Assembly: GCA_030019205.1 (NCBI GenBank)
Contig: JASEFH010000001.1
Location: 1 to 64,000, forward strand
Source of the DNA: Methanomicrobiales archaeon
GTDB taxonomy: Archaea > Halobacteriota > Methanomicrobia > Methanomicrobiales > JACTUA01
Reading direction: 5' to 3'
Length of the DNA: 64,000 nucleotides
The notes beneath the pieces are model-generated. The model was given only the letters and a program-made list of their open reading frames with translations. It ran no database searches and had not been told where the DNA came from. Positions 1 through 64,000 of this stretch are shown in pieces. Each line of letters starts with the position of its first letter. The first letter of the stretch is position 1. The translations under genes were made by a program, and so were the position numbers.

Positions 1-26
1 GCGCCTCCCCGAACGGACGAGAGGGA

Positions 27-326
27 TCAGAGGCGATCGAGCGCCTCCCTTCCCGTCATGCCGCCCCGGATCCCGCGCCGCTCCGCCGAGGGGTTGGCAT
101 CCCGGACGATCCCCTCCAGCAGATCCTCGATCGACGAGATCGCGGGACCGGTCGCAGGTCCCACCCGTGCCGCCGGATACCCGAACTTCTCCAGAGCCAT
201 CACGTCGAATGCACCGCACCCGACCATGCCAGCATCGGTGATCACGAAGACCAGGTTGGCCGGGCCGAGGGGTATCACGTAGCCCGCCCCGCTCTTTCCC
301 TTCAGGGGAACAAGTATCTGACACAT
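27..326 (-). CDS. DUF1805 (YunC-like) protein
   Basis: A 99-residue protein of the DUF1805/YunC family, whose function is not established. The family pattern is visible: a glycine-rich first strand, then ITDAGMVGCGAFDV, then an EKFG-aA segment, and a C-terminal GIRGGMTGREAL that matches the usual family ending. I took the ATG at 326, because a T-rich stretch at about 352-360 sits at TATA distance for a leaderless message. A TTG at 353 would add nine residues. It lies 79 bp downstream of thrS on the same strand and may be read from the thrS transcript. The family assignment comes from recalled motif patterns, not a search. Confidence 0.75.
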   Translation of the reverse strand: MCQILVPLKGKSGAGYVIPLGPANLVFVITDAGMVGCGAFDVMALEKFGYPAARVGPATGPAISSIEDLLEGIVRDANPSAERRGIRGGMTGREALDRL

Positions 327-405
327 GTTCGCCGGTTGGATGCGGCTCGCCAAAAAAGATTCTCTTGGGAGGGGGGACCGGGCCGGAGGGGGGAACCGGA
401 TACCC

Positions 406-2238
406 TTAGATGAACCGCGGCTTCTGTGAGAGTCTCACGGGCGTGTAGAGGGGGCGGTATGGCATGCCCTCTGTCTCTTTTTTGACCGTGGCGATGAGGT
501 CCTGAACGCTCATCTCCGTCTTGTAGGGCTTCTGGGGGTCCGAGAGCCTCCGCACGGTGACGGTCAGGGTTCCGCGTTCCGCCTCGCGATCGCCGATCAC
601 TGCCACGTAGGGGACCCAGTCCATGCCGGCCATACGCACCTTGCGGTTCACGCTCTCCTCACGGTCGTCCATGTCGGTGCGTATGCACGCCCTGTTCAGT
701 TCCTGCGCGTACTCCTCCACGACCGGCTTGTGCCGGTCGGCGATCGGTATCAGCCGCACCTGGGTGGGGGACAGCCAGGTTGGGACCATCGGAACCTTCC
801 GGGCAGAAGTGTTCTCCAGGAGTGCGCAGATCACCCGCTCGATGCTGCCGGTGGGGGAGCAGTGCAGGATGGGGGGATGGATCTCGGTACCGTCCTGATA
901 ATATTTGATATCGAAGCGGTGCGAGCTCTCCACATCGATCTGGACCGTCGGGTTCTCGATGGGGCGCCCCTGGGCGTCGATCGCGGCGAGATCGATCTTC
1001 GCCACCCAGTAGTGCACCCGCTCGGACAGGATCTCAAGGAGGATGGGTTCGCCGATATCGCGGGCGACCTTCCGGATCCAGTCGCCGTGCTGCTCGAAGA
1101 AGTCCCGCGTGCATCGGAACGCGCTCACGTAGGGGATCTCGAGATCCCTTCCGGTCCGGTATCCGATGTGGAGCTGCTCCTCGAAACTCTGGAGCGCCTG
1201 ATCCATGTCACGGCAGAGGGTATGCATGTCGGGCATCGTGAACGCCCGCAGCCGCTTCAACCCGATCACCTCGCCCCGCTGCTCATGGCGGAAGGAGTAG
1301 GTGGAGAGCTCGTACATCTTCAGGGGCAGCGAATTCGGGGAAATGTACATCCCGTGCATGATGGAGAACATCCCGAAGCAGGCGGCAAACCGCAGCATCA
1401 TGTCCCGCGTTCCGCTCTTGAAGCGGTACTGCCGTTCGCCGAACTTCGCCGCATGCTCGCAGATTGCCTTCTCCCCCAGGTCGTACATCACCGGCGTCTC
1501 CACCGGCATCGCACCGTAGGGGAGAAGGATGGTGAGCACATAGTCGGCGAGCAGATCCCGCATCAGCTTTCCCCTCGGCATCCAGCGGAGGTGACCCACG
1601 TCGCTCACCTGCTCGTAGTCCACGAGCTCCTTGCTCCGCATCAGATCCACGTGGATGGGCTCCCCGCCGGGGGAGACGGGCAGACCCAGCTCCTTCTTCA
1701 GCAGACTGCCGAAGGGGGTGTCATCGACGTACTTCCCCGGGTCGTGCAGCTTCCCATCTGGGGTGAGGACGAAGAACTCGTGCAGGACCTTCGACTTCTC
1801 CTGCAGGCGGGTCTCGCCCCCGGGGAGAATGGTTCTCGAGAGCTCCGAGAGGGGATGACCCTTGCAGGAGAGCCGGAACGCCTTGTACCACCCGAACGGC
1901 GCTCGCTTCACCGTAATGCCGTCCAGGGATCGGAGCCGCTCCTCCAGGGCACGAAGGGTCGCCACGGCAGTCTCCGCAGGGGCGAGTTCGCTGCTCAGAT
2001 GCGCGTAGGGATACAGCATGATGCTCTTCGCGTTCACCCGCTGTGCCGAGGCGGCGATCTCGTCTGCCGCCTGGCGGATGACATCGTCCAGATCCTGGGT
2101 ATCCGACTCCTCCACGGCGCAGAAGACAACAAGCGCCTCTTCTAGCGCATCCTTCAGTACGGCACCGGATTCAGCCACCGGTGTCTCTTTCTGGGCCTCG
2201 TATTCGATATAATCGGAATGTATCAGAAGAAGCCGCAT
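406..2238 (-). CDS. thrS: threonyl-tRNA synthetase, archaeal type
   Basis: A cytosolic class II synthetase of 610 residues that charges tRNA-Thr with threonine. It begins [15 protein letters not shown], the start of the archaea-specific N-terminal editing domain (D-aminoacyl-tRNA deacylase fold, roughly residues 1-140), which removes mischarged serine. The catalytic core follows, with the class II motif 2 region [18 protein letters not shown] near the middle. The last 120 or so residues ([15 protein letters not shown] onward) are the anticodon-binding domain. A GAGGT Shine-Dalgarno lies 7 nt before the ATG. A TATA-like ATTAATAAAC at 2282-2291 gives thrS its own promoter besides read-through from dcd, 48 bp upstream. 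The length is normal for euryarchaeal ThrRS. Confidence 0.97.
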
Positions 2239-2281
2239 GGTAGTGACCTCGAAGTACTCCGGTAAAGTATTGGAGAGAGGG

Positions 2282-2291
2282 GTTTATTAAT
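2282..2291 (-). promoter_or_regulatory. TATA box of thrS
   Basis: ATTAATAAAC read on the minus strand, 44-53 nt before the thrS ATG and overlapping the dcd stop codon. This spacing predicts a 15-20 nt leader carrying the GAGGT ribosome site. The call rests on sequence pattern only. Confidence 0.5.
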
Positions 2292-2850
2292 GCAAACAGT
2301 CTCTCGGGTTCTCGTGGTAGCGGGAGAGCGTCGCCTGGCGCTGGTCCCGGTACTTCGCATCCTCCTTCAGGTTGTAAGGCCGTTCGGCGCGCTCCGTCGT
2401 GTAGAATACGAGCTGACCGATCGGCATCCCCGCGTACACCCGCACGGGGCGCTGGTTGACATTGCACATCTCGAGCGTAATCGTGCCGCGAAAGCCGGCG
2501 TCGATCCAGCCCCCCGTCTGATGCAGTTCAATGCCGAGCCGGGCGATACTGCTCTTGCCCTCGATGCTCGCCACGATGTTGTCCGGGAGTCCGATCGTCT
2601 CCAGCGTCTCTGCCAGCACGAACAGACCCGGCGGGATATCGATCGAAGGGGCGTGCATCTGCCGGACGCCGCAGACGACGGTTTCCCGGTCATAGGGATC
2701 GATAACCGCATCCCCCCGCTCGTACCAGACGAAGTGATCCCCGAGGCGGATATCCAGGGAGTTGGGCTGCACGTACTTCGCGTCGAAGGGCTCCACGCGG
2801 ATATGCCCCCTGCGGATTCGATCAACGATCTGCCAGTCGACAAGGATCAT
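2287..2850 (-). CDS. dcd: dCTP deaminase
   Basis: A 187-residue deaminase of the dUTPase/Dcd fold that converts dCTP to dUTP for thymidylate synthesis. The diagnostic segment [20 protein letters not shown] is followed by [12 protein letters not shown], containing the substrate-binding and catalytic glutamate region of the family. Some archaeal members also hydrolyse dUTP to dUMP (bifunctional Dcd-Dut); I cannot tell from the sequence which form this is. The start ATG lies 5 bp after the stop of the upstream methyltransferase gene, so it belongs to the same operon. Confidence 0.95.
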
Positions 2851-2855
2851 CCGGA

Positions 2856-3572
2856 TCAGATCTCGGTCTTTCTGGTCTTACCCTTATTGATATGCCACTC
2901 GGCGCGGCGGAGAATCCCGTGCAGGGTGCTCACCTCGCGGGTGGTGAGTTTCGTTCGGGCCAGGATCCTGCGAGCCATGAGCATGGTGTTCTCCCGTTTG
3001 AAGGCGGGATGCTCGATCCGATTCAGAAACTGGTCGATATGGCTGTAGAGGTGGTCCATCTCAAGCCGGCTCGCAACCGGATAGGCGCCGCGGGGAAGAT
3101 TGGCCAGTTCGTAGCAGACGATGGCAACGGCATGGGAGAGGTTCAGGATCGGGTACGCCTCCGATGCGGGAATGGTGCAGATGAGATCGGACATCGCCAC
3201 CTCGTCGTTGTTGAGGCCCCAGTTCTCCCGCCCGAAAAGGATGGCGACTCTTCCCCCGATCTCCTCCAGGATCTCCCGTAGTTCCCGCGGGCTGTAGTAG
3301 GGCATGCGCATGGAGGTGCATACGGATCGGCTCACCTCGCCCGTCGTCGCGACCATGATGTCAGAGTTCTCGTACACCTCCCCGAACGTGGCGATTCGGG
3401 CGTTCTCAAGAACGTCTCTCGCATGGGATGCACAGGCTCGTGCCATGCCCCCGAGGGGGCAGGGGTTGACGAGGACCAGGTGCTCGAAGCCGAAGTTCTT
3501 CATGGCGCGCGCGGCGAACCCCACGTTCCCTTCGTTCAGGGGCTCCACCAGCACGATCTCGACGTCGGCCAT
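2856..3572 (-). CDS. SPOUT RNA 2'-O-methyltransferase (TrmJ/TrmH-like)
   Basis: A 238-residue SPOUT-class methyltransferase, most like TrmJ, which 2'-O-methylates tRNA position 32 in archaea and bacteria. The N-terminus reads [19 protein letters not shown], the family's first motif (residues 5-23). The knot region carries [15 protein letters not shown] and later [15 protein letters not shown], the SAM-binding motifs 2 and 3. The C-terminal 80 residues are helical and basic, typical of the TrmJ extension. I chose the ATG at 3572; longer readings in this frame run back into the gene upstream. It starts 11 bp after the GGGP synthase stop. The precise RNA target is inferred. Confidence 0.88.
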
Positions 3573-3583
3573 ATCCCGGGGCT

Positions 3584-4279
3584 CTACTGGACGGCCCTGA
3601 CCGTCGCCTTCAGGATCTCGGCACCGTGCGTGTAGACCGCGTTGCCGATCACGATGGTGTCCGCGTACTTCGCCATCTCGGCAGCCCGCTCGGCGGAGTC
3701 GATCCCGCCTCCATAGTAGAGAACCGCGTCGCCCCCCAGGCAGTCGGAGATCGCCTTCACCATGGCGGGATCCCCGTACATGCCGCTGTATTCCACGTAA
3801 ACGATGGGAAACCGGAAGTAGCGTTCGGCGATGAGCGCGAATGCGGCCGCTTCGCGGGGAGAGAGGCTGCAGGTGGATGCGGTCACTCTTCCCACCGCCG
3901 AGTTCGGGTTGAGAACGATGTACGCCTCCGGAATCACCCTGCTCCAGTCCACGGCGTGGTTCATCACCCAGTCCCGGTGCTTCCCGACCACCCACTGCGT
4001 ATCCGTGCTGTTCAGGACACTGGGCACGAAGAGCAGGTCGACGCCGTCGAATCGCGCCCCCTGGGGATCCGCCGGCTCGACGACCAGCGGTATCTGGTAG
4101 GCCTTCACCTGTTCGAGGAGGTTCGCCAGATTCTCCCGCGTGACGTTCAGGGTGCCGGAGAGCATCAGTGCATCGGTGCCGCTGGTGATCACCGCCTCGA
4201 GCTTCTGCGGGGGCAGCGTCTTTTCGGGATCCAGCTTGGTCACGTGGACCCAGTTCTTCCATCTCGGGAGCATCCGCAT
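3584..4279 (-). CDS. geranylgeranylglyceryl-phosphate synthase
   Basis: A 231-residue TIM-barrel prenyltransferase (PcrB/GGGPS family). It joins geranylgeranyl diphosphate to sn-glycerol-1-phosphate, the first ether-bond step of archaeal membrane lipid synthesis. Motifs seen: HVTKLDPEK near the N-terminus, VYVEYSGMYGDP before the last strands, and LYYGGGID, the phosphate-binding loop, followed by IVIGNAVY. The start is two bases from the topA stop, so the two genes are almost certainly cotranscribed. The gene is a clear archaeal marker. Confidence 0.95.
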   Translation of the reverse strand: MRMLPRWKNWVHVTKLDPEKTLPPQKLEAVITSGTDALMLSGTLNVTRENLANLLEQVKAYQIPLVVEPADPQGARFDGVDLLFVPSVLNSTDTQWVVGKHRDWVMNHAVDWSRVIPEAYIVLNPNSAVGRVTASTCSLSPREAAAFALIAERYFRFPIVYVEYSGMYGDPAMVKAISDCLGGDAVLYYGGGIDSAERAAEMAKYADTIVIGNAVYTHGAEILKATVRAVQ

Positions 4280-4280
4280 C

Positions 4281-7130
4281 TCACCGTGTAGCCGCCTGCC
4301 CGGCCGGACCGGCCGGTTCGGTGCGACTCGATCTCTTCAGCGCTAAGATGTACTCATTGAGTGCGTTAATAGGAATGCCGCTTTGGATCGAGACCTGCTC
4401 CGGATCGGCGCGGGCGAGGCCGTCGGGATCCACGATTCCCGCCCGGTACAGGGATTCCAGAGTCTTCTCCCCGATGCCGGGGATGCGCAGGAGGTCCTTT
4501 CGCCCCCGCTCCACCGCCGCCTGGCCGATCTTCTCGGGACTCCTCCTGCCCAGGAAGCTGCACACCTTCTCCACGTGCTTGTATACCGTATCCAGGCGGA
4601 TGCCGGTCCGGCTGCTTATGTAGACGGGATGCAGGGTGCAGAACTCTTCGGGATCGACGATCCCTGCCTTCTGGTACTTCTTCAGGCTGACCATGGGGAT
4701 GCCGCTGTCCCGCAGGATGCGCTCCCGGCAGAGCGCACGGGCATCGTTGAGCAGGGCACCTGCTTCGCTCTCGCTCATCCCGGCCTCCTGCAGGATTGCC
4801 GCACTTGTGGCCGAGAGGGCGCGGATATCGCAGATGTTTCTGATATAGAGCCGGTTCATCAGATCCGAGAGGCTCCGACCGCGGCGCGGTCGGATGTGCT
4901 TTCGCACGAAACTGCGGAGTTCGGAGCGGCGGCGCAGGAGGACGAGCACTTCTTTCGCCTCGGTGATGAGCGTGGCGGCCTCCACGAGTCCGATCTCGAG
5001 GATATCGGAGAGGCCTTCCGGAAGGCTCCCCGCGATCTCGGATGCGGTGTAGATATGGCGGCGATGCAGTTTCTCCAGCAGGGTCTGTGTCATGTGGGGC
5101 ATCATGAACAGCGCCTCGCGGCTGGAGCTGATGTGGGAGCAGAGGGGGCATCCGAACTCCCAGGGGCGTGCGCCCTTCCGGACGAGACGGATATGATGGA
5201 GGGCGTGCTCCGGGCAGATCGCGTCGCATCGGATCGCCTTGCCCCACTGGGAGCCCGGGAGGTTGATGTTGAAGCCGCAGTCGGGGTACCGGCTGCAGCC
5301 GATGAACTGGCTGGGGCCGCGCGGTGTGCAGATCCGCAGATCGCCGCCGCAGACCGGGCACCTGCCGAGAATCCGCTCCTGGTCGGTCTTCTCCATGATC
5401 TCGTCGCCGATCTCTCCTCCGTGCGACTCGAGCTCGTCGAACACCTGGTCGAGCATGCGGCGCGACTCCTCGACCACGTCGTTCCGATGGCGGCCGCGCT
5501 CACGGATCTGCTGCATGTGCTGCTCCAGGGTGCGGGTCATATCCGGTTTCGTGATGGTGTCCGCATGGTTCTCAAGGGTCTCGGTCACTGCCCGTCCCAC
5601 AGGCGTCGGTTTGAGGGGATTCCCCTCGACGTAGCGCCGTGAGAGGAGCTTACCGATCACCTCGTGGCGGGTGCTCTTGGTGCCGAGTCCGAGTTCCTCC
5701 ATCTGCTGGATCAGGCGGCTCTGCGAGTATCGGGAAGGGGGAAGGGTCTCCTTCTCCTCGAAGATGACGTTGCGGATGGGAAGCCGCTCGCCCCCGGCGA
5801 GCGCAGGGAGTATGTGCTCCTCCGCCCTGCTGTAGGGATAGATCCTGCGCCACCCCTCCTCGAGCAGCCGTGCACCGGTGGCGATGTAGGGCTCTCCTCC
5901 CGCCTTCAAGGAGCACTTCACGGTGCACCAGCGGGCATCCGGGGAGAGTGTCGCCAGGAAGCGGCGCACCACCAGTTCGTAGATGCGCCATCTCTCTTCG
6001 GAGAGCTGCTGACGGTTCGCGGCGCCCGTGGGATGAATGGGGGGATGGTCGGTCGACGACTTCTTGCCGCGGGTGGGTGCAGGGCGGAGGTGGGCGGAGA
6101 CCCACTCCGCCTCCGCACGAAAGTCCGAGCCCTGAAGTGTCTTCAGGATACCTCGAAGGTCGAGGGACGGAGGATATACAGTGTTGTCCGTACGGGGGTA
6201 CGAGATGAACCCGTTCATGTAGAGATCCTCGGCAATCGACATGGCGCGGTTTGCGGAGAATCCGATCCGACCGGCCGCGACGATAAAGGCGGTCGTATCG
6301 AAGGGGGCCGGGGGGCGGTCCGTCTTCTCGCCTTCGACGACCTCCGTGACCGTGAGAGGCTCGACGGTGGCATCGCGCGCGCGCACGGCAGCCTCCCTGT
6401 CAGCGAACCGGTTCACACGGTGCCGCGCCTCGAACGGCTGGCCCGCCTTCTCCGTCTCCAGGCGGAGCGTCCAGTACTTCTGCGGAACGAACTTTTCGAT
6501 CTCCCTCTCGCGGTCCACGATCATCGCCAGCGTGGGGCTCTGCACCCGCCCCACGGAGAGGATGTTCTTCCCGCCCCGCCGTGCGGCAATGCTGATGAAC
6601 CGCGTGAGGGATGCCCCCCATACCAGATCGATCACCTGCCGGGCTTCGCCGGCGGCGGCGAGGTCGAAATCAAGATCGGTCGTCTGTTCGAAGGCCCGTT
6701 TTATCTCCGTCGGGGTGATGGCGCTGAACCGGGCTCTGTCGATCCGCACATCGGGGTTCGCCGCGCGGATCAGTTCAAAGGCCTCCTTCCCGATCAGCTC
6801 GCCTTCCGTGTCGAAGTCAGTCGCGATGGTCACGCGATCCGAGCGCCGGGAGAGCTTCTGGATGAGGCTCACGATTCTCGTCTCGGTCGGCACCTTGATC
6901 GTCGGGGCATGGATGAGGCTCCTCGGTGTGTAGCGTTCGCTCCTCCAGTCCGCATACTCGGGGATGAAATCTACCTCCACCACGTGACCCTTCAGCCCGA
7001 CGACCACGGTTCTGTCGAAGGCGTAGGTGAATACGCCCCCTTCTTTCCGCGTGGCGACGGGGCGTCCATTTGCCAGGATATGGGCAATGCGCTGCGCTGA
7101 AATGTTCTTCTCGGTAATGATCAGGTGCAC
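4281..7130 (-). CDS. topA: DNA topoisomerase I, type IA
   Basis: A 949-residue type IA topoisomerase that relaxes negative supercoils by cutting one strand. The N-terminal TOPRIM domain shows TEKN at 6-9 and ATDFDTEGELIG at 103-114, the metal site. The active-site tyrosine is Tyr311 in ISYPRTDNTVYP. From about residue 590 there is a four-cysteine zinc ribbon (CPVCGGDL...GCSRYPDCGF), then a second cysteine-rich segment (CDAICPEH...FGCPLC). The last 300 residues carry repeated helix-hairpin-helix-like units (for example LLRIPGIGEKTLESLYRAG), so the protein is longer than a minimal archaeal TopA. It starts 3 bp after gatB. Confidence 0.95.
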   Translation of the reverse strand: MHLIITEKNISAQRIAHILANGRPVATRKEGGVFTYAFDRTVVVGLKGHVVEVDFIPEYADWRSERYTPRSLIHAPTIKVPTETRIVSLIQKLSRRSDRVTIATDFDTEGELIGKEAFELIRAANPDVRIDRARFSAITPTEIKRAFEQTTDLDFDLAAAGEARQVIDLVWGASLTRFISIAARRGGKNILSVGRVQSPTLAMIVDREREIEKFVPQKYWTLRLETEKAGQPFEARHRVNRFADREAAVRARDATVEPLTVTEVVEGEKTDRPPAPFDTTAFIVAAGRIGFSANRAMSIAEDLYMNGFISYPRTDNTVYPPSLDLRGILKTLQGSDFRAEAEWVSAHLRPAPTRGKKSSTDHPPIHPTGAANRQQLSEERWRIYELVVRRFLATLSPDARWCTVKCSLKAGGEPYIATGARLLEEGWRRIYPYSRAEEHILPALAGGERLPIRNVIFEEKETLPPSRYSQSRLIQQMEELGLGTKSTRHEVIGKLLSRRYVEGNPLKPTPVGRAVTETLENHADTITKPDMTRTLEQHMQQIRERGRHRNDVVEESRRMLDQVFDELESHGGEIGDEIMEKTDQERILGRCPVCGGDLRICTPRGPSQFIGCSRYPDCGFNINLPGSQWGKAIRCDAICPEHALHHIRLVRKGARPWEFGCPLCSHISSSREALFMMPHMTQTLLEKLHRRHIYTASEIAGSLPEGLSDILEIGLVEAATLITEAKEVLVLLRRRSELRSFVRKHIRPRRGRSLSDLMNRLYIRNICDIRALSATSAAILQEAGMSESEAGALLNDARALCRERILRDSGIPMVSLKKYQKAGIVDPEEFCTLHPVYISSRTGIRLDTVYKHVEKVCSFLGRRSPEKIGQAAVERGRKDLLRIPGIGEKTLESLYRAGIVDPDGLARADPEQVSIQSGIPINALNEYILALKRSSRTEPAGPAGQAATR

Positions 7131-7133
7131 TGT

Positions 7134-8558
7134 TCACTCCACCTCGCCCTGCTGCAGTGTGCCTTTCAGGAGCTCGCGGATCTCTTTCGGATCCGCCCGT
7201 CCTCGGGTCTTCTTCATGACCTGCCCTACCAGGTAGTTGAATGCCTCCTTCCTGCCGCCCCGGTAGTCCTTCACCGCCTGGGGATTCTCGCCGATCACAT
7301 CCCTCACCGCGTCCGCGAACGCGGAGCCGGCGGCTTTCGCCAACCCCTGCTGCTCCACGATCGCGGCAGGCGGCTCGATCTCCCGTCCCTGGAGCCCCTG
7401 ATCGAGCATGACGCGCAGCACCTCGACCCCGGCCCGATCCGTGATCGTCCCGCTCTTCAGGAGCATCAGGAGCTCGGCGAACCGTTCCGGCGGCAGGATG
7501 CCGATATCGATGCAGCGGTAGTTCAGTTCTCCGAGGAGTGTGTCCGCCACCCAGGTGGCCGCGAGGAGCGGATCCACGTGGGCGACCCGCTCGTAGAAGT
7601 CGGCAACGGAGAGTTCGCCCGTCAGTGTGCGGGCATGGTTGGCCGAGATGCCGTACTGCCGCATGCAGCGGGCTCTCCGGGCGGCCGGAAGCTCGGGGAG
7701 CACGATCCCATCCGCCCAGCCCCTCACGTGGAGCGGCAGGAGATCCGGTTCGGGGAAGTAGCGGTAGTCGTGCTCCATCTCTTTGCTCCGGGCGGATGCG
7801 GTGACGCCCCGACCCTCTTGGAAATGGCGAGTTTCGCGCTCTACCGTCTGCCCCCTCCGGATCAGGTTCTTCTGCCGCGTAATCTCGTAGGTGAGGGCCT
7901 TCTCCACGCCTTTGTACGAGGATATGTTTTTTACCTCCACACGCTCGTGCCCCTCCAGGGAGACGTTGGCGTCCACCCGCAGGGATCCCTCCCTGTCGGG
8001 ATCGAACACGCCCAGGTACTCGAGCGTCGCCCGCAGGACATTCAGGAATCGCCGGGCCTCCTTGGGAGAGCGGAGATCGGGTTCGGTGACGATCTCGATC
8101 AAGGGGACGCCGCTTCTGTTGTAGTCCACGAGCGAGTAGCGCGGGCGGTCGGCGGCACCGACGTGGACCAGGCGCCCCGGGTCCTCCTCCATGTGGACGC
8201 GGGTGATGCGGATGCTCTTCTCGGTGCCGTCCTCACCCTCGATCTCCAAGTGGCCTCTCACCGCGAGAGGTCTGTCGTACTGCGTGATCTGGAATCCCTT
8301 CGGGAGATCGGGGTAGAAGTAGTTCTTCCGGGCGAACTCCGACTCTTCCAGGACCTCGCACTCCAGCGCCTTCGCCACCCGCAGCGCATACTCGACCGCC
8401 CTTCTGTTGAGGAGAGGCAGGGCACCGGGGAGCCCCATGCAGATCGGGCAGACGTGGGTGTTGGGCTGATCGTCGCGGTAGTCTGTGGAGCAGCCGCAGA
8501 AGAGCTTGGTTGCCGTGTTCAGCTGGCAGTGCACCTCGAGCCCGATGATCACCTGCAT
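7134..8558 (-). CDS. gatB: Asp-tRNA(Asn)/Glu-tRNA(Gln) amidotransferase subunit B
   Basis: A 474-residue GatB, the kinase/transamidase subunit that activates the aspartyl (or glutamyl) group on mischarged tRNA. The N-terminal signature GLEVHCQL and the zinc-binding FCGCS...CPICMGLPG are intact, and the C-terminal YqeY-like tRNA-binding domain ends with GRADPKEIRELL. The ATG overlaps the end of gatA by 10 bp, indicating translational coupling. In archaea GatCAB normally makes Asn-tRNA while GatDE makes Gln-tRNA, so the Asn role is the more likely one. Confidence 0.96.
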   Translation of the reverse strand: MQVIIGLEVHCQLNTATKLFCGCSTDYRDDQPNTHVCPICMGLPGALPLLNRRAVEYALRVAKALECEVLEESEFARKNYFYPDLPKGFQITQYDRPLAVRGHLEIEGEDGTEKSIRITRVHMEEDPGRLVHVGAADRPRYSLVDYNRSGVPLIEIVTEPDLRSPKEARRFLNVLRATLEYLGVFDPDREGSLRVDANVSLEGHERVEVKNISSYKGVEKALTYEITRQKNLIRRGQTVERETRHFQEGRGVTASARSKEMEHDYRYFPEPDLLPLHVRGWADGIVLPELPAARRARCMRQYGISANHARTLTGELSVADFYERVAHVDPLLAATWVADTLLGELNYRCIDIGILPPERFAELLMLLKSGTITDRAGVEVLRVMLDQGLQGREIEPPAAIVEQQGLAKAAGSAFADAVRDVIGENPQAVKDYRGGRKEAFNYLVGQVMKKTRGRADPKEIRELLKGTLQQGEVE

Positions 8559-9856
8559 GGTCCCGCCTCCTGTTCGTACGCATAGGCCGCATCGATCACC
8601 CGTTCGTCCTCGAACGCCCTCCCCATCAGCTGCAGACCGACCGGCATCGCATCCACGCTCCCGCAGGGGACCGAGATTGCGGGAACGCCCGCCAGATTCG
8701 CAGGGACCGTGAGGATGTCCGAGAGGTACATGGAGAGCGGATCGGACTTCTCCCGGAGCTTCCAGGCGACCGTGGGCATGGTGGGGCCGGCGATCAGGTC
8801 CACCGAGTCGAAGAGGCGTGCAAAGTCAGCCTTTACGTTCTGGCGCGCCACCTGGGCTTTGCCGTAGTACCTGCCGTAGTAGCCCGACGAGAGTGCAAAC
8901 GTCCCCAGCATGATCCTCCTTCGCACCTCCTTCCCAAATCCTGCCCTCCGCACATCCTGGAAGGCGTCATGCCAGGCCCGCTTGTAATCGGATGGGAGGC
9001 CGTAGCGAACCCCATCGTACCGGGCGAGATTGGAGGATGCTTCGCTCATGCAGGTAACATAGTAGGCGGCGAGGGCATACTCCATGCTGGGCATCCGGCA
9101 TTCCGTCACCTCCGCCCCCAGAGACGCCAGGGTGTCGATCGCTTTCCTGACGGCATCTGCCACCCGGGGATCGACGCCGGGACCGAAGAACTCTGCGGGG
9201 ACGCCGATGCGGATCCCCCGAATGTCGCCGGACAGGCGATGGGTGTAGGGGGCGCAGACGGATGTCGAGTCCCAGGGATCATGGGCGGTGATGACCTCCA
9301 TCATGCGCGAGACGTCCTCCACCGTCCCTGCGAGCGGACCGATCTGCTCCAGGGAGTTTGCGTACGCCACCAGGCCGAAGCGGGAGACCCTGCCGTACGT
9401 CGGCTTCAGACCGACGATCCCGCAGAATGCGGCAGGGCAGCGGATGGAGCCCCCCGTATCGCTGCCGAGCGCCATCCGCACCATGCCGGCGGCAACCGCG
9501 GCGGCGCTTCCTCCGGAGGAACCCCCGGGGACCCGGGTGGTGTCGCGGGGATTCAGCGTGGGGCCAAAGGCGCTGTTCTCGGTGGTGGTGCCCATGCCGA
9601 ACTCGTCCATGTTCGTCTTGCCCACGATCGCGGCCCCGGCTGCCTCGAGGAGGGTGACCACGTGGGCATCGTAGGGAGGCGTGTAGCCTTTCAGAATTCT
9701 CGAGCCGCAGGTGGTCTCGAACGCACGCGTGGAGATGTTGTCCTTCACCGCGATCATGCACCCCGAGAGTCTCCCCTCGCCGCAGGGCACCCTATCCCGC
9801 CGGGAGATGAAGGCGTTGTAAGGATCCTCCGCATCGAATACAAGAGTCTCTGCCAT
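8549..9856 (-). CDS. gatA: Asp-tRNA(Asn)/Glu-tRNA(Gln) amidotransferase subunit A
   Basis: A 435-residue amidase-signature protein that releases ammonia from glutamine for GatB. The Ser-cisSer-Lys triad is visible: Lys38 in AVKDN, Ser113 in PGGSSGGS and Ser137 in SDTGGSIR. Their spacing (75 and 24 residues) matches known GatA. The ATG at 9856 overlaps the gatC stop by one base (TGATG); a GTG one codon upstream is the alternative. The protein is about 40 residues shorter at the N-terminus than many bacterial GatA proteins, as is usual in archaea. Confidence 0.96.
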   Translation of the reverse strand: MAETLVFDAEDPYNAFISRRDRVPCGEGRLSGCMIAVKDNISTRAFETTCGSRILKGYTPPYDAHVVTLLEAAGAAIVGKTNMDEFGMGTTTENSAFGPTLNPRDTTRVPGGSSGGSAAAVAAGMVRMALGSDTGGSIRCPAAFCGIVGLKPTYGRVSRFGLVAYANSLEQIGPLAGTVEDVSRMMEVITAHDPWDSTSVCAPYTHRLSGDIRGIRIGVPAEFFGPGVDPRVADAVRKAIDTLASLGAEVTECRMPSMEYALAAYYVTCMSEASSNLARYDGVRYGLPSDYKRAWHDAFQDVRRAGFGKEVRRRIMLGTFALSSGYYGRYYGKAQVARQNVKADFARLFDSVDLIAGPTMPTVAWKLREKSDPLSMYLSDILTVPANLAGVPAISVPCGSVDAMPVGLQLMGRAFEDERVIDAAYAYEQEAGPCR

Positions 9857-10125
9857 CACATCACTCTGGGGGCCCTGATATACCCGTCCTCCGTCTCGCC
9901 GCCCAGGCGCACCACGTCCTCGTGGGACAGGGAGGGGACGACGTCATCCTCCCGCATCACGTTGCACGCCGCGGAGCGGACGGATCCCGCCCCGGGCACC
10001 CGGTCCAGGATGCCGAAATACTCCAGGATGCCGTTGAACTGCCGGGTGAACTCCTCGAGCTCCTCCCCCGTGATCCCGATGTCCGCCAGTTCCGCGATGT
10101 GCTTTACCTCTTGACTGGATACCAC
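9856..10125 (-). CDS. gatC: Asp-tRNA(Asn)/Glu-tRNA(Gln) amidotransferase subunit C
   Basis: An 89-residue GatC, the small belt-like subunit that holds GatA to GatB. The N-terminal helix EVKHIAELADIGITGEELE and the segment FNGILEYFGILDRV are typical. I chose the GTG at 10125, because a perfect GGGAGG ribosome site lies 7-12 nt upstream and homology begins here. The open frame continues upstream without any GatC-like residues. It is the first gene of the operon, with a TATA box at 10165-10172. Confidence 0.92.
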   Translation of the reverse strand: MVSSQEVKHIAELADIGITGEELEEFTRQFNGILEYFGILDRVPGAGSVRSAACNVMREDDVVPSLSHEDVVRLGGETEDGYIRAPRVM

Positions 10126-10164
10126 GCCACTTCCTCCCTTCCGTGATCCATGTACCGCTGGGGG

Positions 10165-10172
10165 TTTTATAA
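10165..10172 (-). promoter_or_regulatory. TATA box of the gatCAB-topA operon
   Basis: TTATAAAA on the minus strand, 40 bp before the gatC GTG. Transcription should start about 25 bp downstream, near 10140, leaving a short leader with the GGGAGG ribosome site. Confidence 0.65.
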
Positions 10173-10834
10173 CCGTTATGTTTCGCCTGGACGCGTAAAT
10201 TTCTGTCATAATCCCGAAAAGGAAAGACTGCAACAGATATTTTCCTGGAGCATATCAGCACGTGTCAGAATACATGTGCTCGGTACCCTCTTAAAAGAAT
10301 CGGGCTGCCGGAGGGGAGCGCGCGATGCCGCCCGGCAGGAAGGAACCCGTTGCGGTTTCCGTGCGTGCGCACGATCGGGATTACCCTCCTGATCCGGTCT
10401 CGTACGGAGGCTGATGGACGGGGAGGCGGCGGGCTGCCGGGCCGAAAGTGAGGATGAAAACCTTCCGCCCCCTCCGAGCATGTCGTGACCTGCAGGGTGA
10501 GGGGAGGGGGTGCGCCTCCTTCCCTCTTGATATCCCACGAATACGATAGGGCTTGCACGTGACGAGACGGAGGGATGCAGCTTTCGAACGTAGGTTTGCA
10601 GCCTGGATCCCGCATCCGTCCTGTCGGCCGCACGGGTTCCGATATCCTTCCCGGCCGATACGGCGGATGGGAGGTCTCTCGCCAAGGGGACAATGGATCG
10701 TCCGGGAACGAGCTTCCATCCATCCCTGTGATCCCGATTCCACCGATCACGGAACCGGGGCCGGCCGGAGACCCGAATTACGGAAAAAATGCTGCGATAT
10801 TCCCCGGCGCAACCGAGGCATATTCAGAGTATCT
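10173..10834. other. intergenic stretch, no gene seen
   Basis: About 660 bp between the gat operon promoter and the end of the asparagine-synthase-like gene. Open frames exist on both strands, but their translations are arginine/serine/proline-rich and resemble no family. I see no tRNA, rRNA or convincing repeat. Confidence 0.5.
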
Positions 10835-11845
10835 TCAGTGGGGGGTGGGGGGACTATCGCCGGGAGGTGTCTCTCTCAACGCACCCAGATACCGAGCGAC
10901 CGTTCGGTGCCCCTTCCTGCGTGCGAGGGTGCGGATTGCAGGCCAGATGCCGCTTCCGTACTGCATTGCCTTCTTCTCGTACCACGCGATGTCAGAGGGC
11001 AGATGCCGCTCCGCCACGATCCGGAGGGGAATTTTGCGGAATCCTCCGGCGATCTTCTCTTCAGCGGGAACTGCGCGTGCCGCCCGCACCACCCGCACGT
11101 CCATGTAGGGCAGCGATAGGCAGACGCCGTGCAGGCGAGCGACGGCCTGATCGCGGGCCACCTGCTCCTGCAAAGCGAGAAAGTCCCGTTCCAGGTCTGC
11201 CTCCAGGTCGACCGATCGCAGGTACCGCGAGTAGCCGCCGAAGAGCTCGTCGGCCCCCTGGCCGGTCAACACCCGACGGTAGCCCAGCTCGGCCGCATGC
11301 CGCGCAACGAAGAAGAGTGTGGTGGCGATGGAGGCGGTGAGCGGATTTACCGAGGGGATCGCCCGCACCACCACATGCAGGGCTGCCTCAACGTCGGAGT
11401 GCAAGACGGCGACCGAGGTATGGGGCAATCCCAGCCGGTCCGCAACATGTTTTCCTCTCAGCAGGTCGTGCGAATCCCGAATGCCCACGGTGACGCACTC
11501 CAGCCCGGCGAGGCGGGCGATCAGGCTCGAGTCCAGGCCGCCCGAGAAGGCGACGATCCCCTCGTCGCTCCGCAGATTGACTGCCGTGCAGATCGCCGTC
11601 TCGAGATCGAGGGGCTCCGGTGCCGGATCCACCTCCCCCCTTATCCGGCCGTCGCACACGATAGAGCCCGGAGGGATGCTGCCCGGGACGATCCCGAAGC
11701 GATCCCGGGCCTGGCAGTTCCCGAAGGCGAGGAAAAACTCGCCGCCGAACCTGCGTATACTCCCGGGCTGCGAAGCGACAGCCTCTTCGACTTCGGAGCG
11801 GGTCAGAATCCGTCCGTCGACCTCAACCCAGCCTATAAGCCGCAT
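10835..11845 (-). CDS. asparagine synthase-like protein lacking the glutaminase domain
   Basis: A 336-residue protein with the ATP-pyrophosphatase domain of AsnB. The PP-loop reads AFSGGLDSSLIA, and the second nucleotide/substrate segment is GQGADELFGGYSRYL. The N-terminal part is only about 75 residues (MRLIGWVEVDG...GNCQARDRFG). It has no Cys2 nucleophile, so the usual ~200-residue Ntn glutaminase is absent or reduced to a vestige. It may use free ammonia or make another amide. The ATG at 11845 overlaps the 3' end of purB by 13 bp, so the genes are coupled. The true substrate cannot be decided from sequence. Confidence 0.85.
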   Translation of the reverse strand: MRLIGWVEVDGRILTRSEVEEAVASQPGSIRRFGGEFFLAFGNCQARDRFGIVPGSIPPGSIVCDGRIRGEVDPAPEPLDLETAICTAVNLRSDEGIVAFSGGLDSSLIARLAGLECVTVGIRDSHDLLRGKHVADRLGLPHTSVAVLHSDVEAALHVVVRAIPSVNPLTASIATTLFFVARHAAELGYRRVLTGQGADELFGGYSRYLRSVDLEADLERDFLALQEQVARDQAVARLHGVCLSLPYMDVRVVRAARAVPAEEKIAGGFRKIPLRIVAERHLPSDIAWYEKKAMQYGSGIWPAIRTLARRKGHRTVARYLGALRETPPGDSPPTPH

Positions 11846-13176
11846 AGAGGCGTGAGCTTCTCGATCACGCGATCCACCTGCTGGACGGCGGTCCCGATGT
11901 ACTGGGCGGGATCCAGCAGGTTCGCGATCTCCTCCGGGGACAGGTACCGGAGTACGTCGCGGTCGGAGGCAAGAACGTCGGCAAGCCCCTGCCCCTCCTC
12001 CAGAGCCCGCATGCTGGCGACCCGGAGGCGTTCGTGGGCCTCCTGGCGGCCCATGCCGCGATCGGCCAGACGGATCATGACCGCCTCCGCCATGTTGACG
12101 CCCTGAAGCAGGGCGAGGTTCCGCTCGATGTTCTCGTGGTTCAGGCGCAGCCCCCGCAGCACGGACTCCATCACCCGGAGGATGTGGTCCGTCAGGATCG
12201 TGGCCTCGGGGAAGATTACCCGCTCGGCGGAAGAGTTGGTCAGATCCCGCTCGTCCCAGAGTGTGTTGTTCAGGAGGGCGGGTTCCACCGCCGAACGGAC
12301 GATGCGGGCGAGGCCGCCGATCTGCTCGCTCTTGATGGGATTCCTCTTGTGCGGCATCGTGCTGGAGCCCACCTGCCGCTCTCCGAACGGCTCCTCGACC
12401 TCTGCGATCTCCGTCCTCTGGAGCGTCCTCACCTCGATTCCAATCTTGTCGAGCGTGGTGGCGACGTTGGCGAGGAACATGAAGTACTCCGCGTAGCGAT
12501 CCCGCTGGATCAGCTGGTTGGACACATCGACGGCGGAGAGGCCGAGGATCTCCATCATCCTCCGCTGCACCACCATCCCCGCCCTGCCCAGCGCCGCCTG
12601 CGTTCCGACGGCCCCGGTGAGCTGCCCCACCTCGACGCGGGGACGCATCTCGCGGAGCCTTTCGATGTGCCGCCCGACCTCGCTCGCCCATATGGCAAAC
12701 CGAAGCCCGTACGTGGTCGGCACCCCGATCTGCCCGTGCGTCCGAGCGGCGGCGACGAGCGTCCGCGTCTCCCGGCTCCGGGCCAGCAGGACGGAGAGAA
12801 GACTGCATAACCTCTCCTCGATCAGGGCGAGAGAAGCCTTGATCTGGAGACCCGTGGCGGTATCGAGCATATCGTTGGACGTGGCGCCGTAGTGGACCCA
12901 CTGCCCGGCGTCCCCGCATACCTCGGCCACGGCCTTTACCACGGCCATCATGTCGTGGTGTATCTCGCTCTCGATCGCCTTGGCCCGCTCCAGGGAGGCC
13001 GCAGGAGAGCGCTCTTCGATTGTCCGTGCCGCCTCGGGCGGAATAAGGCCGCATTCGGCTTCCGCAAAGGCCAGCGCTACTTCAGCCTGCACGATGCAGC
13101 GGAAGCGGTTCTCCTCGGACCAGACCGCACGCATCTCCGGCGACCCGTACCGGAACTCTATCGGATGGACTGCCAT
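11833..13176 (-). CDS. purB: adenylosuccinate lyase
   Basis: A 447-residue fumarase/aspartase-superfamily lyase that cleaves SAICAR and adenylosuccinate in purine synthesis. The superfamily signature reads GSSTMPHKRNPIKSE, with the catalytic serine in the flexible loop. HYGATSNDMLDTA carries the conserved active-site segment, and TRTLVAARTHGQIG holds the catalytic His region. I chose the ATG at 13176 (MAVHPIEFRYGSPEM), because purB homology begins here and a TATA box lies 25-34 bp upstream, implying a leaderless message. It forms an operon with the overlapping asparagine-synthase-like gene. Confidence 0.95.
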   Translation of the reverse strand: MAVHPIEFRYGSPEMRAVWSEENRFRCIVQAEVALAFAEAECGLIPPEAARTIEERSPAASLERAKAIESEIHHDMMAVVKAVAEVCGDAGQWVHYGATSNDMLDTATGLQIKASLALIEERLCSLLSVLLARSRETRTLVAAARTHGQIGVPTTYGLRFAIWASEVGRHIERLREMRPRVEVGQLTGAVGTQAALGRAGMVVQRRMMEILGLSAVDVSNQLIQRDRYAEYFMFLANVATTLDKIGIEVRTLQRTEIAEVEEPFGERQVGSSTMPHKRNPIKSEQIGGLARIVRSAVEPALLNNTLWDERDLTNSSAERVIFPEATILTDHILRVMESVLRGLRLNHENIERNLALLQGVNMAEAVMIRLADRGMGRQEAHERLRVASMRALEEGQGLADVLASDRDVLRYLSPEEIANLLDPAQYIGTAVQQVDRVIEKLTPLCGL

Positions 13177-13200
13177 GATTGGATAAGATGTTGGCGCCCG

Positions 13201-13210
13201 GGTATAAAAA
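13201..13210 (-). promoter_or_regulatory. TATA box of purB
   Basis: TTTTTATACC on the minus strand, 25-34 nt before the purB ATG. With no Shine-Dalgarno site in between, this predicts a leaderless transcript. Confidence 0.65.
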
Positions 13211-13416
13211 GAAGGCCGGAGCATTCCGGAGCGGCAGGGACCGTCTAGCGGTAGGGATTGCCCCCGTCTGCCAGGGAGAGGAGCAGCCGCATTCCGGGGC
13301 GGACGCCTGCCCGACGGCACTATCGTCGGAATCCCGAGCTGCTCCAGGCTGGTGGGGACAGCCAAGGAGTTGAGGATTGATGGAGGATCTGGCGCTACCG
13401 CATCCCCGTCCGCCTT

Positions 13417-14370
13417 CTACGGCTGCTCCAGGCGGACCCGGTGCCTGCCGGTTATCGTCATCGTCTCGCTGGCGATCTGCAGGGATCCGGATCGCTCCAC
13501 GGCCTCCAGAATGCGGCGGCTCAGGTGGTCACGGAGTACTCGTCGCTCCCGCACCGGGGTGACGTACCGCAGAGAGAACGTGATCCAGTTGTCCGTTAGC
13601 GTGACGAACAGACGAGGATCGACCACTTTTCTGGGAAAATAGTACTTCTCTCCGATTCGTTCGATCTCTCCCCGTGCATAGGCCGAGACTTCCACAGTCT
13701 CCGTCTCCAGGATTGCTGAAAATATCGAGATCGCCTGCTTCCAATCGCTCTCATAGGTGATCGGGACGGCAATCTCGTCCCAGATGAAGTTGTAGTCCTT
13801 GGTATAATTGTACACGGTGTTCGAGAGTGCATAGCCGTTCGGGATCAGCGTGATCCGTCCGGTCGGCAGGTCGCCCTCCACCCATCCCCCGAACTCCATT
13901 AATGTGGTGTTGAAGATCCCGATGTCGATGACATCGCCAAAAACCCGGTTAATCTCGATCCTGTCACCCACGGTATACAGCCTTGAGACGAGAATGAAGA
14001 CGCTTCCAGCGAAGTTCCGGATGACATCCTGAAGGGCGATGGCCACTCCTGCAGCGATAATACCGTAGGATACCAGCAGGGCCTGGGTATTTTGTACCCA
14101 GATGGCCAAGACGGTTACCGTGATAAGAGAATAAAAGAGAACAGATACGCCCTTCCGGAAGGAATACCGCATCTTGGGATCTTCGATACTGAAGAGGGCA
14201 AGGTTTTCAAACAGGACCCGGATAAAGAGGTGAATGATGGAGATCCCAAGGAATGTGAGGACCAGTCTGCCGAGCCAGAAGTCTGGATAGTTCAGATAGA
14301 GGAACCAGAGGATAAATGTTATCGAGACCAACCCGATCCAGCGAAGCGCGTCTTCGGTGATGGGGCGCAT
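13417..14370 (-). CDS. MscS-family mechanosensitive channel
   Basis: A 317-residue membrane protein of the small-conductance mechanosensitive channel family, which opens under hypo-osmotic stress. Two or three N-terminal membrane segments (residues about 10-30, 35-60 and 75-95) lead into the pore helix GIIAAGVAIALQDVIRNFAG. The family's cytosolic beta domain follows (YTVGDRIEIN...GDVIDIGIFNTTLMEF) and the alpha/beta C-terminal domain. A second, distinct MscS homologue lies at 43507-44589. The start ATG is the first in frame and precedes the first hydrophobic helix directly. Confidence 0.9.
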   Translation of the reverse strand: MRPITEDALRWIGLVSITFILWFLYLNYPDFWLGRLVLTFLGISIIHLFIRVLFENLALFSIEDPKMRYSFRKGVSVLFYSLITVTVLAIWVQNTQALLVSYGIIAAGVAIALQDVIRNFAGSVFILVSRLYTVGDRIEINRVFGDVIDIGIFNTTLMEFGGWVEGDLPTGRITLIPNGYALSNTVYNYTKDYNFIWDEIAVPITYESDWKQAISIFSAILETETVEVSAYARGEIERIGEKYYFPRKVVDPRLFVTLTDNWITFSLRYVTPVRERRVLRDHLSRRILEAVERSGSLQIASETMTITGRHRVRLEQP

Positions 14371-14581
14371 GCGCTCTCACCCATGCCGTGGCCGGATTCC
14401 CTGTTCTGCTTCAGGCTTCACGTTTGGGCTCCTCGAGGTGACGGAAGAATTATTCGCCGGCTTCTCTTCGCGGTTCCTGGAGATCGCAATACATCCTATC
14501 CCCTCCATATAAATATCCCCTTGCCGAGCCGTCTCTGGGGAGGCAATACTAAAAAGCATCTTCAGAACACATGCATAAACA

Positions 14582-16588
14582 ATGAGTGCTCTTGAGGACT
14601 GGTTCCCCTACCCCAGCTTTCGGCCGTACCAGCGTCGGATGCTGGAAGCGGTGGCAGAGACTGCCAGGAGAGGGGGCATCACCCTCATCGATGCGCCGAC
14701 CGGCAGCGGCAAGTCGAGCGTCGTGTCCGCACTGCTCTCGGAGAGCCGCGGAAGACCGGTTTTTGTGGCCGTTCGTACGGTGAGCCAGCTGAATACGTTC
14801 ATCCGGGAGCTGGAGCTCATCCGGCAGAAGAGGAAGATACGGTTCGCCTATCTGATCGGGAAATCGAGTATGTGCCCGCTCGGCGGCGAGGGGGATGTCT
14901 ACCGGCGCTGCGAGGGCGTGAAGACCTACTCCACCTCTCTGATGACCGAGCGGGCGAAGAAGGGCTCTCTCACGCCGTCCAAGGACATCCTGATCAAGCA
15001 GCAGATCCGCCGGTCGTCCCGAGATCATCCCCTCATCTGCCCGTATTTCGTTCACAGCCGCATATTCGTCAACCAGGAGGACGCCGGGCTCCGCATGGTC
15101 CCGTCCCCCTCCCTGCGGGCGCGGGCGGAGAAGGTGAGTTCGGAGACGGTCTGGCCGGACCGGCTCGCGGAGGTGTGCGGGGAGATCTGCCCCTACGAGA
15201 CCATGATCCATGCTGCACGGGGTTCTGATGTGGTGCTCTTAAACTTCCACCATCTCCTGAACGAAGGCATCCGGGAGCAGCTCTATTCGGCGCTGAACGT
15301 CGAGGCGTCCCGTGTGCTGCTGCTGATCGACGAGGCGCACAACTGCGGCGATGCCGTGCAGGACATCGAGAGTGTTGCGCTTGAGGAGACTCTTGTGGAT
15401 CAGGCCTCTCACGAACTTGCCCATATGCGCAGGAACAGGGGTGATGTCGAAGCGGCAGAGCAGATCCTGCCCCCCCTCCGGAAGTTCATGGAGATCCTGA
15501 AGGGCTCGAGGGAGGCGGAGGACTGGTTCGATCCGGCGATCTTCACCCGGATGGCGATCAAGGAGACCCTCTATCAGGACCTGGAGGGCGTGGTGGACGA
15601 CCTCCTGGATATCAGCGAGGCGATCCAGGAGAAGAACAGGAAGAGCGGGACGTTTCGGGAGAGTGCGGTCGAACGGCTGACAGAGTTCCTCTACAAAGTG
15701 TATCTCTCCCTCCAGAATCCCGCGTTCCTGACGGTATACAGGAAAGGCGAGAGTGGTATCACCCTGGAGGTGCGCAGCATCGACCCCGGCAGCACGCTGG
15801 AGGCGATCGGGGAGTCCCATGCAGCCTGCGTCCTGATCAGCGGCACGCTCTCTCCCGTGGAGAGCTACAGGCGCTACTACTTCGGCAATAGAACGGCAAC
15901 GACCCTCTCCCTGCCGAACGCTTTTCCGGCGCAGAACCGCCTCATCCTGTGTGCCAGCGACATCACCTCCGCGTTCAGCATGCGGCGCAACAATGACAAC
16001 CTGGACCGTATACAGCGGTATATCGAGACCTTCGCCCGCGAGGACGGGAACCGCGCCGTCTACTTCCCCTCCTACCAGATCCTGGACACATTCGTTGAAC
16101 GCTGCATGCCGGAGCTGCAGAAGAGGACCGTATTCGTGGAGCCGCGGGACACCGCGCAGGCCAGCGCCGCCTTAAAGACTTTCCTCTCCCTGCCGGACAG
16201 CGGGGAGTCCGGCGTGCTGTTTGCCGTCTGCGGGGGGAAATGGAGCGAGGGTCTGGACTATCGCGGAGAGATGCTCAGCGGCGCGATGGTCGTAGGGCTG
16301 CCGCTTGCCCCCTACAACCGGGTGCGGAGGACCGTCATCGACTACTTCAGGAACAAGTTCGGCGAGGAGGGGGAGTTCATCTGCTACACGCTGCCGGCGA
16401 TCAACCGCGCCCTCCAGGCGCTGGGGCGCGTGCTGCGCACGCCGGAGGATCGCGGGGTCCTGGTGCTCGGGGAGAGGAGGTTCCTGGAACCGAGGGTCCG
16501 ATCGGCGCTGCCGCCCTGGATGCAGGAGGAGCTGCAGGTGTGCAGCGTGGAGACGTTCCCGGGGGTGCTCAGGGCATGGAGATCCTGA
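14582..16588 (+). CDS. XPD/DinG-like iron-sulfur DNA helicase
   Basis: A 668-residue superfamily 2 helicase, probably 5'-to-3' and acting in DNA repair or repair-linked transcription. Walker A is DAPTGSGKSS (about residues 36-45) and the DEAH box is LLIDEAHNC. Between them lie four cysteines spaced as in XPD (MCPLGG...RRCEG...LICPYF...CGEICPYE), the 4Fe-4S cluster site. C-terminal motifs SEGLDYRGEM and QALGRVLRTPEDRG (motif VI) are intact. An A+T-rich box around 14548-14557 sits about 30 bp before the ATG. The next gene, an alkyltransferase, overlaps its last 13 bp, suggesting a small DNA-repair operon. Confidence 0.93.
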   Translation: MSALEDWFPYPSFRPYQRRMLEAVAETARRGGITLIDAPTGSGKSSVVSALLSESRGRPVFVAVRTVSQLNTFIRELELIRQKRKIRFAYLIGKSSMCPLGGEGDVYRRCEGVKTYSTSLMTERAKKGSLTPSKDILIKQQIRRSSRDHPLICPYFVHSRIFVNQEDAGLRMVPSPSLRARAEKVSSETVWPDRLAEVCGEICPYETMIHAARGSDVVLLNFHHLLNEGIREQLYSALNVEASRVLLLIDEAHNCGDAVQDIESVALEETLVDQASHELAHMRRNRGDVEAAEQILPPLRKFMEILKGSREAEDWFDPAIFTRMAIKETLYQDLEGVVDDLLDISEAIQEKNRKSGTFRESAVERLTEFLYKVYLSLQNPAFLTVYRKGESGITLEVRSIDPGSTLEAIGESHAACVLISGTLSPVESYRRYYFGNRTATTLSLPNAFPAQNRLILCASDITSAFSMRRNNDNLDRIQRYIETFAREDGNRAVYFPSYQILDTFVERCMPELQKRTVFVEPRDTAQASAALKTFLSLPDSGESGVLFAVCGGKWSEGLDYRGEMLSGAMVVGLPLAPYNRVRRTVIDYFRNKFGEEGEFICYTLPAINRALQALGRVLRTPEDRGVLVLGERRFLEPRVRSALPPWMQEELQVCSVETFPGVLRAWRS

Positions 16589-17040
16589 CCGGCTCCATCC
16601 GCTTCGGTCTCTGGTTCGTCCAGGTATCCTGGCAGGGCGAGAGCGTGTACCGGATCGCCTTCACAAAGAGCGGCACCTCCGGACCGACCCCGCCCGTTCT
16701 CCGCCAGTATCTGAGCGGCCAGAAGACCGATCCTACTGTTCTTTCGACGCCGGCAACGGAGGAGGGATTCCCCTACGCAACGGTCTATCGGGTCGTCAGG
16801 GGGATCCCGTACGGGTGCACCGCGACCTACGGGGAGATTGCCCGCTCGGCGGGGACGTTCCCGCGCGTGGTCGGTCTGGCGCTGGCAAGGAACCCGACCC
16901 CCCTCGTCGTACCCTGCCACCGCGTCGTGGGGGCCCGGGGGTTGGGAGGGTTCACACCGCATATCGAGATCAAGGAGGCCCTGCTCTCCCTGGAGAAGGA
17001 GGTATCGGGTCTTTCCGCCCTGCAAACGGGATGTATTTAA
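16576..17040 (+). CDS. ogt: O6-methylguanine-DNA methyltransferase
   Basis: A 154-residue suicide repair protein that moves alkyl groups from O6 of guanine onto its own cysteine. The active-site motif PCHRVV places the acceptor at Cys114. The DNA-recognition helix region is RVVRGIPYGCTATYGEIAR, with the expected LARNPTP before the active site and GGFTPHIEIKEALLSLE after it. The N-terminal domain is short. The ATG overlaps the helicase gene by 13 bp. Confidence 0.93.
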   Translation: MEILTGSIRFGLWFVQVSWQGESVYRIAFTKSGTSGPTPPVLRQYLSGQKTDPTVLSTPATEEGFPYATVYRVVRGIPYGCTATYGEIARSAGTFPRVVGLALARNPTPLVVPCHRVVGARGLGGFTPHIEIKEALLSLEKEVSGLSALQTGCI

Positions 17041-17064
17041 TCGAATCGCGTCCCAGTGATATCC

Positions 17065-17997
17065 ATGAAGGTTCTGGTGCTCGGTGCCGGCGCCGTGGGG
17101 CTGACGGTGGCGGCCAAGCTCTCGAAGATATGCGACGTGCATGCCGTCTGCCGTGAGCAGCATGCCGCCCTGATCCGGAACGAAGGATTTCGGATGACGG
17201 GCATATGGGGGGAGGGGAGGTTCACCTTCAGCTGCGGCGAGTCGGCACCGGAAGAATCGAAGTTCGATTATGTCGTCATAACGGCCAAGTCCATCGATAC
17301 GGCCTCCATCTGCGAGCAGTTCGCAGGGCTGCTCGCAGACAGCGAGGTGGCGAGCCTCCAGAACGGAATCGGCAACGAGGAGATCATCGCACAGTACGCC
17401 CGCCGCGTGATCGGGGGGACGATCATCACCGGGTTCGAATGGCGGGGCACGGCGGAGGTGCGGGTGACCGTGGAGGCGGGGCCGATACGGCTGGGGAGGT
17501 TCCCCGACGGCCTGGATCCCGCTGTTCTTACCCTGGTGGATCTCTTCGGGCAGGCCGGCATGCGGGCGGAGGGGAGCGAACATATCCGCGCCGATATCTG
17601 GTCGAAGACCCTCTATAACTGCGCCCTCAATCCGATCGGGGCGATTGCGGAGGTTCCGTATGGCGAGCTGGCGCATCCGGCTGCGTGGAGGATCATCGAA
17701 GGCATCGTTCGCGAGGCCTTCGAGGTTGTGCATGCCGAGGGGGTGCACCTTCCCTGGAGCGATGCCGATGCCTACCTCCACTATCTCCGCACCTACCAGC
17801 TGCCGGCCACGGCGTCGCACCACTCCTCCATGCTACAGGACATCCAGCGGGGCAGGAGGACCGAGATCGAGTTCCTGAACGGGGCGGTAGCGGCCAGGGC
17901 CCGGGGGCGGAAGATGGATGCACCCGTGAATGCCGTTATTGCAGACCTGATACGGTTTAAAGAGACGGTCAGCGCCCGCGGAGGCTCGAAGCGGTGA
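17065..17997 (+). CDS. 2-dehydropantoate 2-reductase family protein
   Basis: A 310-residue ApbA/PanE-type reductase. In archaea it gives pantoate for coenzyme A using NAD(P)H. The Rossmann start MKVLVLGAGAVGLTVAAKL, the SLQNGIGNEE segment and the C-terminal helical domain with the conserved lysine stretch WSKTLYNCALNPIGAI are all present. I chose the ATG at 17065 over a GTG at 17056: an A+T-rich box (TGTATTTAAT, about 17031-17040) lies at leaderless spacing and the fold starts directly at Met. The stop overlaps the mobA start (GTGA). Confidence 0.88.
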   Translation: MKVLVLGAGAVGLTVAAKLSKICDVHAVCREQHAALIRNEGFRMTGIWGEGRFTFSCGESAPEESKFDYVVITAKSIDTASICEQFAGLLADSEVASLQNGIGNEEIIAQYARRVIGGTIITGFEWRGTAEVRVTVEAGPIRLGRFPDGLDPAVLTLVDLFGQAGMRAEGSEHIRADIWSKTLYNCALNPIGAIAEVPYGELAHPAAWRIIEGIVREAFEVVHAEGVHLPWSDADAYLHYLRTYQLPATASHHSSMLQDIQRGRRTEIEFLNGAVAARARGRKMDAPVNAVIADLIRFKETVSARGGSKR

Positions 17998-18584
17998 GAT
18001 CGGGGATCGTGCTCGTGGGAGGCGAGGCGCGCCGCGCAGGAGGTCAGGAGAAGTACTTCTTCGAGTACCAGGGTAAGACGTTCCTGGAGCGACTGATCTC
18101 CACGTTGCAGGGCGTAGTGGACGAGATCATCCTGGTGGCAAAAGATATTGAGCAGTGCGAACGGTTCTCCCACCTGCCCCGCATCATCTGCATATCGGAT
18201 ATCCGGCGCGGAATCGGGCCTATCGGCGGACTCCACGCCGGCGTCGTGCAGGCCCGGGGCGAGAAGGTGTTTGTCGCCGCATGCGATATGCCCTGCATCA
18301 ACCGCGAGGTGATCGAGTTCCTCTTCTCCCGCCTGGAAGACTACGACGCGGTCATCCCGGTCTGGGATGGGGAGAGGATGGAGCCCCTCCATGCCGTATA
18401 CCGCCGCTCCGCGCTCCTCGCCTACCTGGAGGAGCACGAAGCCCTATCCCTCCGCGCCATGGTGCGGGCCCTGAACTCCCGCTATGTCAACGTGGAAGAG
18501 ATACGGAGGTTCGATCCCGAGCTCACGACGTTCATCAACATCAACAAGGTCGAGGAGCTGGAAGCGTTTAACAGCAGAGTGTAA
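17994..18584 (+). CDS. mobA: molybdenum cofactor guanylyltransferase
   Basis: A 196-residue nucleotidyltransferase that attaches GMP to molybdopterin, giving the bis-MGD cofactor that tungsten/molybdenum enzymes such as formate dehydrogenase require. It begins RSGIVLVGGEARRAGGQEKY, the family's glycine-rich GTP-binding loop followed by its lysine. GIGPIGGLHAGV and FVAACDMPCIN (with the metal-binding Asp) follow. The start is a GTG overlapping the previous stop. The loop has Glu-Ala where many MobA proteins have Gly/Ser-Arg, so the substrate is well supported but not certain. Confidence 0.85.
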   Translation: MRSGIVLVGGEARRAGGQEKYFFEYQGKTFLERLISTLQGVVDEIILVAKDIEQCERFSHLPRIICISDIRRGIGPIGGLHAGVVQARGEKVFVAACDMPCINREVIEFLFSRLEDYDAVIPVWDGERMEPLHAVYRRSALLAYLEEHEALSLRAMVRALNSRYVNVEEIRRFDPELTTFININKVEELEAFNSRV

Positions 18585-18649
18585 TGCTGCACGGCACCGG
18601 GTTCCTGCCTTCGAACCAGGAAGAAATCCCGGCAGTTGTGGGGATGCAT

Positions 18650-19112
18650 CCCTGCATAGACGGGCGATGCCGGGATTGATGCAGCAGCGCTTGCCCGTGG
18701 GTGGCGGACCGTCGTCGAAGATATATCCTTGGATGCGCATCGCAGCGTGCGCGGAGCACCTCGATCCGCCGCATGAAGGAAGGGAGAAGATCTCTCTGCC
18801 GGACGTTCAGGTCCGATATCGTGGCCCAGTTTCTGGGCAAGCCCGTCCCCGACTCGAACGTTGTGCTGGAGCCGAAGAGATCCGTGCGGCAGCAGGCGCA
18901 CTGGTAGAGCCCTTCTCCGTGGAAGTCGTGATATTGCCGGTAAACGGGGGTTCCGTGCCAGCCTTCCGCACAACCAGGTACGTCTCCGGCGGGAGGATGC
19001 GCTGCCACTCCGCATCGCTCCTTTCGATCCGCTCCACGTCCTCCACCTGGCCGGTGCGGGCGTCATATACGGGCACGGTTCTGGTCTTCGATTCCGTCTG
19101 GCCTGTCGACAT
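18650..19112 (-). pseudogene. msrB: decayed peptide-methionine (R)-S-oxide reductase
   Basis: Pieces of MsrB in three different frames, in the right order. From 19112 the first frame reads RSDAEWQRILPPETYLVV and KAGTEPPFTGN. A shift near 18936-18945 gives YHDFHGEGLYQCACCRTDLF, then FESGTG and RRIEVLRARCDAH. A second shift near 18740 gives YIFDDGPPPTGKRCCIN. Zinc-site cysteines and the catalytic Cys region (KRCCIN, usually RYCIN) are still readable, but the Trp after GTG is Leu and the end is lost. At least two frameshifts make a working enzyme unlikely, unless they are sequence errors. Confidence 0.8.
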
Positions 19113-19911
19113 GCTTCACCGCCTGCATCCAGATGGACGCATCAGGGATAGAGTCCATCCCCGAATGCGAGCATGCTCCGGGGTCTGCGGTTGAGGGATA
19201 TCCGGCGATCTTCCAGATCGTCTCTCGGAAAGGAGGCGGCGGGTCGTCCGCTGTATTCTCCTCAACGTTGAAGCGGGCCGCGATCGAGAACGCGGGATGG
19301 TGGAAGGATCGGATTTCCGCAAAGACCTCTGCACGGTATGGCAGCATACGGAATACTGCTCCCCCGAGGTCCTCTGTGGTTCATCCGTTCATTGCACCGA
19401 CGGGGAGGTGCGCTTGCCTCCACAACTCCCTCGTCCTGGGGGCGGCAGGTCCCGGCATTCGCCAAGCAATTCATGCATGGGTCCCCTCCCGATCCCCGGA
19501 TCCGCCTTCTCGCTGCCGCAGTGCCGGCGGTCTGTTCGGCATCCCGGAGGAGGGCTGCTGTACCGCAGGGAATTGCGGGAAGGGATCTCTCCTCCGTCGC
19601 TGCGTCGGGCGTGGTCGGAGGACCGTGAACAGGAGATGCCACTCCCCCGCCCTCGAGGGCGGGGGAATACCAGCCGCGTGCAGGGTATGCACGCGGCCCC
19701 CGCTTTCCCCGTTGGCCCCGGAATGTGGTACGAATCCGGTGCTATGGCGAGCAGATCCGAATACTCACGGGGCGATGGCTGACCTGAATCGCAGGCCTGG
19801 TTTGGAACACGCGGCCGGGTCCTATCCTGCACCTTCGGATCCCGATTCGAATGTGCCAACGGATACCCGATCCGATAACCTTTTTCGAGCGGAGAAGGTA
19901 CATGCCCCTCC
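19113..19911. other. degenerate intergenic DNA with paired hairpins
   Basis: No intact gene recognised. A 94-codon minus-strand frame at 19063-19347 has a natural-looking composition (AEVFAEIRSFHHPAFSI, FRETIWKIAGYP), but it matches nothing I know and overlaps the msrB remnant. Two perfect hairpins lie at 19644-19697. Confidence 0.45.
19644..19697. repeat. two adjacent perfect inverted repeats
   Basis: The first is a 22-bp perfect palindrome at 19644-19665, with arms CCCCCGCCCTC and GAGGGCGGGGG. The second is a 10-bp stem with 5-nt loop at 19673-19697, with arms GCCGCGTGCA and TGCACGCGGC. Similar C-rich/G-rich hairpins occur at the ends of IS200/IS605-type elements, but no transposase or TnpB gene is nearby. 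Confidence 0.7.
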
Positions 19912-20793
19912 ATGGACGTCCTGACGCACGGTCTCACCGCATCTCTCCTCCTCGCGCTGGACGTCCGGTCCGCGCTCTTCGTCGGCGTACTGGGTTCAAT
20001 CGCTCCTGACCTGGACGTCCTGCTCACATTCGTATCTGACAGGCATCACCGCTGGTACATCCTCACCCACGGAGGCGTGACCCACAGCCTGATCGGCGGC
20101 TGCCTGGTATCCCTGATGGTTCTCTGCGCCGCTGCAGGCATCGCCGCTCTCGTGCCCACATTCCAGGCGGGAGGAATCCTGTTCAGCGCCGAAGCGCTCC
20201 TCTTCCTCCTGGGCGGAACGCTCCTGCACCTGTTCCTGGACGTCCTGGCATATCCCGGCATACCGCTCCTCTACCCCGTATCCGACCGGAAGTATACTCT
20301 GGGCATCTTCCCGGGGCCGAGCATGGCCCTTTTCGGCCTGACCACGCTCTTCCTGGCGCTGGTATTCTCCGGACTGACGGGTATGCAGGCGATTCCTCTG
20401 TATGGCGGCATCGTCCTGCTCTTTCTGCTCTTCGCCATCGGGATGAAGGTGACTGTATCTGTCAGGGCATCGGGCAGGACCGTCCCGACGCGGCATCCGC
20501 TGCGGTGGCTGATCGTCGCGGATACAGGCGACTCCTACACCGTCTCCTCGTACCACCTCCTCCGGGGACGGCTCGACGGGAAGACGTACTTGAAGTACTC
20601 CGGTGTCACAGGCGATGAAGTTCGGCGGTTTTTGACGATGCCCGAACTGAGGCGGCAGTACTACCACTCGTATATGGTTGTCGTGCAGCGGGACGGGAAC
20701 ACCCTGATATTCCGCGATCCCCTGCGGGACGAGGGGTTCATCTTTTACCCTCCCTATTATCGGCAGGTGCGGGTGCGGGACGACGTCCCGTAG
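19912..20793 (+). CDS. DUF457/YdjM-like membrane-bound metal-dependent hydrolase
   Basis: A 293-residue integral membrane protein. Its N-terminal half shows the YdjM/DUF457 histidine/aspartate pattern: VLTHG at the start, IAPDLDVLLTF, then YILTHGGVTHSLI and LLHLFLDVLAYPGIPLLYP. These are thought to bind a metal and act on lipid or other membrane substrates. Four to six hydrophobic segments lie within residues 1-185. The C-terminal 100 residues are soluble (RHPLRWLIVADTGDSYTV onward) and appear to be an added domain. The ATG is preceded by GGAGAAGG about 20 nt upstream. The reaction is unknown. Confidence 0.8.
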   Translation: MDVLTHGLTASLLLALDVRSALFVGVLGSIAPDLDVLLTFVSDRHHRWYILTHGGVTHSLIGGCLVSLMVLCAAAGIAALVPTFQAGGILFSAEALLFLLGGTLLHLFLDVLAYPGIPLLYPVSDRKYTLGIFPGPSMALFGLTTLFLALVFSGLTGMQAIPLYGGIVLLFLLFAIGMKVTVSVRASGRTVPTRHPLRWLIVADTGDSYTVSSYHLLRGRLDGKTYLKYSGVTGDEVRRFLTMPELRRQYYHSYMVVVQRDGNTLIFRDPLRDEGFIFYPPYYRQVRVRDDVP

Positions 20794-20839
20794 GCGGATC
20801 CCGGATATCCGTGGAGGGCGCGTATGGCGGAGTATCCGT

Positions 20840-21110
20840 TCGGGATTCTTCGGGGCTGCGGCGCCAGGGCGGATGCGATAGGCCCCGAAGATAACCGATA
20901 TTGGCATCCCCCGGAGCGGATGCGCCGCGATCGCGTGGATCTCGACAGAGTGCAGGAAAGCCCTCGCCAGCGGGGTCGGGTTCCCGGATGCCGCCATGAA
21001 GGCGGCGGGACGATCGTGTCGATTCCCGGGTACAGGATCACGCCTGCGAATCCCTCGCGGTAGTTCGTCAAGACGTTCATCGCACCTTCGACCATTCCCG
21101 TCTCCTGCAC
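20840..21110 (-). pseudogene. frameshifted fragment of an unidentified gene
   Basis: Two consecutive pieces with coding character in different minus-strand frames. The first, from a start at 21110, reads MVEGAMNVLTNY and FAGVILYPGIDTIV. After a shift near 21005 the second reads MAASGNPTPLARAFLHSVEI and IAAHPLRGMPISVIFGAYRI. They look like one protein interrupted by a single frameshift. A TTTTATACT TATA-like box lies at about 21164-21172. I do not recognise the family. It could be a live gene with a sequencing error. Confidence 0.45.
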
Positions 21111-21203
21111 AGGAGGCCGTGCAGCCTATCCGAAACCGGTTCGCCATACCTGGCAGAATCCATAGTATAAAATTCTTAAAATCGGAGTTTAACCTAAAAT
21201 ACA

Positions 21204-23963
21204 ATGGCAAAAGGGATAATTCTTCATATCGGGGAGTGCCGGTGCCGCATCTCTATCGGAAGACCTGCGAATCTCGGCTCACACCTGGTCTATACCTGCA
21301 CGCTCCTCCTCATCCTTGCCGCGCTGCAGGTCCCCGCAGCCGGTGTCGATATTACCGCGCCGACCGTGATCAGCAGTTCTGGCATGTACACTCTTCGACA
21401 AGACCTCCTGAACAGAGGGGAGTCGAGGATCATTACAATAGCCGCATCCGATGTGATCTTCGACGGCAACGGATATACCATTGACGGCCTGGATCAGCCC
21501 TCCCAGTATGGCATTTATGTGCATATTACAAGCCAAACTGTGTCCAATGTCACGGTACGCAATCTGACCGTGAAAGACTGCTATTACGGATTCTTTTACT
21601 ATAACACAATAGGAGGTCTTATCGAGAACTGCACAGCGAACTCGAACGTGCAGCATGGGATCTACCTCTCGATGACGGACGACTCCACGGTGACTGGTTG
21701 GAACACATCTACCAATGGCAACTCGGGCATATTCATGGACTACTCAGATAACAATACGATTGAGAGGGGTTCTGCCTATTCGAACATGAATGGAGTTCGA
21801 ATCTCTGTGGTTAGCAACAACAACAGGCTATTTGACAACCGGATCTACGGCAACGAGTATGGCATCAATGTTACCTCATCCAGCGGAAATATCATTTATA
21901 ACAACCTCCTCAACAACACTGTGAACGCGGTGCCGGGAAACGGCAACACCTGGAACACCACTGGAACAGCGGGAGCTGCGATCAACGGGGGTCCGACCCT
22001 GGGCGGTAACCTGTGGCTGCTCCCCGACGGCAGCGGATTCTCATCGACCACAGCGGACCGGGACGACGACGGAATCTGCGACGAGCCCCACGCCCTTGGC
22101 GGGGATGCCATGGATCACCTTCCCCTTGCCGCCATCCCGGGCCAGCACACCCCCCTGTTCGCACCGGAGTGGCCGCTCCGGTTCCTGCGGCCCGGCGACG
22201 GCGGTGAGACCGCTCACCCAACGGCGTTCTACTACCTCTTCGACGCCTCCACGCCGGAGGGAAAGGGAGACCGCCCCGACACCCTGCGTTTCGTCGTGAA
22301 GATGCTGGACGGCGGTCTGACGCTGACAGCGGACGTATCCGAACTGGATGGCAATTCGACTCCCCTCTCGCCATACTTCGTCAGGGACACGGAGTACTAC
22401 TTCGAGCATCCGTTTGGAGATTCTTCTCTCGGAACGGTGAACGGAAACACGAGGAACATCACGATTCACGCCAGAATCGGAGAGTTCCAGAACTCCACCA
22501 GCGGGTCCTCCGGATCTCCGCCACCGCTCGCAGTCGCGGTGAATCCGTGGATCGGTCCTCCCGGCTTCACCAGCACGGACCTGCGCGATATCGAGGATTT
22601 TACGGCGGTGGAAGGGTTCAGCGTCCAGAGAGGAGTCGACACGGAGATGGTGGGATCGATACAGTTTCCCGGTCCGCTGAACTTCTGCGATGCCGCGTTT
22701 GCCGACGCGATGCCGTCTCTCTGGGACCACGTCCGGATCGAGGGGAATGCAATTGCCCTGGATGCCGCCGCACCCGGGCTCGCGATCCTGAACGCGAGTG
22801 CGACCCTGACGATGCACGCCCCCGCCTTCACCACGACCCCCGGGATCTTCCGTGACGGCGAGCCCGACACCTATGCGAACGGAACCCCTGCGGCCGGCTC
22901 CGTTGCGAGCAACGTGCGCTGGGACAACGCGACCAAGATCCTGCGGTTCGACGTCCCCCACTGGACCCGCTATCACGCGGACGGCAACGGTCCGGAGATC
23001 CTCGTGGAATCCCCCGCAGACGGTGCGACCTTCTCGTCCGATCGCATTGCTCTGCGGGGCACGGCCTCGGATCCCTCCGGCGTCTCGCTCGTGGAGGTGC
23101 AGGTGAACGGCGGGGACTGGACGATCGCCGACGGCACGGACGCCTGGAACTGTACGATCCCTCTTGCCGAAGGCTGGAACACGATCGTCGTTCGGGCTAC
23201 GGACCGGATCGGGTGTATAAACACCATATACCTGACCCTCTACAGGCCTGCCGCACCTACCGCGACACCCACCCCGACGCCACCTTCGCCACCCGAGCAG
23301 CCGTCGCAGCGCAGCCGATCCGATAGGGCTAGCCAGCCCGTCATAACGCGGTTCGTCGGCAATGCCACGCTCGCCACGACAGCCTGGGGGGAGGTGCTGC
23401 GGACGGTCACCCTGACGTCGGAGGACGGGGTGGTGAGGCTCGTGATCCCCTCGGGAACGCGGATACTGGACGCAGACGGCAAGCCGGTGAAGGAGCTGTC
23501 TGTTCGAACCGTATGCGGCAAAGAGATCACGGAGCCGACTTCGGAACCCTGCATGGATCGGGACGTCCCGCAGTGTCCGTACCGGATCGGGGAGCCGGGA
23601 CTGCGGTTTGATCCTCCGCTGCGGATGGAGATCCTTCCCGCAGGAGAGGGGTCGGCGTGGATCTGGTGCAATGGTAACGGAGCGCCGGGGGGATGCACCG
23701 AACTGGCGGGTGGAGAGGACATGGGAGAGGTTCGGACCGAGATTTCCCGTTCCGGTCACGTCTGTATCAGGGCAAATCCGCGCACCGCATCGGTCGTCCC
23801 GACTGACGATACCGCCGGCTCGCCCACCATGACCCCAACCGCTCCCCCCGCCGCAGCAGCGCAGGAGACGCGACGGGCCGGTCCGGTGATGCCGCTGGGC
23901 GGGGCTCTGGGCCTGTGCGCGAGCCTGCTCGCGATCGGTCTTCGTCGTGCCCGCAGCCGGTGA
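21204..23963 (+). CDS. secreted surface protein with NosD-type beta-helix
   Basis: A 919-residue exported protein. A hydrophobic signal segment (LVYTCTLLLILAALQVP) lies near residues 28-45. Residues about 50-260 are a right-handed beta-helix of the NosD/periplasmic copper-binding type, with repeats such as NSGIFMDYSDNNTIERG and many Asn-X-Thr sequons. Middle regions carry Ig-like and bacterial surface-type segments (ILVESPADGATFSSDRIALR), a Pro/Thr linker near residue 690, and a C-terminal membrane anchor with a basic tail (PLGGALGLCASLLAIGLRR). The tail resembles an archaeosortase-type sorting signal but lacks a clear PGF motif. It probably acts at the cell envelope; the ligand is unknown. 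Confidence 0.82.
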   Translation: MAKGIILHIGECRCRISIGRPANLGSHLVYTCTLLLILAALQVPAAGVDITAPTVISSSGMYTLRQDLLNRGESRIITIAASDVIFDGNGYTIDGLDQPSQYGIYVHITSQTVSNVTVRNLTVKDCYYGFFYYNTIGGLIENCTANSNVQHGIYLSMTDDSTVTGWNTSTNGNSGIFMDYSDNNTIERGSAYSNMNGVRISVVSNNNRLFDNRIYGNEYGINVTSSSGNIIYNNLLNNTVNAVPGNGNTWNTTGTAGAAINGGPTLGGNLWLLPDGSGFSSTTADRDDDGICDEPHALGGDAMDHLPLAAIPGQHTPLFAPEWPLRFLRPGDGGETAHPTAFYYLFDASTPEGKGDRPDTLRFVVKMLDGGLTLTADVSELDGNSTPLSPYFVRDTEYYFEHPFGDSSLGTVNGNTRNITIHARIGEFQNSTSGSSGSPPPLAVAVNPWIGPPGFTSTDLRDIEDFTAVEGFSVQRGVDTEMVGSIQFPGPLNFCDAAFADAMPSLWDHVRIEGNAIALDAAAPGLAILNASATLTMHAPAFTTTPGIFRDGEPDTYANGTPAAGSVASNVRWDNATKILRFDVPHWTRYHADGNGPEILVESPADGATFSSDRIALRGTASDPSGVSLVEVQVNGGDWTIADGTDAWNCTIPLAEGWNTIVVRATDRIGCINTIYLTLYRPAAPTATPTPTPPSPPEQPSQRSRSDRASQPVITRFVGNATLATTAWGEVLRTVTLTSEDGVVRLVIPSGTRILDADGKPVKELSVRTVCGKEITEPTSEPCMDRDVPQCPYRIGEPGLRFDPPLRMEILPAGEGSAWIWCNGNGAPGGCTELAGGEDMGEVRTEISRSGHVCIRANPRTASVVPTDDTAGSPTMTPTAPPAAAAQETRRAGPVMPLGGALGLCASLLAIGLRRARSR

Positions 23964-24493
23964 GATCGAGAGCCCCCCTGCCGCTGCCAGGCCCCGGTTA
24001 CTTCACGAAGCACGAGTACGGCGGCGATCCTGAGGAGACCCGGGGGTCACGATCTCGCCGGATGGCAGATCCGCAGTGCGCGCCCGAATCGAGTCCTGTG
24101 CAGGGTCGTTTCGCCTCTCCCCCCGCGGGCAGCCCCTGTCGGGTGAAGGCGCGGCGAGGGGAGCACTGCGGCGTGCAGGATCCTCACAGCGGCTGCATAC
24201 AGCGGAAGACATTCGGGGATTCATTGTTCTGTCCTGGATTGCGATCGGGGAGCGTCCCCCTTCCTATCCTCTCTGTCGTTCAAGAAGAGGATAGATGGGG
24301 GATCGGTTTCCTTTCGCAGTCCTGCGCCATCCGGTCCCCTGCCATCGCCCCGGCTGCAATCCTCTCGTCCAGAATGGCCCCGGGCCGGCACTCCCCGCGA
24401 GTTCCCTCCTGGCTGGGGTTCTCTCCCCCTCCGCGGGGGATCCAGGGCCGGCCAATCAATTCTTTTTAAGATAACGTCGGAATACCCTGTTCG
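23964..24493. other. intergenic, with hairpin and TATA box
   Basis: No gene is seen. An inverted repeat lies at 24264-24294 (arms CTATCCTCT and AGAGGATAG, 13-nt loop), flanked by CCCCC and GGGGG. CTTTTTAAGA near 24462-24471 sits 23-32 bp before the antiporter ATG and is its likely TATA box for a leaderless message. Confidence 0.5.
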
Positions 24494-25684
24494 ATGGACG
24501 CCATCCTCCAGATCATCGTCATCCTCGTCGTCGCAAAGCTCTTCGGGGAACTCGTGGAGAGGGGCGGTTATCCCTCGCTCGTCGGGGAGATCGCAGCCGG
24601 CATCATCCTCGGCCCCTCACTGCTCAACCTGGTCGCATTCGACACGACGATCGAACTCTTCTCCGATATCGGGGTGATCGTTCTCCTGTTCATCAGCGGG
24701 GCCGAATTGAACCTGCGATCCTTCGTTGCCGCAGAAGTGCCTTCGCTCTCAACGGCCCTTGGCGGGGTGCTGGTTCCGGTGCTCATGGGGTTCCTGTTCG
24801 GGAGCCTGGCCGGGTATACCCTCTACGAGGTGCTTTTTCTCGGGATCGCGCTCTCCATAACGTCGATCGGCATCTCGGTGCGGACGCTCATCGATCTGCG
24901 GAGGCTGGATACGGCGCTCGGCACCACGATCGTGGGCGCTGCCGTATTCGATGATGTCTTCGGCATCCTGATGCTCACCCTTCTCACGGCGGTTACCAGC
25001 GGACAGGAGTTCTCGCTGGTCGGCTTTGCAGAGACCATCTTGGCGACGATCATTTTTCTCGCCCTCGTATTGACGGGCGGAAGGAGAGGGATTCGGTGGA
25101 TCTTCGCCCGGACGCGGGGCTCCCGTCTCCAAGAGATGTCTTTCTCCGCCGCCCTGATCATCGCGCTGCTGGTGGCGTTCCTGTCCAATGCCGTAGGTCT
25201 CCACTATGCCATCGGTGCCTTTCTGGCAGGGCTGATCCTCGGCGACCAGGTCAGAAACGATCGCATCCTCTTCGACAGCCTGGTCGATCTCGGATTCGGC
25301 TTCTTCGTGACCATATTCTTTGCGTCCATCGGCCTTCTCTTCGCGTTCAGCCTGGATGCCCTGCTGTCGCCCCTCGTCCTGCTCCTGATCGCCGTCTCTC
25401 TTCTGAGCAAGGTGCTGGGGGGCTACCTTGGATCCATCCTCTTTTGCCGTGACCCCCTGAAGGCGCTCATCGTGGGTCTGGGTCTCTACCCACGAGGCGA
25501 GATAACCCTCGTGGTCGCGAAGATCGCGCTCCTCTCCGGTTTCATATCCGTCTCCCTCTATGCGTCGGTCACCCTCGTCATCATCGTGAGCATCATCCTC
25601 ACCCCGTTCCTCCTGAAACGCACCTTTCAACATCTTTCATCCCGGAAGACTACAGGCGGCCGACCAGCCGCAGGAGGGAGATGA
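24494..25684 (+). CDS. Kef/CPA2-type cation:proton antiporter
   Basis: A 396-residue membrane protein of the monovalent cation:proton antiporter 2 family, with about 12 hydrophobic segments across its length. The first segments carry GGYPSLVGEIAAGIILGPSLL, the classic CPA2 start. The paired aspartates in GAAVFDDVFGIL are the ion-binding site on the discontinuous helix. There is no C-terminal TrkA-N domain, so regulation is not through a fused nucleotide sensor. The last 35 bp overlap the convergent CBS gene. Whether it moves Na+ or K+ cannot be told from sequence. Confidence 0.9.
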   Translation: MDAILQIIVILVVAKLFGELVERGGYPSLVGEIAAGIILGPSLLNLVAFDTTIELFSDIGVIVLLFISGAELNLRSFVAAEVPSLSTALGGVLVPVLMGFLFGSLAGYTLYEVLFLGIALSITSIGISVRTLIDLRRLDTALGTTIVGAAVFDDVFGILMLTLLTAVTSGQEFSLVGFAETILATIIFLALVLTGGRRGIRWIFARTRGSRLQEMSFSAALIIALLVAFLSNAVGLHYAIGAFLAGLILGDQVRNDRILFDSLVDLGFGFFVTIFFASIGLLFAFSLDALLSPLVLLLIAVSLLSKVLGGYLGSILFCRDPLKALIVGLGLYPRGEITLVVAKIALLSGFISVSLYASVTLVIIVSIILTPFLLKRTFQHLSSRKTTGGRPAAGGR

Positions 25685-26099
25685 CGTTGCAGACCTCGAT
25701 CTGGCCGATTGCCATCCCCCGATCGTCGACCACAATCAGGTCGGGGTGCCGGTTCTTCTCCATCGCCCGCATCACCTCCTCGATGGGGGCATCCTTATGA
25801 ATGGTGATGTGGCGGCGGGTCATGAGGGTCTCTGCGGTCGATGCCCCGCCGCGGACGAGGCACTCGATGCAGGGGAGCCTCTTCCTCCCCCGCACACCCA
25901 TGATCGGGCTTACCGAACCCAGCAGGTCCAGTGCCATGATGACACCGAGGTATCTGCCGCTCCGGTCGAGAACAACCAGGTCCCGGCAACCTTCTTTCGA
26001 GAACTTCTCCAGAACAACCTCGATCGGGGCATCCTGCGGAACCGTCACAATCTTGTTCTGCATGATGCTTCCTGCGGTCGCCTCTTCATTCTCTGCCAT
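25650..26099 (-). CDS. CBS-domain pair protein
   Basis: A 149-residue protein made of two CBS motifs, a unit that binds adenine nucleotides and often senses energy state. The first motif spans about residues 10-70 (IMQNKIVTVPQDAPIEVVLE...GRYLGVIMALDLL). The second spans about residues 85-145 (LMTRRHITIHKDAPIEEV...GMAIGQIEVCNVI). No other domain is present. GGGAG/GTAGG lies just before the ATG, with a TATA box (ATTTATACA) at 26154-26162. It converges on the antiporter gene and overlaps its end. A functional link, for example as a sensor, is only conjecture. Confidence 0.88.
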   Translation of the reverse strand: MAENEEATAGSIMQNKIVTVPQDAPIEVVLEKFSKEGCRDLVVLDRSGRYLGVIMALDLLGSVSPIMGVRGRKRLPCIECLVRGGASTAETLMTRRHITIHKDAPIEEVMRAMEKNRHPDLIVVDDRGMAIGQIEVCNVISLLRLVGRL

Positions 26100-26162
26100 T
26101 CCTACTCCCGCGGCGGCACCTGTCTGCTGCCGAATCGAAGGATGGTGCGGATGTGTATAAAT

Positions 26163-26720
26163 ACTGAGCGTACGACCCTCGTGCCGGGACGGGTCAGGGA
26201 GGCAGGCACCTGCGCCGGAGGTGCGAACGATCGATACGATTTTCGAGGAGGGGATGCCTGCCGTTCCTTCGAGCGAATTCGGAAATAACGCCCACGGATC
26301 CTGCGGAGAGCAGGTGACGGGCCTGGGGCTCGTATGCCAGAATAGGAGCGGACGGGATTGGGGAGAATGCGGGATCGAAGGTCGTTCCCGAGAGACGCAG
26401 GGTATCGACGCATGAGGGGAAAGATCCCCCCGGGGTAATGCAGACCTCTCTTCCGCATCCTACTGCAAGAGTATATTTCGATCCGCGCTTACTCCCCTTC
26501 GTGCGGGTTGGCGCGGAGCTGTCAGGACGGTATGCGGTGCCCGTGTTGGGGCGGGACGGCGCGGACTCCCTGTATTCGGGTCGACGGTGCCGCAGAACCG
26601 GTACGTTGCCTCCCTCCCGGTGCCCTGGAAAGGCCCGGGCGAATGCGACCGCCCGAGCGCGACCCGCTTGCCGGTACGCAGGACATCTCGTCCCATCGGA
26701 TCGGGGACGGCGGCGGCGGA
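26163..26720. other. intergenic stretch, no gene seen
   Basis: Between the CBS gene promoter and the 3' end of tRNA-Gln. Open frames here are short and compositionally atypical. No RNA gene other than the adjacent tRNA is seen. Confidence 0.5.
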
Positions 26721-26793
26721 TACCCCCGGGCGGATTCGAACCGCCGTCACCGGCTCCAAAGGCCGGTATGATTGACCACTACACTACGGGGGT
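26721..26793 (-). tRNA. tRNA-Gln (anticodon TTG)
   Basis: A 73-nt tRNA folded by eye on the minus strand. The acceptor arms ACCCCCG and CGGGGGT pair perfectly, followed by discriminator A. The anticodon stem CCGGC/GCCGG encloses loop CTTTGGA with anticodon TTG, reading CAA. The T arm is GGCGG, TTCGAAT, CCGCC. The D arm has the weak pairing typical of archaeal Glu/Gln tRNAs. CCA is not encoded and there is no intron. Its promoter should lie in the A+T-rich stretch around 26825-26845. Confidence 0.93.
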
Positions 26794-27050
26794 GCGGACA
26801 GGGTGGCAGGAGCGCCGGCCACCCCCCTATTCGGTATCATTAATGGTCGTGAAACATGATGAAGAATTCTATGGGGGACGTTTTTTCCCTGCAGGCCGGA
26901 GAAGATTCCGCGGGATACGAAGTCTGGGGCACCATCCGGCTGCGGAAAGGGAAGGGGCGATCCCCCCGGATGCGCCCGCAGGACAGTTGCGGTCGAATCG
27001 TGGACCGTTGCGGCAAAGTTCGAGACAATCTTCGGGGAAATTGCAAACGG

Positions 27051-27455
27051 ATGTTGATGAAAGTATATGATCGTCCTCCTCTGACAGATCAGCTCATGAT
27101 CTATCCCGCCTGCCACAGCGAGAAGGACCGGATCATCACGTCCATCATCCAGAGCCTGGATGCCATCGACGGCGGCATGAGGGAGCTGGAGAGTCTTCTC
27201 GCGGCATCCGGCAGACCTCTCCCCTTCGTGCTGCTGGATGCCGAGACGGCAATAGAGAGACTCATTGTCACGTACCAGGTCGCGGAATCGGTAGTGCAGA
27301 AGGGGTATGCCCGGGGATACCTTACAGGCAACCAGATCCAGTCGCTGAATCGGGAACTCCAGCGATCCGCGCAGCGTCTGATCGCATTATCAACCTGCTC
27401 CGCGATACTCGCGCAGAAGGTGCAGGAGAAGCTCGGTATGGTGAACGTCTGCTAG
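27051..27455 (+). CDS. hypothetical protein, helical
   Basis: A 134-residue protein that I do not recognise. It looks almost entirely alpha-helical and soluble: SEKDRIITSIIQSLDAID, ETAIERLIVTYQVAESVVQ and LNRELQRSAQRLIALS. A helical-bundle regulatory or structural role is possible, but no motif supports one. I chose the ATG at 27051, where the coding-like composition begins. ATGs at 27057 and about 27096 are alternatives, and none has a strong ribosome site. It stands alone between tRNA-Gln and hsp20, followed by a G/C hairpin. Confidence 0.6.
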   Translation: MLMKVYDRPPLTDQLMIYPACHSEKDRIITSIIQSLDAIDGGMRELESLLAASGRPLPFVLLDAETAIERLIVTYQVAESVVQKGYARGYLTGNQIQSLNRELQRSAQRLIALSTCSAILAQKVQEKLGMVNVC

Positions 27456-27545
27456 GGATACTCCCGGAGGTCTGGATCGCGCCAATCCGCGGAGGATCAC
27501 CCTTTGCCGAGGACCGAGGAGGTGGATGCCGTCCCCATCCTCGCC

Positions 27546-27563
27546 CTCCCCCATCCGGGGGAG
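27546..27563. terminator. hairpin between convergent genes
   Basis: CTCCCCC, ATCC, GGGGGAG: a perfect 7-bp stem with a 4-nt loop between two convergent genes (ends at 27455 and 27586). It could end transcription in either direction, though it has no strong T-run. Confidence 0.4.
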
Positions 27564-27585
27564 CGGGTTTCGGGGACCGATGCAG

Positions 27586-27897
27586 TCATGCGATGGCTAT
27601 CTCTTTTCCACGGGTCTGGGGAGTCCTGTAGGGCACGTCGATGGTGAGAAGCCCATTTTTATACTCGGCATGCGCTTTCTCGAAGTCTATCGGGCAGCAG
27701 ACGGCATACGAGGCGACGTACTTCACGTCCTCCTTCTCCGCCGTGACGAAGAAACTGTCCTCGTGCATCCGCAGCATGATGTTCTCCTTGTCGACACCGG
27801 GCAGCTCGATCTCGATGTGGAGGTTGTCGTGCCGGTCGTCCGGCATCGCATATACGGTCGGCGAGATCCGTAACTTCTCTTCCGCCATGGTTCCCAC
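27586..27897 (-). CDS. Hsp20/alpha-crystallin family small heat-shock protein
   Basis: About 100 residues forming a lone alpha-crystallin domain, a chaperone that holds unfolding proteins. The core is HIEIELPGVDKENIMLRM followed by FFVTAEK and, near the end, YKNGLLTIDVPYR, the domain's closing strand motif (G-L/I-L-x-I-xxP). The N-terminal arm is very short and there is no I-X-I tail, so assembly may differ from larger sHSPs. The TATA box at 27923-27930 points to transcription starting near the GTG at 27897; an ATG at 27888 gives 100 residues and is the other likely start. Confidence 0.88.
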   Translation of the reverse strand: MGTMAEEKLRISPTVYAMPDDRHDNLHIEIELPGVDKENIMLRMHEDSFFVTAEKEDVKYVASYAVCCPIDFEKAHAEYKNGLLTIDVPYRTPQTRGKEIAIA

Positions 27898-27922
27898 ACT
27901 TCGGACGTCCTATACGGACATG

Positions 27923-27930
27923 GTATATAT
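27923..27930 (-). promoter_or_regulatory. TATA box of the small heat-shock gene
   Basis: ATATATAC on the minus strand, about 26-33 bp before the GTG start. There is no Shine-Dalgarno site, so the message is probably leaderless. Confidence 0.6.
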
Positions 27931-29417
27931 CTTTTCCCGACCGCCGTTGCCAGGGATCTGTTCCGGGAGTATCGTATAAAATAGTCCTGGGTGGAGGTAT
28001 CCGCCCCTCGCCAGACGGAGCGTCAGGCATGCATCCGACGGGTGCCGGGCGGACTCTGTCGGTATTTGCGTAGAAGGCAGACCCATCTCGGGACGGGCGG
28101 TCCATCTGCGGGCGGAAGCGATCCCGCACCCTCTCGTGTGGGCAAGCGGAGAATGAGAGGCTGGTCGCCCGGGCTGCACATCGTGCACGATCCCTTCCCC
28201 TCTTCGCGGGACTGGGGCACAATCCACAGGAGCGCGGTTCTCATGGGAAACGGGCCCCTCTCAAAGGGACCGCTTCTCGTTCTCTGCGATCTCTGAGACA
28301 CAGGGGATCTGGAACTCGGGAACCGGGATCGGGGGGTGATCGCCGAATCCATCGGCGACGACGTCGTCGCGAGCGTAGGACGATCGACGCCCCGCGGAGA
28401 GTGTCCTTTCCGCCGGCGGGCAGATCACGGCGAGCGCTCCTGGTGCAGGCGTCGTCGTTGCGGCAGGCGGGGAGAGCCGTATCAACGCCTCGGTGCGGCG
28501 CAGGATCGTCGCAGCTGGCGGGAGGAACCGTCCGCCTGGACCGCACTACGTCCGTCGCTCGGGACGCTCTGATCAGCGGCGTGGTGAATGCTGATTCCGT
28601 GAACGGAAGGCTGATCGGAACGGCCACGGAATTTGAGGATGGCGGAACCGCCGGCCCCGTGCGGATCCGGTAGGCGGAAGGCGATGCGCGGGAGACTGCC
28701 CTCGCTGTTCTCTCCCTTCTGGTTACGCGATTCTACCTCCTGGGAGGCTCTCGTGCTTCTGCTCCCGGGCCCGTTCTTAGCCGTCGAGGCGGAAGTGCGG
28801 TGGCAGCCGATCAGCCGGATTCTGGTCGGCAGGGGGCCGCTGCTCCTCTCCCTCTTCCTGATTGTCATCCTTGCCCTGGCGATTGAGATCCTTCCGCTCG
28901 CGCTCCTCGTATACGGGGCACTCCTTCGCGTCTCCGTGCTGCTAGCCGGCCTCTTCGTCTCGTCCTCCGGGGGCACCCTGATCAGGGGCTGGATCCAGTG
29001 GGACGTTCCTCCGCTCGTCGCCTTCACGCCGGGGTTTGTGGTGCTGCATATTCCTTTTCCGCCCCGTTCCTCGTCGGCGCCATCGTGCGCCTCATCATCA
29101 CCGGGCCTGGCCCGTCGGCGCGATGCATTCCGGCTCCACCTCGTGCGTGAAATCCCCTCATTGAGGATTCGGGAGAGTTCCAGCCGGTCACCGTGGAGGA
29201 GCGAATCATGAGCCTCCGTCCCGGTCCCGATCCTATCGCACCCCGCGCGGGGCGGGAGCAGAACGCCCGAAGGGCCCTGTCGTACCGGGTGTCCAATTCC
29301 TGAAAATCTATCCATCGGGAACGGGCCCCGAGGTGGAGGCCCGCCCATCCGCGAAAGCGATGGTGCCATGGTATCCGCAGCCGGGCGGGGGCTTGAAAAG
29401 GAGGAACCCTTTCGAAT
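27931..29417. other. long stretch without a confident gene
   Basis: About 1.5 kb. The best candidate is a plus-strand frame about 28684-29211. It has a hydrophobic block (LLLSLFLIVILALAIEILPLA and more), which could be a membrane protein, but it lacks a ribosome site, a promoter and any family resemblance. The opposite strand is also open over this part. A minus-strand frame at 28261-28485 ends with plausible-looking sequence (PIPVPEFQIPCVSEIAENEK) and may be a remnant. Nothing here is firm. Confidence 0.4.
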
Positions 29418-29439
29418 GCCCTGCCGATCTCGGCAGGGC
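29418..29439 (-). terminator. hairpin after the PH-domain gene
   Basis: GCCCTGCCGA, TC, TCGGCAGGGC: a perfect 10-bp inverted repeat lying 10 bp beyond the PH-domain gene's stop. CCTTTTC follows on the transcribed strand. It probably marks the transcript end. Confidence 0.5.
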
Positions 29440-29449
29440 CGTTGCCCCC

Positions 29450-30049
29450 TCACCGCCCGCCCGCACGCATCTCCAGCAGACGCTTGATCTCGCGCACCTC
29501 CTGGAGCAACTGCATCTCCGGGGATGCCGTCTCTGCGTACGTGCCGGTGGCGACCGGCGCAGATCCCCGCACGAATCCCATGATGAGTTCCCGGAGCGCC
29601 TCGGGCTCCTCGATACCCTGCAGCCGCAGTTCTGCGGCCGCCTGGCCGGAGTAGCCCGCAGTCTGGATGCGGAGGGTGGAAATTCCCAGTGCCCGCATGA
29701 TGGGCCCCTGGATGATATCGATGTTGGTGATGCGCGTATACGGCACGATCCCCGTCTGGCGGAACCAGATCCCTCTCTTCCAGGAGATCTCGCTGTCGGT
29801 GACGTGGTAGACGACGGTCTCGTAGTAGAGCGGGATCCAGGCGGCCGTGAAGATGATCAGCGCCAGTGTCGGAATGGCAATCGCAGCGGCAACGATGGAC
29901 GGCGCGAAGAGGATCAGCGGAACCATATACGGAAGGACCAGCACGGCAATCGAGAGCGCCAGGTAGGCGTAGAAGAGCGCCTTGAGCTGCGGCGCAGGCC
30001 GGAAGTTTCCTCCTGTGCCGACGGGGTTCGGTTGTTCGCGACCAGCCAT
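29450..30049 (-). CDS. PH-domain (YdbS/DUF304-like) membrane protein
   Basis: A 199-residue protein with two adjoining membrane segments (about residues 25-80, rich in Leu/Ile/Ala). A bacterial-type PH domain of the YdbS/DUF304 family follows: VVYHVTDSEISWKRGIWF, then IPYTRITNIDIIQGP-like sequence and LRIQTAGYSG. The C-terminus is a charged helix (MQLLQEVREIKRLLEMRAGGR) that may form a coiled coil. I chose the ATG at 30049; upstream codons in this frame look non-coding. Function of the family is unclear; envelope or stress roles are suggested in bacteria. Confidence 0.8.
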   Translation of the reverse strand: MAGREQPNPVGTGGNFRPAPQLKALFYAYLALSIAVLVLPYMVPLILFAPSIVAAAIAIPTLALIIFTAAWIPLYYETVVYHVTDSEISWKRGIWFRQTGIVPYTRITNIDIIQGPIMRALGISTLRIQTAGYSGQAAAELRLQGIEEPEALRELIMGFVRGSAPVATGTYAETASPEMQLLQEVREIKRLLEMRAGGR

Positions 30050-30367
30050 GGCTGTACGTTGGATCCAATCGGATGAATAGCCATCGATCTGGCGGGAGAA
30101 TAGTGGTCCATGGGGATCGCCAGGCGGCACCCCTTCCGCAGGAGGTGCCGCTCCCCCCTTCCCGGCGACCGCAGGGGGGCGATGGAAACGGCCCGGAAAT
30201 CGAGGATCCGGGGAACAGATCTTCAACGACCTGCAGGATCATCGCAGAGAAATCCGTGTGACTTCCTTTCGGGTAGATTACGAATCAATTCGAAGTTTAA
30301 GCAAAATACATATCGCTACCGAGCAGATACGCCATATACTAATGAGATGCAGGAGCGAGTGATTTCT

Positions 30368-32338
30368 ATGTCGGATCGACGGGTAGCAGCGTTCGCCATC
30401 CTCGGGATCGCGGTGATCGCCGCCATCATGGGCGCAGCCCTTGTCCGGGAGCAACGGGGGCTGGAGGTGTCAGGCGAGCTGAAGAAGTTTGCCTCGGAAG
30501 AGGAGATCCTTGCCTTTCTGGAGAGCCATGCGGAGGCCACGGCACCGGCCTACGGCGGAGGCGGCGCCATCCAGAAGGTCGCGTATGACGAAGCCGCGAA
30601 CTACGCCCCGGCCCCCATCCCCGCCAAGGGAATCCCGTCCGGGTCCCGCAGCGCCGGCGAGTACTCCACCACCAACGTGCAGGTGAAGGGCGTGGATGAG
30701 GCCGATTTCCTCAAGAACGATGGCAAGCACATCTACCTGATATCGGGATCCACCCTGGCGATCGTGGACGCCTACCCGGCTGAGAAGGCCCGGATCGTCT
30801 CCGAGACGGAACTGGAAGGCCAGCCCGTCGAACTCTTCCTGCTGGGAGATCGGCTGGTGATCTTCTCCAACCAGCAGGGGGAGACCTTCGTGACGCCCAG
30901 GAACAGCGCCGTCCCGGTGCCCGTCTGGCGAACCACGACCCATGCAACCGTATACGACGTTCGGAACAGGTCCGCTCCGAAGCAGATCCGGGACATCGGG
31001 CTGAGCGGGTCCTACTACGATGCGCGGATGATCGGCAGCGACATCTATGTCGTCACCAGCGAAGGGGTTCCCTGGTACCGTGACACGGTTGTCATGCCGG
31101 AGGTGCGGGAGGGCGAGAAGGTCGTGAAATCGCCCGACGTCTATTACTTCGATATCCCCTGTTCATCGTATACCTTTTACACCCTGTCCTCCTTCGACAT
31201 CCTGAACGATAGGTCCGTGACGGCGGAGACCTTCATGCTCGGCTACTCCACCACGCTGTACGTCTCCCGCGACAACCTGTACATGGCCTACCAGAAGGAG
31301 AGCCGGGGTCCGTGGACGGCAGGAGCGGCGGAAGAGAGGGCTGCTCCCGCAGGGGTGGTGCAGGAGGAAGCGACGATCATCCACAGGTTTGAGATCGATC
31401 GCGGCGAGATCTCGTACGCGGGGATGGGCGAGGTGGCGGGCCGCCTCCTGAACCAGTTCTCGATGGACGAATGGGAGGGCAACCTCCGCGTGGCAACCAC
31501 GGTCTCTGGCTGGGCGCAGACGAATTCCTACCAGTACAGGCAGGCGGACTTCTACCAGTACAGCACCGTCTCCGTGCTCGGGAAGGACATGAGGACGCTC
31601 GGGGAGCTCCGCTATATAGCGCCCGATGAGCAGATCTACGCGACGCGCTTCGTCGGCGACCGCCTCTATATGGTCACGTTCAAGAAGATAGATCCCTTTT
31701 TCGTGATCGATCTCTCGGATCCGAAAGCGCCGGGCATACTGGGCAAGCTGAAGATCCCCGGTTACTCCGACTACCTCCACCCCTATGACAACAACCACAT
31801 CATCGGCATCGGAAAAGAGACTGCAGAGAACCAGTGGGGGGGCATCTCGGTCGAGGGGTTGAAGATCGCCCTCTTCGACGTGACGGATGTCAATAACCCG
31901 AAGCTTCTGGATCGGGTGGAGATCGGCGAAAGCGGGACAGATTCCGAGGCCCTGTACGATCATAAGGCGTTTCTCTTCGATAAGGAGAAGAATATCCTGG
32001 TCATACCGGTCCGCGAGGTGAAGAGGGTCGCGAATCCCGAGAGCAAGTACGGCTCGTACGCCCAGAAGATATGGCAGGGAGCCTACGTCTTCTCCATCGC
32101 ACCGGAGAGCGGATTCGAGCTGAGGGGAACCGTTACGCACGAAGACGAGGATGCACCGGTTTACTACTGGGGGTCGCCTTCCGCCGTTCGCAGATCCCTG
32201 TACATGGACGATGTGCTCTACACCGTATCCTCCCGCAAGATCGTCATGAACCGCCTGACCGATATCGACACGCAGATCAACCAGGTGCTGCTGCCCTACC
32301 GCGGCCATGGAGGGGTGTATCCTCCCGTCTACCGCTGA
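30368..32338 (+). CDS. membrane-anchored beta-propeller protein
   Basis: A 656-residue secreted protein of the family described as carrying a C-terminal beta-propeller distantly related to WD40 (COG4880-like). A single N-terminal hydrophobic segment (VAAFAILGIAVIAAIMGAAL) acts as a signal or anchor. It is followed by an acidic linker and the domain start TTNVQVKGVDEADFLKNDGK, a hallmark of the family. Repeats such as FVGDRLYMVTFKKIDPFFVI and ALYDHKAFLFDKEKNILVIP follow. I chose the ATG at 30368, next to the signal, after GGAGCGAG about 13 nt upstream; ATG 30347 is in frame. Its binding partner is unknown. Confidence 0.85.
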   Translation: MSDRRVAAFAILGIAVIAAIMGAALVREQRGLEVSGELKKFASEEEILAFLESHAEATAPAYGGGGAIQKVAYDEAANYAPAPIPAKGIPSGSRSAGEYSTTNVQVKGVDEADFLKNDGKHIYLISGSTLAIVDAYPAEKARIVSETELEGQPVELFLLGDRLVIFSNQQGETFVTPRNSAVPVPVWRTTTHATVYDVRNRSAPKQIRDIGLSGSYYDARMIGSDIYVVTSEGVPWYRDTVVMPEVREGEKVVKSPDVYYFDIPCSSYTFYTLSSFDILNDRSVTAETFMLGYSTTLYVSRDNLYMAYQKESRGPWTAGAAEERAAPAGVVQEEATIIHRFEIDRGEISYAGMGEVAGRLLNQFSMDEWEGNLRVATTVSGWAQTNSYQYRQADFYQYSTVSVLGKDMRTLGELRYIAPDEQIYATRFVGDRLYMVTFKKIDPFFVIDLSDPKAPGILGKLKIPGYSDYLHPYDNNHIIGIGKETAENQWGGISVEGLKIALFDVTDVNNPKLLDRVEIGESGTDSEALYDHKAFLFDKEKNILVIPVREVKRVANPESKYGSYAQKIWQGAYVFSIAPESGFELRGTVTHEDEDAPVYYWGSPSAVRRSLYMDDVLYTVSSRKIVMNRLTDIDTQINQVLLPYRGHGGVYPPVYR

Positions 32339-32526
32339 CAGCATCTCACCTCTTTTCGATATCGCAGCTGCTGGTTTACGGCGTACGAATCCCGAGAGCG
32401 ATTTTGCTGGCGATAATGGCTCCATACCCTGATTCCTTCCTGGAAATCGGGAATTCTGGATTGATAAGCTACATTGAAATAGTTCCTTGACCATTACGTC
32501 CCTCATTAGGTCCTGGATGTGGAAGG

Positions 32527-32958
32527 ATGCCATTGCTGGAATGCTGCCAGAGGGATGTTGCGACACTCCCCCTGCAATCGACGGCATATGATGCCGCACG
32601 ATTGATGGAAGAGAAGAATGCGGATATGGTGGTGATCGTGGAGGACTCCCGCCCTGTCGGGGTTATCACGGACAGGGATCTCGTGGTTCGGGTGCTGACG
32701 AAGTTCCGGGATCCGGAGAGAACGCCCGTCACGGAGATAATGTCGGAGGATCCCCTCGTGCTGGACGAGAGGACCGGGCTGTACGAGGCGATGCAGTTCG
32801 GGCGCGACTGGAACCTGCGTCGGTTCCCTATCGTGGACGCGGAAGGCAGACTGGTCGGCATCATAACTCTCGATGACATCATCCGTCTCCTGGTGGAGGA
32901 GATCAGCTGGGTCGCCCACATCATTGAGAAGGTATCCACTCCGCAGGCGTCGGCCTGA
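32527..32958 (+). CDS. CBS-domain pair protein
   Basis: A 143-residue two-CBS protein, separate from the one at 25650-26099. The first motif is CQRDVATLPLQSTAYDAARL...GVITDRDLVVRVL, the second VTEIMSEDPLVLDERTGLYEA...GIITLDDIIRLL. The GVITDRDLV pattern is typical of archaeal stand-alone CBS proteins thought to bind AMP/ATP or SAM. GGAAGG directly abuts the ATG, so its ribosome site is poor. The neighbouring genes give no hint of the target. Confidence 0.85.
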   Translation: MPLLECCQRDVATLPLQSTAYDAARLMEEKNADMVVIVEDSRPVGVITDRDLVVRVLTKFRDPERTPVTEIMSEDPLVLDERTGLYEAMQFGRDWNLRRFPIVDAEGRLVGIITLDDIIRLLVEEISWVAHIIEKVSTPQASA

Positions 32959-33182
32959 CACTCCGTTCTTTTTGCAGGGTTGCGCATCTCGGGGAAGGCG
33001 CGCCTTTACCGGCCCGGACGATTCCCCCACGAGGATACGGATCGGGGCGACCCCGTATCAGCCGTATAGCGGCATAGGGTTGAAAGATGTAGCTCCTCTC
33101 CGCCGATCGGCGAAACGGAGTGCCGAGCGAGGTCTCCCTGCCGTCCAAAGAACCATATGCCTGAGTTGCAACAGATAACCGT

Positions 33183-34406
33183 ATGGTCTCCCTTTTCGAT
33201 ATACAGCAGGCGGCCTGGACGATTCGGGATCGGGTGATCAGAACGCCTCTCGTATACTCCCCCACCTTCTCCGCGATGAGCGGGGCGAGCGTGTACCTCA
33301 AGCTTGAGACGATGCAGAGATCGGGATCCTTCAAGGTGCGCGGAGCGGCAAACAAGATCCTCTCGGAGAGGGACAGAATCGGCCCTTCCGGTGTTGTGGC
33401 GGCTTCGGCCGGCAACCATGCCCAGGGGGTGGCGCTGGCGGCAGCGCAGGCGGGGGTTCCGGCCACGATCGTCATGCCGCAGTGGGTCTCCCACAGCAAA
33501 CAGCAGGCGACGAAGGGATACGGGGCTGAGGTGATCCTCCATGGCAGGGATCTGGACGAGAGTCTGGAGCTCGCCTGGAGACTGGCGGAAGAGGGAAGGA
33601 CCTTCGTTCATCCTTACAACGATCCGGCCATCGTTGCCGGTCAGGGCACGATTGCCCTGGAAGTATTCCAGGACCTTCCGCATGCGGATGTGTTTATCGT
33701 TCCGGTGGGAGGCGGGGGCCTGATAAACGGCATCGCGACAGCAGCAAAAGCGCTCCGCTCTAAAACCCGCATCGTCGGAGTCCAGGCGGAGGCATGTCCG
33801 TGCGCCTACCGTGCGAAACAGCAGGGCGGCGTGGTGGAGGTGGAGGCGGGGCAGACGATTGCAGAGGGCATCCGGGTCCGGAAAGTGGGAGATCTCAACT
33901 ACCCTGCGTTGCAGGAACTCGTGGATGAGGTTATGCTCGTAACCGAGGATCAGATCGCCGATGCGATCCTCCTGCTGCTGGAGAGGAAGAAGGTGCTTGC
34001 CGAAGGGGCGGGAGCCGCTCCCCTGGCTGCCCTCCTCTCGGGAGACGTGAGGATCCGGGAGGGGGAGTCCGTCGTGCTGATCGTCAGCGGCGGGAATCTG
34101 GATGCACCGCTGCTCACGCGCATCATCCGAAGGGGGATGTTTCGCAGCGGAAGGATCGCCCGGTTCCATGTCTGCCTCGCCGATGTTCCCAACGAACTGG
34201 CGCGGCTCCTTGCCATCGTCGCCCGTCTGGACGGCAATGTCCTCCACATTCGCCATGCACGGGGCACCTGGGATCTGCCTCTGCACATCTCCGGGGTGGA
34301 GCTAGAGGTGGAAACCCGGGGGTTCGAGCACATCGAGAAACTACGGGCAGCTCTCGCGGAGAGTGGATATGCCGTGGAGGTGGATTCGCCACGGGAGGTG
34401 CGATAG
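33183..34406 (+). CDS. ilvA: threonine ammonia-lyase
   Basis: A 407-residue PLP enzyme that converts threonine to 2-oxobutanoate and ammonia, the entry to isoleucine synthesis or threonine breakdown. Lys51 in RSGSFKVRGAANKIL is the PLP lysine. The phosphate loop is VPVGGGGLINGIA. The C-terminal 80 residues (ARFHVCLADVPNELARLL onward) form an ACT-like regulatory domain, as in the TdcB/biodegradative-like archaeal group. The ATG follows an A+T-poor region without a clear ribosome site. It converges with xerA. Confidence 0.93.
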   Translation: MVSLFDIQQAAWTIRDRVIRTPLVYSPTFSAMSGASVYLKLETMQRSGSFKVRGAANKILSERDRIGPSGVVAASAGNHAQGVALAAAQAGVPATIVMPQWVSHSKQQATKGYGAEVILHGRDLDESLELAWRLAEEGRTFVHPYNDPAIVAGQGTIALEVFQDLPHADVFIVPVGGGGLINGIATAAKALRSKTRIVGVQAEACPCAYRAKQQGGVVEVEAGQTIAEGIRVRKVGDLNYPALQELVDEVMLVTEDQIADAILLLLERKKVLAEGAGAAPLAALLSGDVRIREGESVVLIVSGGNLDAPLLTRIIRRGMFRSGRIARFHVCLADVPNELARLLAIVARLDGNVLHIRHARGTWDLPLHISGVELEVETRGFEHIEKLRAALAESGYAVEVDSPREVR

Positions 34407-34488
34407 GAAGAGGGTTGACCGCACTGTGCATTGCATATAGCAGCATGCGGTTTATGGTCTACCTCGGGTGGCGGGATCCGTCCCTTCC

Positions 34489-35400
34489 TCATTTACCGTT
34501 GCCAAGGGGGAAATACTCCCGGTAAACGCGTTTCCGCTCGTCGAGATCGGTGTGGAGGTAGATCTCGGTCGTTTTGATCGAAGTATGACCCAGATTCTCC
34601 TGCACCACGCGCAGGTTTTTCGACCGCCTGTAGAGCTCGCTCGCGTAGCTGTGCCGGATCTTGTGGGGGGTGATGCCGGGCGGGGCATACTGTCTGAAGA
34701 TCAGCTGGACCATCCGCGAGGAGAGGGGCTTTCCCTGCTGGCCTTCGAAGAGGGGGCCGTCGATGCGATTCCCCAGGTACTCCTCGATCTCCCGAAGTGT
34801 CTCATCGTCCACAAAAACGGTTCGTATTTTGTCTCCTTTTCCGCTTATCCGGATTGTCCGCTCCTCAAAATCGATATCCCGAATGTGGATGCTGCACAGC
34901 TCGGAAACGCGGACGCCCGTGGCGTAGATGATCCGGACGATAAGGCGGTCCCGAATGGCGTCTATCGAATCGAGGAGCCTCATCACCTGGCTGTGTTTGA
35001 GGTAGACCAGTTCCTGATTCTTGATCTTCGGGCGTTCGACATTCGCAGCGGGATTCGTTGCAATCGCCTCCTGCGACTGCAGGAAACGGTAGAAAGAACT
35101 GAGCGTGGAGATGATGCGGTGGAGTGTCTTGGGCTTGTACGTGCGGAGCGATGTGAGGAAGGCGAGATAGTCGTTGATGAGGACGGGTGTCACGCTGACC
35201 TCGGTATCCATGCGGGCCTGGCCGAGATCTTTCCAGTAGAACACCAGCTTCTCCGGATCGGAGTTTCTGCGCAGCCAGACGTAGCAGGCGAAGTAGCGGA
35301 TCACGCCGCTGTATGTTTCGATGGTCCTGGGCGAGTAATTCCGCATGCGGAGGTGGTACTGGTAGCGCGTGAGCCACTCGGAAAAAAAGCCGTTCTCCAT
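34489..35400 (-). CDS. xerA: tyrosine recombinase, XerA-like
   Basis: A 303-residue tyrosine recombinase of the archaeal Xer type, which resolves chromosome dimers at dif sites. All catalytic residues are visible: Arg164 in ATGVRVSEL, Lys188 in SGKGDK, His246 and Arg249 in HKIRHSYA, His272 in LGHTSI and Tyr281 in EIYLHT. The N-terminal SAM-like core-binding domain spans residues 5-110 and the C-terminal tail is short and basic. Its size and lack of phage neighbours fit a housekeeping Xer. A TATA box and an inverted repeat lie just upstream. Confidence 0.92.
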   Translation of the reverse strand: MENGFFSEWLTRYQYHLRMRNYSPRTIETYSGVIRYFACYVWLRRNSDPEKLVFYWKDLGQARMDTEVSVTPVLINDYLAFLTSLRTYKPKTLHRIISTLSSFYRFLQSQEAIATNPAANVERPKIKNQELVYLKHSQVMRLLDSIDAIRDRLIVRIIYATGVRVSELCSIHIRDIDFEERTIRISGKGDKIRTVFVDDETLREIEEYLGNRIDGPLFEGQQGKPLSSRMVQLIFRQYAPPGITPHKIRHSYASELYRRSKNLRVVQENLGHTSIKTTEIYLHTDLDERKRVYREYFPLGNGK

Positions 35401-35419
35401 GGTTGAAATTTAGTTTCTG

Positions 35420-35431
35420 GTAATAAATAAA
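35420..35431 (-). promoter_or_regulatory. TATA box of xerA
   Basis: GTTTATTTATTA on the minus strand, 20-31 bp before the ATG. The leader would be almost absent. Confidence 0.6.
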
Positions 35432-35434
35432 CTT

Positions 35435-35460
35435 TTTCGCAAAATGGATGTTCTGCGAAA
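35435..35460. promoter_or_regulatory. inverted repeat upstream of xerA
   Basis: TTTCGCA at 35435-35441 and TGCGAAA at 35454-35460, separated by 12 bp, immediately upstream of the xerA TATA box. Extending outward, 9 of 11 bases pair. It could be an operator for autoregulation or part of a recombination site. Xer dif sites usually have 11-bp arms around a 6-bp spacer, which this does not match exactly. Confidence 0.5.
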
Positions 35461-36374
35461 TAATGGGGCAGACCTCCCCGAAGAGGAGAGCGCTGGTTGC
35501 ACGTCCACGGAAGCGTTCGTCCTCCCCTCCCACGCTTTGCCGCGAAGGTACATGACGATCTGCCCATCGATGAAAGGGCATCGCTGTCGGATTCGTCATG
35601 CGATCGCGGATAACAGTTCCGTCTCTCTTTGAGCAGGGCCCTCCGACCGGTTCCGCTCTTCTCCGACGCCGTGGCGCAGGTCTTTGTCAGAGGTATATCT
35701 CTCCAGTGGCGCTGAGTTTGCCAGACGGGCTCCTGCGTCCCCGCTTTCGGGGTCTCCCGGGATTCTCGTACCGTCCGGTAGGGCACGCGCTGGGGGGCAC
35801 GTTCTCGCGCAACCGTTCTCACCGGCGAGTACGAAGGAGGCATCAGGGATAAACCGGATGCGGGTATATCGGGGAAGTGCCGGAGAGTCGCAAGAAGGGA
35901 TCCGGCTCTCTCCCCGGCGGATACGGGAACGCACCTCCATCGTCGATTCACCATGCTGGAGGATGTCCGAGGGGCGATTCTTTCCATCGAACCCCCTCAT
36001 GCGATTGCTGGGATGAGAGGGTCCGCGAGACAGCAATAAACCATATACTGCTATACGGGAAATGCTCGGAACGGGAAGCCTGCCCGTTCCCCGGACGGCG
36101 CGTCCTCGGTGCCCTGGATGCGGAACCCGGCGGGACTATCCCCGGCAATCCCCCTCTGCCGTGCAGGCGCAGCGGATCGTCTCGGCATGTACCCTGCCGG
36201 ATGCGCACCCCTTCCCCCCATCGGTATCCAGCGCAGGATGGACTGCACGGAGAATGGGATCCAGGCAGCACGGAATCCGAATGCAAGGGGCTTTATCGAT
36301 GCATCGGGGGATGGATGCAGGTATTTGATGCGGAGCACGGCGGAAGGCCGTACTCCGTGCCTCTCGGTACTGGA
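35461..36374. other. long divergent intergenic region, no gene seen
   Basis: About 0.9 kb between xerA and the arginine decarboxylase gene, read divergently. Frames on both strands are Arg/Pro/Ser-rich and not protein-like. No tRNA, SRP RNA or RNase P RNA motif was recognised. Confidence 0.5.
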
Positions 36375-36388
36375 CTAAACCTTTAAAC
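36375..36388 (+). promoter_or_regulatory. TATA box of the arginine decarboxylase gene
   Basis: An A+T box around CTTTAAACC lies about 26-35 bp before the ATG at 36414. Confidence 0.45.
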
Positions 36389-36413
36389 CGATCAACATGA
36401 AAAATTGAAAATT

Positions 36414-36956
36414 ATGTTCGTCCCAAAGAAGTGCTTCTTCACGAAGGGGGTCGGGGTCCATAAAGACCGGCTCGCATCGTTCGAGCTCGCCTTGCGGAAG
36501 GCAGGAATCGAAAAACTGAACCTGGTCTACGTATCGAGCATCTTCCCCCCCAACTGCCGACTCATCACGGTCGATGAAGGACTGCGGCAGCTGCAGCCCG
36601 GTCAGATCACCTATGTCGTCATGGCAAGGAGCGACACGTGCGAGCCCAACAGGCTCATCTCCGCGGCAATCGGTCTGGCACTGCCCAGGGACGTGAAGGA
36701 ATACGGATACCTATCGGAACATCACGCATTCGGAGAGACCAGCCAGAAGTCCGGTGAGTATGCCGAAGATCTCGCCGCCACCATGCTCGCCACGACACAG
36801 GGAATCGAGTTCGATCCCAACTCTGCATGGCAGGAGCGTGAGCAGATATACAAGGCGAGCGGCAAGATATTCAAGACCACGCACATCTGCCAGTCCGCCG
36901 AAGGGGAGAAGAACGGACTCTGGACAACCGTGCTCGCCGCTGCCGTCTTCCTCTGA
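36414..36956 (+). CDS. pdaD: pyruvoyl-dependent arginine decarboxylase
   Basis: A 180-residue proenzyme that cleaves itself and decarboxylates arginine to agmatine, the first step of archaeal polyamine synthesis. The self-cleavage site VSSIFPPNC places the break between Ser41 and Ser42, with Ser42 becoming the pyruvoyl group. Other family segments are [19 protein letters not shown] near the start and [12 protein letters not shown] in the middle, and [17 protein letters not shown] precedes the C-terminal [13 protein letters not shown]. The ATG at 36414 was preferred over an in-frame TTG three codons earlier. Confidence 0.94.
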
Positions 36957-37095
36957 TCCCCCTCTGCAATCTTTCGCTCCTGCCGCCATTCGTCCCGAGG
37001 CGCCTGATGTCCCCCTGGAGGTCGGAGGCGGGAAGATTCCAGAGCGCCCCGATCGCGACCATGAACCATCCCTCGCTATACGGATACGCTCATCC

Positions 37096-37962
37096 TCATT
37101 CCCTGGGCGCAGCCGGGACATACTCGACCCCGGGTCTTCTCCTGCCCACTTCCATGCGGTAGAGTTTCATCAACGGGAACACCTCGGGAGGAATGTCCAT
37201 GGTCAGACGGTCTCCGAGGATCTCCTTCATCTCGTCGGCCATGAACGGCCGATCGTGCGGGTATTCCCCGGCGACGAACGTCTGGAGAACCCGCTCGATG
37301 GTAGCGCTGTCGTACCTATCCCCGAGCAGTCTGCGAACAAGACCCTCCATCTGTTTCAGGGCCTTCCTGGCTTCGACGGCAAGCACAAGCGTCCTGTCGT
37401 CGATGCGGTTGATGCTCTTCTTCTCCATCACCTTCACGAGCGATACGGCGGGATACACGCCGGAACTGTCCATCAACTGGGGGTCTACCGGACCTAGCGC
37501 AGCGAACGGGTCCATGACTATCTCGTCTGCGGCGAGGGCGATCAGCGTGCCGCCGCTCATCGCGTAGTGCGGGACGATGACCGTCTTCTTTCCGCTATGG
37601 GCCTTGAGTGCAAGGGCGATCTGGGTTGCAGCCAGAGCCAGACCCCCGGGCGTATGCAGGATCAGGTCGATGGGTACGCCTTTCGGGGTCGTGCGGATCG
37701 CCCGCAGCACCTGTTCGCTATCGTCGATATCGATATAGCGTGCTATAGGAATTCCGAGGAAACTGATGGTCTCCTGCCGATGAATGAGGGTGATCACCTG
37801 CGATCCCCTCTTCCGACCGAACTGCGAAAGAAGCCTCCTTCGTGCAAACTCGATCGCGTACCTCTGTGCCATGGGGATGATGAATATGAGAATGAAGAGC
37901 AGGATCCAGAGGTTATTGAGGATGATCCCGGCATCTATCTGCAGCAGAATGGTCAGGAGCAT
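37096..37962 (-). CDS. SDH-type (ClpP-class) membrane serine protease
   Basis: A 288-residue protease of the SDH proteinase family (ClpP/crotonase fold, DUF114-like). One N-terminal membrane helix (NLWILLFILIFIIPMAQ) anchors the enzyme. The domain shows IDLILHTPGGLALAATQIA and then HYAMSGGTLIALAADEIVMD, in which the Ser of MSGG is the likely nucleophile. GPVDPQL follows. The family is related to signal-peptide peptidase and has an unusual Ser-Asp-His arrangement. CTTTAAATATT near 37985-37995 is the TATA box, giving a leaderless or near-leaderless message. Confidence 0.87.
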   Translation of the reverse strand: MLLTILLQIDAGIILNNLWILLFILIFIIPMAQRYAIEFARRRLLSQFGRKRGSQVITLIHRQETISFLGIPIARYIDIDDSEQVLRAIRTTPKGVPIDLILHTPGGLALAATQIALALKAHSGKKTVIVPHYAMSGGTLIALAADEIVMDPFAALGPVDPQLMDSSGVYPAVSLVKVMEKKSINRIDDRTLVLAVEARKALKQMEGLVRRLLGDRYDSATIERVLQTFVAGEYPHDRPFMADEMKEILGDRLTMDIPPEVFPLMKLYRMEVGRRRPGVEYVPAAPRE

Positions 37963-37995
37963 CAGGACCTGTATGCTGGAGTGTAATATTTAAAG

Positions 37996-38560
37996 TATGC
38001 GGCGGGCGGAGCCTGCTCCCGGGCTCTGTGATCGTCTTGTACGAGCGTTCCGGGATCCAAAGGCCTGCACCATCGCCGCGTCTGCCGCCGTTCAGGACAA
38101 TCGGCCCCGCTCCCAGGAAAGGGGACAGAATTCGCCGCGTGTGCTGCAGGAGCCCCGTCGTGGTCTCCGGTACGTGCGGTCCGGTGAAGGCGGGAGAGGG
38201 AAGCGCCTTCTCCTCTCTGCGTGCCACAGGCCCGGCTGTCGAGAACAGAGTATCTCTCACCCTCGGCAGACCGCCTGATCCGCACGACGATCGTCCCGTC
38301 TGCAGGAGACAGATCTCCCGTTGCATTCCGGAACGGTCCTCCGTACGCACAAGGATGAGCGGACTGGGGAGTGGTCACGCACCGTGCCTTCCCCGATGCG
38401 GGAGCCTGTGGACAGGATCCGCATCATAACCGGAATGGCAGTCCGTGCCGCCATCCCCGGCAGCGAGGACGACTTGAAGGGTGGGTGATGTGCATGCGGT
38501 AAGGCTGGTCGAGAATCAGACCGCTTTTCCATACGAACCTCTTACCAGATTGTTCGGTTT
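37996..38560. other. intergenic stretch, no gene seen
   Basis: About 560 bp upstream of both the divergent SDH protease and the HEAT protein. No family match or RNA gene is visible. TTTAAATAG near 38571-38579 is the likely TATA box of the HEAT gene. Confidence 0.45.
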
Positions 38561-38621
38561 TCCCCAAAGTTTAAATAGCACATGGCACTATGCAGTGCGT
38601 TCGAAGAGGTCGGTGTATCCA

Positions 38622-39026
38622 ATGGCCCGGGAGAAGAACGCACAGATAAAGATGATGGAGATGATCCTGAAGGACCTCTCCGCGGATGACCGAAAAGTGC
38701 GGCTGGACGCGATAGAGTCGCTCGCGATGAGTGCATGGGAACCTGACTGGAACCCGGAGACGTTCCTGGCGGCAGGAGGTCTCAAGAGCATGATCGAGCA
38801 CCTCTCGGACGAGGAGGAGATCATCCGCAGCGGTGCGGCCTCGGTTATCGGTGCAGTAGCGAAGAAGGGGGGTGTGAGACAGGTTCTGAGCTCGGATGCC
38901 ATCCCGATCCTGACGCGTCTGCTCTCGGACCCGAGCGAACTCGTTCGCTCGAACGCGCAGGAAGCTCTCCAGCAGATCGAGGAGAGCCAGAGCAGAGAGC
39001 CTCCGTCCACAACGGCAATCCTTTGA
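38622..39026 (+). CDS. HEAT-repeat protein
   Basis: A 134-residue protein of two or three HEAT-like helical repeats: KVRLDAIESLAMSAWE, IIRSGAASVIGAVAKKGGVR and LVRSNAQEALQQIEES. Such repeats make protein-binding surfaces. There is no catalytic domain. I chose the ATG at 38622, because GAGG lies about 12 nt upstream and the repeat pattern begins soon after. A TATA box sits about 45-50 bp upstream. Its partner is unknown; it may belong to the transcript of the following glycosyltransferase, but a 320-bp gap argues against that. Confidence 0.75.
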   Translation: MAREKNAQIKMMEMILKDLSADDRKVRLDAIESLAMSAWEPDWNPETFLAAGGLKSMIEHLSDEEEIIRSGAASVIGAVAKKGGVRQVLSSDAIPILTRLLSDPSELVRSNAQEALQQIEESQSREPPSTTAIL

Positions 39027-39348
39027 TGGCATCGCATATATGGCTGAACGCGGGCACGATCCCTCTCGAAGTCTCTCCCGAAGAAGCGAGGCTGGGAGGG
39101 GGTCTGCCGTGCAAGGCTTTTAAACGGTGCGTTGCAGCTTCCCCTGACGCGGGACGTACCTGCGGAGGCGGGATGGAGACTCTCCGGACCTTCGCGCCCA
39201 CAGAGATTTCCACGATAAAAATTCCAAGAAAGACCACTCCTTTCATCGATTCGCCGCATTTATGGTGCTCTGTCGCGGGTGCGAAGATGCGGTGGAAGAA
39301 ACGTTTATTATGTTTACCGCAGTATGGGGCTCGGAGGAGCGGTCTGGT
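39027..39348. other. intergenic, promoter of the glycosyltransferase
   Basis: About 320 bp with no gene. ACGTTTATTATG at 39299-39310 is a TATA-like box, and GGAGGAGC at about 39332-39339 is the ribosome site of the glycosyltransferase gene. Confidence 0.5.
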
Positions 39349-40506
39349 ATGGACAGGTTGCGAATAGCTGTTTTTTGCTGGGAATCACTCCCGTCCGTAA
39401 AGGTGGGGGGGCTTGCCGTTGCTGCTACGAATCTGGCAGAAAATGCGGCGAGAAACCATGAAGTGCATTATTTTACACCTGCTCTCGAAGGGCAGGAGAA
39501 AGAAGCCGTGATTAATGGCGTGTATTACCATCGATGTATCCCGAAGGGTTCCAATATCGTGGAATACTGCAGAGATATGAGTCTCCAGATGGTGGACGAT
39601 TTCCTGTCCGAGGAGAGGGACGGTGAGTTCGACGTTCTTCACTTTCACGACTGGCATGTGACCGACGCCCTTGAGAGCCTGAAGGACAATGCAACCGTGT
39701 TCACCTTTCATTCAACAGAATTCGGTAGAAACGGAAACAGGATTGGAAACGAGTGGATATTCAAGGAGATCTCAGAAAAGGAGCGCAAGGCAGGACTTTT
39801 GAGCAGAAAAGTCACCACAGTTTCGCAGACGCTGAAAAAGGAGGTGACATCCCTCTACGGCCTTCCTGAGTGGAAGGTGGATGTAGTCCGAAACGGCATT
39901 CAGCCTGAGCTGTACGCGTTCGACGTCAATCCCGAAGAGGTGAAGTCGGATTACGGAATTCCCACCGATGCACCGCTCATCCTCTTCGCCGGGAGGCTTA
40001 CCTACCAGAAGGGCCCCGATCTCCTGCTCGAGGCGATCCCGAAGATACTGCGGAGCGAGCCGGACGCGCGGTTCGTCTTTGCCGGTGCTGGCCAGATGCA
40101 TGACGAACTCAAGAGGCGCGTGAGGGATTTGAATGGCAATGCGCAATTCCTGGGCTATGTGCCGGATCGTGAATTCGTTCGGCTTCTCAACGCCTGCGAT
40201 ATCCTGTCCATCCCGAGCAGGAACGAGCCTTTCGGGCTGATCCTGCTTGAAGGCTGGAGTGCAAAGAAGTGCGTCGTTGCATCGGATGTGGGAGGTCTAT
40301 CCGAGAACATCGATCACGGTGTGGACGGTGTGAAAGTGCAGGTCGACTCGAACTCCCTTGCCCGGGGCATCCGTGGGGCGATGGGCAACTGGGACGACAT
40401 GGCCCGCATGGGCGAGATGGGGCGAAAGAAGATCGAGAGCGAGTTCCGATGGAATATCGTCACCGACAAACTCATCGAGGTCTACCAGACCTGCGGACTG
40501 AACTGA
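39349..40506 (+). CDS. GT4-family glycosyltransferase (glycogen/starch-synthase-like)
   Basis: A 385-residue GT-B glycosyltransferase. The N-terminal Rossmann half begins with SLPSVKVGGLAVAATNLAE, the substrate-loop pattern of glycogen-synthase-like enzymes, and has VLHFHDWHVTDAL. The C-terminal half starts LILFAGRLTYQKGPDLLLEA and carries the nucleotide-sugar motif SRNEPFGLILLEGWS (EX7E type). It probably transfers glucose from an NDP-glucose to an alpha-glucan or trehalose-related acceptor. It is 84 bp upstream of treZ on the same strand, so the two likely work together in alpha-glucan metabolism. Confidence 0.85.
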   Translation: MDRLRIAVFCWESLPSVKVGGLAVAATNLAENAARNHEVHYFTPALEGQEKEAVINGVYYHRCIPKGSNIVEYCRDMSLQMVDDFLSEERDGEFDVLHFHDWHVTDALESLKDNATVFTFHSTEFGRNGNRIGNEWIFKEISEKERKAGLLSRKVTTVSQTLKKEVTSLYGLPEWKVDVVRNGIQPELYAFDVNPEEVKSDYGIPTDAPLILFAGRLTYQKGPDLLLEAIPKILRSEPDARFVFAGAGQMHDELKRRVRDLNGNAQFLGYVPDREFVRLLNACDILSIPSRNEPFGLILLEGWSAKKCVVASDVGGLSENIDHGVDGVKVQVDSNSLARGIRGAMGNWDDMARMGEMGRKKIESEFRWNIVTDKLIEVYQTCGLN

Positions 40507-40590
40507 TCCATCGGGCAGGAGAGTAGAGGGGGAGACTCTCCACCCTCTCGGTGATGGAGAGAGCGTCATCGTGAATGCAGGAGGTTTGAG

Positions 40591-42486
40591 GTGCGGCTCG
40601 GAGCCCGGTATCTTGGAAACAGTAGATGCGAGTTCATCGTCTGGGCGCCCTTTCTCGAGGAGGTGTCGGTGCACACCGTCTCGCCGCTGAACTGCACCGT
40701 TCCTCTGGTCAAAGACTCATGGGGCTACTGGACCGCGGCGCTCGATGGCATCCCTCCCGGGACGCGGTATCTGTATCAGCTGGGGGATATGCTGGAGAGG
40801 CCGGATCCGGCCTCCCATTACCAGCCGGAAGGTATATTCGGGCCGTCGGAGGTGGTGGATCATGCGGAGTTCCTCTGGACGGATGACGACTGGAGAGGAA
40901 TACCGCTGGAGGAGCTGGTGCTGTACGAGCTGCACGTGGGAACGTTCACCCCCGAGGGCACCTTTGACAGCATCCTGCCCCGCCTCGAGGACCTCCGGGA
41001 TGTGGGGGTGAATACGATCGTCCTCATGCCAGTCGGGCAGTTCCCCGGGGGGAGGAACTGGGGATACGACGTGGTGTACCCCTTTGCCGTCCAGAACACC
41101 TATGGCGGTCCCAGGGGACTGAAGCGGCTGGTCAATGCCTGCCATCAGCATGGCATCGCGGTGCATCTGGACGTCATCTACAATCATTTCTCCCCCGAAG
41201 GAACGCATTTCCATGAGTTCGGCCCCTACTGGACCGGCGTGTACGGGTGCCCGTGGGGAAAGGTCGTGAACTTCGATCAGGCCTACTCGGACGAGGTGAG
41301 GAACTACTTCCTGGAGAATGTCCTCTTCTGGCTCCGAGACTACCATATCGACGGACTGCGGATCGATGCCGTGCACTTCATCTTCGACTTCAGCGCCAAG
41401 CACTTTCTGGAAGAGGTCGTCGAGAGGGTGAGGGATTTCTCGGCCGAGCAGGGGAGAGAGATCCATCTGGTCGCAGAAGGGAGCTGGAACGATACGCGGT
41501 ATATCCGCAGCCGCGAGTGCGGAGGATACGGCATGGATGCAACCTGGTGCGACGATTTCCACCATGCGATCTTTGCCATTCTGGGAGGGGGAACGCTCGG
41601 GTACGGGCAGGACTTCGGCGCTACAGGGGATCTGGTGAAAACGCTGAAAGAGGGCTTCGTATACTCGGGGCAGTACTGTCCCAGCCTGAAACGGCGGTAC
41701 GGGAGTTCTACGGCAGACATTCATCCATCCAAACTGATCGCGTTCATCCAGAACCATGATCTCATCGGCAACCGGATGCTCGGGGAGCGGATCGGCGAAC
41801 TGGTCCCCTTCGAGGCCCAGAAACTAGCCGCCGGCACCGTCCTTCTCTCCCCGTACATCCCTCTGCTATTCATGGGAGAGGAGTACGGCGAGAGATCGCC
41901 CTTCCTCTTCTTCGTCAGTTACTCGGATCCGGAACTGATCGACGCATGCATCCGCGGACGCAGGATGGACTTCGAGGAGCTTCTTCAGTGGTCCGGAGAG
42001 CCGCCCAATCCCCAGGCAGTGGAGACGTTCGAGAGATCCCGGCTGGTCTGGGAGAGGAGAAAGGCAGGGAAGCACGCGGTGCTTCTGAAATTCTACTCAA
42101 CGCTCCTCCGTCTGCGAAAGACCATTCCCGCACTTTCGCATTCGGCGAGGGAGAATACGGATGTATGGGGGCTCGAGGAGGAGCGGCTCGTGTTTCTCCA
42201 CCGGTGGTATGGCGGGAGTGGTGCATTCTGCATCTTCAACTACAATATGCGGGATGTCGCATTCAGGGGGGATCTCCCGGGCGGACCGTGGCTGATGTCC
42301 GTAGATTCCGCTTCAGAGGGCTGGGGAGGCCCCGGTTCCCGGATGCCGGAGCGCATCGATGCCCCGCAGGACCTGACGATCCCTCGCTTCTCTCTGGCGC
42401 TATACGTTCGTGCCGATCAGCACGACCTGCAGGACTGTCCCGTGCAGGACACGACGGATCCGGAGCGGAGTCATGCAGGGCGATGA
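40591..42486 (+). CDS. treZ: malto-oligosyltrehalose trehalohydrolase
   Basis: A 631-residue GH13 enzyme that releases trehalose from malto-oligosyltrehalose. The N-terminal carbohydrate domain includes RPDPASHYQPEG and GPSEVVD, a TreZ trademark. The barrel shows VHLDVIYNHFSPEG, nucleophile Asp259 in DGLRIDAVH, acid/base Glu296 in VAEGSWND, and the third acidic residue in FIQNHD. The GTG start follows AGGAGG 6-11 nt upstream. The TreY partner (malto-oligosyltrehalose synthase) is not in this window. It overlaps the following YkgJ gene by 14 bp. Confidence 0.9.
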   Translation: MRLGARYLGNSRCEFIVWAPFLEEVSVHTVSPLNCTVPLVKDSWGYWTAALDGIPPGTRYLYQLGDMLERPDPASHYQPEGIFGPSEVVDHAEFLWTDDDWRGIPLEELVLYELHVGTFTPEGTFDSILPRLEDLRDVGVNTIVLMPVGQFPGGRNWGYDVVYPFAVQNTYGGPRGLKRLVNACHQHGIAVHLDVIYNHFSPEGTHFHEFGPYWTGVYGCPWGKVVNFDQAYSDEVRNYFLENVLFWLRDYHIDGLRIDAVHFIFDFSAKHFLEEVVERVRDFSAEQGREIHLVAEGSWNDTRYIRSRECGGYGMDATWCDDFHHAIFAILGGGTLGYGQDFGATGDLVKTLKEGFVYSGQYCPSLKRRYGSSTADIHPSKLIAFIQNHDLIGNRMLGERIGELVPFEAQKLAAGTVLLSPYIPLLFMGEEYGERSPFLFFVSYSDPELIDACIRGRRMDFEELLQWSGEPPNPQAVETFERSRLVWERRKAGKHAVLLKFYSTLLRLRKTIPALSHSARENTDVWGLEEERLVFLHRWYGGSGAFCIFNYNMRDVAFRGDLPGGPWLMSVDSASEGWGGPGSRMPERIDAPQDLTIPRFSLALYVRADQHDLQDCPVQDTTDPERSHAGR

Positions 42487-42889
42487 TCTCGAGTGCCTCT
42501 GCTGCGGGTGGTGTTGCCTGCAGTATCGCGGGCTGCGATTTGCACAACGATCCGATCTGCTCCGCTGGTTCGATGAAGGGCGATCCGATATACTGCGGCA
42601 TCTCTCCATTCCTCGGAGGGAAGGTCTGGCGGTCTCCTGCAACAGCCTGAGCAGGGAAGAGCTGGAGAGGGTGCCGTTTGCCGACTTCTGGGTGGATCCG
42701 CGGACGGGCGTTCGGCTGGAATGCTGCCCTTTCCTCGAACCGGCGTCCGGTCGGCTGCTCTGCAGAATCCAGGAGACGAAACCGGAGATCTGCAGAAACC
42801 ATCGGCCCCGGGAATGGCTGTATGTTGCCGGTCCGCAGCCGGGATGCCGTGCCGCATGCATGACGCAGCATGTCGAGCGGATATCCTGA
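42473..42889 (+). CDS. YkgJ-family cysteine-cluster protein
   Basis: A 138-residue protein of the YkgJ/zinc-or-iron-chelating CxxCxxCC family. The N-terminal cluster reads CLCCGWCC (from about residue 9). Further conserved cysteines lie in ECCPFLEP, LLCRIQETKPEICRNH and the final GCRAAC. The set likely binds an Fe-S cluster or zinc; the cell role is unknown. I chose the ATG at 42473, where CGGAGCGGAG lies just upstream; this overlaps treZ and implies coupled translation. Confidence 0.82.
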   Translation: MQGDDLECLCCGWCCLQYRGLRFAQRSDLLRWFDEGRSDILRHLSIPRREGLAVSCNSLSREELERVPFADFWVDPRTGVRLECCPFLEPASGRLLCRIQETKPEICRNHRPREWLYVAGPQPGCRAACMTQHVERIS

Positions 42890-43506
42890 ATCCTGCCTGC
42901 AGTGGAGCGGGAGATTCCGCCAGGGCCGTTCTGCCTGTCTCCGCATGGGAAGAGGTGCGGGAGGGCGAACGGGGATCGGCCGGGCAGAATCGGCCCCCGA
43001 TCCCCTGGATTCCCGGGAAGCCTATTCGGACGTCAACAGTTGGCGATACTCTGCCACGGCGGCTGAGATGCGAATACTTCATACAGCCGATGAGTGGGTA
43101 CCATTTCGGGGATCGTTCACAGACGTTCCCGCGAGGAGGGAACAGGATCGCCCGTTTGTGCATTCCGGAATAGTTCCTATCGCACAGGGGTGAGCGCCCC
43201 TCTCGTTGGTGCGGCAGGAAGCGGCGGGAACAGCAAGGTCGATGCGATTCAGGCATCCGGGCCGGCTCGCAGATTTCTCGCGCACGATGGTCCATCCTCG
43301 CGTGGAGCCGTGACAGGTTTCGTTCACGCATCAGCCCTGCCCCTTTGGTTGCGGAGTCGGGAGATCCTGCCCTGTACCAGGAAGAGCCAGCATCGCGGGC
43401 GGAACGCCGGGATTAGCGTCCATGAAATGGCTGTGCAGGGATCTCCCATCTCCTCACGGGGACGCCCTCCCCTCTTTTTCCGCGCCGGGGAATCAGTTAC
43501 GGAGCA
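42890..43506. other. intergenic stretch, no gene seen
   Basis: About 620 bp between two convergent genes. The open frame on the minus strand is the shadow of the YkgJ gene extended into non-coding DNA. No RNA gene or repeat was recognised. Confidence 0.5.
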
Positions 43507-44589
43507 TCAGGGTCTTTTTCCCGAAGCCATGTACTCCATCCATGCAGGCATATATGCGATCTGAATCCCATCCTCATCGTAGCGCTTCTTCAGGGCTTTG
43601 ATAAACTCGTGGATGAGGAGAAAGCGGTCCGTGGCCGTCTCTGCCTGCATGATCACGGAAAAGCGGATGCTCGTTGCCCCGAACTCGCTGTAGCGGACGA
43701 GAGGCTGGAAATCCCGCACTGCCCCGGGTACGCGGGAGATGACCTGGGACGCCACCTCGATGGTTATCCGCTCCACCCTATCGAGGTCGCTTGCGTAGCT
43801 GACTCCCAGTGGTATGCCGAATCCCATCAACGGCGTCGGGCGATCGTAGTTGGTCACGATCGACTGGCCGAGCCTGGAGTTGGGGATCACGATGGTGGTG
43901 TTGGATGGGGAGCGGATGCGGGTGCTTCTCCACCCGATCTCCTCGATGTAGCCTTCTTCGCCGCTCTCAAGACGGATCAGCTCGCCGACCTTGACCGGCC
44001 GATCGATGCTGAGGTAGAACCCGGCAAAAAAGTTGCTGAGGGGCTCCTGCACGGCCAGGGCGACTGCTATGCCGCCGATTCCCAGCGTTGCCAGGAATGG
44101 CGACACCTCCTGATCGAGGATGCTCAAAACGAGGATGAGGGCGATCAGATAGATGAAGAGCGTGATGGCAATCCGGAAGATGGGGATGAAGTGCTCGTCC
44201 AGCTCGGCCTTTGTCCTGCTCCTGAACTCATCAAAATACCAGTGCAGGATGACGTGGACGATCCGGGCCGACAGGTACGCGGAAAGGAGAACGATGAGGA
44301 CGGCGAAGAGATCGTTCAGGAGTGCCGCATACGGATCGAAGAGCGAGATCGTGATCAGACCGAGGTAACAGCCTGCCAGGATCACCACGACGGGCACGAA
44401 CCTCTGCAGAACGGCGAGCAGTTCGTCGTCGAGCGAGGTCTCCGTCCATACGGTGAACCGCGAGAGATACCGCTTGATGAAGAAGAAGAGTGCGCGGGTG
44501 AGAACGATGGAGCCAAGGACGATCAGAAGCGCGAAGAGGACTTCGATCACCAGATCATTGGGAACCGGGACGATATCCGTTTCGTTCAC
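43507..44589 (-). CDS. MscS-family mechanosensitive channel
   Basis: A 360-residue channel with three to four N-terminal membrane segments (about residues 12-35, 60-85, 90-110 and 135-155). The pore helix TLGIGGIAVALAVQEPLSNFFAG and the cytosolic domain follow (VGELIRLESGEEGYIEEIGWRST, then NTTIVIPNSRLGQS). It is distinct from the shorter MscS at 13417-14370. Both probably protect against osmotic downshift. The start ATG is the first in frame; an A+T-rich block lies about 95 bp upstream. Confidence 0.9.
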   Translation of the reverse strand: MNETDIVPVPNDLVIEVLFALLIVLGSIVLTRALFFFIKRYLSRFTVWTETSLDDELLAVLQRFVPVVVILAGCYLGLITISLFDPYAALLNDLFAVLIVLLSAYLSARIVHVILHWYFDEFRSRTKAELDEHFIPIFRIAITLFIYLIALILVLSILDQEVSPFLATLGIGGIAVALAVQEPLSNFFAGFYLSIDRPVKVGELIRLESGEEGYIEEIGWRSTRIRSPSNTTIVIPNSRLGQSIVTNYDRPTPLMGFGIPLGVSYASDLDRVERITIEVASQVISRVPGAVRDFQPLVRYSEFGATSIRFSVIMQAETATDRFLLIHEFIKALKKRYDEDGIQIAYMPAWMEYMASGKRP

Positions 44590-45600
44590 TGCTGCCCCCG
44601 TGGATGCCCCGAAGCATCGCTCTTCAATGTCCGTGCGGGCTGCAAGGCTGCACCGATTTCGCCGGCATGGTTGGTCCGGCAGGATAATAAATTTCGGTGA
44701 TTATTTAACTTTTCCCACCAACGCACCCCCGTCAGGCATCGAACCGACCAATACATCAAATAGCATCTTCCTCTCTGTTGTTTTCCATCGCCATTCCCTC
44801 TTCCGTGAACGAGGAGCTTCACCTTCGTGATCCCGCGATGTTCGATCGGTCACTCTGGCAAACGGCCGGAATGCCTCGATCCCGCTGACATGGGCGGTCC
44901 CGCTCTCGGACGTGCAGCGTAGACGCTCCGATGCGCGTCGCCATAGGGCCTGTGTCGCAGCCCTCCCACCTTTCGGTAACCACGAAAGAGCCTCTCCTCG
45001 CTCTCTTCACCGTTTCTGTCGTGGAGGAGTTCGCTGCAGAGACGTCCCGGGCGATCCCCCGCCGAAACCTCTCCTCCTCTCTCGGGCATGCCGAATTCGA
45101 TGGGCCATGTCTCCCGCTTATTCCCTCTCCTCTCTTTCCTCGGACCTCCGAAGTGCGCCTCGTCTGTCTCACGTTCTCCTTTCCGGATCTCGTCCGCGCC
45201 AGTATCTCGATTATCCAATGCCTGACGATCACAGGCTCGCATAGTGGTCTTGATCCCTATGGTGCATGTTCCGGGAAAACTTTCCTTGCCGAGAAGGACA
45301 ACCTGAACCATGTGACGGGAGAGATTCGTCGTGCTCGAGAGATCACGCGTTGGGGGAATCCCGTTCATCAGGGCCATATCTCCTGCCGCCGCTCATCACC
45401 CCAATCCCCGCCGGGGTTCTGCTCCGACGGGAACCGCAGGAGGGACAGGTGGCAGCCCTCCTCTCTTCCGGAGATGCTCGAGAGCGATCCGATCAACGGT
45501 TTCGAGTCTCCCCGAACTCCCCGCCAATCCCTCCGATTCCCTGTCCCTTTCCCGACGAATGGCCAGGGGCAGGTCGTGCACAATTGCGAAATCATGCCGA
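44590..45600. other. 1-kb stretch without a confident gene
   Basis: Open frames occur on both strands at 44850-45380, but their translations resemble no family. No repeat or RNA gene is evident. The A+T-rich block at 44683-44712 (AAATTTATTATCC and AGTTAAATAATC, read on the minus strand) may hold the promoter of the MscS gene. Confidence 0.45.
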
Positions 45601-47160
45601 TCATCGGAACTGCAGGCACCGCAGGATGGTATCCACGCCGCTGCTCAGCGATTCGGTGGACAGCCCGTTCTGCTGCGCCTGCCGCACCTTTTCCCGGAGG
45701 TTGTTGACCGCCGAGAAGGGAAACTGGATCATGTAGCGGAGTCCGCCAGCAGTGGAGAAGTTGCGCATTTCCCGCTTCACTTCGGAGAAGAGCTCCTCAA
45801 CGACCACCTTCTCGCGGACCTCCCCCATCTCCTGCACCAATGCCAGTCTGTGCATGGAGTAGATGCCGATGATGACCGCGAACGCGAAGAGAAAGTCCCA
45901 GTGCGTCAGATCCAGTGTCTGGAAGGTCAGATCATTGTAGGGGCTCGTCCAGCGGAGCGTCCATGAGAGTTCCCTCGACGAGAAGAAGTCCGCGAGGACT
46001 CCCCCGATTACCGGCGCAACTCCGGCGGCGATAGAATTCACCAGGCTGTTGCCGGCCAGGTACGAGGTTGCCTGCCCTCTGGGAGCCAGCTTTAGACCGA
46101 TGTTCCCGGATGCCAGGGTCACGCCGGCTGTCGAGACTCCCATGAACGCATGTATAGCGACGAGAAGGGGCATCGTCAGGATGTGGGCATCGGGCATCGT
46201 CGTGAATGTCCACGCAAAGATGCAGATCAGGAACAGGGGCCCGCAGACCTGCAGCACGGATTTGTTGCTGAACCGGTCCGAGAACCTTCCCCAGATCTGC
46301 AGGAATGCAACGTTCGTCATCTGACTAAGGATGGAGAGCGCTACGATCGCCGACATCGGGAGGTGCAGGATCTGGATCATGTACACCGTGAAGAACGGCG
46401 ATGCCAGGTTGATGGCAAAGTTCCAGGATCCCATGAACCGGATAAGCTGGCGGAAGTTCGAATCCGCAAACGGCTGCAGGAGCAGGCGATAGAACGAGGG
46501 ATCCTTCATATAGGTCTCCATGCGCGGCTCCGGGATGATAGAAAGGTAGTACAGGCCGACCATACCGACAATGAATCCGATGACGAACAGGATCGAGTAG
46601 CAGTAGACTGCATTCTCCGGGAAGAGAAACCCGCCGTGATCTATGAACATGCCTGCAGTCCAGCTGACGACGATCCCGAGGCAGGTTGCCTGGAACATCC
46701 GCTTGGAAAAGAACGCTCCCAGGCGATCCTGCGGGATCAGATCCCGCATCCATGAGTTCCAGCTGCACCCCCCGATGGAGCCGAGCGCCGCGTTCAGAAA
46801 GACTGCACCGACGAGGACGATTATGCCTGTGCTGCCGCTGAACAGGAGCGGGATGGCAGCGACAAGCAGCCAGAGGGATCGGTTCAGGGCGGATGCGTAG
46901 ACGGAGATCGCCCGACGCGCGCGGTACTTTTCGACCAGGTACACGCCGGGGATCTGGATCAACTGGGCAAGCGGCGGCAGCGCGGAGAGGAGTCCAATCA
47001 TCAGGTTCGATGCACCCAGCTGGAGAGCGAATGCTACCAGGAAGATCCCGCCGGTGAGAGTGGTCATCGTCTGCGTGGTGAGACCATCCTTGATTACCGC
47101 GTTCAGTCCGCGCCGGATCTCCTCCTCGGTGAGGGTATCCTTGACATCCGTCAGCTTCAT
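45601..47160 (-). CDS. MFS transporter
   Basis: A 519-residue major-facilitator permease with about 12 membrane segments. The N-terminus is cytosolic (MKLTDVKDTLTEEEIRRGLN). Helix 1 contains TTLTGGIFLVAFALQLGASN, and the loop between helices 2 and 3 has the motif-A-like VYLVEKYRARRAISVY. The C-terminal 70 residues form a soluble helical tail. The substrate cannot be predicted. GAGAGCGGA next to the ATG is a usable ribosome site. It stands alone. Confidence 0.87.
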   Translation of the reverse strand: MKLTDVKDTLTEEEIRRGLNAVIKDGLTTQTMTTLTGGIFLVAFALQLGASNLMIGLLSALPPLAQLIQIPGVYLVEKYRARRAISVYASALNRSLWLLVAAIPLLFSGSTGIIVLVGAVFLNAALGSIGGCSWNSWMRDLIPQDRLGAFFSKRMFQATCLGIVVSWTAGMFIDHGGFLFPENAVYCYSILFVIGFIVGMVGLYYLSIIPEPRMETYMKDPSFYRLLLQPFADSNFRQLIRFMGSWNFAINLASPFFTVYMIQILHLPMSAIVALSILSQMTNVAFLQIWGRFSDRFSNKSVLQVCGPLFLICIFAWTFTTMPDAHILTMPLLVAIHAFMGVSTAGVTLASGNIGLKLAPRGQATSYLAGNSLVNSIAAGVAPVIGGVLADFFSSRELSWTLRWTSPYNDLTFQTLDLTHWDFLFAFAVIIGIYSMHRLALVQEMGEVREKVVVEELFSEVKREMRNFSTAGGLRYMIQFPFSAVNNLREKVRQAQQNGLSTESLSSGVDTILRCLQFR

Positions 47161-47767
47161 TCCGCTCTCATCTCTGTGCGAAGGGCGCCGCTGCAGTTCT
47201 CGTTACTCTGTCCTCTCAGGTCGCTCCTGCAGAGCCAGCATCCCGCATATTGTGCCAAGAGAATTTTCTGAGGAGCATTATGATGGTAACGGGAATTTAT
47301 TGCATTACTAAGATCCTCGTATTCTGAAAACAGGACAATATTTGGGGATAAAAAGGATGATTCCGGCATGATTGTCCCATGAGGGCGAATCGCCATCCGC
47401 GCAGATGCATTCCGGCAGGAGCATGCAAATTTCTTTCTTTGCTGGAAGAACAGAGCACCATAGGGGTCAGGTTTCATATCGTCAGCTTTATAACCAGGGT
47501 TATCCTCTCGGGCGACCAACCGGCATCTGCCGACGTTGCGCGTGCACCGCCTGTCCGTTCAAGGGATGCTGCCGCCGCTGATCCACCCGTCAGAAGACCG
47601 GGGTTCGGGACGTACTGCGGCATCGAGGGCGATGGGATTCCCGGAACCGGCACGCTGCGTATCGTCATCCGGGTGGGGGATCTGGCAGTCGGGAGACGAT
47701 TGGGCTGCCTGCCGGAGAGGTGTTGCGGATGCCCCAGCGAACCCCGTTCGGACAGGCGCGGCTCGTT
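47161..47767. other. intergenic stretch, no gene seen
   Basis: About 600 bp. GCAATAAATTCCC around 47290-47306 on the minus strand may be a TATA box for the transporter, although it is about 130 bp away. No gene is apparent in the rest. Confidence 0.45.
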
Positions 47768-48403
47768 TCAGGCGGATGTTCGGACGATGCGGGTCAATTT
47801 CACGGCGATCACCGCCGCAGTGATGACCGTCAGGAGAACGAATGCATATACCAGCAGTCCGATCCCCTGCCTGACGATGCCAAGGTTGCCGAAGAAGTAG
47901 CCTCCGAGGAGGAACAGCAGCGCCCATGCGGTACATGCGACGATACTGTACCGCAGGAATCGTCGATAGGGCATCGAAACCGTGCCGGCGAGGAACGGCG
48001 TGAACGTTCGGATATAGGGGAACGGTCTCGCCAGGACGATGGCCGCTCCCCCGTAGCTGGCATAGAATCTGCGGGTCTTCTCCAGATAGTCCCCCCGCAC
48101 CGCACGGAGATAGCGGGATTCGAATATGCGCGGTCCCAGATGCCTGCCCAGCCCATAGTTCACCGTGTCGCAGGCAACTGCAGCCGAGAGAAAGACGACG
48201 ATCAGCCAGCCGAGATCGAGGCTACCGCTGGCGGCAAGCGCCCCGGCAACGAACAGGAGAGTGTTCCCCGGCAGGAATGGCGTGAATACGATTCCAGCCT
48301 CGAGGAAGATAAGGAGGAAGAAGATGATGTATGTCCAGCTGCCATAGTCCCCGATGATCGCCTGCATATTCTGGCCAACATCGATGAATGGCAGGAAGTC
48401 CAT
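47768..48403 (-). CDS. DedA-family membrane protein
   Basis: A 211-residue DedA/SNARE-associated membrane protein, a family linked to lipid flipping and envelope homeostasis. Motifs include FLEAGIVFTPFLPGNTLLF, the re-entrant segment with conserved Glu and Pro, and then FARPFPY-like VLARPFPYIRTFTPFLAG with the conserved Arg residues. Four to five hydrophobic segments are evident. I chose the ATG at 48403, because GGAG lies 7-10 nt upstream and a TATA-like box near 48436 matches a transcript start just before it. ATG 48424 is the alternative. Confidence 0.88.
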   Translation of the reverse strand: MDFLPFIDVGQNMQAIIGDYGSWTYIIFFLLIFLEAGIVFTPFLPGNTLLFVAGALAASGSLDLGWLIVVFLSAAVACDTVNYGLGRHLGPRIFESRYLRAVRGDYLEKTRRFYASYGGAAIVLARPFPYIRTFTPFLAGTVSMPYRRFLRYSIVACTAWALLFLLGGYFFGNLGIVRQGIGLLVYAFVLLTVITAAVIAVKLTRIVRTSA

Positions 48404-48473
48404 GGCAGCTCCGTACCAGTACATGTGTGCCATAAAGTATATGGGTGATTCGGAGGCGGGGTGCGAGAATCGA

Positions 48474-50060
48474 TCAGTTACCTGCATCCAGGAGCCGGGC
48501 CCGCTCCCGGCTATCGGCAGCCTCGGATGTTTTTCCGAGTTTCTGAAGGACATCTGCCCGGTACCTCCATACGATCCCGCGGTCGGGTTCGAGTGCCAGA
48601 ACCCGATCGAGGGACTGCAGGGCTTCCGGAAACCGCTCAAGCTGGATCAAGAGCAGGCTCTTCTGCATCCAGACCGCGGCGCTGGAAGGTGTACGGGAAA
48701 GCACCCTGTTAAAACAGGCTTCGGCTTCCTCCAGCCTTCCAACCTGGCGAAGGACGATGCCCCGGTTGGTCAAGGCGACCGGATGATCCGGGTCGATCTC
48801 CAGGACGCGATCGAAGCAGGAGAGCGCCTCCTCGTGCCTGCCGGTTCGTCGGTACTCCCTTCCCCGGGCGTTGAGATCCTCGACGAGGAGATAGACATCC
48901 ACGTCGCTCCGCCGAATCTCAACGCCCTCTTCTGCCTTCCGAGACGCCTCCCGCGGGCGGCTGTAGAAGCCCAGTTCCGATGTTTTCCATGCCGGCAAAC
49001 CGCGGGGGCGGTCTTCCGCCTTCGATCCCTGCCGCAGCGGAACTGCGGGGATCTCGGAGATCTGCGGCACGGAAGCTCGCCGCCCTCCCCTCGTTGCGGG
49101 GATCCCCTCTTCCGGGAGCATCTCCCCTTTCCCCGGGCGAGAGCGCGGGGGATTCGCGACAGCGTTATTTTCAGCGCAGGAGTAGACTCCTACGCCCTCC
49201 TCGCCGCAGCGGATCTCTATCTTTGCCATCGCCCGCGTGCGTGCGACGCTCGAACCCGCAGGAGGGGATCTCCCCCGCGGGCTTCGGGTTCGAGCGTCGT
49301 TCTCTACCACCGGCATCGTGGGAGCATCGACTCCATCCATGCAGTCCGTCGCCCCGCCACCCGATCCTCCCGCCTCGCGGACGAGGGATTCCAGAGCGGC
49401 GAGCCGTCCGATCACCTCGACGATCGGCGCTCCCAATTCCTTCAGCGTGCAGGCGACCCCGTCCCCACATTTTCCTGCGGTATCCACCCTCTCCAGGCTC
49501 TTCTCCAGTTTTCCCCTCGCGAGTGCAATACGGGAGGAGAGTTCTGAGAGCCGGGAATGCGCACAGCCCTGCCCGCTTTCGCATATGCCCGCCCGCAGAA
49601 GCAGAATCCTGGCCTCGAGGAGATATGCGCTGGCATCGGGCGGAAGGATGCCATGGCGCATGCACTCCCAGAGCGTGCGGTCGGGGGATAGCAGCAGGTC
49701 CGCTGCCTCCAGGACTCCCGCTCTCACTGCGGCAACGGCATCCTCAACAGGATCAGCGATCCTGATCTCTCGGGAGGCGTCCGCCTGCGGATCCCCCTCG
49801 ACGGGATCGTCTCTTCGGAGCCGGGCCGATCCTGTATCCTGCCCCTCCGCGACGGCATGCCTCTCCTGCGGTTCCGTCTTTCCACGGGCGGGCTCGATCC
49901 AGACGATCGGCACCGCTTCTCGCGGTCGCCCGGCTGGCCAGTCATGGCCAGCCGGTATCCTTTGGGGATGCACCGTGGAGGCACTTTCCGGAAGATCCGG
50001 GTTGCCCGGTAGATGCCCGCGGCGCAACAGCCCCCTCCATCTCCCGATCCTCTCGCTCAT
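48474..50060 (-). CDS. TPR-repeat protein
   Basis: A 528-residue protein with three tetratricopeptide repeats near the C-terminus (about residues 400-520): GREYRRTGRHEEALSCFDRV, GIVLRQVGRLEEAEACFNRV and LLLIQLERFPEALQSLDRV. The N-terminal 350 residues are Arg/Pro/Ser-rich with helical stretches (about 165-260) and look poorly conserved. The ATG at 50060 has GTTTTTAACC 30-40 bp upstream as its TATA box. It lies beside a PrsW-like protease on the same strand. TPRs suggest a scaffold role; the partner is unknown. Confidence 0.8.
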   Translation of the reverse strand: MSERIGRWRGLLRRGHLPGNPDLPESASTVHPQRIPAGHDWPAGRPREAVPIVWIEPARGKTEPQERHAVAEGQDTGSARLRRDDPVEGDPQADASREIRIADPVEDAVAAVRAGVLEAADLLLSPDRTLWECMRHGILPPDASAYLLEARILLLRAGICESGQGCAHSRLSELSSRIALARGKLEKSLERVDTAGKCGDGVACTLKELGAPIVEVIGRLAALESLVREAGGSGGGATDCMDGVDAPTMPVVENDARTRSPRGRSPPAGSSVARTRAMAKIEIRCGEEGVGVYSCAENNAVANPPRSRPGKGEMLPEEGIPATRGGRRASVPQISEIPAVPLRQGSKAEDRPRGLPAWKTSELGFYSRPREASRKAEEGVEIRRSDVDVYLLVEDLNARGREYRRTGRHEEALSCFDRVLEIDPDHPVALTNRGIVLRQVGRLEEAEACFNRVLSRTPSSAAVWMQKSLLLIQLERFPEALQSLDRVLALEPDRGIVWRYRADVLQKLGKTSEAADSRERARLLDAGN

Positions 50061-50202
50061 GCTCCGCCGATAGAATCGGACCTGCTGGGTTAAAAACCGG
50101 TATGATTCCCGTCTGCCGGCCCTCCCGCCGGGATGTTCTCCAGGAGGGTTCTGCAGGTCGGAAACGATCGACGGGATTTCCGGATGGAACAACAGAATGC
50201 CG

Positions 50203-50910
50203 CTATGGGTTCTCCTCCAATGCGGTGCGGATGTTGCGGTTCACCAGGAGCCACAGGATCGGCACCAGAAAGAATACGAGAGCGACAAGACCGATGAAGA
50301 GCTGGATGCTGGCCAGGAGATTGAAGACACTATGGAAGAACATTGCCAGGAGCAGGCCGCGCACGATCGCTCCCTCGGGATTCGGAGCCGCCCCGAATTT
50401 TGCCTGTCCGAGGGAAAAACCCCACATGCTGGATATGAGCGGATGTGCGGGGACGGATACGAGTGCGCGAAACGTGTATGTGGTCACTGCATCGACCGGC
50501 GAGGAGAGGAACGCGTAGAGGATGTACCATGCATTCTCGATGGCGGCAAAACCGAGCGCTGCTGCGGCGCCGTACAGGATGCCATCCATGGGTTCGCTGA
50601 ACTCCCTGTTCTCGTACACCGTGTTCCGGACGACGCAGAATTTGGCATACTCTTCGACGAGGGGCGCTATCGCGACGGCAAGCAGGAATGCGCCGATCGC
50701 CGATGTGAAGAGAATTCCGGCCACCCCTGCCAGGATGCCTTCGATGATGGCGACGGGAAACGCGATCAGGATCCCGTAGAGGAAAATCCTCGCCACCATC
50801 GCCCGCGGCTCCGGTTCGATTCTGTCCCGGGAATAGAAGTACCACAGCCAGAAGACGCCGGGTGCAAAGCCGATGGCAAATACGGTGAGCGTAATATGCA
50901 TTTTCGCCAC
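50203..50910 (-). CDS. PrsW-family intramembrane metalloprotease
   Basis: A 235-residue membrane protein of the PrsW family (glutamic/metallo-type intramembrane proteases related to CAAX proteases). In bacteria a member cleaves an anti-sigma factor. The key motifs are IAPLVEEYAKFCVVR (the paired Glu), YGAAAALGFAAIENAWYIL (second Glu) and, near the end, AMFFHSVFNLL (His). About seven membrane segments are present. Archaea lack sigma factors, so the substrate must differ. It starts MAKMHITLTVFAIGFAPG. Confidence 0.85.
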   Translation of the reverse strand: MAKMHITLTVFAIGFAPGVFWLWYFYSRDRIEPEPRAMVARIFLYGILIAFPVAIIEGILAGVAGILFTSAIGAFLLAVAIAPLVEEYAKFCVVRNTVYENREFSEPMDGILYGAAAALGFAAIENAWYILYAFLSSPVDAVTTYTFRALVSVPAHPLISSMWGFSLGQAKFGAAPNPEGAIVRGLLLAMFFHSVFNLLASIQLFIGLVALVFFLVPILWLLVNRNIRTALEENP

Positions 50911-51460
50911 CGATCACACCCTGCGCATTGAAAAATGTTCCCGGTGGTCCGATCAAAGACGACCGTTCCCCGGTACCGGGAATGGGTGAACTCCGAGATA
51001 AGCCCCCCGGCGGGCAGGGGGCGAGGTCGGCCCCGTCGGGGCAGTCCGAACCATCGCGGGTTGAACCCCTTCTCCCGGCGGTCAGAGCGGGCTTCCACAG
51101 AAATCGGAGGCTGGCAGTCTGCACGATCCCGTTCGGATGCGCAACGGGGACCCCAGGTCCCCGATTTGGCGTTTCAGTCTCCCCGGCCTTCCGGGACCCG
51201 GTGAGGGGGACATGGAGGGGCGACTGCCCTTCCCTCCCTACCCCGCGTGCGGCACATTCGAATACCGGGAGGCGGCAGACAGGAGGATTGCGAACACCTG
51301 CGAAGGCGGGGTATCCCCCGGAATCCGTGCAATGCACTGTGCAGGGGTCATCGGGACGCACGGAGAGAATGCAGCTGCGATGGCATCGGCCTCCCTACCT
51401 GCTTCCGCCCTGAACGCCGGCATGGGAGTGGCGGATGGATGGGAGCGAGCTGGACCGGGC
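50911..51460. other. intergenic stretch, no gene seen
   Basis: About 550 bp, very G+C-rich, with short hairpin-forming runs such as GGCCCCGTCGGGGC near 51032. No protein family or RNA gene is visible. Confidence 0.45.
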
Positions 51461-51703
51461 CTAATCGTGGGGGACTCCTGCCGGAGTAATGGAGCGGCGG
51501 CGGGAGAGCGAATCGACCAGTCTGCGCACGTCTCCGTACCGCCTCCGGATACCGCAGATTCGAGTCAGGGCGGCATCCAACTGAACGAAGTCCTGCCGTT
51601 CCAGTGCTGCAACGGCCATATCTGTGAGCTGCAGGAGCGTGTATAGGTCGGCGGCAGAGAGGTAGGATCCTGGCAGGGGATACGGGGCTGCAACCGATGT
51701 CAT
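51461..51703 (-). CDS. small hypothetical protein
   Basis: An 80-residue protein that I do not recognise. The central part looks helical (SAADLYTLLQLTDMAVAALE), and a basic C-terminal segment follows (ICGIRRRYGDVRRLVDSLSRRR). A good promoter supports it: TTTATATTTG lies 33-42 bp before the ATG. Between box and ATG there are two TGTACG hexamers, 13 bp apart from start to start, which could be an operator. The composition agrees with a small soluble regulator, but no motif proves it. Confidence 0.6.
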   Translation of the reverse strand: MTSVAAPYPLPGSYLSAADLYTLLQLTDMAVAALERQDFVQLDAALTRICGIRRRYGDVRRLVDSLSRRRSITPAGVPHD

Positions 51704-51714
51704 GTATCGATCTT

Positions 51715-51746
51715 ACCGTACATAAAAACGTACAAATATAAATCCT
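51715..51746 (-). promoter_or_regulatory. TATA box with a TGTACG direct repeat
   Basis: TTTATATTTG, then two TGTACG copies separated by TTTTTA-like sequence, upstream of the 80-residue gene. This is consistent with a regulated leaderless promoter. Confidence 0.4.
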
Positions 51747-52597
51747 TGCTGCAGCCATGCTGATTCTGGAAGTCTCCGCGTGAATATGCCTGGTTGGTGC
51801 AGCACCTCGCAGGTCTGCCTGCCGTTGTCCTCAAAACGTAGTTTAAAAGGCCTCCAGTCTAGTACGCTGGCACCCGTTTATCGATGCACGGGCCCATGCG
51901 GAAGGTTGAGGATCGGTGTTCATCGCATACCTCGCTTTCCAACCCGTCCCGGGTATGCCGTCCCTGGGGTTCCAGGAAACGGGTGCTGCATCGGAATGCT
52001 GATGGCTGCACCGGGGTTCAGCCGGCTAGGAACCTCTGGTTCCCCAACGAAGGAGAGACCGTGGCTCAGCTGCGAGGGGACCTTCGGTTCCACGGAGAAA
52101 CGCTCTACGGCGCAGCATGTATCCGTCCTGCGGGTCGCGTCCCGGGGGAGAGGAATCCTGCGCTAGATGCGTCCCGGGCAGACAGCCTCTCCTCCGGGAT
52201 CGCATGCTGAAGGGGGGCCGCTAGCGGATGGGGCCGGCCAGCCCGGTAAATTTTCCGCCCTTGAGAGGATCACGATAGATCTTGGGGTTCAGGTGTTCGG
52301 GAACAAGGGCAGGCAGCGGCTCACGCGGATGCGGGGACCCGAAGGGATAGCGCACTGCCGGCAGGTGGGAACTGTCCGGTCGAGAGCCTTCAGCGGATAG
52401 CGTCTCGGACGTGCCATTGGCATCGCCACGGAGGCATCGGAAGGGGGAACTGCGGATGTCGATGTGATTGCGGGAGGAGGACAGGGGGTTCTCCGCCGAC
52501 CCGATTTTCGAGAGGGTCGACCGTCTCCCGTCCGGTGACGAACGATAGGAGGGATCCTGCCGGAGTCTGCCAGGGAAGGGTCTGTTCGGCAGAGCAT
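51747..52597. other. intergenic stretch, no gene seen
   Basis: About 850 bp. GGAACC-TCT-GGTTCC forms a short hairpin near 52030. Frames are not protein-like on either strand. Confidence 0.45.
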
Positions 52598-53047
52598 TCA
52601 GCGGGTACACATGGCAAACGTGCTCCCGAACTGCAGGACATGTCCCCGCATCGCATGGAGGAGATCGTGTTTGTTCGAGCCGGGCGCCACATCCAACATC
52701 GTGTCCAGCCCGTAGACTTTGAAGTAATACCGGTGTGTCTCTCCGGGAGGCGGGCAGGGTCCCGTATACCCGACGTTGCCGTAGTCGTTCACCCCCTGAA
52801 TCGCGCGGATGGGTGACTCGACGATAGGTTCGTGGGGTATGCCGGCGGGTATCAGGAAAGTTGCAGGAATGTTCCAGATTGCCCAGGGGCAGAAGGAGCA
52901 GCCTCTCTCATATGGGTTTACCGCCACGATTGCTATCGAGGGCGCATTCAGCCCTTTCAGCCGGATCTGAGGGGACAGGTTCCCTCCCTCGCAGGTATGT
53001 TCTGCGGGGAAAATGCTGAACCCCAGCCGGACGGTGATCGCCTCCAT
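52598..53047 (-). CDS. YbhB/YbcL-family PEBP-like protein
   Basis: A 149-residue phosphatidylethanolamine-binding-protein homologue (bacterial/archaeal YbhB type). Family features: FPAEHTCEGGNLSPQIRL at the start, then the ligand-site segments SIAIVAVNP and CPWAIWNIPA, then NDYGNVGYTGPCPPPGETHR and HRYYFKVYGLD. The extra cysteines (CSFCPW) replace the more usual DPDAP-like sequence around the pocket. A GAGGGGG ribosome site precedes the ATG at 53047. The ligand and role are unknown; archaeal members have no signal peptide, and none is seen here. Confidence 0.85.
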   Translation of the reverse strand: MEAITVRLGFSIFPAEHTCEGGNLSPQIRLKGLNAPSIAIVAVNPYERGCSFCPWAIWNIPATFLIPAGIPHEPIVESPIRAIQGVNDYGNVGYTGPCPPPGETHRYYFKVYGLDTMLDVAPGSNKHDLLHAMRGHVLQFGSTFAMCTR

Positions 53048-53167
53048 ATCCCCCTCTCGCTCTCCCATCCCATAAAGACTGCCGGGGCGGCAGGAACGGG
53101 AAAGCCCCACCCCCCACATACGAATACATCCGTGCGGGTGCAATCCGGCCAGGGTATCTCCCTCCGG

Positions 53168-53878
53168 CTAGGCAGCCTCCGCTCCTGCGTGACCGATCGC
53201 CCTCGCCTGTCGGAGATACTGCATCACCTCGCCTTCGGTGAGATCGTGCCAGTGTTCGTAGGCTTCTGCAACCGCAAAGAAGGGGCCGCTCCGGATATTC
53301 GGGCACACCACCACGTCGACCTTCTCCGCGACCTCCGATACGGTGGCAGGCGGGCCCGTTGGAACGGCGGCGATGATGCGTGCCGGTGAGAGACTGCGTA
53401 TCGATTCGATGGCCGCGACCATAGTATATCCGGCAGCGAGACCGTCGTCGGTGATGACGGCATCCCTCCCCTCCACGTTCAGGACGGGTCTCCCTCCGCT
53501 GAACGCTCTGACTCTATCCTGCACGTTCGCCCGCGTTGCTTCCACCTCCCGGCGGATATCCCGTTCGTTCAGGCGGAGCTGGTTGGCCAGATCCTCGTCG
53601 ATGATCACCCTGCCGTCCCACGCCACGGCACCAAAACCCGACTCCGGGTTCCAGGGTACATGCACTTTGCGGACGACGGCCACATTCAGCGGGCAGTTCA
53701 GGGTCCGTGCCACCTCCAGACCGATTGGCACACCCCCCGACGGTATGGCACAGACTACCGGATTCAGGATCTCGGGGATCTCCCTTACCATCGCTGCCAG
53801 TCTTCTCCCCGCGTCAGCTCGATCGACGAAGACATGCACTCTATTGCGCAGATCCGGATCTTCGACTATTCTTCCCAT
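53168..53878 (-). CDS. phosphoribosyltransferase-fold protein
   Basis: A 236-residue type I phosphoribosyltransferase. The PRPP-binding segment is DAVITDDGLAAGYTMVAAI. The N-terminal part shows VCAIPSGGVPIGLEVARTL and VRKVHVPWNPESGFGAVAW, as in the group often found alone or fused to hydrolases. Catalytic identity cannot be set, since members range from PRTases to regulators. The ATG at 53878 has GAGG about 10 nt upstream. It is divergent from RNase HI, sharing an A+T-rich region near 53951-53965. Confidence 0.82.
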   Translation of the reverse strand: MGRIVEDPDLRNRVHVFVDRADAGRRLAAMVREIPEILNPVVCAIPSGGVPIGLEVARTLNCPLNVAVVRKVHVPWNPESGFGAVAWDGRVIIDEDLANQLRLNERDIRREVEATRANVQDRVRAFSGGRPVLNVEGRDAVITDDGLAAGYTMVAAIESIRSLSPARIIAAVPTGPPATVSEVAEKVDVVVCPNIRSGPFFAVAEAYEHWHDLTEGEVMQYLRQARAIGHAGAEAA

Positions 53879-53950
53879 GGCTGGTTTCCTCACTCCGCCG
53901 GTACAGCGCACTCCTGCGCCAGCCGACGGCAAGGGGTGAACGACGCAGGA

Positions 53951-54024
53951 GTTTATGTATATTTGCAGCTCATATTGACAGGATGGTTCGGCGTCCCCTG
54001 CCCGCCTTCAGGGCGCGGGGCGCC
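53951..54024 (+). promoter_or_regulatory. promoter and hairpin leader of RNase HI
   Basis: GTTTATGTATAT (53951-53962) is a TATA box pointing to a start near 53980. A G/C hairpin follows at 53990-54024 (GGCG, CCCC and GCCC pair with GGGC, GGGG and CGCC). If the start is near 53980, the hairpin is the first part of the mRNA leader. Confidence 0.4.
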
Positions 54025-54084
54025 GACAATCCGGCAATAGCCGAAGGGTACGGTTACCGGTTCTCAGCCGTGGCGGTGGATGCG

Positions 54085-54531
54085 ATGCGCGCCGAGGAGG
54101 AGGTGTGGATATATGCCGACGGGGCGTCCAGGGGCAATCCGGGGCCGGCCTGCTTCGCGTTCGTTCTGGTGCAGGGAGGAGCGATCCTGTTCGAAGGGCA
54201 CGGATATGCCGGTGTAACGACGAACAACGTGGCGGAGTACCGGGCGATCATCCATGGGCTCATGGAGGCGGCGCGGCAGGGTGGTGCGCGCATCGTGGTA
54301 TGCTCGGACAGCGAGCTCGTGATCCGCCAGATCACGGGGGAGTACCGCATACGAAAGGACCACCTGGCTGACCTGTGTGCACAGGTTCATTCGCTCTCCC
54401 GCCGCTTCGAACAGGTGCGCTTCCAGCACGCACCGCGGACAGAGCGCTACATCCAGCGCGCGGATGCGCTCTGCAACCGGTGCCTGGACGAGCACAGAGA
54501 GAGGCGACGGAGCGGGGTGAGCACTGCTTGA
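54085..54531 (+). CDS. rnhA: ribonuclease HI
   Basis: A 148-residue RNase HI that removes RNA from RNA-DNA hybrids. The metal-binding acidic residues are visible in IYADGASRGNPGPA, NNVAEYRAIIHGL and VCSDSELVIRQI. The pattern matches archaeal/Bacillus-type stand-alone enzymes. I chose the ATG at 54085, just before the first strand, with GGCGGTGGA upstream. An in-frame ATG at 53983 would add 34 residues that look non-conserved and overlap a hairpin. The stop overlaps the next gene's start (TTGA). Confidence 0.9.
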   Translation: MRAEEEVWIYADGASRGNPGPACFAFVLVQGGAILFEGHGYAGVTTNNVAEYRAIIHGLMEAARQGGARIVVCSDSELVIRQITGEYRIRKDHLADLCAQVHSLSRRFEQVRFQHAPRTERYIQRADALCNRCLDEHRERRRSGVSTA

Positions 54532-54962
54532 TCCTGAAGCCGATAGGGGTGGTGCATTCTCTCTACCGAACCCGCACGGATGCGCCGCGTCAGGGGCGGT
54601 TTGGCGATGCGGTCTCCGAGCTGGAGATCTATCCCGAGTACACCGAGGGTCTCCACCTCCTGGAGAGAAACCGGTACCTGATCGTTCTTACCTGGTTTCA
54701 TCTCGCCGAGCGGCACACGCTGCGCGTCCTGCCCCCGCACCGGCAGGAAGAGCACGGGGTCTTTGCAACCCGATCCCCCGACCGACCGAATCCCATAGGG
54801 ATCTCATTAGTGAAACTGCTGGGCATAGAGAAAAACCGAATCTTCGTGCAGTGGCTGGATGCGATCGACGGCACTCCTCTCCTCGATATCAAGCCGTTCT
54901 CTCGCGATCTGGATTGCGTGAACCAGGAGGAGAACGTCACGCAAAGAGGTACGTCTCGCTGA
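54528..54962 (+). CDS. trmO: tRNA (N6-threonylcarbamoyladenosine-37) methyltransferase
   Basis: A 144-residue TrmO/TsaA-like (UPF0066) methyltransferase with a beta-barrel fold, which N6-methylates t6A37 in tRNA-Thr using SAM. Conserved segments: GRFGDAVSELEIYPEYTEGL, YLIVLTWFHLAER, and the signature HGVFATRSPDRPNPIGIS. The TTG start overlaps the RNase HI stop, and GGGGTGA lies 9-15 nt upstream. Its position behind rnhA points to a two-gene transcript. Confidence 0.9.
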   Translation: MILKPIGVVHSLYRTRTDAPRQGRFGDAVSELEIYPEYTEGLHLLERNRYLIVLTWFHLAERHTLRVLPPHRQEEHGVFATRSPDRPNPIGISLVKLLGIEKNRIFVQWLDAIDGTPLLDIKPFSRDLDCVNQEENVTQRGTSR

Positions 54963-55177
54963 AGAGCGGAACGCGGTGCGATTCTCTCCCATACCGCTGC
55001 GACACCATCGTTCACGGACCGAGGCATCCGAAGTCGATGCCGCATGCCGGCATTGAATATTCATCCGTTTCGAACGTATCCGCCTCGATCCGGCAACCTG
55101 GTTGGATTCCAGGCATCGAGGCATGCACCAAAGCATTATTACAGGGTTCCGGCTCTTTCTGATCCCATCAGGGAGGG

Positions 55178-55486
55178 ATGTCTGTGGTGATTGTATGCCT
55201 GACCGCACGCAACATGGCCTTTGACACGGATAGCATAACGGTTCCCGCCGCTGCCGAGGTGACCGTTCAGTTCCGGAACCTGGACGACGGAATCTCCCAT
55301 AATCTCTCCGTCTACCGCTCGCCCGATCGGGTGGACACGATCTTCAGGGGAGAGCCCATCTCCGGTCCGGGGATCGCCAGCTATACGTTCACGGCACCCC
55401 GGGAGCCGGGCACGTACTACTTTCAATGCGATATGTACCCCGACCTCATGTACGGAGAGTTCATCGTCGAGGAGGAGGGCGTTTAA
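55178..55486 (+). CDS. small cupredoxin-like protein
   Basis: A 102-residue single cupredoxin domain without a signal peptide (it begins MSVVIVCLTARNMAF). Copper-site positions: the first His is in ISHNLSVY, the Cys in YFQCDMYPDLM, and the last Met in DLM. The second His, expected as CDxHPxxM, is Tyr. It may therefore bind copper weakly or not at all. It ends GEFIVEEE, very like the C-terminal domain of the next gene, which suggests duplication. AGGGAGGG abuts the ATG. Confidence 0.78.
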   Translation: MSVVIVCLTARNMAFDTDSITVPAAAEVTVQFRNLDDGISHNLSVYRSPDRVDTIFRGEPISGPGIASYTFTAPREPGTYYFQCDMYPDLMYGEFIVEEEGV

Positions 55487-55667
55487 GGAAAACGCCGTGA
55501 TGAGGCTGCCCGGAGAATTCTTTCCTTCACGACCGGGTGCCCGTTCCTGCGGTGCTCGGCATACTTCCGGGGTGCATCCGGGAGTCCCGACCGGATTCGC
55601 ATCGTGCATAACCCTTGCCGGTCTCTCCGAAAAGCATTTAAACGAGATGGTGATCTCTGCCGGGCGT

Positions 55668-56708
55668 ATGAAGAGACATTATCGTACCCTGGCATCCCTG
55701 GCGGTAGTGATCGTCTTCGCCCTGCTCGCAGTAGCGGGGGCTCAAGAGGGGCTGGGGAATGTGACCCCCAACGAGACGGCCGCAGGGATGAACCTCACCG
55801 ACGGGAATGTGACTCTGGAGAGGAACATCGCAGAGATCGTCAACGCCACCGAGGATCTCTCCACACTGAACACAGCCCTGGAGGCGACCACTCTCAACCA
55901 GACGCTCCAGGAGCCGGGTCCCTTCACGGTCTTCGCCCCGACAAATGCCGCCTTCGACAGCCTGCCCCCGGGCGTTCTGGATGCGCTGCTCCAGAACGCG
56001 TCGCGGAATGCGACCGAGCAGCGGAACATGACGCAGCAGCAGAACGTTACCCAGAACCAGACCGGGAACCTCACCCAGCAGCAGAACATGACACAACAGC
56101 GGAACATGACACAACAGCAGAACATGACACAACAGCAGAACATGACCGGAAACCAGACCGGGAACCTAACCGATATCCTGCTCTACCATGTCGTGGCGGG
56201 GAACTACAGCGAGATGGAGCTGATGAATCTCACCACTCTGCAGACGCTCCAGGGGGAGAATCTCACGATCGGGACAGTAAACGGCAACCTCACGGTCAAC
56301 AACGCCACAGTCGAGAGTATTATCCCGGCCAGCAATGGGTTCGTCTATACCATCGATGCCGTTCTGATGCCGGGAGAGGCTAATGTGACCGCGAATGAGA
56401 CGGTCCCGTCTGAGCTGACGGCGAATGCGAGTCTGGTAATTACAAACGAGTCCGTGACCCCCGCGACGGTCACGGTTCCGGGCGGTGCGCAGGTGAGTCT
56501 CACCGTGGAGAACCAGGATCTCGACGACGAGCACAATATCATCGTCTACCGTGCCGACAACCGTGACGACATCCTGTTCCAGAGCACGATGATCCCTGCG
56601 GGGAATACGGAAGAGTTCACGTTCATTGCTCCCGGTGAGCCGGGAACGTACGCCTTCGAGGTGGGTCCCGGACCCGACACCATGACTGGCGAGTTCATCG
56701 TGGAATAG
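55668..56708 (+). CDS. secreted fasciclin-cupredoxin fusion protein
   Basis: A 346-residue exported protein. A signal peptide (MKRHYRTLASLAVVIVFAL) is followed by a FAS1 domain: IVNATEDLSTLNTALEATTL and FTVFAPTNAAFDSLPPGVLD, then after an insert, LLYHVVAGNY, FVYTIDAVLMP. Between the two FAS1 halves lies an Asn/Thr/Gln tandem repeat (56025-56171). The C-terminal ~85 residues are cupredoxin-like but lack the Cys (AFEVGPGPDTM). An A+T box (CATTTAAAC) lies 32-40 bp before the ATG. It probably sits on the cell surface as a glycoprotein for adhesion. Confidence 0.85.
   Translation: MKRHYRTLASLAVVIVFALLAVAGAQEGLGNVTPNETAAGMNLTDGNVTLERNIAEIVNATEDLSTLNTALEATTLNQTLQEPGPFTVFAPTNAAFDSLPPGVLDALLQNASRNATEQRNMTQQQNVTQNQTGNLTQQQNMTQQRNMTQQQNMTQQQNMTGNQTGNLTDILLYHVVAGNYSEMELMNLTTLQTLQGENLTIGTVNGNLTVNNATVESIIPASNGFVYTIDAVLMPGEANVTANETVPSELTANASLVITNESVTPATVTVPGGAQVSLTVENQDLDDEHNIIVYRADNRDDILFQSTMIPAGNTEEFTFIAPGEPGTYAFEVGPGPDTMTGEFIVE
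56025..56171 (+). repeat. tandem repeat encoding glycosylation sequons in a FAS1 domain
   Basis: Repeated AACATGACACAACAGCAG-like 18-mers encode NMTQQQ, four to six copies with variants (NVTQNQ, NMTQQR). They are flanked by two copies of AACCAGACCGGGAACCT. Nearly every unit holds an Asn-X-Thr sequon. Confidence 0.9.
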
Positions 56709-56762
56709 GATCGTCGACCGGCATAACCCAGAGCAGCGACTGCAGAGGAAATCGGGCGAACG

Positions 56763-56795
56763 GTCTTCGGGGGAGGGATTGCCTCCCCCGAAGAC
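56763..56795 (+). terminator. strong hairpin after the fasciclin gene
   Basis: GTCTTCGGGGGAGG, GATTG, CCTCCCCCGAAGAC: a perfect 14-bp stem with a 5-nt loop, 54 bp beyond the stop. It is a likely transcript end or RNA-stabilising element. Confidence 0.55.
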
Positions 56796-57380
56796 ATTTG
56801 CAGGCTGCCGGAGAGCAGATATCCGATTCCACCGGTCCGTTGCCCCGGCCCGAGGATCTCCCCTGACTGTCACGGCAGAATTCGGCTGCTCGCAACGCCG
56901 GATCCCCCGCTTTCTCCAGATCAGGCCTTTCATATCCGCAGGGGGACAGGGGCTGAACCGCCCTTTTCCTTTCAGCCAGGCACGTAAGGACGTCATACCG
57001 GGTCCATTCGTTGGCACCCCCGTTTCCGGATAGAGCAGGCTCCCGCAGCCGCGGTTCACCGCTTCGCCGCGAGCACGGCGGAGACCGATCCCGCAACGGG
57101 GGCGATGAGGACCTCTTCTGAACGGCAATCCTGCGAACAGCGTCAGATTGCCCGCCTGCCAGAGCATTCGGCAGAACCCACCTGCGCCCGCATGAATTCC
57201 GCTCCCCCGGTGAGCGGACGATTCGCTGTTCAGGGACGCTCGCACTGCCGCTCTTGCCGCCTTTCGGGAGGGTCGGACGGCAGCCGGCGCCTGCCCATCC
57301 GGGGATGGTGCGCAGATTCGGGGTATCGAAAATTTGGAAAAGAACGAATATGGCTCCGATTCCGGGACTGTCCAGCCAAA
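56796..57380. other. intergenic stretch, no gene seen
   Basis: About 585 bp, G+C-rich, with no family resemblance on either strand. The downstream end holds the mrp promoter. Confidence 0.45.
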
Positions 57381-57390
57381 TTTATATAAT
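57381..57390 (+). promoter_or_regulatory. TATA box of mrp
   Basis: TTTATATAAT, 26-35 bp before the ATG at 57416. The ribosome site GAGGAAGG at 57408-57415 follows. Confidence 0.65.
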
Positions 57391-57415
57391 CTGGCATATC
57401 AAGAATAGAGGAAGG

Positions 57416-58366
57416 ATGAAAATGGTAAAAAATTCCTCGAACACAGGCAGAAAAAATCCAGAAAATGCGGCAGAGCAGAAGCAGAATCCCGGAGCGGAAG
57501 AGTGCCCGGGAACCTGTGAAACCTGTCCGCATGCCCAGGGATGTCCTCCCGAGCAGAAAAGGGCTGTTCAGGCAGGAATGCCGGAGAAAGCCCGGATCAG
57601 CGTCAGACATGTCATTCTGGTTCTGAGCGGAAAGGGAGGCGTCGGAAAGAGTACAGTTTCCGTTAATTTGGCTACGGCACTCGCGAACCACGGATACAAG
57701 GTCGGGCTTGCGGATCTGGATATTCACGGCCCCAATATCCCCAGCATGCTCGGCGTGGAGGGGCAGCAGCTCGGAATCCTGGGCAACAAGATAGAGCCGG
57801 TGCGCGTGACGGGGAATCTCAGCGTGATCTCCATGGCGTTTCTGCTGCCGAAGAAAGAGACGCCGATCATATGGAGGGGCCCGATGAAGATGTCAGCGAT
57901 CCGTCAGTTCCTCGAGGACGTGGACTGGGGCGATCTCGATTACCTGGTCGTCGATCTCCCTCCGGGGACGGGCGACGAGGCGCTCTCGATCATCCAGCTG
58001 GCGCCGCACATCACCGGTGCAGTCATCGTGACCACGCCGCAGGATGTGGCGACTCTGGATGCCCGAAAGGCCGTCAAATTCATCGAGAAGCTGGATCTCA
58101 GAGTTCTCGGGATCGTAGAGAATATGAGCGGGATGGTCTGCCCCCACTGTGGAGAGGAGATCGACCTCTTCGGGAGCGGTGGCGGCAAAAAGGCTGCAGA
58201 GGAGCTCGGCGTACCCTTCCTGGGTGCCATTCCCGTAGACCCGGAGATGCGCAAGGCTGCCGACGAGGGAAGGCCGTTCATCATACGGAGGGGCACGGAC
58301 AACCCCACCTGGACGGCTGTCGACCAGGTTATGGAGAACCTGATCAAGGTAGTTGAGGGCGAATGA
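57416..58366 (+). CDS. mrp: Mrp/ApbC-like iron-sulfur carrier ATPase
   Basis: A 316-residue P-loop ATPase of the Mrp/Nbp35/ApbC family, which delivers Fe-S clusters to target proteins. The N-terminal cysteine set CPGTCETCPHAQGCPP (about residues 29-44) resembles the Nbp35 cluster. The deviant Walker A is LSGKGGVGKST. Other motifs are ADLDIHGPNIPSML and VVDLPPGTGDEAL. The C-terminal CPHCGEE is the conserved CXXC. ATG 57416 or 57422 can serve; GAGGAAGG suits both. The gene overlaps the next by 4 bp. Confidence 0.93.
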   Translation: MKMVKNSSNTGRKNPENAAEQKQNPGAEECPGTCETCPHAQGCPPEQKRAVQAGMPEKARISVRHVILVLSGKGGVGKSTVSVNLATALANHGYKVGLADLDIHGPNIPSMLGVEGQQLGILGNKIEPVRVTGNLSVISMAFLLPKKETPIIWRGPMKMSAIRQFLEDVDWGDLDYLVVDLPPGTGDEALSIIQLAPHITGAVIVTTPQDVATLDARKAVKFIEKLDLRVLGIVENMSGMVCPHCGEEIDLFGSGGGKKAAEELGVPFLGAIPVDPEMRKAADEGRPFIIRRGTDNPTWTAVDQVMENLIKVVEGE

Positions 58367-58677
58367 ACCCCGAGTACATGGATGTTCTGCGGGGGGATCA
58401 GGAACCGCTTGAGATCTTCAACGACGTGGTTCGGTCACTCCAGGATCTGGAGCAGTTCCCCTTCCTTCTTGAGAAGATCTGCAGAGAGGCAATCACTCTC
58501 GATGTGGATGCATCCGAGCGGTTCCGATTCGCGCTCTGGCGCCTCCAGATCCATGCCGACATTCACAGGTATCAGGACATGGAGCAGGCGCAGAAGGCCA
58601 AGTATGTAGCGCAGGTTCTGGAGAAGCTGATATTCGGTTCGCTGATGCTGGAGCAGGAAAATTTCAGCCGTGATTAG
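58363..58677 (+). CDS. small hypothetical protein coupled to mrp
   Basis: A 104-residue acidic helical protein that I do not recognise. The composition (YMDVLRGDQEPLEIFNDVV, EKICREAITLDVDASERF, EKLIFGSLMLEQENFS) is clearly protein-like. The ATG overlaps the mrp stop (ATGA), so translation is coupled, and partnership with the Fe-S carrier is plausible. It contains a single cysteine, so it is not itself a cluster scaffold of known type. Confidence 0.7.
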   Translation: MNPEYMDVLRGDQEPLEIFNDVVRSLQDLEQFPFLLEKICREAITLDVDASERFRFALWRLQIHADIHRYQDMEQAQKAKYVAQVLEKLIFGSLMLEQENFSRD

Positions 58678-59339
58678 ATCCCCCTTTTATCGCTCTTTTT
58701 CGTAAGCCCCGACGTTTTGATCGGGACCGGCCGGGGAGGAGAGCGCTGAATAATGTTTGCGGGGTGTATCTGTGGATCCGGGAGGTGGAGCCAGGAGCGC
58801 CCGCATTTTCTCCTCACCGCGATCTGGCATGTAGTGCCATGCAGCCGAAACAGCATCCCGCGGGTTCCGGGTTGCATGCCGCACGCTCCTCCTGCACGAT
58901 GCCGTGGAGTTCGTGACCACTGGTCTTCGGGATACGGTGAGCCATCCGCACCCTGCAAAATTTGACGCTATTTCGGCTCTTTAGAAACGTTCTCCGGTGT
59001 ATTTCCGTACCGATCCCACGGATAACCCGTCGATGATTCTCCCCACCGCAGCCCGGAGAGGGCTGCTCCCTCGGAGAGGGGGATCGTGCGATAAGCCCGT
59101 ATAGGACGATGAATACCGGGTGGAAGCCTCTCTATCGCACGAAAGGGGAGGGAGGTGCGAACCCCTCTCCCTTGGAATATCAGAGCCGTCACCATGCTCC
59201 TGATGAGGGTTTACCACGAAAAAGTAAGATCCGGATCACCCGCCCGACGGATCGAGTTCCTGGATCCTGTATCCGGCTCTGCGAAGGATTTCGATAACCT
59301 ACGGGATGGACAGGGAATGGGAAGATGCTGTGAGGGAGA
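58678..59339. other. intergenic stretch next to a decayed insertion element
   Basis: About 660 bp. No gene is recognised; it may include flanking sequence of the IS110 element. Confidence 0.45.
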
Positions 59340-60490
59340 CAGACCTCCATTTCCGAGGAACCCGCTCTTCCGAGTAGAAGTCTCGTTTCTTGAGCATCGT
59401 CCACAAGATAGGATTTTTCGAGCAACGGCAACAATCGCCGCTTCGTATCCTTTCTCCACTTCAGTCGCGGGAGGAACGATCGGAGCCGGCTGTTTTTATT
59501 TTCACCGCAGCTTGAGCCGCTTCGACCATAGTTCTTCGGAGAGGGGGAGATCCTCGTTTCGTACTCGGGCCGGCAGTCAGATGATCAGCAGACTGGGAGA
59601 TCGACGGGACCAATCCGGACCACCAATCCTGACCGGGCAGCCGGTTTCTCGGGTATGGCCAAGTTGTGATAACTCCCGATTTCGGCCGGGACGGTCATCA
59701 CGCTGACCGCTCCCATACCGGGGATGGACACCGCAATCTTCAGATCCGCCCCCCTGATCCTTCATTCGTGCACGGATCTCCGTATCCCGTGCATCGATCC
59801 GGCGGTTCGTCTGGTCGATGAGGGAGAGACACTGATCGATGATGGGGATCTGCGATGCCTCCAGGTGATGCTGTAGGGCACTCCGAAGATCGGGTTCTTT
59901 CGCTTGGACTTTCTCACGGGGAATCGATACCAGGAACATGTCCAGACCGGTTCCTGTCAGGAGACCCTGAAGAATATGCCGTCCGGGTGTTTCAAAGACA
60001 ACCGCAAGTACCGAACGGATCCTGATGGATGCCGATGCAAGGATTCGGTGTACCCGGTTCTTGAGCATCGTGCGGTTGTTGACCCGGTGTTCTCGGGCTC
60101 GGGCGGGATTGCGGATCTCCCGTTGCTCTTTGGGAAAGATGCAGGAGGGTTTGATCCGGTCGTTCAATGCCAGCTGGGCTATCCACGGGGCATCGACGAT
60201 ATCGGTTCTTCTTCTGGGGATATTCTGGATGAGAATGGGGTTGGCGACGATGATCTCGTTATGGTCTTACAGGGTGGCATAGAGGCCATCCCAGTAGACG
60301 CCGGTGGATTCTGCGGCTGCGCGTTCACACCCTGCATCGAGGAACCACTCCTTGAATGCCAGGGGGCCTGCTGTGCCCGAGACGAATCGGCTAACCGCTG
60401 ATTCTCCAGTCCGGGGTCAGAAGGGCAGAAACAGAGAAGTCTCGGTGAATCTCCACTCCGCAAACGCGACTTCTCGGTGATATCTCATAC
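59340..60490 (-). mobile_element. decayed IS110-family transposase
   Basis: Remnant of a DEDD transposase/recombinase in several frames, running right to left. The first acidic motif is damaged: VCGVEIHRD, usually GxDxHK. After a frameshift, FVSGTAGPLAFKEWF and ESTGVYWDGLYATL are followed by an in-frame TAA at 60267-60269. Then come HNEIIVANPQNI, IVDAPWIAQLALNDRIK and KNRVHRILASASI. After another shift, IAVSIPGMGAVSVMTVPAEIG and AIPEKPAARSGLV belong to the Transposase_20 domain. RITKRGSPPLRRTMVEAAQA and, in another frame, YEAAIVAVARKIL close the gene. Multiple shifts plus the stop show the copy is dead. IS110 elements lack terminal inverted repeats, so the edges are approximate. Confidence 0.85.
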
Positions 60491-61506
60491 TCCGGCGGGG
60501 GAGTGTGCCATCCGAGTTCTCGGACGTAACTACGCTTTCGATCGAAGATCCGGCTGGTTCCCTCACCGGGATTGCGTGTTCCACATTCCTTTCAGCCTTC
60601 TCCCCCCTCCAGGGACTCCTTCAAAAAGTACTATTTGTTTTTCATCCAGCATGCTTGAACTTCGAATCATGTGCGTTTCCACAGAGCCGCTTTTTCGGCG
60701 TTCACGGCCATCGAGGGCCGATGTCAACAAAAGAATAATCCGAATCGCGAGGGCACAGGTCAAATGTGGGCGTCCTGGAATTCCAGTTCGGAGCGGGCAA
60801 CAATCTGCCTGAAGACCTCCATCCCGCTGAAAATCCGCTCAATCCCTCCTTGTTTCCGGGTGAGGTCCCGATCGACCTGCGCTTACCTTGTTCCCCTTCG
60901 CATTTATAGCCATCATATCAGATATTCCGTTTTTTTCGCGGGGATCGCCTTGGTATCGGTGACGTAGTGGACGCGATCGAGGTCTGGGAGTTCGGGGCCG
61001 GGATGTACAAGTTTGGGAAGATCGCCTGATAGGCTCTCCGCTTGCGGAGTCCGAGGTGGCACCGGTGTGCTGTCGGTTTCATCCTGAATTTTTCGGGTAC
61101 GTCTCTTCCGGCTCACCTGGTGGTCGGAATGCAGGATACGCCGTTGACGAGGGGCTTCAATAACGATCCCCAGCAGCGGTCCGAGTGCCATCGGAAGTTA
61201 TTCGGGGCTGCATCCCCGCCATCTCTGCCCGTTCCTGCGGCCGGCAGCGATTTCAGCACATTCTGCCACAGATCATGCCTTCCCGTGTACCGCAGCTTCT
61301 TGAGCCGGGACGATCGCACGGTGGGAGGGGTCGAGGGGGTTGTATACAGCCGTGTGAATTTTTTCCGCCGGATGTGGTTCGCATCTTCCCGCTGTTCCTC
61401 GGAATGCGACGAGTATCTTTCGTCGTTCTCGAGAACAGTAGAATCGGTTCTTGAATGATACGATGGATGGATTTCTCCAGAGCCATAGGAGGGGGATTCC
61501 TGCCTC
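60491..61506. other. 1-kb degenerate stretch
   Basis: No intact gene. A minus-strand segment near 60770-60890 reads DLTRKQGGIERIFSGMEVFR and ARSELEFQDAHI before a stop, and may be the C-terminus of another decayed gene. Pieces at 61113-61500 look partly coding but stay unidentified. The part closest to 60490 would be the non-coding end of the IS110 element. Confidence 0.4.
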
Positions 61507-61839
61507 CTAACCCTGCATCTCCTCGCCTGTACGCACCCGGATGGATCGCTCCACGGGGATGACGAAGATGCGTCCATCGCCGATCTTCCCTGTCCTGCCC
61601 GCACCTATTATGGCATCGAGAACCCTCGCTGCATCCTCATCCTTGATCACGACCTCGATGCAGACCTTCGGGATGAACTCGATGGTCATGGTGCTGCGAC
61701 GATACTTGAGAGCGATACCCTTCTGCTCCCCGCGCCCCATCACCTCCATGCAGGTCATTCCGAAGATACCCCTGTCCTCCAGGGCTTTCTTAACGAACTC
61801 GAGTCTTTCAGGGCGGATGACAGCCTTTATCAGTTTCAT
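61507..61839 (-). CDS. glnK: PII nitrogen-regulatory protein, GlnK type
   Basis: A 110-residue PII signal protein, which senses ATP/ADP and 2-oxoglutarate and blocks the ammonium channel. Conserved parts: MKLIKAVIRPERLEFVKKAL, the T-loop region GRGEQKGIALKYRRSTMTIE, and IGAGRTGKIGDGRIFV, the ATP-binding B loop. In the T-loop, the Tyr modified in enteric bacteria is missing, so uridylylation there is not expected. GGGAGG precedes the ATG, and the amt gene ends 11 bp upstream; the amt-glnK pair is an operon. Confidence 0.95.
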   Translation of the reverse strand: MKLIKAVIRPERLEFVKKALEDRGIFGMTCMEVMGRGEQKGIALKYRRSTMTIEFIPKVCIEVVIKDEDAARVLDAIIGAGRTGKIGDGRIFVIPVERSIRVRTGEEMQG

Positions 61840-61850
61840 GCTACCTCCCG

Positions 61851-63047
61851 TTATGCGCGCTCCCCGTGCTGGGAGATGTCCAGGCCGACATACTCCTCCT
61901 CCTCGGAGACGCGTAAACCCATTGTCAGATCGATGAACTTCGCGATTGCAAGTGTTATCACGAATGCGTAGACCAGAGCCGCCAAGGCACCGCCCGCGTT
62001 GGCCAGGAACTGATCCACGTTCCCCTCAATAAGCCCCGGGTATCCGTTGATCGCGGCTGTTGCAAAGATCCCGGTGGCGATCGCTCCCCAGAGGCCGCCG
62101 ATACCGTGGACTGCCCATGCATCCAGACTCTCGTCCAGCTTGCGGTCGATACGGAAGAGCATTGCCCGATAGCAGATCAGCCCGGCGATAGCGCCGATGG
62201 CGAGAGCAGCGATCGGCCCCACGTATCCGGCCGCAGGAGTGATCGCGACGAGGCCGGCCACGGCACCCCCGACCATGCCCAGGGAGGCTGGCCTGCCTTT
62301 CAGCCAGCTGGCGAAGAGCCAGGCGAGTGCGCCGGCAGCGGCAGAGGTGTTGGTCACCACAAACGCATTCACCGCAATCTCGTTCGCGGCGAGAGCGCTA
62401 CCTGCATTGAATCCGAACCAGCCAAACCAGAGCAGCGCGGTTCCCAGGAGCGTCATGGGTATGTTGTGGGGCTCCATGGGGTACTCCCCGAAGCCTGCAC
62501 GCTTCCCGATGACCAGCGCCACGGCAAGGGCTGCGAACCCGGAGCTGATGTGGACGACGGTCCCTCCGGCGAAATCCAGCGAGCCTAAAGTCATCGCCCA
62601 GCCGCCGCCCCAGGCCCAGTGCGCCAGGGGGTCGTAGACGAACGTCGTCCAGAGGAGGGCGAAGACGACGAAGGACGAAAGCTTGACGCGCTCAGCCATT
62701 CCCGATGTGACGATGGCCATGGTGATCGCCGCAAAGACCAGCTGGAACACCATGAAGAGCATCGGTGAGTACCCTGCATCGCCCGCTTCGAGCCCGACTC
62801 CATTCAGCCCCATGAACTCGAGGTTGCCGATCAGCCCTCCGAGGTCCGTCCCGAACGCAAGGGAATACCCCACGAGGATCCACTGGACGCTCACCAGCGC
62901 GAAGGCCAGGAACGAGAGGGCGACCATGGAGATGAAGTTCTTCCTCCGCACCAGCCCGCCGTAGAAGAATCCCACACCAGGCGTCATCAGCATGACCAGT
63001 GCCGTTGCCGTGAGCATCCATGCAGTTGTCCCTGTATCGAGTGCCAT
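61851..63047 (-). CDS. amt: ammonium transporter
   Basis: A 398-residue ammonium channel of the Amt/Mep/Rh family with about 11 membrane segments. Family motifs: [18 protein letters not shown] (first of the twin histidines), [15 protein letters not shown], and [17 protein letters not shown] (second His). The first segment, [19 protein letters not shown], fits an outside N-terminus. The C-terminal tail ([19 protein letters not shown]) is the part contacted by GlnK in relatives. GGAGAG precedes the ATG. A TATA box and a GGAA-N6-ATCC site lie upstream. Confidence 0.96.
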
Positions 63048-63086
63048 TCCATCTCTCCAGATCTTTTCTCTTTCGTGATGTTGGAA

Positions 63087-63100
63087 GGAAGTTATTATCC
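63087..63100. promoter_or_regulatory. candidate NrpR operator upstream of amt
   Basis: GGAAGTTATTATCC lies just downstream of the amt TATA box. It differs by one base from the GGAA-N6-TTCC operator of the archaeal nitrogen repressor NrpR. Repression under ammonium would fit the genes. No nrpR gene is in the window. Confidence 0.45.
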
Positions 63101-63104
63101 ATTT

Positions 63105-63114
63105 TTTATAAATT
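63105..63114 (-). promoter_or_regulatory. TATA box of amt
   Basis: TTTATAAAAAA within the A+T-rich block read on the minus strand, about 58-67 bp before the amt ATG. Confidence 0.6.
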
Positions 63115-63130
63115 TTTCTATTTTCCTGAA

Positions 63131-63140
63131 CGAAAAAAAA
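63131..63140 (-). terminator. oligo-T terminator of glnA
   Basis: Eight T residues on the coding strand directly after the TAA of glnA, the usual archaeal intrinsic stop signal. It separates glnA from the amt promoter. Confidence 0.65.
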
Positions 63141-64000
63141 TTAGTACATGGCGAGGTACCGTTCCAGCTCCCAGGGGTGGACGGCGAGCCGGTAGGCATC
63201 GGTCTCGAGCTCGCAGATGCGGTTGAGGTTCTCGCAGACGTGCGGGCCCAGTGTATCGCAGAGGATCTTATCTTCCATGAGGAAACCGTTCGCCTCTTTG
63301 AGTGTGCCCGGCAGCATCTCGATGCCCCTCTTCTTACGCTCTTTCTCCGTTAGGTGGTAGATGTTCACGTCTGTGCTCTCCCCGGGGTCCACCTTATTCC
63401 GGATACCATCCAGCCCCGCCGCGAGCATGCATGCGAAGGTGAGGTAGGGGTTGCACATTGGATCGGGGCTCCGGAACTCCGCACGGGTGCTGTTGCCCCT
63501 GGCTGCCGGGACGCGTACGAGAGCGGATCGGTTCGAGGCGCTCCAGGAGATATACACAGGGGCTTCATAGCCGGGCACCAGTCTCTTGTAGGAGTTGATC
63601 GTGGGATTCGCGACCCGGGTAATCGCTTTGGCGTGTTTCAGCAGCCCTCCAATGTAATAGCGCGCCGTGTCCGAGAGCTGTCTGTCGCCATCCGGATCAT
63701 AGAATGCGTTCTTGCCGTCCTTCATGAGAGAACCATGGGTGTGCATACCGCTGCCGTTGATACCCGCGATGGGTTTGGCCATGAAGGTTGCATGCAGCCC
63801 TCTCCGGAGAGCCAGCGTCTTCGTGGCGAACTTGAGGGTGATCACTTTGTCTGCCGTATCCAGGGCGTCGGAGTACTTGAAGTCAATCTCATGCTGGCTC
63901 TCCGCCACTTCGTGGTGGGAGGCCTCGATCTCGAACCCCATCTGTGTAAGCCCCATCACGATGTCACGCCGCACATCCTCCGCTGCGTCGCTCGGCGCCA
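63141..64000 (-). CDS. glnA: glutamine synthetase, C-terminal part (cut by window edge)
   Basis: The last ~286 residues of a type I glutamine synthetase, which joins ammonia to glutamate. The start lies beyond the right edge. Motifs: GINGSGMHTHGS and NPTINSYKRLVPGYEAP, then NRSALVRVP, the catalytic core for ammonia and glutamate, and FRSPDPMCNPYLTFACML. The gene ends HPWELERYLAMY and lacks the adenylylated Tyr region of the bacterial beta type, so the alpha/archaeal subtype is likely. It precedes the amt-glnK operon on the same strand, separated by a T-run terminator. Confidence 0.96.
   Translation of the reverse strand, partial: APSDAAEDVRRDIVMGLTQMGFEIEASHHEVAESQHEIDFKYSDALDTADKVITLKFATKTLALRRGLHATFMAKPIAGINGSGMHTHGSLMKDGKNAFYDPDGDRQLSDTARYYIGGLLKHAKAITRVANPTINSYKRLVPGYEAPVYISWSASNRSALVRVPAARGNSTRAEFRSPDPMCNPYLTFACMLAAGLDGIRNKVDPGESTDVNIYHLTEKERKKRGIEMLPGTLKEANGFLMEDKILCDTLGPHVCENLNRICELETDAYRLAVHPWELERYLAMY

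Follow-up and report, generated by a model that had tools for sequence, protein, structure and literature searches.

A sequon-rich tandem array within a FAS1 domain of a Methanomicrobiales archaeon, a candidate expandable N-glycan loop

P0001, a FAS1-cupredoxin protein encoded in the window (the whole stretch of 64,000 nucleotides of Methanomicrobiales DNA analysed here), carries a run of N-glycosylation sequons (N-X-S/T) between the two halves of its FAS1 domain, and it is one case of a pattern that recurs in the order, a FAS1 domain with an in-domain sequon array. The insert is probably an expandable, N-glycan-bearing loop that was duplicated from a native site and is glycosylated by AglB, with the glycan load set by the number of units; this is the explanation we favour, with moderate confidence.

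Results

A FAS1 domain interrupted by a sequon array

The gene and its parts, all on the forward strand, are arranged as follows.

55668-56708, forward strand: coding sequence of P0001, 346 residues, FAS1 and cupredoxin-like domains with an in-domain sequon array (open reading frame, translation, Pfam)
55668-55742, forward strand: signal-peptide-like N-terminus, residues 1-25, MKRHYRT..AVAGA (sequence by eye)
55812-55994, forward strand: FAS1 domain, part 1, about residues 49-109, ending LDALLQ (PDB matches 49-109, alignments A1 and A4, pLDDT)
55995-56153, forward strand: sequon array insert, residues 110-162 (alignments, PDB matches, low-confidence stretch of the model)
56067-56157, forward strand: core of near-identical 18-bp units of the AACATGACACAACAGCAG type (Tandem Repeats Finder rows; pattern matches 56067-56146)
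56154-56375, forward strand: FAS1 domain, part 2, about residues 163-236 (Pfam profile 44-123; PDB matches from 163-168)
56415-56705, forward strand: cupredoxin-like domain, about residues 250-346 (PF13473; fold matches 249-339; alignment A6)

Pfam analysis of P0001 revealed a FAS1 match (PF02469) of 97.6 bits against a cut-off of 22 (E 7.7e-28) in two stretches, and a Cupredoxin_1 match (PF13473) of 35.5 bits against a cut-off of 27 (E 1.1e-8). A whole-genome profile search also returned the FAS1 match in two pieces (profile positions 2-75 and 44-123), owing to the segment between the halves. The N-terminus is hydrophobic by eye and ends in AVAGA, and residues 3-20 form a helix in the predicted model at low confidence; we infer from the sequence that the protein is exported. 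The earlier note on this DNA had described a secreted protein whose FAS1 halves are split by a run of sequons, and the Pfam matches and the translation agree with that description, as does, by eye, the signal-like N-terminus.

The place of the insert in the fold was defined by comparison with solved FAS1 chains. Among the rows listed, the first half of P0001 stopped at residues 108-113 and the second half resumed at 163-168; for the human TGFBI domain (5nv6) the aligned halves stopped at 112 and restarted at 166, with no chain residue between them. In alignment A4, about 50 residues were absent at this place in all 32 other rows that cover it, four further rows consisting of the second half alone. 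The boundaries of the insert were taken as residues 110-162 (bases 55995-56153).

An AlphaFold2 model built from 36 sequences (mean pLDDT 74) was used throughout, and a model built from 11 sequences (mean pLDDT 52) was poor and was discarded. Block means of pLDDT were 91-97 for residues 51-110 and 93-97 for residues 171-230, and values in the stretch between the FAS1 halves were 54-86. The five best fold matches of the model were periostin and TGFBI chains (Z 18.8-19.3; TGFBI Z 19.1), with periostin at Z 19.3 (rmsd 1.8 over 137 residues in the 41-236 part of the model), and MPT70 gave Z 15.2. Two model helices, 103-131 and 139-157, run through the insert, mostly at low confidence, and were not trusted. 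The complete FAS1 fold of the prediction is compatible with an insert that forms a loop excursion between two helices. A structure prediction had been proposed as a check on the insert, and its outcome was favourable, the FAS1 fold being retained around the insert with high pLDDT on both flanks.

These data also bear on whether two gene pieces were joined by the repeat or the region was mis-assembled. The genome is a 73-contig draft and repeats can collapse; however, a single open frame spans both FAS1 halves and the array, the array lies well within a 306-kb contig, and the two halves yield one complete FAS1 fold in the prediction. We consider such an artefact very improbable, while the exact copy number of the array could still be off.

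The cupredoxin-like domain

The ligand set of a type-1 copper site is His, Cys, His and Met. Alignment A6 revealed that the cupredoxin-like domain of P0001 retains the first His and the Met, and has Val at the Cys position and Gly at the second His position; in the same alignment, a paralogue from the window's own genome has both the Cys and the second His. The fold match of the C-terminal domain to auracyanin was of middling score (Z 7.7, model residues 249-339). Since the Cys and one His of the copper site are lost, ordinary blue-copper electron transfer by this domain is unlikely, judged from the aligned residues. Directly upstream of the FAS1 gene, at 55178-55486 on the forward strand, lies a 102-residue cupredoxin-like open reading frame (PF13473) that lacks a signal-like start and has Tyr at the usual second His ligand. 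Elsewhere in the same genome (contig C10, about 64548-66377; L001, L005), a 1216-residue open frame encodes a cupredoxin that has the full set of four ligands, together with two FAS1 domains and what looks by eye like a propeller; the 1110 residues examined contain 53 sequons.

Units, codons and sequons of the array

Tandem Repeats Finder identified an 18-bp period at 56017-56146 (6.9 copies, 77% matches) and at 56082-56157 (4.2 copies, 87% matches). Two units are exactly AACATGACACAACAGCAG, a third has one base changed and an earlier unit a few, and the remaining units have diverged, some being only four residues long (NQTG, NVTQ). The earlier note had spoken of nearly identical 18-mers, which holds for three to four units but not for the diverged or four-residue remainder. 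Its statement that nearly every unit is a sequon was confirmed: within the 53 residues of the insert, 11 of 11 Asn begin N-X-S/T, ten as N-X-T and one as N-X-S. Asn is encoded in the array by AAC or AAT, Thr by any of three codons, and the middle position is taken by A, M, V, Q or L; set against the steady Asn and Thr/Ser, this position has therefore changed more than the residues that make the sequon. The insert is rich in Asn, Thr, Gln and Met and has no Pro. The motif NQTGNLT is present twice, and its second copy merges with NLTDILLYH, which belongs to the domain itself; as far as the sequence goes, this suggests that the array grew from a site that the loop already had.

When the insert was extended to residue 168, it contained 12 sequons compared with a shuffled mean of 2.4, and none of 20,000 shuffles reached 12, although the shuffles treat the copies of the repeat as independent, which they are not. 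The rest of P0001 has 16 sequons (shuffled mean 4.0). The other open frames of at least 150 residues in the window, a crude set that includes non-gene frames, hold 57 sequons in 19,983 residues.

Occurrence of the array and relatives of the gene

Of 199 genomes of the order, one matched a DNA pattern for two N-x-T-Q-Q units, and its sole match was the P0001 gene; the genus is represented by a single genome. Generic period-6 N-X-T arrays were identified in 14 of the 199 genomes, with 1 in the reversed control. In 11 of these 14 the array lies within a FAS1-bearing protein, and only in the window's genome is it within the domain; the ten other proteins carry it in a linker or tail beside FAS1. 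The period-6 array protein of the remaining three genomes (G156, G022 and G139) has no FAS1 by eye. Two such arrays in which a FAS1 domain was not seen by eye have the units NVTVDE (L096, G022) and NRTLDQ (L094, G156). Across the phylum the period-6 pattern matched 34 of 294 genomes and the reversed control 9, so the pattern is a weaker marker at that scale and was set aside there.

A contig scan with P0001 gave two relatives among 29 pattern matches, from Methanoculleus sp. FWC-SCC1 (L050, 43%) and from the metagenome-assembled genome UBA206 (L051, 35%). No cupredoxin part was seen by eye in the FAS1 open reading frames of either. The distribution of FAS1 is patchy: among the matches listed, seven fall in the window's genome, one domain being counted twice because it is split, and none in ten family-mates (G001-G010), several of whose genomes are incomplete.

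Sequon-rich inserts in other FAS1 domains

We examined a non-random set of FAS1 domains drawn from pattern and profile matches and from stretches picked among the matches listed. Profile-based counts were made on 195 domains and on 198 domains with 5 unpaired hits dropped; the first domain of L178 is absent under the 198-domain rule and present in the 195-domain survey. These counts were preferred to a text-rule survey, which found 133 domains, failed on 58 and overlooked the inserts that L195 and L198 have in loop A. In this non-random set, 28 of the 198 distinct domains, the window's included, have at least 15 extra residues. All 28 carry at least 6 sequons per domain, with a mean of 13.3 compared with 3.1 in the 170 compact domains.

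The inserts occupy three places in FAS1: loop A, before the YH motif; loop B, after it; and loop C, a later hairpin. Loop A holds the insert of the window protein and those of G027 and G037 (L198 and L195), both from another genus, with NESVE units. Loop B holds NQTG units in a Methanoculleus-type family and NQT, NMT or NVT units in paralogues of Methanoculleus sp. FWC-SCC1 and G079; UBA206 (L051) has one NMTQQQ unit there. Loop C is represented by one G026 protein (L012, contig G026:C25, first open reading frame), with NVTDMNMTEEAGMEE-like units in the late hairpin. The unit sequences differ by lineage (NMTQQQ, NESVE, NQTG, NQTMENVTG, NVTDMNMTEEAGMEE), and N-X-S/T is common to all. The earlier note knew of FAS1-cupredoxin fusions but of none with such an insert; P0001 is not unique in having an in-domain sequon insert, since other genera of the order have such inserts with other sequences, mostly in a different loop. 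A search of titles and abstract openings in an open-access library found no prior report, and no paper there that brings the FAS1 domain together with Methanoculleus. On contig 1 of Methanoculleus sp. FWC-SCC1 (L050, L142), FAS1 paralogues with arrays form a cluster, and an 875-residue protein in it has sequon arrays upstream of, within and downstream of its FAS1 domain.

The comparison across loops also informs the possibility that the insert carries no glycans and is a Gln/Asn-rich spacer or a coiled segment, acting as an arm, flexible or helical, that sets distance or self-association. The NMTQQQ units are Gln-rich and the low-confidence helices of the model pass through the insert, as such an arm would have it. 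However, Gln is absent from three arrays that keep their sequons, those in loop A of L195 and L198 and in loop C of L012, and the insert itself is modelled at pLDDT 54-86. We judge an arm of this kind decidedly improbable.

Sequon excess and the case for glycosylation

Most weight was given to a comparison of compact domains, which share ancestry. A set of 104 compact FAS1 domains from the order contained 246 sequons and 72 mirror motifs, with 88.7 expected from shuffling. From IMG/VR contigs, 26 distinct FAS1 sequences, taken as bacterial or phage, gave 18 sequons and 29 mirror motifs (19.6 shuffled). As the IMG/VR sequences have no sequon excess, the excess in the order is not a property of the FAS1 fold. 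In all, 28 predicted viral IMG/VR contigs (L204-L231) encode FAS1 domains. Across 157 compact domains, loop A contained a sequon in 47 and a mirror motif in 2, and loop B a sequon in 60 and a mirror motif in 18. In 17 hand-picked inserts, whose copies are not independent, there were 116 sequons and 68 mirror motifs (25.4 shuffled). The mirror motif is frequent in arrays because units four residues apart create it, and there the two can be separated by shuffles alone. Three of the 17 inserts have only 1-2 sequons, a number often reached by shuffles.

A purely neutral origin would have replication slippage lengthen a codon run in a tolerant loop, with sequons that are incidental and mostly unused. 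Genuine 18-bp tandem repeats are present, the IMG/VR FAS1 sequences also vary in loop B length (alignment A4), and sequons are few in the three hand-picked inserts just described. Against this, the diverged units of P0001 keep Asn first and Thr (ten times) or Ser (once) third, with three Thr codons and a varying middle residue; arrays of unlike sequence have N-X-S/T in common; and the excess extends to compact domains of the order and is absent from the IMG/VR set. We regard a neutral repeat as unlikely.

For an N-glycan-bearing loop, the window's genome has three STT3 matches above the cut-off, and the open reading frame at L082 encodes an AglB-type STT3 (TIGR04154, 840 bits compared with a cut-off of 450). 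A human oligosaccharyltransferase complex is described as skipping closely spaced NXS sites (PMC4750078), and sequons 4-6 residues apart may be only partly filled. Taken together, the sequon-enriched FAS1 domains of the order, the inserts in several loops and the length differences between paralogues described below support, at the level of predicted proteins, the earlier glycan reading.

Array length turnover

Array length was compared between close relatives. In one pair of paralogues of Methanoculleus sp. FWC-SCC1 the flanks are alike at 154 of 156 and 110 of 120 bases, and the arrays measure 126 and 228 bases. In a second pair, one member of which is from G119, the flanks are alike at 154 of 156 and 117 of 120 bases, and the arrays, of 183 and 186 bases, are internally rearranged. 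The flanks of the eight remaining pairings among the five paralogues are 72-90% alike. In loop A, the array has 36 residues in L198 and 31 in L195, with flanks alike at 141 of 162 and 167 of 204 bases. By the text rule, 14 of 15 loop-B open reading frames were measurable and have loop regions of 44-53 residues with 4-7 sequons. A phase-variable, contingency-type repeat locus would differ in copy number between strains; array length turnover, as read from these alignments, is between paralogues and between species, in relatives of the window gene; the differences between paralogues could include gene conversion or assembly error. The earlier note had proposed that the repeats could vary in length between strains and set the glycan load or stickiness of the cell surface. 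Turnover in relatives and paralogues, together with AglB/STT3 in the genome, partly supports that reading.

Discussion

The favoured explanation, an N-glycan-bearing loop that can expand, would begin with an ancestral exported FAS1-cupredoxin protein that had a native N-glycosylation site in the loop before the YH motif. Short DNA units round this site would then have been duplicated in tandem to give the 53-residue run of eleven sequons. During export, the AglB oligosaccharyltransferase would glycosylate many of the array sequons, and one face of a normally folding FAS1 domain would bear a flexible brush of glycans. Gain and loss of units would then change the number of glycans and with it the hydration, shielding or adhesion of the surface protein. 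The steps that we infer are export, the filling of the sites with glycans, the origin of the array from the native site and its influence at the cell surface.

More tentatively, and with somewhat more doubt than conviction, we propose that the FAS1 loops of Methanomicrobiales are recurrent sites of sequon multiplication by DNA tandem duplication and form a length-variable dial of glycan load on adhesion-type proteins of the surface. On this proposal, since at least three loops are used and their unit sequences are unlike, selection would keep the sequon and little else. As an extracellular, adhesion-type domain, FAS1 is widespread. If sequon arrays do expand repeatedly in its loops in methanogens, the alleles and paralogues would form a natural series in which to learn how many close-packed sequons AglB fills, how well a fold bears a glycan brush, and whether repeat number is a means by which archaea adjust their surface glycans. 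Methanoculleus sp. FWC-SCC1, with its neighbouring paralogues, is a test bed.

Compared with FAS1 proteins in general (PF02469), the P0001 domain is complete by Pfam and by predicted fold, with periostin and TGFBI nearest, and differs in the sequon array between its halves. In the available text of a review of FAS1 proteins, four animal four-domain proteins have 0, 1, 5 and 8 N-glycans, plant FAS1 domains have two to eight, and the word 'insertion' does not occur (PMC6032426). The same text describes plant FLAs as combining FAS1 domains with low-complexity, glycan-bearing regions (PMC6032426). P0001 resembles them in having FAS1 plus a low-complexity region, which bears glycans in FLAs and is predicted to do so here. 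The FLA regions, in contrast, are rich in Pro, Ala, Ser and Thr and are O-glycosylated, whereas that of P0001 is N-X-T, Gln-rich and within the domain. P0001 was considered as a plant-type FLA and rejected, its insert being rich in Asn, Thr, Gln and Met with zero Pro; by analogy, the array may function like the FLA glycan region without FLA membership.

Sulfolobus SlaA, with 31 predicted and 27 confirmed N-glycosylation sites (PMC10903991), likewise places many sites on a single archaeal surface protein, those of P0001 being predicted. The SlaA sites, however, are spread over some 1,400 residues, and P0001 has its eleven in 53, partly as tandem units.

The Methanoculleus-type FAS1 proteins of the same order (L009-L011, L013, L014, L050, L142, L178) share sequon-dense segments in or beside FAS1, but their inserts lie in loop B or in linkers and are made of other units, while that of the window protein lies in loop A. 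Borg elements have in-gene tandem repeats that produce disordered protein segments. They and the P0001-type arrays are alike as archaeal in-gene DNA tandem repeats that give low-complexity protein inserts; the arrays described here differ in that they consist of sequons, lie in loops of a single domain family and are apparently chromosomal.
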